NCBI GenBank assembly: GCA_020073265.1
Contig: JAIQFN010000065.1
Span: forward strand, 1-34,708
DNA from: Terriglobia bacterium
GTDB taxonomy: Bacteria; Acidobacteriota; Terriglobia; Bryobacterales; Bryobacteraceae
DNA: 34,708 bases
Direction: 5' to 3'
Under the pieces are notes generated by a model that saw only the letters and a list, made by a program, of their open reading frames with translations, was not told where the DNA came from and did not search any database. Positions 1 to 34,708 of this stretch are shown piece by piece. Position 1 is the stretch's first letter; every line of letters starts with the position of its first letter. A program made the position numbers and the translations under genes.

Positions 1-456
1 CCAGCCGAAGCGCCGTCGCGGCTCATCGGCGACGGCCTGCGCGTTCGACAGATCCTGACTAACCTGGTGGGTAACGCCCTCAAATTCACCCAGCAGGGGC
101 GAGTGGAAGTGCGAGTCGACTGTCTGGAGCAGACCTCCGGCGACGCGGCTCTATGCGTAGCCATCGAAGACACCGGCATCGGGATACCAGCCGACAAACT
201 GGATCTCATATTCGAGAAGTTCACGCAGGCCGACGGATCCATGACCCGGCGTTACGGCGGCACCGGCTTGGGCCTGGCCATCGCAAAAGAACTGGTCGAA
301 TTGATGGGCGGCAAGATCGCCGTTCAAAGCAGCGTCGGCGTAGGTTCCAAGTTCACCGTTACCTTGCGCCTGCCGCTCGATCGCGCCGGCGAGTCGCTGA
401 GCGGCCTGATCCGGTCCGTCCACTCGGAGAGAGTTGAGGAGACTAAGCCATGTTGA
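1..456 (+). CDS. Sensor histidine kinase, C-terminal ATPase part (5' truncated by window edge)
   Basis: Reading frame 1 is open from the first base, so the gene begins outside the window. What remains is the HATPase_c domain of a two-component sensor kinase, which binds ATP and phosphorylates a His in the missing dimerisation domain. The N-box is visible with its Asn near residue 25 (NLVGNALKF), the G1 box DTGIGIP near residues 57-63, an F-box FEKFTQADGS, and the G2 box GGTGLGL near residues 86-92. The F-box wording and the MGGKI ending are typical of the large hybrid-type kinases. After the domain there is only a short tail and no receiver domain, so any response regulator is encoded elsewhere. 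The stop codon overlaps the start of the next gene by 7 bases, suggesting co-transcription. Confidence 0.93.
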   Translation, partial: PAEAPSRLIGDGLRVRQILTNLVGNALKFTQQGRVEVRVDCLEQTSGDAALCVAIEDTGIGIPADKLDLIFEKFTQADGSMTRRYGGTGLGLAIAKELVELMGGKIAVQSSVGVGSKFTVTLRLPLDRAGESLSGLIRSVHSERVEETKPC

Positions 457-1685
457 AAGGCGCGGTCGCGATGGCTGTCACGCTCGGATGTCTGGGATCG
501 CCTCTGCTCGCGCAAGACGCAAACTCCGGCATCAGCGTGCCGGTGACCGTGAGCGGCGGAGCGATGTACACCGGCCGGCTCCAGCTCGCGGACCCGGATG
601 AGTCCGCACTGGCCGGTGGTTTGCGGGCGATGTTGTACCCGAGCATCCGGCTCGGCTCGCACTGGTTCGGATATGCGGCTCTGCAAGTCCGGCTGACGCC
701 GTACTTCTACTACGACGCCTACGATCCGGAGCGCGAGTGGTACATCGAAACGCTGCAAGCTTTCGTGGGCTATTCGTGGCGCAACGACAAGACGTCCTGG
801 GTGGTCAAAGCGGGACGTCTGTCGACGGCCTTTGGCTCCTACGCTCTGCGTTACGACGATGCTGAAAATCCGGTGCTCGATCAGCCACTCAGCTATGTCC
901 AGACCCTGACTCTTCGCACCGACCAGCTGCCTTGCGGCGTCAACGACCTGGCAGCGCAACACTATGGCTCAATTTCAAACCGCTGCGGCGGAGTGCCAGG
1001 GCGGGACCGGGGGCTGACACCGGTTACTCTCTACGGCCTGCCCGGAATTCAAGCCGAAGTCTCCAGCCACCGCGTCGACGCGCGCTTTCAGGTGACCAAC
1101 GGCTCACCCGCGAGCCCGCAAGGCTGGGACCGCGCCGGCCAATACGTCCAATGGACCGCGGGCGGCGGTTACACCATCCGTCAGGGATTCCGCATCGGCG
1201 CTTCCGGCTTTCGCGGACCGTATCTGGATCATTCGCTCACGCCGCTGCTGCCCGCCGGAACCAGCGCGCGCGATTTTCCCGCCAGCGCCTTGGGCGTCGA
1301 TGCGCAGTGGGCGCGCGGACGCTGGAGCGCCACCGGCGAATGGCAGCGTTTCTGGTTTGCGTCGCCGAACTTCACCGTTGCGCCCTCCCTCGATTCCACG
1401 TACGTAGAAGTGAAGAGCGTGATCACACCGCGCTTCTTTCTGGCGGGCCGCGCAGGCTGGCTGAACTCGCGGCGAGTGGTCGACAAGCAGGAGGTTTCGG
1501 CGGCCGAGTTCGCACCCTCCATCGCATCCTACGAGATGGCGGCCGGCTCCTGGCTCAACCGGCATCAACTCCTGAAGGCCAGCTACGAATGGCTGAAGAT
1601 CCAGCCGCTAACCGGCACTCGCTTCAATGTAGTCGGGTTCCAGCTCGTCACCACGTTCCATGCCGTGGACTGGGCGTTCCACTAG
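450..1685 (+). CDS. Porin-like outer-membrane beta-barrel protein
   Basis: A 411-residue protein with a signal peptide of about 21 residues (Leu/Ala-rich core ending near LLAQ), followed by a chain of alternating polar and aromatic segments (for example FGYAALQVRLTPYFYY, YIETLQAFVGYSW) as in outer-membrane beta-strands. The end is aromatic-rich (VDWAFH), roughly like the C-terminal barrel signature. I recognise no specific porin family. Two Cys (in LPCGV and NRCGG) could form a loop disulfide. The ATG is preceded by GAGGAG at 436-441, which fixes the start, and it overlaps the kinase stop. The pairing suggests that the kinase and a surface channel are expressed together, but no substrate can be read from the sequence. 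Confidence 0.75.
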   Translation: MLKGAVAMAVTLGCLGSPLLAQDANSGISVPVTVSGGAMYTGRLQLADPDESALAGGLRAMLYPSIRLGSHWFGYAALQVRLTPYFYYDAYDPEREWYIETLQAFVGYSWRNDKTSWVVKAGRLSTAFGSYALRYDDAENPVLDQPLSYVQTLTLRTDQLPCGVNDLAAQHYGSISNRCGGVPGRDRGLTPVTLYGLPGIQAEVSSHRVDARFQVTNGSPASPQGWDRAGQYVQWTAGGGYTIRQGFRIGASGFRGPYLDHSLTPLLPAGTSARDFPASALGVDAQWARGRWSATGEWQRFWFASPNFTVAPSLDSTYVEVKSVITPRFFLAGRAGWLNSRRVVDKQEVSAAEFAPSIASYEMAAGSWLNRHQLLKASYEWLKIQPLTGTRFNVVGFQLVTTFHAVDWAFH

Positions 1686-1833
1686 CCTTGACCCATCGTC
1701 CGAGTCTCCTCGCCGCCTGACTTTCGCCGGTTTTCGATGCGATCCTCGCCGCTGGGAGGCCACGGCGCCGCGCAGAACATCCACTTCCCGGTCCGCGCCA
1801 AGGCCACGGTCAGAGCCGCCTCGGCCTGATCGT

Positions 1834-2307
1834 TCACCTTCGGGGAGCGGGCTGCACGGTATCCACGCCAGCCGACTTCAGGACCGGTTGCGCGCTCACG
1901 TACTCCAGCTTCGGCGCCAGCTTCCGGATGCCGTCGAAAACGAAAAAGCGCGCCGACGCGTCCATCCCTACGCGCCCGGACGCGACACCGCGGTCCTTGA
2001 GTACGTCGGCGATGCGCTGATAGGGGCTCTCGTCCTCCTGCCAGATGCGAACGTCGGAGCCAGGGTGGACCAGTTCGCGCGCGCGCGTCTCCTCAAAACC
2101 CGGCAGCACGTAGGCCGGCTCGCCCTTCAACGGCACCACCACGGCAAAGGTACGCTCGCTGCGTCCCCAGCGGACTCCGGTCAAGTAAAGCATCGCCGGT
2201 CCCGGCTCGAGCACCACCGCCTCGAGACCAAACTCCTGCATGGCCTGCTGCAGCTTTTCGATGCGGGCGCGATAGGTGGCGGCGGAAGTTTCGGTGGTCT
2301 GCGGCAT
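1834..2307 (-). CDS. Truncated M24 peptidase paralogue: N-terminal domain only
   Basis: A 157-residue protein that aligns along most of its length with the N-terminal creatinase/prolidase domain of the gene just upstream. Shared landmarks are an ARIEK start helix, LYLTGVR versus FYFTGTR, RTFAVVVP versus RTFILVLP, ETRAR, a DR(G)-ASRVG-type segment and VFDGIR. It stops after VSAQPVLKSAGVD, just where the partner enters the linker to the catalytic domain; none of the Asp, His or Glu metal ligands of the pita-bread fold is present. It cannot be a peptidase by itself. It starts 5 bases after the full-length gene ends, so it looks like a partly lost tandem duplicate, although an intact frame allows a retained accessory role. 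The 148 bases downstream (1686-1833) hold no recognisable remainder of the catalytic domain. Confidence 0.7.
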   Translation of the reverse strand: MPQTTETSAATYRARIEKLQQAMQEFGLEAVVLEPGPAMLYLTGVRWGRSERTFAVVVPLKGEPAYVLPGFEETRARELVHPGSDVRIWQEDESPYQRIADVLKDRGVASGRVGMDASARFFVFDGIRKLAPKLEYVSAQPVLKSAGVDTVQPAPRR

Positions 2308-2312
2308 GTCGA

Positions 2313-3566
2313 TTATCCGAATGGCTGGTCGATGGCCGCGCTCTGCTTAGTGAACATGCGCGCGCCGTCTTCGGTGATGTGCATGCAGTCTTCCAGGCGC
2401 ACGCCGAACTCGCCGTAAATTGCGATGGTCGGCTCGTCGCTGAAACACATGCCCGGCTCCAGCCGCGTCTGGTTGCCTCGCACCAGATACGTCCACTCAT
2501 GAATATCCAGGCCGATTCCGTGCCCGGTCCGGTGCGGCAGGCCTGGGATTTTATAACCTGGCCCGAATCCGTAATCCGTGATCACTTTGCGCGCGGCGGC
2601 GTCCACGGACTCGCAGGTCGCGCCCGGTTTCGCGGCTGCCAGTGCGGCGTCCTGAGCTTTTCGCTCCAGTTCCCAGATCTCGCGCTGTCGCGGCGTCGGT
2701 TTCCCGAACACCGTGGTCCGCGTGACGTCAGCTTGATAACCTTCCACGCTGCAGCCGTCATCCACCAGCACCAGATCGCCTTCTCGAAGCTGTTGCGGCT
2801 GGATGCTGCCGTGCGGATAGGCAGTGTACTTGCCGAAGATCGCCATCGCTTCGCCTTCGACGCCGAGCGCGCGGTAGACGGCCGCGATGAGCGCGCTCAA
2901 TTCCCGCTGCGTCATGCCCTCGCGCAGGCTGGCGAAGGCCGCGCGATAGGCCGCTATGGTGATCTCGTTGGCGCGCTGCAAGAGCGCGATCTCGGCCGGC
3001 GACTTGATCATACGGCAGCCCGCCGTCACCGCATCGCCGCTCACGCATTCCAGCGCCGGAATCTGCCTGCGAATGCCGTCGAACACTTCGAAGCGAGTGC
3101 GCTCCTCGATCCCCACGCGGCTGGCCGCGGCGCCCCGATCCCTCAACACCTGCGCGATGCTCTTATACTCGCCGTCCTCGCCCGACCACGCGCGTACGTC
3201 CTGGCCCAGGCGAATCGCCGCGCGCGCCCGCGTCTCGTCGGCGACCGGAACCACCCAGGCAGGTTCGCCGCGCGCCGGCAGCACCAGAATGAAAGTGCGA
3301 TCCGTGGCCGCCGAGCGGGTTCCAGTGAAGTAGAACATACTGGACCCGCCTTCCATGACCACTGCGCCGAGGCGCTGCTCCCGCATCAGCTTCTGCGCCT
3401 TCTCGATGCGCGCCCGCCGTTCCTGATCGCTGATAGGCTGAATGCCGCCGGTCATGGGCCGCAGCTTGCGGATCGCTTCGGGGATGTCAGGCGATTGAGC
3501 TTTAGCGGCGCTCGCGAATCCAGCCGCGGCGGTCGCAAAGAAAACTCTTCGATTCAGCGTGCGCAT
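2313..3566 (-). CDS. M24 family Xaa-Pro dipeptidase/aminopeptidase, exported
   Basis: A 417-residue metallopeptidase of the prolidase/aminopeptidase P family, cleaving peptides next to proline with two metal ions. The N-terminal creatinase-like domain covers about residues 35-160 and the catalytic pita-bread domain about 170-410. The five ligands are visible: Asp near 269 (LVDDGC), Asp near 280 (ADVTRT), His in HRTGHGIGLDIHE, Glu in DEPTI and Glu in RLEDCM. I chose the ATG at 3566 because it begins with MRTLNRRVFF, a twin-Arg-like export signal followed by an Ala-rich core and AKA; the longer frame would use an upstream TTG. The enzyme is therefore probably periplasmic. A truncated copy of its own N-terminal domain follows 5 bases downstream. 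Confidence 0.9.
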   Translation of the reverse strand: MRTLNRRVFFATAAAGFASAAKAQSPDIPEAIRKLRPMTGGIQPISDQERRARIEKAQKLMREQRLGAVVMEGGSSMFYFTGTRSAATDRTFILVLPARGEPAWVVPVADETRARAAIRLGQDVRAWSGEDGEYKSIAQVLRDRGAAASRVGIEERTRFEVFDGIRRQIPALECVSGDAVTAGCRMIKSPAEIALLQRANEITIAAYRAAFASLREGMTQRELSALIAAVYRALGVEGEAMAIFGKYTAYPHGSIQPQQLREGDLVLVDDGCSVEGYQADVTRTTVFGKPTPRQREIWELERKAQDAALAAAKPGATCESVDAAARKVITDYGFGPGYKIPGLPHRTGHGIGLDIHEWTYLVRGNQTRLEPGMCFSDEPTIAIYGEFGVRLEDCMHITEDGARMFTKQSAAIDQPFG

Positions 3567-3628
3567 TGGCTGCCACCAGAGTGGCAACCAATATCATCGC
3601 GCGCCGGAGAGGTTGGTGAAAAGGAGTG

Positions 3629-4057
3629 TCAGGACGCGAGCACTTCGAGACCAGCGTGGGCGTGCACCGCGGCCGGCGCGTTCGCGCCGCGATTGCCCGC
3701 GGCCGGGCGAGTGAGATCGATGTTGCCCTTGATGTAGCCGCCGTCTTCAATCACGATGCCGGCGGAGTGAATATCACCCACAAACGAAGCGCCCTTGCGG
3801 ATGTACACCTTGTCCACCGCCTCCACTTGCCCCTGGATGGAACCCTGCACTTCCACCACGCGCGCGTTGACGCCCGCCTGCACTCGCCCATTCGCATCGA
3901 TGGTGAGGCGATGCTCGGACATCTCGATGGTCCCTTCCACCTGGCCTTCGATGGTCAGGTCCTCGCGGCTTTGGATCTGTCCCTTGATGACGACGCTGGG
4001 GCCGATGACGGCCTTACCGTTGGGCTGTTCGATTCGGACTGTTGGCGCAGCGGACAC
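3629..4057 (-). CDS. Bactofilin family polymer-forming protein
   Basis: A 142-residue bactofilin (DUF583). The core is a right-handed beta-helix built from short repeats with hydrophobic residues every few positions: VVIKGQI, LTIEGQVEGTI, LTIDANGRVQAGVNA, VVEVQGSIQGQV, KVYIRKGASFVGDI, IVIEDGGYIKGNIDL. Bactofilins form cytoplasmic filaments without nucleotide, often on the inner membrane, and affect cell shape or local peptidoglycan synthesis. The tail after residue 118 is Ala-rich and disordered. The start is a GTG at 4057, with AAGGAG about seven bases upstream. The gene follows a RodZ-like HTH gene on the same strand with 66 bases between, which supports a morphogenesis role by association only. 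Confidence 0.9.
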   Translation of the reverse strand: MSAAPTVRIEQPNGKAVIGPSVVIKGQIQSREDLTIEGQVEGTIEMSEHRLTIDANGRVQAGVNARVVEVQGSIQGQVEAVDKVYIRKGASFVGDIHSAGIVIEDGGYIKGNIDLTRPAAGNRGANAPAAVHAHAGLEVLAS

Positions 4058-4123
4058 GATATGCTCCTTGTGGTCTAGGCGTGGTTTAGGGTTTTCAATT
4101 CAGGATGGGTTAGGGAAGGCACC

Positions 4124-4375
4124 TTAGACGTTGGCCGAAAATTTCGTCCGGTACAACTCCACCAGCGAACTCTCGTCCGCCCCGATCGCCCGGGCATACT
4201 GCCGGATGTAGCTGATGTTGTAAATGCCGCCGGGCAGGACGTCGAACTTGCCCTCCTCGATGGCCTTGAGCGTCGAAACCTTCAGCTTGGTGTTGTTCGA
4301 GATCTCTTCGAGCGAGATCCCCTTCGTATTGCGGATGGATGCCACTGACCAGCCATCCAGAGTTGACGTCGCCAT
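4124..4375 (-). CDS. Small RodZ-type helix-turn-helix protein
   Basis: An 83-residue protein made almost entirely of the HTH_25 domain found at the N-terminus of RodZ. Recognisable features are LEEISNNTKLKVSTLKAIEEGKFDVLP followed by GGIYNISYIRQYARAIG, matching the RodZ pattern in which a helix-turn-helix leads to a G-x-Y-x-R/I-x-Y-A motif. Unlike RodZ it has no transmembrane helix or periplasmic domain, so it should be soluble. The start ATG at 4375 has AGGAGA eight bases upstream. It lies between an S9 peptidase and a bactofilin gene on the same strand. It might bind DNA, or contact a cytoskeletal polymer as RodZ contacts MreB; the sequence does not decide. Confidence 0.82.
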   Translation of the reverse strand: MATSTLDGWSVASIRNTKGISLEEISNNTKLKVSTLKAIEEGKFDVLPGGIYNISYIRQYARAIGADESSLVELYRTKFSANV

Positions 4376-4449
4376 GACCGTCTCCTAACCTTTTCTTCAT
4401 ATCGGCGACATTCGGTGATTCCTATAGGGCCGGCAACTCCGCACCTCGA

Positions 4450-6510
4450 TCAGCGGCTTCCGGTAGCCACCGGCGCCTCGGCCGGCTTCAGATACTTCGC
4501 ATACCAAGCCAGGTAGCGTTCGATCCGATCCTTTTGATAGCTCGGCCGCGTGATGCCGTGGAACTGCCCGGGATAGATGACTAGTTCGGTCGGCACCCCC
4601 AGGCTGCGCAACGCCTGGTACATCTGCTCGCCGCCCTCCAGCGGCACGTTGAAATCCTTCTCGCCGCCCAAAAACAGCGTGGGCGTGGTGATCTGGTTGG
4701 CGTGCAGGAACGCATAGGAGATCTTCATCCACGGCTCCAGGCCGACCTTCCAGGGAGGACCAATCTCCTCGTCGTACTGGACGATGTACTGGTCCACGCC
4801 GTAGAGAGCGATCGGAAGCGCCGTCCCCGCACCGCTGGTGGCGGCCTTGAACCGGTGATCCCTGGCGATGATGGCGTCGGTCAGGATGCCGCCATAGCTC
4901 CACCCCCCAACACCGAGACGGCTGGGATCGGCCAGACCGATGGAGACCACGTGATCCATGGCGGCCTCCAGATCCACCACTTCCTTGTCGCCCCAGTCGG
5001 CCGCGATCGCGGTCTGGTATTTCTCGCCCCGCCCCGCGCTTCCCCGGTAGTTCACCGCCACCACGACGTAGCCGCTGGCCGCCAGGATCTGCCGCTCGAA
5101 GCTGAAGGAGTGTCCATCCTGGCCGTTCGGTCCACCGTGGATGCGGAGCAGCGTCGGGTACTTCCGGCCCGGCTGGTAGTCCGACGGCTTCACAATCAAC
5201 CCGTGCACTTCGTTGCCGTCCTTCGCTTTGCAACTGAACTCCTCGGTGACGCCCAGCTTCAGTTCAGCCATCAATGCGTCGTTGTGGTGTGTCAGCGCGC
5301 GCAGTTTGCCGTTCTCGAGAGCGTGCACTTCGCCGGACGTGGTGTCGGTGGAGGACACCACCGCCACTCGCCCGTCTTTGCCCAGCGCGACGCTCGAAAT
5401 CACGAGCGGACCCCGGATCAATTTCTCGACTGCGCCGTCCGAGGCTGGAACGCGGGCCAAGTATTCCGACCGGTCGTCGGCCACCAGGAACACAACCGAG
5501 GCGCCGTCGGCGGAGAAGCGCGGGGCAGCAACGCCGCGGTCGAGTTTCGCAGCCAGCACTCGCGGTTCGCCGCCTGAAGCGGGCATGATCGCGAGGCGGT
5601 TCATGTTATAAGCATCGAGCTTCGCTCCGGTGCTCTGCAGATAGACCAGGCGTGTCCCGTCGGGGTTCCATTCCGGCCGCGCCCGGGATGCCGACGCTTT
5701 CACTCCGTCATAGTGAGTGATCTGCTTTGGCGCGGCTCCTTCCCGCGCTTCCAGCACGTAGACGTTCGAGGTGTTGTAGCGATCCGCGTCCTTGCCCTCT
5801 TTCCCCAGAAATGCGATGGAGCGGCCGTCGGGCGACCACGAGGGCGCGGCTGCTTCGATGCTCTGGGAAGTCAACGCCTCCGTCTTGCCGGTCGCGATGT
5901 CGAACAGATATAGCCGCGCCGGGTGCTGGATCAAGTAGCCGATGATGTCCTGTTTGAATTTGTAGCGATTCACCACGATCGGCTTCGGCGCCTTCTTGGG
6001 TTGTTGGTCGCCGGGCTTTTCTTCGTCAGGATCGTCCGCGTCGCGGTCCTGCACCACCAGCACCAGGCGTTTGGAATCGGGCGACCATTCGTAAGCCGAC
6101 AGCTTGCCCTTCACGCTGGTCAGTTGCTGCGCCTCGCCGCCCATGCGGTCGAGCAGCCAGACCTGCGTGCCCTTGGCCTTGCCGGGGCGTCCCGAAAGAA
6201 AAGCCAGGTAGCGGCCGTCCGGACTCCAGCGCGGCGCGTTCTCGTTTTCAGCGCTGGAGGTGAGCCGCACCTGCTCGCTCCCATCCCAGCTCGCCATCCA
6301 CACGTCGGTGTCGGTTTTGTCGGCCGCAACGTCCACCGAGCTTACGGTGTACGCCACCCATTTGCCGTCCGGCGAAACCTGCGGATCGCGGACTTCGCGC
6401 AAGAGATGCATGTCGTCCACTTTGAGCAGCCGCGGCTCGGCGGCCTGCGACAGCGCGAACGAAACGAACAGACCTGCGGCGCCCAGCAGCAGCGTTCTGA
6501 AGCCCGGCAT
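4450..6510 (-). CDS. S9 family prolyl oligopeptidase/acylaminoacyl-peptidase, secreted
   Basis: A 686-residue serine peptidase with an N-terminal beta-propeller and a C-terminal alpha/beta hydrolase domain. Propeller blades show as repeated W-SPDG-R-L/I-AF motifs between about residues 40 and 400. The hydrolase domain follows from about 430; its nucleophile is Ser near 538 in GGWSYGG, with Asp near 619 (GGEKDFNVP) and His near 651 (GQFHGI), the S9 order. I start it at the ATG at 6510 because that gives a clear signal peptide (MPGFRTLLLGAAGLF... ending SQAAEP); the longer open frame has no such signal. It probably degrades peptides in the periplasm or outside the cell. It is divergent from the M20 peptidase gene, only 50 bases apart. 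Confidence 0.93.
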   Translation of the reverse strand: MPGFRTLLLGAAGLFVSFALSQAAEPRLLKVDDMHLLREVRDPQVSPDGKWVAYTVSSVDVAADKTDTDVWMASWDGSEQVRLTSSAENENAPRWSPDGRYLAFLSGRPGKAKGTQVWLLDRMGGEAQQLTSVKGKLSAYEWSPDSKRLVLVVQDRDADDPDEEKPGDQQPKKAPKPIVVNRYKFKQDIIGYLIQHPARLYLFDIATGKTEALTSQSIEAAAPSWSPDGRSIAFLGKEGKDADRYNTSNVYVLEAREGAAPKQITHYDGVKASASRARPEWNPDGTRLVYLQSTGAKLDAYNMNRLAIMPASGGEPRVLAAKLDRGVAAPRFSADGASVVFLVADDRSEYLARVPASDGAVEKLIRGPLVISSVALGKDGRVAVVSSTDTTSGEVHALENGKLRALTHHNDALMAELKLGVTEEFSCKAKDGNEVHGLIVKPSDYQPGRKYPTLLRIHGGPNGQDGHSFSFERQILAASGYVVVAVNYRGSAGRGEKYQTAIAADWGDKEVVDLEAAMDHVVSIGLADPSRLGVGGWSYGGILTDAIIARDHRFKAATSGAGTALPIALYGVDQYIVQYDEEIGPPWKVGLEPWMKISYAFLHANQITTPTLFLGGEKDFNVPLEGGEQMYQALRSLGVPTELVIYPGQFHGITRPSYQKDRIERYLAWYAKYLKPAEAPVATGSR

Positions 6511-6560
6511 GGGATCGAGTCTATCAGACACGCGTGCTTGCCGGGGTATACTGGCCCCCA
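6511..6560. promoter_or_regulatory. Short divergent promoter region between two peptidase genes
   Basis: Only 50 bases separate the two divergent start codons. On the plus strand TATACT (6547-6552) lies eight bases before the GTG of the M20 gene; on the minus strand TAGACT (6523-6518) lies seven bases before the ATG of the S9 gene. Neither start has a clear Shine-Dalgarno sequence. This geometry suggests transcripts that begin at or very near the start codon. No convincing -35 boxes were seen, so the call rests on the -10-like hexamers alone. Confidence 0.35.
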
Positions 6561-7952
6561 GTGAAACCCACTCTTTCGACCCTTGCGCTTTGGGCCTGCT
6601 TCGCGACCGCATTGTGCTCAGCCGCTCTGCCTCCACCCGAATACCAGAAGCTGGCGCACGACATTTACAAGCAGCTCATCGAAATCAATACTTCTTTCAG
6701 CACTGGAGCCACCACGCCCGCGGCCGAAGCTGTCGCCGCGCTGCTGCGCTCGGAAGGCTTTCCGGCGTCCGACATCCAGGTGCTGGGAGCGGCAGCCCAC
6801 AAGATGAACGTGGTGGTGCGCTATCACGGCGGCGGCCAGCGCAAGCCGCTGCTGCTGCTGGCTCATCTCGACGTGGTCGAGGCCAAGCCGTCCGACTGGT
6901 CGCTGGATCCTTTCAAGCTGACCGAAAAGGACGGGTTCTTCTACGGCCGCGGAACCATCGACGACAAGGCGCAGGCCGCCATCTGGCTGGCCAATCTGAT
7001 CCGCTACAAGCGCGAGGGCTTCCGGCCCGATCGCGATCTCATCGTGGCGCTCACCGCCGACGAAGAAGGCGGCGGACCGTACAACGGTGCGGCCTGGCTG
7101 GTCAAGAATCATCGCGACCTCATCGACGCCGAGTTCGCCCTCAACGAAGGCGGCTGGGGCGACATGCTGAACGGCAAGCCTTCGGCGAACAATCTGCAGG
7201 TCAGCGAGAAGTACGTCGCCACCTACCGCTTCGAAGTGAAAAACAAAGGCGGCCACAGCTCGTTGCCCGTGCCCGACAACGCCATTTACCGGCTGGCTGA
7301 GGCTCTGATCCGGATTTCGAAGTACAAGTTTCCGGCTCAAACCAACGAGGTGACGAAAGCCTACCTCGAGCAGATGGCCAAAGTGTCACCCGAGTCCACC
7401 GCCGGCCTCATGCGAGCCGCGGCGCAAGGATCGGCCAAAGCCATCGAACAGTTGGCCGACAGCTCGACCGCCCTCAACGCCACGCTGCGCACCACCTGCG
7501 TGGCTACCATGCTCGACGGCGGCCACGCCATGAACGCTTTGCCGCAGACCGCCGGCGCCACCGTCAATTGCCGCGTCCTGCCGGGCGCCAAACCCGAAGA
7601 AGTGCTGGCGACGTTGAAGCGCATCGTCGCCGATGCCCAGGTGTCCATCACGCCTTCGGGCGAGATCGTCTCCGGCCCGGCATCGCCGCTGCGCAGCGAC
7701 CTCATGAAAGCGGCCTCGCGCATCACCGACACCATGTGGTCCGGCGTGCCTGTGGTTCCGGTGATGGTGATGGGCGCCACCGACGGCCTCTATCTGCGAA
7801 ACGCCGGCATACCTACCTATGGGATTCAAGGCCTGTTCGTCGAAGTGAACGATTTTCGCGCTCACGGCCGCGACGAGCGCCTGGGCATCCAGCAGTTCTA
7901 CGAAGGCGAAGCGTTTCTGTACGAGCTGGTCAAAGCTCTGGCTACACCGTGA
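6561..7952 (+). CDS. M20 family zinc peptidase, exported
   Basis: A 463-residue M20/M25/M40 metallopeptidase. Metal-site motifs occur in family order: LAHLDVV (His near residue 101), GRGTIDDKA (bridging Asp near 132), TADEEGG (general-base and ligand Glu near 167), LNEGG, and FRAHGRDE (His near 434). The inserted dimerisation domain lies between, with NKGGHSSLPVPDNA at its start and CRVLPG inside. I start it at the GTG at 6561, which gives a signal peptide (VKPTLSTLALWACFATALCSA); the longer frame only adds an unlikely extension. It should trim peptides or acyl-amino acids in the periplasm. It converges with the candidate selenoprotein gene, with one base between their ends. Confidence 0.92.
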   Translation: MKPTLSTLALWACFATALCSAALPPPEYQKLAHDIYKQLIEINTSFSTGATTPAAEAVAALLRSEGFPASDIQVLGAAAHKMNVVVRYHGGGQRKPLLLLAHLDVVEAKPSDWSLDPFKLTEKDGFFYGRGTIDDKAQAAIWLANLIRYKREGFRPDRDLIVALTADEEGGGPYNGAAWLVKNHRDLIDAEFALNEGGWGDMLNGKPSANNLQVSEKYVATYRFEVKNKGGHSSLPVPDNAIYRLAEALIRISKYKFPAQTNEVTKAYLEQMAKVSPESTAGLMRAAAQGSAKAIEQLADSSTALNATLRTTCVATMLDGGHAMNALPQTAGATVNCRVLPGAKPEEVLATLKRIVADAQVSITPSGEIVSGPASPLRSDLMKAASRITDTMWSGVPVVPVMVMGATDGLYLRNAGIPTYGIQGLFVEVNDFRAHGRDERLGIQQFYEGEAFLYELVKALATP

Positions 7953-7953
7953 T

Positions 7954-8988
7954 TCACTTACGCTGCAATTCCTTCGGGACCCGCTGCCGGTCGAAGTCCT
8001 GGTATTGGAACGTCCACTTGAGCGGCAGCTCCTGCGGAATGTAGCACAGCCGGTCGTCGCAGGCCTGATATCGCAGCGTTCCCTCCACCGTGAAACTCCC
8101 GGCGCTGTCCAGCAAGGGCCTCAGCTTCGCATCCTGCCCGAGGGTGATGTCGCGCGTCAGCCGGAACCGGTTGCGATACACCGGCACCGTCTCGTCGATG
8201 GCCTTCAGATAAAGTTTTTCCGACTTCGGATACGCGACCTCGTGCGCCGCGAAGCCGTCGGAGTCCTTCAGCTTCCAGTCGATCGCTATGTAGCCTTCCA
8301 CGCCCGGAGCATAAACGTGCATGTTCGGATTCAGCTCGATGTCGAGCGTCAGGGCCACGCGATGCCCGGTGGCTACGATCGAATTGCTGGCCGTGGCGGT
8401 GAGCCGAAGCTGCCTGCCTTGCACCTCGGTCTTGCCCGCCGAAGGGATCACGCCAAACTGGTGGCTCAGGATGTCGGCGGAGGTGTAGCGCTCGCGGTAG
8501 TCGTCTTCGAAATACTTCGCGACAATCGTTCCCTTGCCATCCAGAATGAACGATCCCGGAAACGGAATCCCGTAGAACGCGTTGTCCTTGGGCATGGTGT
8601 CGTTGAGGATGTTCAATTGGCGGATGGTCTTCGAATCCACGTCCGACAGCAGCGGAAAATGGACGCCCTTGCGATCGGAGAAGTTGTGCAGCACCGCGAC
8701 GCTGTCGTAACTGACTCCGGCGACGCCCAAGCCGAGCTTGCGAAACTCGTCCTTGTTCTTTTCCAGCTCCACGAGCTGGGCCTTGCAGTAGGGTCACCAG
8801 TCCGCCGAGCGGAAGAACAGGATCACGGCGCCCTTCGGCCCCAGCAGACTCTGGAGGCTTCGGGTCTTGCCGTCCTGATCCTGGAGCGCGAAATCCGGCA
8901 TCCGGCTCCCTACCGGCGGGCCGTAATCGCGCGCTGAGAGCAATCCCGCAACGCCGAGGAGCAATCCCACAACGCGTCGTGCCGACAT
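7954..8988 (-). CDS. Candidate selenoprotein: peroxiredoxin-like domain fused to DsbD-alpha-like domain (TGA at 8794-8796 read as Sec)
   Basis: Two open frames, 8988-8797 and 8793-7957, are in the same phase and separated by one TGA. Read through, they give a 344-residue protein: a signal-like N-terminus, an AhpC/TSA-type thioredoxin fold (PDFALQDQDGKTRSL, AVILFFRSADW-x-PYCKAQLVELE, GVSYDSVAVL, FPLLSD, YGIPFPGSFILD), then from about residue 165 a domain like DsbD-alpha, with NPNMHVYAPGVEGYI and its Cys pair in YQACDDRLCYIP. The TGA replaces the first, peroxidatic Cys of the family's WCPYCK motif, giving W-U-P-Y-C. A perfect 7-bp hairpin lies at the spacing expected of a bacterial SECIS. I infer an exported thiol or peroxide reductase with a Sec-x-x-Cys centre. 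A nonsense mutation or base error is the main alternative. Confidence 0.8.
8763..8796 (-). promoter_or_regulatory. Candidate bacterial SECIS hairpin following in-frame TGA
   Basis: On the minus strand the TGA (8796-8794) is followed by 14 bases and then CCAGCTC-GTG-GAGCTGG, a perfect 7-bp stem with a three-base loop. The loop starts 22 bases after the TGA and its first base is G. As I recall the bacterial SECIS consensus, this meets its needs: a short stem, a small apical loop with G in the first two positions, and a loop roughly 16-37 bases after the UGA. The stem also encodes conserved residues (AQLVELE), so part of the pairing could be coincidental codon choice. Confidence 0.6.
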
Positions 8989-9027
8989 GCTTCGATGGTA
9001 TCCAATTTGTCCGGCCCTCCGAACCTC

Positions 9028-9047
9028 AGGTTAAGAAGCTTTAACCT
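9028..9047. promoter_or_regulatory. Perfect inverted repeat, possible operator
   Basis: AGGTTAA-N6-TTAACCT is a perfect 7-bp dyad with a six-base spacer. It lies in the 170-base region between the selenoprotein start (8988) and the Cys-rich peptide gene (9159). A further AACCT just to its left makes three copies of the AACCT half-site within about 25 bases. It suits a dimeric regulator controlling one or both divergent genes, but no regulator gene is adjacent. The rest of 8989-9158 has no gene that I can support. Confidence 0.35.
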
Positions 9048-9158
9048 CGCTAAAGAAAGCCCCTTGCATTCCCTACTGGGAAGCGGTTAATCTTTGGGGG
9101 AACGCGTTGAGTGCGGTAATACGCTCAGCGAGGATTTAGACCAAAAGGGAGGCAGTTA

Positions 9159-9395
9159 ATGAATCGCAGAAAATTTACCATCGCTCTTGGGACCGCGACG
9201 GCTGGACTGGTAGCGGGCTCCGCGCTCTTCGGCCAGGATAAGAAAGAGAAGAAGGGCAAGGCCGCGAAGCACGATTGCAAGGGCCAGAACGATTGCAAGG
9301 GCCAGGGCGGCTGCAAGACTGGCGACGCCGGCTGCAAGGGAAAGAACACTTGCAAAGGGAAGGGCGGTTGCGCCGTTCCTCCGAAAAAGTCATAA
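9159..9395 (+). CDS. Small Cys-rich exported peptide with CKG repeats
   Basis: A 78-residue protein. The N-terminus NRRKFTIALGTATAGLVAGSALFG reads as a twin-Arg signal. The mature part is Lys/Gly/Cys-rich: HDCKGQNDCKGQGGCK, a short GDAGCKGKNTCKG link and KGGC, with seven Cys in roughly six-residue spacing, mostly as C-K-G. I know of short low-complexity CKG-type proteins in environmental bacteria, and the pattern recalls the copper-binding bufferin (DUF2282) group, but no DUF692 partner lies nearby and I do not assign it to that family. GGGAGG at 9147-9152 supports the start. Export by Tat suggests folding or metal loading before transport. A strong terminator follows, so it is probably its own transcript. 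Metal or thiol chemistry is an inference from composition. Confidence 0.82.
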   Translation: MNRRKFTIALGTATAGLVAGSALFGQDKKEKKGKAAKHDCKGQNDCKGQGGCKTGDAGCKGKNTCKGKGGCAVPPKKS

Positions 9396-9422
9396 GCAGC
9401 CTTTCGTCAAGGAACTCAACAG

Positions 9423-9464
9423 AAGGCCGGGGAGCGTCTGGGGCGCCTCCGGCCTTTCTCTTTG
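9423..9464 (+). terminator. Rho-independent terminator after the Cys-rich peptide gene
   Basis: AAGGCCGGGG pairs with CCTCCGGCCTT in a GC-rich stem of about ten pairs with one G-U, followed by TTTCTCTTTG. It begins 27 bases after the stop codon. It separates this short gene from the hydrolase gene downstream, so the peptide can be expressed independently. Confidence 0.8.
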
Positions 9465-9491
9465 TTCACCCGGTAAAATCGTAGAGACAGA

Positions 9492-10223
9492 ATGCACCGA
9501 GCGATTATTCTATCCCTGTTCGTCTTCGCCGCTCTGTGCCGCGCCGCGGATTACCAGGTGGAAGGCAACATCCGCTATAGTCATTTTCCCGAGAACGTGC
9601 TGGACATTTTGCAATCCCGGGCGCCGGCCTTGCAGAATCGCCCCGGCGTAGTCCTCATTCACGGAGACGGCTTGGTGCAGGGGCAGAAAGAAAGCATGGT
9701 GGAACAATTCGCGGTACCGTTCATCCAGCACGGCTTCGTGGTTGCGAACGTGGAATACCGGCTGGCCGAGGCAGCGTCGGCGGAAGGGGTCCGCGATGTG
9801 CTGACCGCCGTGGACTGGTTCCACGATCACGCCGGCCAATACAAAGTTGATACCCGGCGGATTATCGTACTGGGTGCCTCGGCCGGCGGGCGTCTGGGGC
9901 TGCAAGCAGCGAGTTTCGGTCCCGCGGCCAGCGTCGCGGCGGTGATTGATTTCTTTGGTGTCGTCGAGTCTCCGGACCCGCTCCTGTCACCCCTGGCGCA
10001 CGTACGCAAAGGCCTGCCGCCCGTTCTCGCGATCCACGGTGACGCCGATCCCACGGTGCCCTATGACCAGAGCGTTCGCTTGATCCAGGCACTCAAATCC
10101 GCCGGCGACGATGCCGAGCTGATCACCGTGCCAGGCGGCAAGCACGGCTTCACACCCGCCGAGATGGACAAACTCTGGCCGCAGATTTTCAAATGGCTCA
10201 AGAAGCGCAGGATTAGTTCCTAG
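9492..10223 (+). CDS. Alpha/beta hydrolase (esterase-like), exported
   Basis: A 243-residue alpha/beta hydrolase. A signal peptide (MHRAIILSLFVFAALCRA) is followed by the oxyanion-hole region VVLIHGDG, the nucleophile motif GASAGG, the acid in HGDADPTVPY and the base in GGKHGF, so the triad is complete and ordered as in the BD-FAE/dienelactone hydrolase-like esterases. It resembles small secreted esterases that act on esterified carbohydrates or lipids, but the substrate cannot be read from the sequence. Its ATG is 27 bases after the preceding terminator. The histidine phosphatase starts two bases after its stop, so the two probably form one transcript. Confidence 0.88.
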   Translation: MHRAIILSLFVFAALCRAADYQVEGNIRYSHFPENVLDILQSRAPALQNRPGVVLIHGDGLVQGQKESMVEQFAVPFIQHGFVVANVEYRLAEAASAEGVRDVLTAVDWFHDHAGQYKVDTRRIIVLGASAGGRLGLQAASFGPAASVAAVIDFFGVVESPDPLLSPLAHVRKGLPPVLAIHGDADPTVPYDQSVRLIQALKSAGDDAELITVPGGKHGFTPAEMDKLWPQIFKWLKKRRISS

Positions 10224-10225
10224 AA

Positions 10226-10945
10226 ATGGCGCTGCTTACGCTGGTTCGTCACGGCCAGGCTTCCTTCTTACAACACAACTACGACAAGCTGTCCGAGCTG
10301 GGCGAACTGCAGTCGCGGATCCTGGGCGAATACTGGCTGAGAACCGGAACCACCTTCGACCAGGTCTACTACGGTCCCGCTTGCCGTCACCGGCGAACCG
10401 GCGACGCCGTGGCCGAGGTGTACAGACAAGCCGGCGTGGACTGGCCCGAACCGATCACGCTGGCCGAGCTGGACGAATATCCGGGCATCGACGTGGTGCG
10501 CCGCTTCCTGCCGGGCCTGATGGAGACGCACGAAGACATCCGCGCGTTGGAAAGAGATTTTCGCGAGGCCGGCGAAAAGGGCCTGGCCTTCCGCATGTAT
10601 GACCGCTTGTTCCAGCGCATCGTCCGCATGTGGGTGGATGAGGAGCTGGATTCGCCCGACGTGGAGAGCTGGAAGGGTTTCTGCGATCGCGTCCAGCAGG
10701 GGATCGGCCGGATGCGCGATCAGGCGCCCAAGAACGCGCGCATCGCAGTGTTTACTTCGGGCGGAGTGATCGGCGCCGCGGTTCGACTAGCGCTCGGCCT
10801 GGCGCCGCAGAGGACGCTGGAGGTAAGTTGGACGGCGCGCAACGCCGGTTATACCGAATTCTTGTTTTCCGCGGATCGCTTCTCGCTCAGCAGCTTCAAC
10901 AATCATCCGCATCTGGAAGATCCGGACCTGCTGACCTACCGCTGA
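10226..10945 (+). CDS. Histidine phosphatase superfamily protein (phosphoglycerate mutase-like)
   Basis: A 239-residue protein with the phosphohistidine motif LVRHGQAS near residues 6-13 and the helix YGPACRHRRTGDA that supplies the second phosphate-binding Arg. The acid region is ELDEYPG. Where many family members have the second catalytic His (SHGGVI), this one reads FTSGGVI, with Ser at the His position; other family members with TSGG are known to me, so it may still be active. The substrate is not predictable (sugar phosphates, nucleotides and phosphoproteins are all possible). It follows the hydrolase gene by two bases and ends five bases from the convergent SpoIIE gene. Confidence 0.85.
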   Translation: MALLTLVRHGQASFLQHNYDKLSELGELQSRILGEYWLRTGTTFDQVYYGPACRHRRTGDAVAEVYRQAGVDWPEPITLAELDEYPGIDVVRRFLPGLMETHEDIRALERDFREAGEKGLAFRMYDRLFQRIVRMWVDEELDSPDVESWKGFCDRVQQGIGRMRDQAPKNARIAVFTSGGVIGAAVRLALGLAPQRTLEVSWTARNAGYTEFLFSADRFSLSSFNNHPHLEDPDLLTYR

Positions 10946-10950
10946 GCCGC

Positions 10951-12600
10951 TCAGGTCTGAAGCCGCTTGGCGATCACCAGCGTGATATCGTCCGCCGGCG
11001 GCGCTCCGGAGGTGAACTCGTGGAGTTGCTGATTGATCGACTCGATCATGGACTGCGCGGGCAGGTCCTTCAATCGTGCCAGCGCTTCCGCCAGCCGGTC
11101 TTCGCCGAACTCCTCGTCAACATCAATCCGGCACGCTTCCGTCACGCCGTCGCTGAACAGCACTACCACGTCGCCGGGGTCCAACGTGCAGGTCTTTTGC
11201 TCGAACTTGGCCGCCGGAAGGATTCCGAGAATGACGCCGGTGCCTTCCAGTCTTTCCACTTCGCCTGTGCGCTTGGCCAGCAGCGGAGGATTGTGGCCGG
11301 CGTTCACGTACTTCAGCTCGCCGGTCTTCGGATCCAGCACGCCGATGAAGAAGCTGATGAAGCGGTTGCTCGGGCAATTGGAAGCGATGATCCGGTTCAA
11401 GCGGGTCACCAGCGCCGCCAGGTCGACCGGATCGTCGAACAGGACCTGCGCGCGCGCCTGCAAACTCGACATCAGCAGCGCCGCAGGCATTCCCTTGCCC
11501 GCCACATCGCCCACCAGCATGGCCACGCGGCCGTCCGGGTAAGTGAGGAAGTCGTAGTAGTCGCCCCCGACGGTCCGGCAAGCCGCGTTGTAACCGGCCA
11601 GATCGAGTCCCGGAACCTGCGGCGCACTGGTGGGCAGCAGGCGCCGCTGGATCTCGGCGGCCTGTTCCAGTTCCTTGGCCAGCAATCGCTCGGCTTGCTC
11701 CACTTCGGCCAGCCTGGTGTGCTCGATGCGGATGGCCGCCACGTTGGCCATGACGGTGAGCAGGTTGAGATCGTCCTTGGTGAACTCGTGGACGAAATGC
11801 GGCGAGTCCAGATAGATCAGTCCGATCACGCGGTCGTCGGTTTGAAGCGGGACCGCCAGCATGCTGCGGATCTGCTGCTGCACGATGCTCATGCGCTCGG
11901 CGAAGGCCTCGTCCAGCCGCGCGTCTCGGACCAGCAGCGAAGCCTTCTCCTTGATCACGCGATCGCGCACCGTGCCGCTGATCCGGAATCCTTCGCCCCG
12001 AGCCGCGCTCACCACCAGCTCGTCGCCTTCAAAGGTCATGAGCACCCCGCGGGCCGCGCCCACTGCGTCGATGGACAGGTTCATGATCAGATTGAAAAGC
12101 TCGTTGAGCGGCAGGTTGCCCGACAGCTCGCGTCCCGCGCGGATCAGCGCGCGCATCTGCGTTCCGCCTTCAATCTCCTTCTCATGACTCAGCAAACCCT
12201 GCAGGCTGGTTACGACCGTGGTGGAAGCGGCCGCGGGCGCGTTCCCTTCCACGAAGACTACAGTGTTGGCGGGCGGCGACACCTTCTCGGCGAATTCGAG
12301 CGTCAGGTGGCCGGCGGTCACGCGGTCATCCGGTCCCAACAGGTGCGGCTCCGTGATCCGATTGCCGTTGACGAACGTTCCGTTCTTGCTGTTGAGATCC
12401 CGAACGCTCCAGGTCTCGGCGTCCCTTTCCAGGACCATGTGCTGGCGCGAAAGGCCGGCGTCGTCCGGATAGCACAAGTCGCTGGCACTGGAGCGGCCGA
12501 TGGTGATGCGGTCGCGGTCCAGGGGAAGCGTGCGGGTTTTTCCGTCGGGAGTGTGGATCAGCAACTCCCGGGGACGGAATCGCGCAGCTACTCCTGCCAT
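10951..12600 (-). CDS. FHA-GAF-SpoIIE (PP2C) phosphatase
   Basis: A 549-residue signalling protein with three parts. An FHA domain at about residues 12-105 (ITIGRSSASDL, LSRQHMVLE, DLNSKNGTFVNG) binds phosphothreonine peptides. A GAF domain at about 150-300 senses a ligand or partner. A helical linker (EQAAEIQRRLLP) leads into a SpoIIE/RsbU-type PP2C domain at about 325-545, with GGDYYDF, VGDVAGKGM, FSDGVTEA and ADDITLVI carrying the metal-binding Asp residues. Such proteins dephosphorylate anti-sigma-factor antagonists, but no antagonist or anti-sigma gene is visible here, so the target lies elsewhere. FHA implies input from a Ser/Thr kinase. It is followed on the other strand by the histidine phosphatase with five bases between the ends. 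Confidence 0.93.
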   Translation of the reverse strand: MAGVAARFRPRELLIHTPDGKTRTLPLDRDRITIGRSSASDLCYPDDAGLSRQHMVLERDAETWSVRDLNSKNGTFVNGNRITEPHLLGPDDRVTAGHLTLEFAEKVSPPANTVVFVEGNAPAAASTTVVTSLQGLLSHEKEIEGGTQMRALIRAGRELSGNLPLNELFNLIMNLSIDAVGAARGVLMTFEGDELVVSAARGEGFRISGTVRDRVIKEKASLLVRDARLDEAFAERMSIVQQQIRSMLAVPLQTDDRVIGLIYLDSPHFVHEFTKDDLNLLTVMANVAAIRIEHTRLAEVEQAERLLAKELEQAAEIQRRLLPTSAPQVPGLDLAGYNAACRTVGGDYYDFLTYPDGRVAMLVGDVAGKGMPAALLMSSLQARAQVLFDDPVDLAALVTRLNRIIASNCPSNRFISFFIGVLDPKTGELKYVNAGHNPPLLAKRTGEVERLEGTGVILGILPAAKFEQKTCTLDPGDVVVLFSDGVTEACRIDVDEEFGEDRLAEALARLKDLPAQSMIESINQQLHEFTSGAPPADDITLVIAKRLQT

Positions 12601-12635
12601 GCTAATAGCTTAACGAAACGCGGGAATTTGCGCAT

Positions 12636-13391
12636 TCAGCACGGCCGCGGGTAACCGATTTTCACGTCGATTTCGGCGGAATAGTGCACCAGCGGCGGCC
12701 CTTCGGGCGGCGGAAGACCGGCAGCTTCGATCAGAGTCTGGTTCAATTCCAAAACGCTTGCGCGGGCCAGCGGCCAGACTGGGTGCTCAATTTGAGCGCG
12801 GCCCAGCCGGCCTCCCGTCACGTTGTAGAGGCAAAAGCGAGCGGTGAGGAAATGATCGTGCTCGGTCAGTTCTTGTGGATCGTACTCTGCGCCGGGTTTG
12901 ACCAAAATGCCGGCCGACTCCGGCCGGTGCGGCCACTTCCGCCGGCTTCGATAACGCACCGTGTCTTGTTCCGGGGCTGCTTGCATGGCGGCCCAGAAGT
13001 ACGGCAGGCGATATCCGATGCGTGCCCCGACTACGGCCAGCAAGCGTGCCGCGTCGAGCGAGAAGAACCAGACGCCGCGTCCGCCGTCCGGTCCAACGAC
13101 ATACGTGCGCACATTTGTTTCTGGGAAATCAGGTAGGCCCGCGAGGTTGCAGATTTCGAACGGAACCAGGCCGATCCATGCGTCCTGGTCGAACGTGTCG
13201 AGTTCGAGTCCGGGCGGCAGCAATGGCCGCACCACTGCAGGAGCATAGCGCCAGTGTAAGAACGTCAGATGCCGCCAGGTCTGGCGCATGGCCACGCGCT
13301 CCACCGCTTCGGGCGGCCAGGGGGTGATGGGCTGCGCTTCAGACCGGTTGACCGTAGCCGCCTCCGCCCGGCGTTTCGATGCGCAGCACAT
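12636..13391 (-). CDS. DUF2071 (YqjF-like) protein
   Basis: A DUF2071-family protein of about 220-251 residues. The family core begins at [15 protein letters not shown] and continues with [15 protein letters not shown]-x-AWIGLVPF, the NVRTYV segment and GVWFFSLDA. The fold is related to acetoacetate decarboxylase, but no enzymatic function is established for this group. The listed start is the only upstream ATG and overlaps the HyuB gene by 53 bases; GTG codons at 13304 and 13295 or the ATG at 13289 would also keep the core, so the start is uncertain. It is the last gene of the string that begins with the BNR protein; the SpoIIE gene follows after 35 bases. Confidence 0.85.
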
Positions 13392-14907
13392 CGCCGGGCG
13401 CGACTTCGAACCGGGCTTTCCCCGGAATCGCGGTGGTGCTTTTCCGTCGAACCAGCAGAGTCCGCCCGGGCGCGCCGGGATGGCCTCCGAAAAGCCCGTA
13501 GGGACCGCGCAGCCGCCGATCCGCCAGAATGGTCACCTGCGCGGGCGTCAGAAATTCAAATTCGCGGATGATGCCGTCGCCGCCGCGATGTTTCCCTCTG
13601 CCGCCCGAGCCGGACCGGATGCGATAGCCGCGCACGCGCAGCGGATACTGGTGCTCGAACGCTTCGACAGGCGTGTTCCAACTGTTGGTCATGTGCGTGT
13701 GCGTGGCGCTCGCTCCGTCCGAGACAGCGGATGCGCCCATCCCGCCCGCGATGGTTTCGTAATAGGCGAACGACTGGCGGCGGACGGGATCCCAACCGCC
13801 GAACGTCAGATTGTTCATGGTGCCGGAACTCGCGGCCGGAATCAGCTCGGGCGCGGCCTGAGCCAGCGCCCCTAGAACGACGTCGGTGATTCGCTGTGAC
13901 GTTTCGACGTTGCCTGCGGCCATCGCCGCTGGAGGGCGCGCGTTGACCACCGAGCCGTCCGGCGCGATTACCTCGAGCGGGCGCATCACGCCGGCGGTGT
14001 ATGGAATATCTTCGCGCACCAGGCAGCGGAAAACGTAGGTGGTCGCCGAGACCGCGACCGCATAGTTGGCGTTCACCGAGCCTTCCACCTGAGGATCGGA
14101 ACCCGTGAAGTCGATGGTGGCGCGATCGCCGTGGATGGTCACAGTGACCGCTATGCGCACCGGGCGGTCAGTGATGCCATCGCCATCCAGAACATCTTCG
14201 AAGCGATACCGGCCCTGGGGCAGCCTGCGGATTGCCGCGCGCATCATGCGCTCGCTGTAGTCCTTCAGCGCGGTCATGTTGCGGCGCACTGTGGCGAGGC
14301 CTCGTTTCGAAACCAATTCGAGCAGGCGCTGCTCGCCGCGCCGGATGGCCATGCATTGCGCCAGCAGATCGCCTTCGCGTTCGACAGGCGTCCGTACGTT
14401 GGCCAGTATCAGCGCCAGCAGCTCGCGATCGAATCGACCCGCGCGCGCCAGCAGGATCGGAGGAATGCGAATGCCTTCCTGGTAGATCTCGCGCGCCAGC
14501 GGCATCGAGCCAGGACTCATGCCGCCGACGTCGGCGTGGTGGGCGCGATTGGCCACGAAGAACGCCGGCTTGCGTTGGCCCGGGACGAAAACGCCCGAGA
14601 CAGCCGTGATGTCGGGCAGATGCGTTCCACCGCGGAAGGGATCGTTCAGGATCGCGACGTCACCCGGCCCGAGATCGAAAGCCTGCATCGCGTGGCGCAC
14701 CGAAAGCGGCATGGCGCCCAGGTGCACGGGCATGTGATCACCCATGGCCACCGTCTCGCCCGCGGCATCGTAGACGGCGCAAGAATAATCGCGGCGCTCT
14801 TTGATGTTGGCCGAATAGGACGTCTTGCGCAGGACCGCGCCCATCTCTTCGGCGATCGAGACCAGCAGATGCCGGAACAGCTCCAACTCGATCGGATCCG
14901 GCTTCAT
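13339..14907 (-). CDS. Hydantoinase B/oxoprolinase family protein (HyuB-type)
   Basis: A 522-residue HyuB-type subunit. The start at [15 protein letters not shown] is typical, followed by [65 protein letters not shown] and a C-terminal GGGGYG-type ending. The family hydrolyses 5-oxoproline, hydantoins or, with a third subunit, acetone-type substrates in an ATP-dependent way together with HyuA. No HyuA-type ATPase subunit is present in this window, so the partner would have to be elsewhere. The ATG at 14907 overlaps the preceding stop as ATGA, so the longer open frame reaching 15513 is an artefact of the opposite-phase upstream gene. Confidence 0.92.
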
Positions 14908-15665
14908 GGCTTGCAGGTCCCGGCTGCGACCAAGAAGCTGGCGGCGCGTTGCCAGCGCTCGCCTTCCGATCTCTCGATCGCGTAGCTGCGAGTCGCCGCG
15001 TCGGCCCGCACGCGCCATCCGGATGCGGCCGGCTCGGCGTTGCCCGGGAAACGAATCGGATCGGCGCTGGCCTGCCGCAGCGCCCAGCTTTCGCCGCCGG
15101 TCCGGGTGTCGTACAGCTCGTGCTTGGCATTGTCGAGCCGCGCGTCCACCAGCATGCTGCCGTTTTCGGGCGACTCGAACCAGAAGCGTTCGATGGACGC
15201 CAGGCGGCTCTCGTCGAACACCGGCCGCTGGCGCCAGGTCTTGCCGCCGTCGGTAGTCACCAGAAAGAACGGGTCGCGCGGCGCGCCTTGCAGGTTTGCG
15301 CCTGAAATCCAGCCGTTCTGAAAGTCGAAAAACTGGATCTGATCCAGGCCCGCCGATCGAATGCGTGGATGCGGCTCGGTCCAGGTGGCGCCGGCGTCCT
15401 CGCTGGCCAGCAGGATGGAGAACAGCGTGGTGGTGGGCGTGTGAAGATTTCCCACCAGGAAAAGCTTGTTGCCCGCCGCCTGCATGTTGGCGAGTTCCAG
15501 ATACACCGGGCAAGGCTCATCTTCCGAGCAGCTCAAGCCGGTCGCGACCATGTCGGCCTCGGTGCATTCGAAAGGAACCCGCATCGGTTTGCCGGTGTTT
15601 TCGATGGGAGCCTGCGCGCCTAAACAAAGTGCGCAGGCCAGCAGCCAGGCTGCGGGACGGATCAC
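14904..15665 (-). CDS. BNR/Ycf48-like propeller protein, exported
   Basis: A 253-residue protein with a signal peptide (MIRPAAWLLACALCLGAQA). The rest shows Asp-box-type propeller strands: LLASEDAGATWTEP, LVTTDGGKTWRQRP and YDTRTGGESWALRQ, each with the S/T-x-D-x-G-x-T/S-W pattern, plus the intervening strands FFDFQNGWISG and RFWFESPENGSMLVD. These are the marks of sialidase-like/Ycf48-like beta-propellers. With only about three clear Asp boxes it may be a partial or five-bladed propeller. Two Cys pairs (SCSEDEPC and the C-terminal Cys) may form disulfides. The start is a GTG at 15665. It overlaps HyuB by four bases, an odd partnership of a periplasmic protein with a cytosolic enzyme. Confidence 0.75.
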   Translation of the reverse strand: MIRPAAWLLACALCLGAQAPIENTGKPMRVPFECTEADMVATGLSCSEDEPCPVYLELANMQAAGNKLFLVGNLHTPTTTLFSILLASEDAGATWTEPHPRIRSAGLDQIQFFDFQNGWISGANLQGAPRDPFFLVTTDGGKTWRQRPVFDESRLASIERFWFESPENGSMLVDARLDNAKHELYDTRTGGESWALRQASADPIRFPGNAEPAASGWRVRADAATRSYAIERSEGERWQRAASFLVAAGTCKP

Positions 15666-15710
15666 AGATTTATGTTACCGGATCGGGTTCGCGCGCATCA
15701 CATCAGGATC

Positions 15711-16157
15711 ATGGATGAACTGAGCCGTCACTTGAAGGAAGTCGCGGAGGCCGCCGCGCGGGAGTTCGCGGGATATTCGGATTCAACGGCCGCTAAGCCG
15801 ATACAACCGGGCGGCTGGTCGCGAAAGCAGGTGCTCGGCCACTTGATCGATTCGGCTTCCAACAATCATCAGCGATTCGTCCGAGCATTGCTCGCTGACG
15901 AGCTGAAGTGGCCCAGCTACGATCAGGAAGGCTGCGTTCGGGCGCAGCGCTATCAGGACGCGCAGTGGACGGATCTGGTGAAGCTTTGGACCAGTTACAA
16001 CCGGTTCCTGGCGCATGTGCTGGCCGGCGTTCCCCCAGCGAAGCTCGGCACGCGCTGCCTGATCGGCGACAACGCGCCCATGACGCTGGAAGAATTGGCC
16101 GCCGACTACCTGCACCACATGCAACATCACCTGGAGCAGATCAGATCGGGAACTTGA
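15711..16157 (+). CDS. DinB-like protein
   Basis: A 148-residue four-helix-bundle protein of the DinB/YfiT type. The His metal ligands are visible in KQVLGHLIDSASNNHQRF near residue 48 and in the C-terminal helix YLHHMQHHLEQI. Members bind a divalent metal and include thiol transferases for bacillithiol or mycothiol, but most, like this one, have no assigned reaction. AGGA lies five bases before the ATG at 15711, which I prefer to the upstream ATG at 15672. It is divergent from the BNR gene by 45 bases, and its 3' end overlaps the convergent aldehyde dehydrogenase gene by 17 bases. Confidence 0.88.
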   Translation: MDELSRHLKEVAEAAAREFAGYSDSTAAKPIQPGGWSRKQVLGHLIDSASNNHQRFVRALLADELKWPSYDQEGCVRAQRYQDAQWTDLVKLWTSYNRFLAHVLAGVPPAKLGTRCLIGDNAPMTLEELAADYLHHMQHHLEQIRSGT

Positions 16158-17667
16158 TCCCCTGCGCCAGCGGCAGTTCGTCGGACCAGTTGACCGTCAC
16201 GGTCTGGCGGCGCATGTAGGACTTCCAGGCGTCGCTGCCTGATTCGCGGCCGCCACCAGTGTCCTTCTCGCCGCCGAAGGCTCCGCCGATTTCCGCGCCG
16301 CTGGTGCCGATGTTGATGTTGGCGATCCCGCAGTCCGAGCCGCGCGCGCTCAGAAACGTCTCGGCTGAGATCAGGTTGGTGGTGAACATCGCCGAGGAAA
16401 GCCCTTGCGGCACGTCGTTGTGCCACGCCAGCGCCTGTTCGATGGCGTCGAACTCGATGAGGTACAGGATCGGCGCGAAGATCTCGTCCTTGAGGATCGG
16501 CATCCCGGGCGCCGCCTTCACCAGCGCCGGACGTACGTAGCAACCGCCCAGATCTTCTCCGCCGCAGATGACCTCACCGCCTTCCGCGCGGATGCGAGCG
16601 AGCGCGGCCTGCATCGCGTCCACCGCCTGTCGATCGATGAGCGGACCCATCAGCGTGGATTCTTCCATCGGGTCGCCGACGCGGATCTGCGCGTAGGCCG
16701 ACTTGAGTTTTTCGATCATCCCGGTAGCGATGCCGCGCTCGAGAAACAGCCGCCGGATGCTGGTGCAACGTTGGCCGGCGGTACCGGCAGCACCAAACAG
16801 AACCGCCCGCGCCGCCAGATCGAGATTCGCGTCTTGCGTGACGATGACGCCGTTGTTGCCGCCCAGTTCGAGCAACGTGCGGCCCAGCCTGCGCCCCACG
16901 GTTTCGGCCACGACGCGTCCCATGCGGCACGATCCAGTGGCGCTCACCAGCGGAATGCGCGGGTCTTCAAGCAGCTTCTTGCCGGCCACGGCGTCCTGGC
17001 CAATGATGAGGCTGAACACGCTGCGCCAGCCGTGCCGCTCCAGGACGCGGTCGCAGATCTTTTGCACGGCGATGGCGGTCAGCGGCGTTTTCAACGACGG
17101 CTTCCAGAGCACGCAGTCGCCGCACACCGCCGCGATGAAAGCGTTCCAGGACCAGACCGCGACCGGAAAATTGAAAGCCGAAATGACGCCCACCACGCCG
17201 AGCGGATGCCATTGCTCGAACATGCGGTGTTGCGGGCGCTCGCTGGGCATGGTGAGTCCGTAGAGCTGGCGCGAGAGGCCTACCGCGAAGTCCGCGATGT
17301 CGATCATCTCCTGAACTTCGCCCTTGCCTTCGGCCAGGATCTTGCCCATCTCGAGCGTAACCAGCGCGCCGAGATCGTCTTTGACGTGCCGCAGCTCGTC
17401 GCCGATCTCGCGCACGATCTGGCCGCGCTTGGGGGCCGGAAACATGCGCCAGCGTTGGAACACTTCGGCTGATTGCGTTACCACCGTCTCGTAGTCCTGA
17501 GCGGATGCCAGGCGGACGCGGGCCAGCTCCCGGCCGTCCGCGGGATTCACTGACGCAATCGCCGCTGCGTCCGGCGATGCAATCCACTCGCGGCCGCACG
17601 CGCCGGAATTTTCCGGCTCGATTCCGAGCCTCTCCAGAACCGGATGCACCGCTACTGTGCCAGCCAC
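16141..17667 (-). CDS. Aldehyde dehydrogenase, ALDH7 (antiquitin)-like
   Basis: A 508-residue NAD(P)-dependent aldehyde dehydrogenase. It has FNFPVAVWSWNAFIA at the coenzyme/substrate channel, ATGSCRMG before the catalytic LLELGGNN Glu, AGTAGQRCTS with the catalytic Cys, and a GGAFGGEKDTGGGRESGSDAWKSYMRR end. These match the ALDH7/alpha-aminoadipic-semialdehyde dehydrogenase subgroup, which can act in lysine degradation, although other aldehydes are possible. I chose the GTG at 17667, which gives a normal family N-terminus (MAGTVAVHPVLERLGI) and overlaps the preceding radical SAM gene by 16 bases. It is the last gene of the rimO string. No lysine-catabolism gene lies nearby. Confidence 0.92.
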   Translation of the reverse strand: MAGTVAVHPVLERLGIEPENSGACGREWIASPDAAAIASVNPADGRELARVRLASAQDYETVVTQSAEVFQRWRMFPAPKRGQIVREIGDELRHVKDDLGALVTLEMGKILAEGKGEVQEMIDIADFAVGLSRQLYGLTMPSERPQHRMFEQWHPLGVVGVISAFNFPVAVWSWNAFIAAVCGDCVLWKPSLKTPLTAIAVQKICDRVLERHGWRSVFSLIIGQDAVAGKKLLEDPRIPLVSATGSCRMGRVVAETVGRRLGRTLLELGGNNGVIVTQDANLDLAARAVLFGAAGTAGQRCTSIRRLFLERGIATGMIEKLKSAYAQIRVGDPMEESTLMGPLIDRQAVDAMQAALARIRAEGGEVICGGEDLGGCYVRPALVKAAPGMPILKDEIFAPILYLIEFDAIEQALAWHNDVPQGLSSAMFTTNLISAETFLSARGSDCGIANINIGTSGAEIGGAFGGEKDTGGGRESGSDAWKSYMRRQTVTVNWSDELPLAQGIKFPI

Positions 17668-18500
17668 GCGAATCCCTCCGGCCCGGTCGCGAATCGGCGC
17701 CCGGCCTTTGCTACGACGCTTCCGATGCGTGCAATCACCTCGGCTTGAAATTCGGAATCGAGCCACGCCGAGAATTCGTGCCGCTCGCTGATGGCGAAGG
17801 CTGCTTCGCGCGTGGTTGCTCCGCGAGGCTTCACGGCGCGCACGTGCAGCGGATCGCCGATGATGTCGCGATCGGTGGCTTCGAGCGCGAGGGCAGCCAG
17901 TTTCTCCGGATCGCACGGCAATATCGGAGCGAGAGTGGCGAAGGTCTCGACGCCTGCCGCGCGCAACCGGCGCACCACTTCCATCCGGCGTTCGATGGAC
18001 GCGCAATGCGGCTCGTACAACGTCCGGACCCTCTCGCGATTGGTGGTAATGGAGAAGCTGATGCGCAGCGTCGTACGCCGCGACAGCTCGATCAACTTCG
18101 GAAGATCCCGCAGGATCAGCGGACCGCGCGTTTGAATCGCGAACACTCGCGGCGGGCGGTCGAGAATCGCGTCCAGCACGCCGGGCATGAGCTGCTGTTC
18201 TTCTTCAGCAGGCTGGTATGGATCCACCAGCGGCGAACAGTAGATGCGCTGCTCGGCGCGCAATTGCCGGCGCAGCAATGCCTCTGCATTCGCTTTGAAG
18301 GTGGTGAACTGGCCCCAGCGGCGCCAGTCCTCGGGCTGGAGACCGCCATAGGTGCGCATGGTGGGAACGTAGCAATAGCTGCAGCCGAAGGTGCAGTTGC
18401 GCGCAGGAGTCAGCGAGTGCGTGAAACCCGCCCGCGCGATAAAGCCGGTGGTCGGGCTGAGGATGCTTTTCGATTGCGCCTCGAACACCTGAAACGGCAT
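17652..18500 (-). CDS. Radical SAM protein, SplB-like (COG1533)
   Basis: A 282-residue radical SAM protein. The 4Fe-4S site is the CTFGCSYCY motif near residues 36-44, after a short N-terminus with SLTPARNC as in spore-photoproduct-lyase-like proteins. Later landmarks are YCSPLVDPYQPAE, FAIQTRGPLILRD and ISFSITTNRERVRTLYEP, the usual family order. Proteins of this type outside spore formers have no established substrate. No SplB-type catalytic C-terminal Cys is apparent. It follows cinA by 16 bases and overlaps the aldehyde dehydrogenase by 16 bases, so translation of the pair is probably coupled. Confidence 0.9.
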   Translation of the reverse strand: MPFQVFEAQSKSILSPTTGFIARAGFTHSLTPARNCTFGCSYCYVPTMRTYGGLQPEDWRRWGQFTTFKANAEALLRRQLRAEQRIYCSPLVDPYQPAEEEQQLMPGVLDAILDRPPRVFAIQTRGPLILRDLPKLIELSRRTTLRISFSITTNRERVRTLYEPHCASIERRMEVVRRLRAAGVETFATLAPILPCDPEKLAALALEATDRDIIGDPLHVRAVKPRGATTREAAFAISERHEFSAWLDSEFQAEVIARIGSVVAKAGRRFATGPEGFAWLAQ

Positions 18501-18516
18501 CGATGCTTTTATTTTC

Positions 18517-19755
18517 TCACTTACCGGGCGCAGCCAGCAGTTTTCGCCGCAGCAGATCGAGCGCGGTGTTGGTGGAGAACATTCGCACGCGCTCGCGATC
18601 GCCGGGGAGCTGAACGCGCCGCGCCTCGCTGCCGTCTGGTGTCGCGAGTCCGATGAACATCAATCCGATCTTCTCGCCATCCGGCCCCGCGTACCCGGTG
18701 ATGGATAATGCGTAGTCTGCGCCGGTTCGTGCCCTTGCGCCTTCGGCCATGGCTTGCGCGACCGGCTCGCTCACCGCGGTATGCCCGGCGATCATCTCAG
18801 CGGGCACGCCCAGCAGCTTGGTCTTCATCTCATCGGAGTAGGTAACGAAGCCGCCCACAAAGTAATCGGAAGCTGACGGCACGGCGGTGATGCGCCCGCC
18901 CAACAGGCCGCCGGTGGCGCTCTCCGCGACGCTCAACGTGGCATGCCGCGAGCGCAGCAGGTCGCCGATGACTTTCTCCAACGAATCGCCGTTGCGGGAA
19001 TAGATGCGGTCTCCGATCAGAGGCTCGATCCTGCCGGCGACTTCCGCGACCAACGCCTCGGCGTCGTTGGCGTTAGGGCAGCGCGCGCGCAAATGCACAT
19101 GAATCTCGCCGGACACCGCGAGAATCGTCGTCGCAACGCTCGGGTACTGCTTGTAAACCGGAGAGATCAACTGATCCAAATCGGACTCTGGGATACCGAC
19201 GCAGCGCAGGTGCCGCGTGCGGATCGCCTGCGCCGGCAGGACCTTTCCCAAACGCGGAAGGCACTGATGCTCGAACATCGCTTTCAGCTCGTTGGGCGGA
19301 CCCGGCAGCAGCATCAGCACCACGCCCGAGTGATCGATCCATTGCCCGGGCGCGGTGCCGCGATCATTAACCAGAACCTCGGCGCCGCTCACCAGGTAAG
19401 CCTGACGGCGATTGATCTCGGACATCTTGCGGCCGAAGCTGCGGAACCGCGCTTCGATCTGATCGCAAATCTGCTGGTCGAAGACCAGGGTTCGGCCCAG
19501 CGCGGAAGCCACCGCGTCGCGCGTCAGGTCGTCTTCAGTCGGCCCCAGGCCGCCGGTCAACACAACGATCTGCGAGCGCGCCATCGCTCCCAGAATCGAA
19601 TCCGTAAGCCGCTCGCGCTCGTCGCCCACCACGGTCTTGCGCACCACTTCCACACCCAGCGCGTTGAGCTGATCGGTGAGATAGAGGGAATTCGTGTCGA
19701 GTCTTTGGGGCGTCAGCAGCTCGGAGCCGATCGCGATGATTTCAGCATCCGGCAT
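18517..19755 (-). CDS. cinA: CinA: competence/damage-inducible protein A / NMN deamidase-type
   Basis: A 412-residue full-length CinA with both domains. The MoaB/MogA-like N-terminal domain (about 1-170) begins AEIIAIGSELL and carries the LTGGLGPTEDDLTRD motif. The C-terminal PncC-like domain (about 255-410) has LSVAESATGGLL, SDYFVGGFVTYS and ITGYAGPDG. This architecture is linked to nicotinamide mononucleotide deamidation and NAD recycling, and to repair of damaged pyridine nucleotides. Its start overlaps the propeller gene's stop by one base. The N-terminal and C-terminal motifs are both intact, so the enzyme is expected to be active. Confidence 0.95.
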   Translation of the reverse strand: MPDAEIIAIGSELLTPQRLDTNSLYLTDQLNALGVEVVRKTVVGDERERLTDSILGAMARSQIVVLTGGLGPTEDDLTRDAVASALGRTLVFDQQICDQIEARFRSFGRKMSEINRRQAYLVSGAEVLVNDRGTAPGQWIDHSGVVLMLLPGPPNELKAMFEHQCLPRLGKVLPAQAIRTRHLRCVGIPESDLDQLISPVYKQYPSVATTILAVSGEIHVHLRARCPNANDAEALVAEVAGRIEPLIGDRIYSRNGDSLEKVIGDLLRSRHATLSVAESATGGLLGGRITAVPSASDYFVGGFVTYSDEMKTKLLGVPAEMIAGHTAVSEPVAQAMAEGARARTGADYALSITGYAGPDGEKIGLMFIGLATPDGSEARRVQLPGDRERVRMFSTNTALDLLRRKLLAAPGK

Positions 19756-20783
19756 CAGGGAAGTGGTCTGCCGGCGATCCCGACGTCCAGGCGGAAAAGT
19801 GCGCCGTTGGTGGTGACCACCATGGCGCGCGACGGCGTAAAGGCCAGGCCCACGATGCCCGGTCCGGAAAGAAACAGCTCCGGCGCCTGCTTGGGAGCGA
19901 ATCGCACGACGCCGCGCCGGCCGCCGAGCGAAGCCGCCACGTACAGCCGGCCTTCGGCGTCAAACGCCATTCCCTGCGGGCGGCCCAGACCGCGATAATA
20001 CGTTTCCACCTCGCCATTCGGGGAGACGCGGTAGATCGAATCGAAACTCGAGGTCGTCGGACCGGTGACGTACAGATAGCCGTCGTCGCTGAACGCCAGG
20101 TGGTAGGCGGCGATGGACGGCTCGATCGTGGCGAAGACGTAAATCTGGCGCGTGCGGCTGATCTTGAAAATGGTGCCGCTGCGATCGCCGACGTACAGGT
20201 TCTCTTCGCCGTCGAACGCAATGCCGGTGGCGACGCCCATGCCTTCCACGTACACCGACACAGTGCCGCCGGGTGTGACCTGATAGACGATGCCGTCGTA
20301 TCGGCTGGAAATGTACAGGGTGCCGGCCTTGTCGAATGCCAGCCCGGTGGCATTCATCACGTCGGTGACGAACGGCTTCAGATTGTAGTTGAGATCGATC
20401 TTGTAAACCGAAACGGGGGTCTTCTGGCCGCGCGAACCACTGAAGGTCACGTAGATGTTGCCGAAGCTGTCGACGGCGGGGTTGCCCACCGGGTAAAGAT
20501 TCTCCGCGATCTGAACGCCGACGTCGCAGGTCCAGGCGCGGCTGGATTGCTTGCCGGATTCGACGATCAGCTCGCCAGCCGATGCGCCTTCGGGCACACG
20601 AACGATCACGTAGGAGTCCGATCCGATGACGATGGGAGCTTCGACGTCTCCGATGGTCACGCGCGGCCGCTCGGCGCGCGCCAGGCCTGCGCCGCGGATC
20701 TGAAACTCGCCGCCGGGTATGGCGGCCTCCGGCGTTACGTTCGAAATTTGCGGGCGCCCATTCGCGTCCTTCTTGGAAGCCAT
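19755..20783 (-). CDS. TIG/IPT plus NHL-type beta-propeller protein
   Basis: A 342-residue protein. Residues about 12-85 form an IPT/TIG Ig-like fold (ISNVTPEAAIPGGEFQIRGAGL, GELIVESGKQSS). From about 95 onward there are NHL/YVTN-type propeller repeats: NPAVDSFGNIYVTFSG, TGLAFDKAGTLYISSR, TGIAFDGEENLYVGDR, HLAFSDDGYLYVTG, QGMAFDAEGRLYVAAS, VGLAFTPSRAMVVTT, about six blades. No signal peptide is visible (it begins MASKKDANGRP), so it appears cytosolic, which is unusual for this architecture. It is tightly embedded between pgpA (one base) and cinA (one-base overlap). The role is unknown; propellers of this kind usually bind proteins or nucleic acid. Confidence 0.85.
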   Translation of the reverse strand: MASKKDANGRPQISNVTPEAAIPGGEFQIRGAGLARAERPRVTIGDVEAPIVIGSDSYVIVRVPEGASAGELIVESGKQSSRAWTCDVGVQIAENLYPVGNPAVDSFGNIYVTFSGSRGQKTPVSVYKIDLNYNLKPFVTDVMNATGLAFDKAGTLYISSRYDGIVYQVTPGGTVSVYVEGMGVATGIAFDGEENLYVGDRSGTIFKISRTRQIYVFATIEPSIAAYHLAFSDDGYLYVTGPTTSSFDSIYRVSPNGEVETYYRGLGRPQGMAFDAEGRLYVAASLGGRRGVVRFAPKQAPELFLSGPGIVGLAFTPSRAMVVTTNGALFRLDVGIAGRPLP

Positions 20784-20784
20784 A

Positions 20785-21276
20785 TCAAAAAAACTGCAAT
20801 CGGTCTAATAAGAATATAGCAAGCGCGCCGTAGATACCCGCCATCACATCGTCGGCCACGATGCCGTAGCCCGCCGGCAGACGCTCCAGCTGGCGCGCGG
20901 GTGGAGGTTTCCAGACATCCAGAACGCGGAACAAAACGAAGGCGGCGAGAAAGCTCTTCCAGTTCAGCGTGGATGCGCCCGCCAGCGTGATCCACTGTCC
21001 GATCACTTCGTCGACGACGACGATGCCGGGATCTTCCAGCCGCTCGCGTTTCGCGATCACGCCCGCCGCCCAGATGCCCGGCGCGGTCAGGAGCGCGGCC
21101 AGCACGAGAAAAGTTCCGCGGCCCGAACCGTAGCCAGCGTGGATCAGAATTGCGATCGCCAACGCCGCCAGCGATCCCGCGGTACCCGGCGCTTTGGGAG
21201 CGTAACCGCAGCCGAACCACGTGGCCAGCATGAACGACCAATCCCAGCGTCCCTTGGGCAGCGGGCTAAGACTCAT
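20785..21276 (-). CDS. pgpA: Phosphatidylglycerophosphatase A
   Basis: A 163-residue membrane protein of the PgpA family, which removes phosphate from phosphatidylglycerol phosphate in phospholipid synthesis. Family signatures are present: [17 protein letters not shown] at residues about 20-36, [27 protein letters not shown] and [12 protein letters not shown], with acidic residues in the last three as in the metal-binding active site. Hydrophobic segments ([43 protein letters not shown]) fit three or four membrane helices. It overlaps yacG by 11 bases upstream and stops one base before the propeller gene starts. Confidence 0.95.
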
Positions 21277-21439
21277 CGCGTTCGCCGTCGTCTTCCGATT
21301 CCACCGGCTGGATGGGCGTCGAGATGACGTACTTCTCGCTGGCCCAGTTGCCCAGGTCGATGATCTTGCAGCGCTCGCTGCAGAACGGGAAGAAATCGCC
21401 GTCCGGAGCGACGTCTTTCTTGCAGATCGGGCACTTCAT
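21266..21439 (-). CDS. yacG: DNA gyrase inhibitor YacG
   Basis: A 57-residue zinc-finger protein. The site is MKCPICKK followed by FPFCSERCK, so C-x2-C-x15-C-x3-C, with the [11 protein letters not shown] segment that is diagnostic of YacG and an acidic tail. In E. coli, YacG binds GyrB and inhibits gyrase. The short gene is easily missed inside a longer open frame that starts at 21601; the ATG at 21439, with GAGGAA upstream, gives the family's standard N-terminus. It follows rimO by 10 bases and overlaps pgpA by 11. Confidence 0.92.
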
Positions 21440-21449
21440 CGCGTCTTCC

Positions 21450-22838
21450 TCAAGGAGCGGCGAGGATCGGAAACGGCTGGGCCTCGACGCGGGGCGGCGA
21501 GGATTCGTGCTCGCGCGCGAGTGAGCCGACCAGGTCGTAGTCGTGCGCTTCGGTAATGCGCAGACGCCGGATCTCGCCAGTCCGTGGCGGCGCGCCGTCA
21601 AAATCGTTGACGTAACAGACGCCGTCGATCTCGGGCGCCTGAGTGGGCATGCGCGCCTGCCACAGCAGCTCGCTTTCCTCCGACGGCCCCTCCACCAGCA
21701 CGTCGACTTCGTGGCCGACCAGGCTGCGATTCCGGGCGCGCGCGATGCGGCGCTGCACCGCCATCAGCTTGCGCTTGCGGTTGTAGATGCCGCGGGCATC
21801 CACTTTCTGATCCAGATGGAAACTCGCGCTGGTGTCCTCGTCCGAATACGCGAAGACGCCCAGGCGATCGAATCGGGCGGCTTTCACGAAGTCGCACAGC
21901 AGCTCGAAGTCGGCTTCGGTTTCGCCGGGAAAACCGACGATCATGCTGGTGCGGATGGCGACGCCTGGAATGGTGGCGCGAATCCGTTCCAGCAGCTTCA
22001 GGAAAAAATCGCCGTGCGAGCCGCGCTTCATCCGCTTGAGCACCGCCGCGCTAGAGTGCTGCAGCGGCATGTCGATGTATTTCACCAGCGCCGCGTGTTC
22101 CGCGATCGTGTCCAGCAGCCGTTGCGTGATTCGATTGGGATAGCAATACAGGAATCGAATCCATTTGTCGAACGGCGTATCGATTCCGGCCAGCCGCGCC
22201 ATGAGCTGCGCCAGGCCGTCCTTGATTCCCAGGTCCTCGCCGTACGAGGTGGTGTCCTGGCCGATGAGATTGATCTCGCGGACGCCCTGCGCAAACATCC
22301 GCGTGGCCTCGGCGATCACCGATTCGAAGCGGCGGCTGCGGAACTTGCCGCGATATTGCGGGATCACGCAGAACGAGCAGGGATGGTCGCAGCCTTCCGC
22401 GATCTTGATGTAAGCGTAGTGGCGCGCGGTCGCGAAAACGCGCGGCGTCAGGTCGTGATACAGGTACGGCTCGAACGCGTTCGATCCCGGCTCGCGTCCC
22501 TCGCACAGCGCGACGATGTTTTCCAGCTCGTTGGTGCCGAGCACCGCGTCCACTTCCGGAATGTCCTTGCGGATATCATCCCGATACCGCTCCACGAGGC
22601 AGCCGGCCACGATGAGCCTTTGCGCGCGCCCCGATTTCTTGTACTCCGCCATCTCCAGAATTGTGTCCACCGATTCTTTCTTGGCCGGGTCGATGAAGCT
22701 GCAGGTATTCACCACCAGGACGTCGGCGAGCTTCGGATCGTGCGTGATCTCATGCCCGCGTTCTGAGAGCTGGCCCAGCATCACCTCGGTATCGACAAGG
22801 TTTTTCGGGCAGCCAAGACTTACAAAACCAATTTTCAA
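21450..22838 (-). CDS. rimO: Ribosomal protein S12 methylthiotransferase RimO
   Basis: A 462-residue MiaB/RimO radical-SAM methylthiotransferase that adds a methylthio group to an Asp of ribosomal protein S12. The N-terminal UPF0004 domain begins [20 protein letters not shown] with its Cys ligands (GCPKN, NTCSFI and GCLVERY). The radical-SAM motif is [20 protein letters not shown]. The TRAM domain is at about residues 375-440. [12 protein letters not shown] and GKFRSR are typical of RimO rather than MiaB. The start codon is a TTG at 22838, with no strong Shine-Dalgarno, which fits the family N-terminus exactly. It is the first gene of the seven-gene string ending at 16141. Confidence 0.95.
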
Positions 22839-22895
22839 GGTGGTTGATCCGGGGAGTAACGCTGAAATCCTAGGATAGCAGAAGCGCGAATCGGA

Positions 22896-24203
22896 CTACT
22901 TGAGCTGATACAGCTTGCGGGCGTTGTCGCGGAGCACCATGCCGGCCAGCTCCAGCGCGCGGTCGCGCGTGATTTCGCCGTCGCGCATCATCTCCGTGAG
23001 AGCCAGGCCCAGAGCTTCGCGGCCCGTGGTGGTGGCCACCCATCCGGCCTCCTCCCAGGACATCTCGTCCGAGAACGGATAGGCATCGGTGGCGAAGAGC
23101 ACCTTTTCCGGCGCGTATTCGAGCCATTCGCGAATCACCTGCGCGACCGCGCGAGGATAATTCATGAAGGTCTGCTCGGAGAAATCCGCGTAGACGTTGG
23201 GCTTCGCGAGCAATGCCGCCACCTCGCGCGTGAACGGCCACCCGCCGTGGAGCATCACGAAGTTGGTCTTGCGCAGCTTGGGATCGTTGAACAACGGTTC
23301 GAGCAGCAGCGGATTGGCTCCGGCGATGTGGAAATATCCGCCCGCACCCGCAGCCGCGTGAATGTGGACCGCCATGCCGAGCCGCCCGCACTCTTCCGCG
23401 ATGTAGCGGAAGATGAAATCCTGCAATTTTGTGTAGGCTGCTTCCGTCGCCGGCAGAGCGTGCGCGCCGGAGTAGATGCGCACAGCTTCGGCCCTGGGCA
23501 CGTCCTCGAAGGACAGCGAACGCAGGTAGGCCGCCTCAAATTTCACGGCGATCGCTCCGGCGCGCTTGTGGCGCTCCAGAGTCGGAGTCACTACTTTTTG
23601 CAGATACAGGTCGAGCGTCGCGGGCGGCTCCTTCACGCCCGATTCCTTCAGGTAGCGCTGGAGCAGCCGTTCTTCGTCCGCGTAGAAGGCCTTGCGGTCT
23701 GAGTTCCTGGCTGCGAGCGTCGCGTTGCTGAGCGGATACATCAGCGCGTCTTCGAAGGGAACCCAAAGGAATCGCGGCGCGGCTAGCCCGGGTCCCATCG
23801 CGACGCGGTTGGCGAGCATGGTCTCGATTCCCAGTTGATCGAGCACCCAGTTGGCATAGCCGTCGCGCTTTTCTTCCAGCAGTTGCTTCTTGCGGTCGCG
23901 CAGCTCGCGCACGTGATCGGGAGCGCGGTCCGTGTAGCGATAGCCGAACAGCGCGCGCCAGGCATCGAGCACCAGCGGCGTTCCTTCGCGCGTGCGCACC
24001 GGTTCGGTGTACGGCTCCATCGATTCGACGCGAAGCGCGTCGTAGTCGTTGTCCTTGTCGCTGCCGAGCGCCGGCCGGACCGGGTGCGCGTGATTGTCGA
24101 TGGCTTTGATCTTGGCGATTTCCGCGGCGAGTTGAGAATCGACCGAAGACTGGGCCGCCGCGAACCGGCCGGCCGCGATCAGCACTATGCAGGCGATTCT
24201 CAT
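22896..24203 (-). CDS. Amidohydrolase-family protein, exported
   Basis: A 435-residue amidohydrolase-superfamily protein with a signal peptide (MRIACIVLIAAGRFAAAQS). Metal-site residues appear in order: KAIDNHAHP (HxH, near residue 38), MAVHIHAAAG, FVMLHGGWP and FATDAYPFSD (final Asp). The long middle region (about 60-220) is helical and rich in charged residues and matches no subfamily I can name; it resembles the COG2159-type hydrolases/decarboxylases. The reaction is unknown. I start it at the ATG at 24203, which overlaps the VOC gene stop as ATGA. It is the third gene of a string with a response regulator phosphatase and a VOC protein. Confidence 0.82.
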   Translation of the reverse strand: MRIACIVLIAAGRFAAAQSSVDSQLAAEIAKIKAIDNHAHPVRPALGSDKDNDYDALRVESMEPYTEPVRTREGTPLVLDAWRALFGYRYTDRAPDHVRELRDRKKQLLEEKRDGYANWVLDQLGIETMLANRVAMGPGLAAPRFLWVPFEDALMYPLSNATLAARNSDRKAFYADEERLLQRYLKESGVKEPPATLDLYLQKVVTPTLERHKRAGAIAVKFEAAYLRSLSFEDVPRAEAVRIYSGAHALPATEAAYTKLQDFIFRYIAEECGRLGMAVHIHAAAGAGGYFHIAGANPLLLEPLFNDPKLRKTNFVMLHGGWPFTREVAALLAKPNVYADFSEQTFMNYPRAVAQVIREWLEYAPEKVLFATDAYPFSDEMSWEEAGWVATTTGREALGLALTEMMRDGEITRDRALELAGMVLRDNARKLYQLK

Positions 24204-25075
24204 TTCGCTTCGAATCCGAGATGCCAACCCAACTTCGAGGACTCCACCCAAGCGACTCTGCGGCCGAACCACGTTGAGGGATGTACGTTGACGTTGTGAT
24301 TCAACCCAAGCAGGAACGCGCAAGGCGATTCGCCATATTCACGGATTCGCTCGTCCAACCAGGAGGCCGGCGCTAGCGGAGTGGCAAGCACGACGGGCGT
24401 TCCCTTGAACCAGGCCAGCTTGGCGCCGAACTGGGCGTCATCCTGACGTTCCGGCGCGGCGAGTCCATAAGCCCGCTGAAATTGGCGGATGGACGCATCC
24501 AGATCCTTGACGCCGATCACCACCTTCGAGATGCCGGTCCAATCGGAAGTGGTCGGCTGGCCTCCGGGATACGCGCGCCGTTCTCGCGGAGTGAAATCGT
24601 GAATCAGGAAGGGAAAGAAGTTTCCATTCCCCGGACCGACCTGCGCGGTTTCCCATTCGAGTTGCGCGCCATCGGGCCGTTTGCGCCCGTTCTTCTTCGG
24701 CTCGGTGGCAGCGATCCCGGCCTTACGCAGGCGATCCACTTCGCGAGCAAGATCAGCCGGACGCACGGCCCAGGCAGTGGGACCCGCATCTCCTTCCAGG
24801 AACTTGCGCCACTCGTGCGCGGCGACCGCCTTGGGATCCGCCTGCGGTTGAATCGCGATCAGCTCCAGGTACGACCCGTCGGGAAAACTGGTGAGCGCCA
24901 TCTCGGTGGCGTGGTTCGAATGCGGCCCGCCGTATTCGGACTTGACGCCCGCGGCTTCGAGCGCACGCTGCATCGCGCGCAGGTCCCGGCCCGCGACGGT
25001 GACGTGGTCGACCTTCAGTTCCTCCGAGTGCATCGGCAAACCCAGCAGCAACGCGATGAAGAGAGCGCGGAACAC
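24200..25075 (-). CDS. VOC/glyoxalase-like domain protein
   Basis: A 291-residue protein with a signal-like start (MFRALFIALLLGLPMHSEE) and two vicinal-oxygen-chelate-type modules. The first begins KVDHVTVAGRDLRAMQRALEAAG with the PDGSYLELIAIQ strand, the second TSDWTGISKVVIGVKDLDASIRQFQRAYG. The first module matches the glyoxalase-like domain of the type PF13468. A metal site is uncertain, as the usual His/Glu spacing is not clean. The start is a GTG at 25075; the ATG at residue 15 is an alternative, which would lose the signal. It begins seven bases after the phosphatase gene's stop and overlaps the amidohydrolase by four bases, so the pair may act on the same secreted substrate. Confidence 0.82.
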   Translation of the reverse strand: MFRALFIALLLGLPMHSEELKVDHVTVAGRDLRAMQRALEAAGVKSEYGGPHSNHATEMALTSFPDGSYLELIAIQPQADPKAVAAHEWRKFLEGDAGPTAWAVRPADLAREVDRLRKAGIAATEPKKNGRKRPDGAQLEWETAQVGPGNGNFFPFLIHDFTPRERRAYPGGQPTTSDWTGISKVVIGVKDLDASIRQFQRAYGLAAPERQDDAQFGAKLAWFKGTPVVLATPLAPASWLDERIREYGESPCAFLLGLNHNVNVHPSTWFGRRVAWVESSKLGWHLGFEAK

Positions 25076-25082
25076 TCCAACA

Positions 25083-26243
25083 TTATCGCGCGTGCAGGGC
25101 CACCACGGTCACGTCATCCTGCCTGTCGCCGGCAACGGCGGCGACGATCCGCTCCACCAGTGTTTCGACGGCGACGCCCTGGTTGGCCCGAATCACCGAC
25201 AGCAGGCCGTCTTCGCCGAATTCCTTCTCGCTATCGATGCCCGCCTCGGTGACGCCATCCGAAAAAAGCACCAGCGTGTCGCCGGTCTGCAATTCGACCG
25301 TGCGCTCCTCGCAGGCCCATTCGCTGAAGACGCCCAGGACGGTCGCGGTGGATTCGAGGCGCTCCAGGGATCCGCTCGCGCGCAGGAGGAACGGCGGCGG
25401 ATGACCGCAATTGGCGTAACGCAGGCGGCGCGTACGGTCGTCATAGTGACCCAGGAACAGTGTGGCGAACTGCTCGGCTGGCGTGGACTCGTGAAACAGC
25501 CGGTTCACGAGGCGCAGGGTTTCGGATGGATGCCGCAGCTTCTCCGGCGGCTGGCTGCGGAAACACGCTTGCAGATTCGCCATCAGCAAAGCCGCCGCTA
25601 CGCCTTTTCCTGAGACATCCGCCAACACGAACCCGAGGCCGCCCTCGCCGGTGTCGAGAAAATCGTAGTAGTCTCCGCTGACCTCGCGCGCGGGCAGGCA
25701 GCGTCCCGCGTAATCCAGAGTGGCAAGCCGGCGGCTCTCATGCGGAAACAGCTTCTGCTGAACATTCCTGGCGATTTCCAGCTCGGACTTGACGCGCCGG
25801 TCGGTCTTCGCTCGCTCGGAGGCCTCGGCGGCTTGTTTGCGAATGGTGCTGAGCAACCGTGCATTGTCCCAGGGCTTCTGGATGAAGTCGCAAGCGCCTC
25901 GCCGCATCGCTTCCACCGCGAGATCCACGCTGCCCCACGCCGTCATGACGACAATGGGCGCGGCGTTGCCCTGCGCTTCCAGGCTCTTCAGCAGATCCAG
26001 ACCCTCTTGGCCGGACGTGGTATCGCGCGCATAGTTCAGGTCCATCAGGATCAAGTCGAAGGTTTCGGAGCGCAGGGCACGCAGCAGTGCTTGCGGCGAA
26101 TCCACCAGAACGGCCTGATACCCGGCGCCCTTCAGCAGCAATCGCAGCGCCGCCAGCACGTCCGGTTGATCGTCGCCCACCAGGATGCGCAGGGCGCCGG
26201 TTTGGATCGGCTTACTCGAAGACTCGGGAGCCAGACAAATCAT
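25083..26243 (-). CDS. Response regulator with SpoIIE (PP2C) output phosphatase
   Basis: A 386-residue two-domain regulator. The receiver domain covers about residues 15-140 and has the acidic pair GDDQ, the phosphoacceptor Asp in LILMDLNYA, VVMTAWGS and the conserved Lys in FIQKPW. A helical linker (VQQKLFPHES) leads to a SpoIIE/RsbU-type PP2C domain with SGDYYDF, LADVSGKGV, FSDGVTEAG and QDDVTVVAL. Phosphorylation presumably switches the phosphatase. I prefer the ATG at 26243 to the GTG six bases upstream. It resembles in its C-terminal half the FHA-GAF-SpoIIE protein at 10951-12600. It heads a string with the VOC and amidohydrolase genes. No cognate kinase is adjacent. The 123 bases between this gene and the GNAT stop hold no gene I can see. 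Confidence 0.92.
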   Translation of the reverse strand: MICLAPESSSKPIQTGALRILVGDDQPDVLAALRLLLKGAGYQAVLVDSPQALLRALRSETFDLILMDLNYARDTTSGQEGLDLLKSLEAQGNAAPIVVMTAWGSVDLAVEAMRRGACDFIQKPWDNARLLSTIRKQAAEASERAKTDRRVKSELEIARNVQQKLFPHESRRLATLDYAGRCLPAREVSGDYYDFLDTGEGGLGFVLADVSGKGVAAALLMANLQACFRSQPPEKLRHPSETLRLVNRLFHESTPAEQFATLFLGHYDDRTRRLRYANCGHPPPFLLRASGSLERLESTATVLGVFSEWACEERTVELQTGDTLVLFSDGVTEAGIDSEKEFGEDGLLSVIRANQGVAVETLVERIVAAVAGDRQDDVTVVALHAR

Positions 26244-26366
26244 GGTCACTCGCTCGGACTACCAAGCGCAAACGGAGTGCCACGCTAACCGGTTGAAAGA
26301 CCTGCGCCGTGAGCGCCGGAGTTACCAGGCAATGTCCGCAATTGGGAATCAGGTGGCCGTTTTGAG

Positions 26367-26852
26367 CTAGCTGGCCGCCTCGCTGGCGCGAACCAGGAGC
26401 TTGGTCATGTTCACGAAATGGCACGGCAGCTTGGGCTGTGCGTCGGCCGAAAACGGCGACGTGCCGGTGGGCAGGTAGCCGAGGCGCTGGTAGTAAGCGG
26501 GGAGCTCCTCGCGCACGTTGACGATGCGCAAGTCGGCGAAGCGGCAGCCTGCGTCCAGGCAGCGTTGCTCGGCGGCAGCCATTAGATGGGATCCGATCCC
26601 GCTTCGCTGGCGCGATGGATCCACCGCCAGCAGGCCGAGGTAACCTCGCTCACCCCGCAGCTCCACGTAGATGCAACCCAGCAGGCTCGCGCAGTCTTCC
26701 GCGAGGATGAATTTTCCCTTGGAGGTCAGTTCGCGCACGGCGCCGGTGTCGATGCGATCGCGCTCGATAAAGAACCGCTCCACGCGAAAGGCAAGGTTGA
26801 TCAAGCGCGCGATGGCTTCGACGTCCGCCGGTTCTGCGATGCGGAGGCGCAC
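26367..26852 (-). CDS. GNAT-family N-acetyltransferase
   Basis: A 161-residue GNAT protein. The acetyl-CoA-binding motif A is LAVDPSRQRSGIGSHLMAAAE (R/Q-x-x-G-x-G), preceded by strand GYLGLL and followed by DLRIVNVREELPAYYQRLGYLP, the usual motif-B helix and strand. It begins RIAEPADVEAIARLINLAF, the standard N-terminal helix. The start is a GTG at 26852. The substrate is not predictable; small amines, amino acids and protein N-termini are all common in this family. It lies five bases after the 81-residue unknown gene, so the two are probably translated from one message. Confidence 0.9.
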   Translation of the reverse strand: MRLRIAEPADVEAIARLINLAFRVERFFIERDRIDTGAVRELTSKGKFILAEDCASLLGCIYVELRGERGYLGLLAVDPSRQRSGIGSHLMAAAEQRCLDAGCRFADLRIVNVREELPAYYQRLGYLPTGTSPFSADAQPKLPCHFVNMTKLLVRASEAAS

Positions 26853-26857
26853 GGCGG

Positions 26858-27103
26858 CTAATCGAGTTCGGACAGCTTGGCGTCCAGGTGCTTCAGCGCC
26901 GCCTCGAGCATCTCGCGATGCCGCGGGTGCGACGCGCGCTCGATATCGTGCAGGATTCGCGTCCGCGACAGCAGCAAGCTCTCGCGCTGCCGGGTTCGCT
27001 CAGCGTCGGCGGCGTTCATTGCGACGATTCGGGAGGCTTCACGCCGCGCCTCAACCGCCTCCATTTGCGACTCAACCGACTTGCTTTCCCATCCCCGTGC
27101 CAT
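26858..27103 (-). CDS. Unknown 81-residue helical protein
   Basis: I do not recognise this protein. It is strongly helical and charged: Glu/Arg/Ala-rich from residue 9 to the end (SVESQMEAVEARREASRIVA, then ERTRQRESLLLSR), followed by HDIERASHPRHREMLEAALKHLDAKLSELD, which has a leucine-heptad-like tail that could form a short coiled coil. It has no Cys, no signal peptide and no membrane segment. The ATG at 27103 has GAGG four bases upstream. It precedes the GNAT gene by five bases, so it may be a partner or simply a neighbour. It lies just 17 bases from the palindromic element at 27121-27222. Confidence 0.65.
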   Translation of the reverse strand: MARGWESKSVESQMEAVEARREASRIVAMNAADAERTRQRESLLLSRTRILHDIERASHPRHREMLEAALKHLDAKLSELD

Positions 27104-27120
27104 GCCTCTAGTGTGTCACG

Positions 27121-27222
27121 AAGTGCGTGGGGCAGCCAATCCTGGCTGCAGCCGGCTTTAGCCGGCCTCTTCACGCCGGGGCCTAAAGGCGAGCTGCAGC
27201 CACGATTGGCTGCCCCACACTT
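27121..27222. repeat. Palindromic repeat element (REP/MITE-like), downstream of leuD
   Basis: The outer arms GTGGGGCAGCCAATC and GATTGGCTGCCCCAC are perfect 15-base inverted repeats, and the next bases TGGCTGCAGC / GCTGCAGCCA also pair, so about 25 bases of arm match with one or two interruptions. Inside are a perfect GCCGGC-TTTA-GCCGGC hairpin and a smaller GCC-TAAA-GGC one. The two ends extend as AAGTG...CACTT. The right end touches the leuD stop codon. The shape is that of a REP/REPIN-like or palindromic mobile element; it could also act as a terminator for leuD. There is no transposase gene in the window. Confidence 0.7.
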
Positions 27223-27817
27223 ACCTTGTGGTATCGATCGGAGCCGGATGCGCGGATTCAAAGGCCGCGATGGCGGCTTCCTGGTGCAGGATGTATCCAA
27301 GCTCGTCGATGCCCTCGATCAGACAGTGCTTGGCAAAGCTGTCGACCGGAAATTCCACCGCGCGCCCGTCCGGAAGCGTCAGCGTCTGCGCGGCCAGATC
27401 CACCTTGACCGTGGCGTTCGGATTCCGGAACAGCTCGGCGTGCACGTCGCGCGGCACCACGATCGGCACCAGCGAGTTCTTGAGCGAATTCTGGCGGAAA
27501 ATATCGGCGAACGAAGTGCTGATCACCGCGCGGAATCCATACTGCGTCAGCGCCCAGGGCGCGTGCTCGCGCGAGCTGCCGCAGCCGAAGTTGTCGCCGG
27601 CCAGCAGAATCTTCGCGGCCTTGGCCTCCGCCGTGTTCAAGATGAAATCCGGCTTGGGCTTGCCGGCGGCGTCGTAGCGCCAATCATAGAAAAGCTGGTC
27701 GCCCAGTCCTTCTTTCGAAATGGTCTTCAGGAATCGCGCCGGGATGATCTGGTCGGTATCGATGTTGTCGATGGGAAGCGGAACCAGCCGGCTTTCAAAC
27801 GGTGTGAACTTGCTCAT
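27221..27817 (-). CDS. leuD: 3-Isopropylmalate dehydratase small subunit
   Basis: A 198-residue LeuD, the swivelling small subunit of isopropylmalate isomerase (leucine synthesis). The N-terminus ([30 protein letters not shown]) has the family's [13 protein letters not shown] motif, followed by [19 protein letters not shown] with the active-site Ser/Arg region, and [19 protein letters not shown]. Length is normal. It overlaps leuC by four bases (ATGA), so the two subunits are translationally coupled. It is the last leu gene; a palindromic element starts at its stop codon. Confidence 0.96.
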
Positions 27818-29220
27818 GACAGCAGCTCCCTGACGTCGGTGACGACGCCGGTGATCGCGGCCGCCGCCGCGGTCAATGGACTTGCGAGAAACGTGCGCCC
27901 GCCCTTGCCCTGGCGGCCTTCAAAATTGCGATTGCTGGTGGAGACGCTGTATTCGCCGGGCTGCAACTGATCGCCGTTCATCGCGATGCACATGGAGCAG
28001 CCGGCCTCGCGCCACTCGGCGCCCGCGTCGCGGAAAATCTGATCGAGACCTTCGGCCTGCGCCTGCGCCTTTACCTGTTGCGAGCCGGGGACCACCATCA
28101 CCCGCACGCCCGGATGCACCTTGCGGCCCTTCAGCAATCCCGCTGCGTTGCGCAGGTCGGAGATGCGCGAGTTGGTGCAGCTTCCGATGAACACCACGTT
28201 CACCGGATGACCCAGCAGCGGCTTGCCGGGAGCGAGATCCATGTAGCGCAGCGCCTTGGCCAGCGAATCGCGCTCCAGCGGATCGCTGACGTCGCTGGGA
28301 TTCGGAACCGCCGCGGTAATCGGAATGCCCATGCCAGGATTCGTGCCAAACGTGATCATCGGTTCGAGCGCACCGGCATCGATGCTGATGTTTCGGTCGT
28401 AGACGGATCCATCGTCGGTCGGCAACGTGCGCCAGCGCGCGACCGCCGCATCCCAGGCCGCTCCCTTCGGCGCATGATGACGGCCGCACATGTACTGATA
28501 TGTGATGTCGTCCGGCGCCACCAAGCCGGCGCGCGCGCCCGCTTCGATCGACATGTTGCAAACCGTCATGCGCTCTTCCATCGATAGCGCGCGGATGGCC
28601 GAGCCGCAGTATTCGAAAACGCAGCCGGTGCCTCCGCCGATGCCGATGCGCGCGATCAACGCCAGAATGATGTCTTTGGCCGTCACGCCGGGCTTCAGCG
28701 CTCCATCCACCAGCACCTGATAAGTCTTCGGTTTGTTCTGCAGCAGGCATTGGGTCGCGAGCACGTGCTCCACTTCGCTGGTGCCGATGCCGAACGCCAG
28801 CGCTCCGAATGCGCCGTGCGTGGCGGTGTGGCTGTCTCCGCACACCACTGTCATTCCGGGCTGCGTCAGGCCTTGCTCCGGACCGATCACGTGTACGATG
28901 CCCTGGTTCGCGTTGTCCAGGCCGTAGCAGCGGATCCCGAACTCGCGGCAGTTGGCTTCGAGCTGGGCGACCTGCGCGGCCGCCACTTTGTCTACGATCG
29001 GAAACGAGCGCGGCGTAGTGGGCGTGCTGTGATCGGTGGTCGCGATGGTCAGGTCCGGACGGCGGACCTTCAGGCCTCGCTTGCGCAGGCCGTCGAAAGC
29101 TTGCGGCGACGTCACTTCGTGCGTCAGGTGCAGATCGATGTACAGCAGCGCCGGAGCGCCGGGCTGTTCGGCCACGATGTGGTTGTCACGAATCTTTTCG
29201 ATGATGGTGCGAGGTTTCAT
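27814..29220 (-). CDS. leuC: 3-Isopropylmalate dehydratase large subunit
   Basis: A 468-residue LeuC, the iron-sulfur subunit that converts 2- to 3-isopropylmalate with LeuD. Family motifs include [57 protein letters not shown] with one cluster Cys, and [10 protein letters not shown] with the other two. The N-terminus ([16 protein letters not shown]) and length are normal. It overlaps leuB upstream and leuD downstream, each as ATGA. The 4Fe-4S cluster makes the step sensitive to oxygen and iron. Confidence 0.97.
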
Positions 29221-30299
29221 ATTGCGCTGACTACAGCATCTCCTACTTCCGACGTGCTCGCGGGCGGGCCGCTCGGCTTCAGGTCGGCCGTCACCCGGCC
29301 CGAGTTCAAAACCGCCTCCACCGCGCGATTCACCGCGGCCGCCTCTTCCTTCAAGCCGAAACTGTATTCGAGCATCGCGGCCACTGAACCGATCGCGCCG
29401 AACGGGTTGGCTTTATTCTGACCCGCGATGTCCGGCGCCGATCCGTGCACCGGCTCGTACAGGCCCACCCAGGCGCCCGAAGGTTTTCTGTCACCTATCG
29501 AGGCGGAAGGCAACATTCCGATCGATCCGGCCAAGACTGCTCCCTCATCACTGAGGATATCGCCGAACATGTTTTCAGTCACCAGCACGTCGAAACGGCG
29601 GGGATTCAGGATCAGTTGCATGGCGCAGTTGTCCACCAGCAGGTGGTCGAGCGCGACGTCCGGAAATTCGGCGGCCACTTCGATCACCACGCGGCGCCAG
29701 AGCTGCGAGGTTTCGATAACGTTGCTCTTGTCGACGCTGGTCACCTTCTTGCGGCGGTTCCGCGCCAGATGGAACGCCATGCGCGCGACGCGTTCGATCT
29801 CCGAGCGCGTGTAGGCCATGGTGTTGACCGCGCGCGTTTCGGCTCCGTTTTCGTAGATGCCGCGCGGCGTGCCGTAGTAGATGCCGCCGGTGAGCTCGCG
29901 CACGATGATCATGTCGGTGCCGTCCACCAGGGCGTTCTTGAGCGGCGAGGAATCCAGCAGCGCCTTGTAGGAACGCACCGGCCGCAGGTTGGCATAGACG
30001 CCCAGAACCTTGCGGATGCCTAGTAATCCTTTTTCGGGGCGCTTTTCGGGCGGCGCCTGATCGAATTCCGGCAGGCCAACCGCGCCCATCAGCGTGGCGT
30101 CGGCTGCAAGCGCGCGATCGATGGTCTCCTGCGGCAGTGGTGTTCCGGTTTTGTGGATCGCGATGCCGCCGAGCAGGCCTTCGGTCAGCGTTAGTTGGTG
30201 GTGGAATTTTTCGGCGACGCGTTGGAGGACTTTCACCGCTTCACGAGTCACCTCGGCGCCGATGCCGTCGCCGGGCAGAATAAGAACGTTCAGTTTCAT
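29217..30299 (-). CDS. leuB: 3-Isopropylmalate dehydrogenase
   Basis: A 360-residue LeuB, the NAD-dependent oxidative decarboxylase giving 2-oxoisocaproate. It begins [19 protein letters not shown] and shows the family landmarks [58 protein letters not shown] and [19 protein letters not shown]. The usual substrate-binding Arg trio, Lys and Asp residues are in place. It is the second leu gene, 72 bases after leuA, and a pair of hairpins lies in that gap. It overlaps leuC by four bases. No clear Shine-Dalgarno precedes its ATG, so its translation or its own promoter may be special. Confidence 0.97.
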
Positions 30300-30322
30300 T
30301 CGGTATATTTCAGGCTAGCAGG

Positions 30323-30363
30323 GCGTTCACACGAGTGTGAACGCGGCACGCACGAGTGCGTGC
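30323..30363. repeat. Two tandem hairpins with CGAG loops between leuA and leuB
   Basis: First hairpin 30323-30344: stem GCGTTCACA / TGTGAACGC (9 bp, perfect) around CGAG. Second hairpin 30346-30363: stem GCACGCA / TGCGTGC (7 bp, perfect) around CGAG. The two share the same loop and are one base apart. There is no T-run in either direction, so they are not a normal intrinsic terminator. They could be a REP-like element or an mRNA structure that sets the leuA:leuB ratio by processing. Confidence 0.7.
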
Positions 30364-30371
30364 GCCACGGC

Positions 30372-31541
30372 TCAATTCGCGGCGGCCGTGGCTGCGCCGG
30401 TCAACTCGTGGATCATCGCCACGATCTCTTCATTCCGTATGCCCTTCTTGCGATCGGCGAGCGCCGTGAAGCGCTGGTATAACGCATCCAGTTCGTCGTG
30501 GCTTAGCGAGAAGCCCAGGTCCGCGGCGCGCTTGTTCAACGCATGCCGGCCGCTGTGCTTGCCCAACACCAGCTTGGTCTCCGGCACGCCGACGGTGTGC
30601 GGCTCCATGATTTCGTACGTCGTCCGTTCCTTCAGATATCCGTCCTGGTGAATGCCGGCCTCGTGCGCGAACGCGTTGTCGCCTACGATGGCTTTGTTCG
30701 GTTGCGGGCCGAACGTGATGGTCTGCGCCAGAAGCTGGCTGGCCGAGTAGAGCTGCTCGGTCACGATCTTGGTCTCATACGGAAGCTTGTCGTGGCGCGT
30801 CTTGAACAGCATCACGATCTCTTCGAGCGACGCGTTCCCGGCCCGCTCGCCGATCCCGTTGATGGTGCATTCGATCTGACGCGCTCCCGCCTTTACCGCG
30901 GCGATGGAATTGGCCACCGCCAGCCCCAGGTCGTCGTGGCAATGCACGCTGACGATGGCGCTGTCGCCGAGCACGCGCACCATGCGGGCGATCAGATCTC
31001 CGTATTCTTCCGGAACCGAGTAGCCGACCGTGTCCGGCAGGTTCACCGTCCGCGCTCCGGCCGCAACCACCGCGCGCGAGATCTGCTCCAGGTACTCCGG
31101 GTCCGTGCGCGTGGCGTCTTCGGCGGAAAACTCGACATCCTCGGTAAAGTTGCGAGCCATCTCCACCGCCGCCACCGCTTCGTCCAGCACCTGCTGCTGG
31201 CTCTTCTTCAATTTGTATTTCAGGTGAATCTCGCTGGTGGCGATGAAGGTGTGGATGCGCGGCCTGCGCGCGTGCTTCAGAGCCGCTATCGCCGCCTCGA
31301 GATCGGGCGTGTTGGCCCGCGCCAGCGCCGCCACTTGAACCCAGGAGAACTCACGGCTCACCGCGTCCACCGCCTCGAAATCTCCCTCCGAGGCGATCGG
31401 GAACCCGGCTTCGAGGATGTCGACGCCCAGGTCAACCAGTTTTCGCGCCATCCGCAGCTTCTCGGGTACGGTCATGCTGCAGCCGGGCGATTGTTCGCCG
31501 TCACGGAGCGTGGTGTCGAAGATGTAGACGCGATCCGCCAT
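30372..31541 (-). CDS. leuA: 2-Isopropylmalate synthase, short form without regulatory domain
   Basis: A 389-residue synthase of the DRE-TIM family that joins acetyl-CoA and 2-oxoisovalerate, the first leucine-specific step. Catalytic motifs are [26 protein letters not shown] and [14 protein letters not shown], with [13 protein letters not shown] and [10 protein letters not shown] in the accessory subdomain. The protein ends soon after [14 protein letters not shown], exactly where most LeuA (about 500-520 residues) continue into the leucine-binding allosteric domain. That domain is absent and only 72 bases separate the stop from leuB. Homocitrate or citramalate synthase relatives are the alternatives, but the leuBCD context favours leuA. 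GGAGG lies just before the ATG at 31541. Confidence 0.9.
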
Positions 31542-31563
31542 GAGTCCTCCAGTTCTCTTGACG

Positions 31564-31592
31564 ATTATGGCGAAACGAAGCCAATTTGACAA
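31564..31592 (-). promoter_or_regulatory. Probable sigma70-type promoter for leuA
   Basis: On the minus strand TTGTCA (31592-31587) and CATAAT (31569-31564) are separated by 17 bases; each matches five of six consensus positions. The predicted start of transcription is near 31557, giving a leader of about 15 bases that still contains the GGAGG site. The leader is too short for a classic attenuator with a leader peptide, so control is more likely at initiation. Confidence 0.6.
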
Positions 31593-31619
31593 ATTTATAA
31601 TGATGCGGTCCAGAATAAG

Positions 31620-31636
31620 TTACAATCATGCTATAA
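31620..31636. promoter_or_regulatory. Candidate LysR-regulator operator
   Basis: An imperfect dyad TTACA-N7-TATAA (TTA-N11-TAA) is centred near 31628, about 70 bases upstream of the predicted leuA transcription start, close to the -65 position usual for LysR-type recognition sites. It overlaps the -10-like TATAAA (31632-31637) of the regulator gene, so the same site could activate leuA and repress the regulator. It resembles the LysR motif loosely, not strictly. Confidence 0.4.
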
Positions 31637-31645
31637 ACGCCGCTT

Positions 31646-32521
31646 ATGGAACTCTACCCAATGAAGGTCTTGCTGACGGTCGCCGACGAGAAGAGCTTCT
31701 CGCGCGCCGCCGAGAAACTGCTTCGAACCCAGCCGGCTATCTCCCTGGCGATTCAGAAGCTTGAGTCGGATCTGGAGGAGAAGCTGATCGACCGGTCGGG
31801 CAAGGACCTGCTGCTGACCGACGCCGGGCGGATCGTGTACGACTACGCTCGCCGCTTCGAGAACCTGGAGGGGGAGCTCGACAACGCACTGGCCGAGCTG
31901 CGCGACAACTCGGCCGGGCGGCTGGTGGTGGGGGCGAATGAGTCGACTTCCCTCTATCTGCTGGGGCACATCGAACGCTACCGGCGCTTGTATCCGAAGG
32001 TGAAGGTGCAGGTGCGGCGGTCGCTGTCGAGCAAGATTCCGTCCGAACTGATCGACGGTGAACTTGAACTGGGCGTGATCAGCTACGACCCGGAGGACGA
32101 CCGGCTGCAGACCATGGTGATCTACACCGACCACCTGGCGTTCGTGGTTTCGCCGCAGCATCGTTTCGCGGCGCACAGCGAGATCAGCATCAACGAGCTG
32201 GGCATGGAGACCTTCATCGCGCACTATGTCTTGTCGCCCTACCGCGCGGTGGTGTTGAAAGAGTTCCAGCGCCACAAGGTGCCGCTGAACATGGACGTCG
32301 AGATGCCGACTGTCGAGACCATTCGCAGGATGGTGCAGCGCAACGAAGGCGTGGCGTTCCTGCCGCACATGACCGTCGAGCAGGATGTGGAGCAGGGGGT
32401 GCTGCGCGAGATCAAGGTGACCGAGCTGAGCGTGGACCGGAAGATTCTTCTGGCGTATCCGGCGAAGCGCACGTTGAGTCACGCGGCGCGGGCGTTTCTG
32501 GAGTTGGTGCGCGGGGCTTAG
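31646..32521 (+). CDS. LysR-family transcriptional regulator, divergent from leuA
   Basis: A 291-residue LysR-type regulator. The winged HTH occupies about residues 1-62 (KSFSRAAEKLLRTQPAISLAIQKLESDLEEKLIDRSGKDLLLTDAG). The effector-binding domain follows from about 90 (RLVVGANESTSLYLLGHIERYRRLYPKVKV), then ELELGVIS and FVVSPQHRF. The divergent arrangement with leuA and 104 bases between the starts suggest that it controls the leucine operon; the effector could be a pathway intermediate, but nothing in the sequence names it. No Shine-Dalgarno is seen before the ATG; TATAAA lies eight bases upstream. The second ATG at 31661 is an alternative start. Its stop overlaps the convergent DUF4276 gene by four bases. 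Confidence 0.92.
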   Translation: MELYPMKVLLTVADEKSFSRAAEKLLRTQPAISLAIQKLESDLEEKLIDRSGKDLLLTDAGRIVYDYARRFENLEGELDNALAELRDNSAGRLVVGANESTSLYLLGHIERYRRLYPKVKVQVRRSLSSKIPSELIDGELELGVISYDPEDDRLQTMVIYTDHLAFVVSPQHRFAAHSEISINELGMETFIAHYVLSPYRAVVLKEFQRHKVPLNMDVEMPTVETIRRMVQRNEGVAFLPHMTVEQDVEQGVLREIKVTELSVDRKILLAYPAKRTLSHAARAFLELVRGA

Positions 32522-33126
32522 GCCGGATCGAGACTTTGGGCGTGGTGGCAGATTTTCTCGATCTCTTTCCACAGCTTTCTGAAGGATCGAGCCTTCTTGG
32601 CAAGCGCCATGTCGAATCTCGCGGTCAGCGCTGCTTGATCTGTTGTTTCTGAGTATCTTGACGTTGGCGGCAACCAGTTCTCAAGCCACTCTTTACAACC
32701 GCGCACCGATTCCGGATTGTCGTGGTCACTGACGTTCGCGCTGAGCCCGCGCGTTCCCCTCAGACTGGATGCTGAGGCGAGAAACCAAGCCTCGAATTCC
32801 TGGTGCGCAAGGACTACTGAAATTCGCTTGTCGCCTCGCGCGTCTTGCGCTCGTGCTGCGAGTAGAGCCACAAGTTCCGCTGGGCACTCACCTTCGCTGT
32901 CCAGAAGAATGAAGATCGTACCACTCTCCCCTATTTCGATCGCTGCGAGCCCCACGGCTCTCTCAATTCCCCCTTGCTTTAGCAGGGTTCCCCTGGCCTG
33001 TCGTATCGGGTGAGCGACATCAATCGGCACCGCAAGGTTGAGTGCTGCGATCACACGGCGAAACAAAACTGGAACTGCAGCTTCCTCGCCATGACCCTCC
33101 ACGATCGGCACGATCCGGAAGGCCAT
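32518..33126 (-). CDS. DUF4276 (TOPRIM-like) protein, partner of AAA ATPase
   Basis: A 202-residue DUF4276-type protein. The N-terminus has RIVPIVEGHGEEAAVPVLFRRVI with the Glu of a TOPRIM-like fold, then TIFILLDSEGECPAEL with an acidic D-x-E motif, and VVLAHQEFEAWFLAS, the family's conserved central segment. TOPRIM-like folds bind Mg and cut or join nucleic acid in OLD nucleases and topoisomerases. Activity here is inferred. Its ATG overlaps the ATPase stop (TAATG), so the two are translationally coupled. DUF4276 genes next to AAA15-type ATPases are repeatedly found in defence-like gene neighbourhoods. The region looks less GC-rich than its surroundings by eye. Confidence 0.85.
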   Translation of the reverse strand: MAFRIVPIVEGHGEEAAVPVLFRRVIAALNLAVPIDVAHPIRQARGTLLKQGGIERAVGLAAIEIGESGTIFILLDSEGECPAELVALLAARAQDARGDKRISVVLAHQEFEAWFLASASSLRGTRGLSANVSDHDNPESVRGCKEWLENWLPPTSRYSETTDQAALTARFDMALAKKARSFRKLWKEIEKICHHAQSLDPA

Positions 33127-34280
33127 TACGCTGGCACCGGGTCTCCAAAGAGGACTGACTCGATCGCTGAATCATTCGGCGGTTGGTAGGGTTCTGGCCG
33201 CAGGTAGTTCATTCGCATCAGTTCCCCAGCGGTGTACATGCGCTTCTTAAGCGCCTGCCGTCCGGTTTGATCAATGCGACCGATTCGAGTCACGCCTCCC
33301 TCAAGCTCCACAGCGAGGATCGCTTCGCTATCGATGTCCTTGTTGTCGAGCAAGTCCGCGCTGTGAGTAGTTGCCACCACTTGAACGCCTGAACTCGCCT
33401 CGCGCATTGCATCGAACAGGACTCCTGCTGCAGCAGGATGGAGCGCAGCTTCAGGTTCTTCAAGCCCCACCAAGTCGACTTGGGCGCCCGCTTGGCGCTG
33501 AAACAAGGCGACAAGCACAGCGAGTGATCTCAGCGTGCCTTCTGACATTTGGACTGCGTTGAAGTCATGAGCGCTGTCCTTCATCCTGAAAGCCAGCGCG
33601 CGATAGGCGCTTACATCTTGCACGGTCACAACCTCGACGGACGGGTTAATGACCCGGAGGTATTGATTGATGCGATCGTACAACGATCTGTGCCGCTCGA
33701 ACATATAGGCCATCACGTTCGGAAGATTCGCTCCGTCGTTTGTAAGCACGGCTTCGATATTGGTCGAAGTAGGGTGCCGAAGACTATCAGAACCGAACGC
33801 GTAGAAGCGACAATTGCTCATGAAGGCTGAGAGCGGGGCAAAATCGGGGTCTTTGACCAATTGCAGGTGGGTCGAGGGCCGGGCGCTATTGTAGTTCGTG
33901 CTCGTTGAAGGTGGCCCCGGCTCGATCGTGCATCTTTCCCGTTCAAAGGTGAAACCACTTGTTGAATCCGGCTGGAGGCGAAACGAAAAGTACCCCTTGC
34001 TCACGCCCATACTGAGGTCGACACGGAATCCCAGACGCGCGTCCGATGAGGCGTTGCTCCAGCGTAGCCTCGAAAAACCACCGCGTGTCCTAACCGAATT
34101 TCCAGGAGGTGCGTACATCGCCTCAGACAAGAAGCGCAATGCATCGAGAAAATTGCTCTTGCCCACTCCGTTCGGGCCGACCAGGATGGTCAGTGGACCA
34201 AGCTTGACGTCGCAGAAGGCGATGCTTTTATAGTTCTCGAGCACCACCCGTGTTATTCTTGCAGGACCCTCCATACGCAT
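33126..34280 (-). CDS. AAA15-type (OLD/SMC-like) ATPase, COG4637-type
   Basis: A 384-residue ABC-class ATPase. The N-terminus has ITRVVLENYKSI, then the Walker A GPNGVGKSNFLDAL near residues 35-42. A mid-region without strong motifs (about 60-240) replaces the coiled coil of SMC proteins. The signature MSEGTLRSL, Walker B VDLVGLEEPEAALHP and the switch-His VVATTHSADLLD follow at about 250-315. This is the ATPase architecture of OLD nucleases and PARIS AriA, but no nuclease domain is fused; the DUF4276 gene overlaps the stop instead. Two ATGs (34280, 34274) are possible starts. TATACT lies just upstream of the first and there is no Shine-Dalgarno sequence. Confidence 0.88.
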   Translation of the reverse strand: MRMEGPARITRVVLENYKSIAFCDVKLGPLTILVGPNGVGKSNFLDALRFLSEAMYAPPGNSVRTRGGFSRLRWSNASSDARLGFRVDLSMGVSKGYFSFRLQPDSTSGFTFERERCTIEPGPPSTSTNYNSARPSTHLQLVKDPDFAPLSAFMSNCRFYAFGSDSLRHPTSTNIEAVLTNDGANLPNVMAYMFERHRSLYDRINQYLRVINPSVEVVTVQDVSAYRALAFRMKDSAHDFNAVQMSEGTLRSLAVLVALFQRQAGAQVDLVGLEEPEAALHPAAAGVLFDAMREASSGVQVVATTHSADLLDNKDIDSEAILAVELEGGVTRIGRIDQTGRQALKKRMYTAGELMRMNYLRPEPYQPPNDSAIESVLFGDPVPA

Positions 34281-34362
34281 CTTCAGTATATGAAAGACTG
34301 AGGTTTGATTCGAACGCCGGAACTTTCTGCGAGGTTCCTCGTCTAAGCCTCAAAGGAGCGCG
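34281..34362. promoter_or_regulatory. Divergent promoter region of ATPase cassette and ADOP permease
   Basis: The 82 bases between the divergent starts contain TATACT on the minus strand at 34290-34285, ten bases before the ATG at 34274, and on the plus strand AAAGGAG at 34352-34358, a good ribosome site for the permease. No plus-strand -10/-35 pair stands out. Confidence 0.35.
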
Positions 34363-34708
34363 ATGGAAGCCTTTCTCAAAGACCTAAAGCAGTCGCTGCG
34401 GATGTTTCTGAAGGCGCCGGGCTTCACCATAACGGCGGTGGCGGCGCTGGCGCTCGGGATCGGGGCCAACACCGCGATTTTTTCCGTTATCAACGCGGTC
34501 CTGCTCCGGCCGCTGCCCTTTCTCGAACCGGATCGGCTGGTGATGTTCCTGCTCACCTCGCCGGCAGGCTCGGGGCCGGGCGCCTCGGCCACGAAATTCA
34601 ACATCTGGCGCGAGCAGACCGCGGTCTTTGAAGACGTCGCCGCCTATAACACCAGCGTCGCGAACCTGACCGGCGTCGATACCCCGGAGCAAATCCAATT
34701 GGCCCAAG
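34363..34708 (+). CDS. ADOP/MacB-like permease, N-terminal part (cut by window end)
   Basis: The first 115 residues of a permease that continues past the window. The start [21 protein letters not shown] is followed by one transmembrane helix ([27 protein letters not shown]), then [12 protein letters not shown]. This block is the hallmark of the acidobacterial duplicated orphan permease family, an FtsX/MacB-like group abundant in Acidobacteria and usually about 800 residues long. The periplasmic MacB_PCD domain begins after it ([18 protein letters not shown]). AAAGGAG at 34352-34358 fixes the start. The function of most ADOP members is unknown; nothing here ties it to the neighbouring ATPase, which is a cytosolic type and not an ABC exporter subunit. 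Confidence 0.92.

Follow-up and report, generated by a model that had tools for sequence, protein, structure and literature searches.

A predicted selenoprotein gene of Acidobacteriota joins a peroxiredoxin-like UxxC domain to a DsbD-alpha-like domain

The window analyzed here is a stretch of 34,708 nucleotides from a Terriglobia bacterium (contig JAIQFN010000065.1 of assembly GCA_020073265.1), and it contains a gene interrupted by a single in-frame TGA (Table 1). A first-pass annotation of the sequence had proposed that this codon joins two frames. Translation confirmed it and added the strand, which that annotation lacked: on the minus strand, 64 codons precede the TGA (8794-8796) and 279 sense codons follow it, up to a stop at 7954-7956 that is itself a TGA. 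Readthrough would give a product of 344 residues with one selenocysteine (Sec) candidate, U65, and with no Cys besides C68, C310, and C315. An automated gene finder had been expected to split such a gene, and a mechanical ORF listing indeed cut it into two pieces of 64 and 272 aa. Export of the product, proposed at the same time, is likely from a signal peptide judged by eye; residues 1-18 showed low pLDDT in the AlphaFold2 model.

Table 1. Features of the locus; positions are those of the window.
Feature	Position	Strand	Basis or remark
Whole predicted selenoprotein gene	8988..7954	minus	ATG at 8988, internal TGA = Sec65; relatives similar in length and architecture
Probable signal peptide, first ~19 residues (MSARRVVGLLLGVAGLLSA)	8932..8988	minus	Judged by eye
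AhpC-TSA/redoxin domain, residues 26-157	8518..8913	minus	Pfam PF00578, 107.5 bits, 5.8e-31
In-frame TGA, predicted Sec65 of UxxC (U65-P-Y-C68)	8794..8796	minus	Context SADW-U-PYCK
Cys68, second residue of UxxC pair	8785..8787	minus	Aligned with peroxidatic Cys of PrxQ
Putative bSECIS hairpin, 7-bp stem, GUG loop	8779..8763	minus	CCAGCTC-GTG-GAGCTGG; loop starts at nt 22 after TGA
DsbD_N (DsbD-alpha/ScsB-alpha type) domain, residues 205-320	8029..8376	minus	Pfam PF11412, 42.8 bits, 6e-11
Cys310, first Cys of alpha pair C-x4-C	8059..8061	minus	Translation
Cys315, second Cys of alpha pair	8044..8046	minus	Translation
Divergent neighbor, small Cys-rich protein like BufA2 bufferin (copper metallophore)	9159..9395	plus	NF050166, 46.2 bits, cut-off 60

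At the domain level, the fusion of a Prx-fold domain to a DsbD-alpha-like domain, as first claimed, was recovered by Pfam (AhpC-TSA and DsbD_N). The DsbD_N score lies above the Pfam cut-off of 25 bits, and 23 of the 32 members of alignment A1 match this family at E <= 0.001. That alignment, with 25 of its 32 sequences at full length, was built without L034, L046, and three of the ten short homologs; alignment A4 was built without L034, L046, and L068. The two-domain AlphaFold2 model (32 sequences) reached a mean pLDDT of 92.4 and a pTM of 0.86. In this model, C310 and C315 lie between strands 298-307 and 319-329, so that the Cys pair sits on a beta hairpin, as in a DsbD-alpha domain. The Cys motif of this domain is present in 64 of the 65 Sec copies, in 25 of the 26 Cys copies, and in the single GAG copy.

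Modelled alone, the alpha domain kept a pLDDT of 88.7, and its best PDB match was the N-terminal periplasmic domain of ScsB (6c29; E 4.1e-6, TM 0.60). Only two fold matches reached E <= 0.001, this one and an Ig-like OCRL1 domain (3qbt, 7.2e-4), and the alpha domain of DsbD itself was absent among the 50 fold matches listed for the lone domain. At the sequence level, the C-terminal domain had no PDB match at E <= 1. No structure among the best 50 convincingly covered both domains, the only one to align over 238 columns being 4eo3, at 15.9 A rmsd. The gene product has no DsbD_TM domain, which a whole DsbD would have. In the source genome, the one PF02683 match is a separate gene on contig C85, with a 740-aa frame that combines DsbD_N and DsbD_TM; it is also the only DsbD_N gene there besides the fusion gene.

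Comparison with homologs at the TGA codon had been suggested as a check, and relatives carry either TGA or Cys there. Among 92 distinct full-length copies (our gene included), 65 had TGA at codon 65, 26 had TGC or TGT, and a single degenerate copy had GAG. The 26 Cys copies provide the Cys homologs at the same position expected for a selenoprotein, and U-x-x-C was intact in all 65 Sec copies. Near-identical proteins were removed before counting (L149, L152, L156, L109, L111, and L080 repeat L026, L029, L033, L032, L034, and L024), and L133, a TlpA-like row with TGC and four of the five core pairs of the hairpin described below, was kept out of the ortholog counts.

These copies came from several searches. 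All 61 genomes of one search matched at E <= 0.001, many of them through other Prx-fold genes alone; 35 of them held a total of 38 copies that scored above 200 bits and contained a single TGA, at codon 65 in 38/38. The matches above 200 bits that had no TGA carried Cys (G049, contig C70; G022, contig C401) or GAG (G004). A phylum-wide search (396 genomes, E <= 1e-30) matched 53 genomes, and its codon check covered 29 new loci, one per genome, leaving out 23 other matching genomes. TGA was found at 24 of these loci and Cys at five, three of which repeat earlier sequences. One further contig scan used a Cys query.

The frame remains open and conserved after the in-frame UGA, as expected for a selenoprotein gene. 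After the TGA, dN was lower than dS in 8/8 pairs, for example 0.18 vs. 1.28 between our gene and a congener over 279 codons (L079/L081), 0.048 vs. 0.53 (L102/L103), and 0.021 vs. 0.25 (L106/L107). Before the TGA, where the segment is shorter and includes the signal peptide, constraint was weaker (0.36 vs. 1.17 for L079/L081, 0.028 vs. 0.040 for L087/L088, and one pair with no dS). These values argue against a pseudogene in which a nonsense mutation created a true stop and the gene is decaying, as do the TGA shared at one position by 65 distinct copies whose frames stay open beyond it, the conserved stem, and the presence of the Sec machinery. The observation that favors decay comes from the congener G004, whose copy (L034, the same sequence as L111) is an open frame of 271 aa that has lost the active-site segment and kept the alpha Cys pair, in a genome with selB. 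Overall, we consider a pseudogene very improbable.

Two other explanations of the TGA fare no better. The source genome is a draft of 131 contigs, where a sequencing or assembly error at 8794-8796 could arise, but the same TGA is found in 34 other genomes of the 61-genome search and in 25 genomes from two further searches, which makes an error practically negligible. It is also highly improbable that the TGA is decoded as another residue, such as Trp, without Sec. We found no support for such decoding; the alternative residue was Cys in 26 of the 27 distinct non-TGA copies, and both Sec machinery and a SECIS element are present.

Regarding that machinery, a search of the genome for selA, selB, selD, and tRNA-Sec had been recommended, and all four are there. 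The genome (6.41 Mb in 131 contigs, 98.18% complete, 3.34% contamination) has matches to selA at 442.6 bits, selB at 384.6 bits, and selD at 376.5 bits, together with a tRNA-Sec at 76 bits, for which ARAGORN also gave tRNA-SeC (anticodon tca). Just one other tRNA-Sec match exceeded the cut-off (L002, 48.1 bits), and ARAGORN identified it as a tRNA-Ser. The selD gene (L018, contig C85:8028-8939) has one internal TGA of its own, and its product is probably a selenoprotein itself.

Across relatives, selB was over the cut-off in 58 of the 60 genomes with the TGA form (ours included) vs. 5 of the 25 Cys-copy genomes (Fisher p 7.5e-13). The 58 comprise 35/35 TGA genomes of the 61-genome search, 22/24 of the phylum-wide search, and G460 (L030). 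The remaining two TGA genomes are G336, with selA present and no selB match, and G376 (93% complete, intact stem), which yielded no match to selB or selA. Among the 25 Cys-copy genomes, selA was detected in six and either selA or selB in seven; these genomes may hold other Sec copies. Counted outside the 25 were G049 and G176, which have both a Sec copy and a Cys or stop-free copy, G004 (GAG, selB present), and the short-homolog genomes G479 and G480 (no selB). selA was matched in several relatives negative for selB (G007, G010, G016, G022, and G039), though below the cut-off in G010, so missing contigs play a part.

Downstream of the TGA, the first-pass annotation had described a 7-bp hairpin with a G-first three-base loop that begins at nt 22, and the hairpin is present as claimed. 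Bacterial SECIS elements are described as having a loop of 3-9 nt, a stem of 4-16 bp, and a G in the first two loop positions, with a spacing of 16-37 nt and an MFE at or below -7.5 (PMC13188914). Our hairpin agrees with the four published rules: its stem of 7 bp closes a GUG loop that lies 21 nt from the TGA, and it folds at -10 kcal/mol on its own.

Folding energy was a modest guide. The bare 17-nt hairpin (-10 kcal/mol) gave a z of -3.66, with 0/200 shuffles as good, a strong value because the stretch was picked for being a hairpin. A fixed 51-nt stretch gave -12.7 kcal/mol with a z of -0.82 and 40/200 shuffles as good, which is an ordinary energy. Against codon-preserving shuffles, 48 nt of our own gene (row L079) had a z of -2.13, and the mean z was -0.95 for 41 Sec rows, -0.43 for 21 TGC rows, and -0.91 for 3 TGT rows (68 rows, reduced to 65 after removal of near-identical proteins). 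Given the modest z in fixed stretches, we set energy aside as proof of a SECIS element.

What places the hairpin beyond chance is its conservation with compensatory change across relatives, and the core stem is indeed conserved among those with TGA. RNAalifold on 34 Sec sequences predicted a 6-bp stem at the hairpin site. In the pairing alignment of these rows (34 of 41 distinct Sec rows, with seven near-copies out), 98.0% of the cells were paired (90.4 in shuffles) and 18 cells had changed on both sides (6.4 in shuffles), with 0/500 shuffles as high for either measure. Two of the five pair measures did not exceed the shuffles (double-change pairs, 377/500; further pair types, 425/500) because four of the six pairs are invariant. 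The alignment of all 24 Cys rows had 71.5% of cells paired (70.5 in shuffles) and showed an excess on no measure.

Counting distinct rows, the five-pair core stem was kept in 65/65 TGA copies vs. 5/26 Cys copies; by set, it was kept in 41/41 Sec vs. 5/24 Cys rows of the first set and in 24/24 vs. 0/5 of those fetched later. Likewise, GT at +22/+23 was found in 65/65 TGA vs. 8/26 Cys copies. In the main variable pair, position 3 of a Gln codon is matched with position 1 of a Leu codon, which makes both compensatory changes synonymous; among the 65 copies this pair is G-C in 48, A-U in 16, and G-U in one. The switch between G-C and A-U accounts for 10 changes on the tree, and both sides moved together in 7/7 independent contrasts (median pairing, p 0.0156, range to 0.0312).

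As far as sequence evidence can tell, the internal TGA is almost certainly a Sec codon and the gene a selenoprotein gene. Sec and Cys have switched at least nine times on the tree, eight of these switches being forced by starred branches (quick method). One of the Cys copies (L047) lies on a contig titled as a Bifidobacterium breve MAG; its tree neighbor is an Acidobacteria row. The copy is of Acidobacteria type, and the contig is probably mis-binned. Within the source genome, five of the 22 AhpC-TSA matches hold one TGA each: the fusion gene and four other loci (L129, L135, L140, and L147, on contigs C118, C68, C17, and C93, the C93 match being below the Pfam cut-off). Read by eye, their TGA contexts are TGGUTKE, WUGCR, YGULFC, and TUPHC, respectively, and a hairpin is predicted after each. 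These four are probably more selenoproteins.

The role first assigned to the codon, with Sec replacing the peroxidatic Cys of a peroxiredoxin, was not supported: the domain does have the Prx fold, but U65 occupies the Thr column rather than the peroxidatic position. In peroxiredoxins, a Thr lies three residues before the peroxidatic Cys or Sec, and here U65 fills that place. Two PrxQ-type paralogs in the same genome (L127 and L128) show ACG, the Thr of TxxC, at the codon aligned with U65; therefore, the PrxQ peroxidatic Cys aligns with Cys68 and U65 is off the peroxidatic position. In a single-sequence PDB search, the best match was the ResA variant 3c71, with U65 opposite the first Cys of the ResA CxxC. 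On this alignment we rejected the peroxidatic assignment of the TGA codon, where U65 corresponds to the thioredoxin-type first Cys of CxxC. Thus, the label "peroxidatic Cys" is probably wrong.

A true Sec-peroxidase would still be compatible with part of the evidence. The exported domain would then reduce hydroperoxides, with U65 attacking, C68 resolving, and the alpha domain recycling. The AhpC-TSA match (5.8e-31) is in its favor. Among NCBIfam models, none of which was matched at its cut-off, the best was the thioredoxin-dependent thiol peroxidase PRK09437 (60.6 bits, cut-off 140). A profile PDB search ranked the thiol peroxidase 2cx3 first and ResA fourth, and the nearest folds include BcpB, Bcp4, and AhpE, which lie close together with ResA. 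A viral fold library was of no help on this point; its five matches at E <= 0.001 were named peroxiredoxin (two) or glutathione peroxidase (three). However, the Thr of TxxC is absent with U65 in its column, the PrxQ paralogs have ACG there, and ResA, the best single-sequence match, aligns directly through its CxxC.

An AhpC-TSA domain with UxxC, as found here, is what defines Prx-like UxxC selenoproteins, and the literature has kept these apart from the TXXU of Sec-Prx on this ground (PMC1088965). Because U65 is probably not peroxidatic and because of that UXXC/TXXU split, a thiol-disulfide oxidoreductase is more likely than a classical peroxidase on the sequence comparisons made here, and we regard the Sec-peroxidase as rather unlikely.

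Within the thiol-disulfide reading, a relay between the two domains is favored because of the UxxC position, the ScsB-like alpha domain with its Cys pair, and the separate DsbD gene. SelB and tRNA-Sec would insert Sec at UGA codon 65, helped by the hairpin 21 nt downstream. In the probably exported product, redox chemistry would fall to exactly two residue pairs: U65/C68 in the Prx-fold, thioredoxin-like domain and C310/C315 in the alpha-like domain. U65 may attack an oxidized envelope substrate, such as a disulfide and possibly a peroxide or sulfenate, and C68 would resolve the U65 adduct as a selenenylsulfide. DsbD-gamma and DsbD-alpha exchange electrons; by analogy, the fused alpha domain may exchange electrons with the Sec domain in cis. 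Reducing power would come from the single full-length DsbD of the genome, on contig C85, which could supply electrons to the fusion protein. Computation shows the frame, the conserved codon and SECIS element, the Sec machinery, the domains, and the residues; we infer Sec insertion in the cell, localization, the direction of electron flow, and the substrate. The reading as a whole, a SelB-decoded and probably exported Sec protein that works as a two-domain relay, seems likely to us; the Sec thiol-disulfide mechanism in its detail is an even call.

The divergent bufferin-like neighbor raises a further question. It adjoins the selenoprotein gene in three congeners (L080, with the same sequence as L024, L081, and L082), which is an association only. 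In L043 and L044, frames resembling it occur some 2-3 kb away from the Cys copies. Around the Cys copy of L043 (650-6721) there are also sigma-factor-like, AhpD-like, radical SAM, and arsenite-methyltransferase-like genes, named by eye. ScsC, a copper-resistance protein, is predicted to have ScsB as its partner (PMC5524982). By this analogy, a copper link of the fusion protein may be taken as a lead only. A fuller picture, with a self-contained Sec envelope relay (DsbD-gamma-like plus ScsB/DsbD-alpha), a bufferin partner in copper or metal redox stress, and repeated Sec/Cys switching, is doubtful.

A 2005 paper already treated Sec-containing Prx-like UxxC proteins as known (PMC1088965); subsequent surveys include them (PMC1794560, PMC2398784), as does the table of a 2026 review, whose accessible text names DsbD once, in a rhodanese fusion (PMC13188914). 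The first-pass annotation had stated that some Acidobacteria, Solibacter among them, are reported to use Sec. Selenoproteins of Acidobacteria are indeed on record, with three families and four selenoproteins in 2006 (PMC1794560), but the word Solibacter does not occur in the accessible text of that paper. More recently, three selenoproteins were reported in one Acidobacteriota genome (2025; PMC12013277). We found no description of a Prx-DsbD-alpha selenoprotein in the open-access literature (PMC, without supplements), and it may be described elsewhere. Thus, the UxxC Prx-like Sec family is known, and the apparent novelty is that a DsbD/ScsB-alpha-type domain, carrying a Cys pair of its own, is fused to it.

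If expressed, the product would be a selenoprotein widespread in Acidobacteriota, whose gene is cut in two by mechanical gene finding and whose architecture recurs in dozens of relatives; the source genome is a soil-type Acidobacteriota. The repeated switches offer a natural Sec/Cys series of one enzyme, well suited to studying the advantage that Sec confers in the cell envelope. Moreover, the presence of an alpha domain within one chain points to a way in which such a Sec protein could be recycled outside the cytoplasm.

Among known systems, Prx-like UxxC selenoproteins (PMC1088965, PMC1794560, PMC2398784 as 'Prx-like 1', PMC13188914) share the AhpC-TSA fold and the thioredoxin-like UxxC that replaces TxxU. 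The protein described here differs in its C-terminal DsbD-alpha domain with its own Cys pair, a distinction drawn from published descriptions and not from sequences (e.g. WP_010940744.1). The ocean-metagenome fusions Prx-PP2C, Prx-like 2-Secretin_N, and Prx-like 3-Unknown_3 also join a Prx or Prx-like Sec domain to a Cys-bearing domain; compared by description only, none is called DsbD in the accessible text, and Unknown_3 has CxxC (PMC2398784). TsoB, a rhodanese/DsbD fusion-like selenoprotein (NF045694; PMC13188914), likewise has a DsbD-like part; however, it is described with a rhodanese domain and UxxxxU and is not Prx-like, and NF045694 is absent from the NCBIfam matches of our fusion protein.

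ResA/TlpA-type oxidoreductases share the exported Trx fold and have WCxxC, whereas here Sec replaces the first Cys, an alpha domain is fused, and AhpC-TSA far outscores Thioredoxin. Finally, the DsbD alpha domain (nDsbD) and the N-terminal domain of ScsB resemble our second domain in the Pfam DsbD_N match, the 6c29 fold match, and a Cys pair between two strands, an arrangement also described for nDsbD (PMC11838788). The spacing is C-x4-C here and C-x5-C for Cys103/Cys109 of nDsbD (PMC11838788). Unlike DsbD and ScsB, the fusion protein has no membrane domain, and it places the Trx-fold domain first and the alpha domain second.
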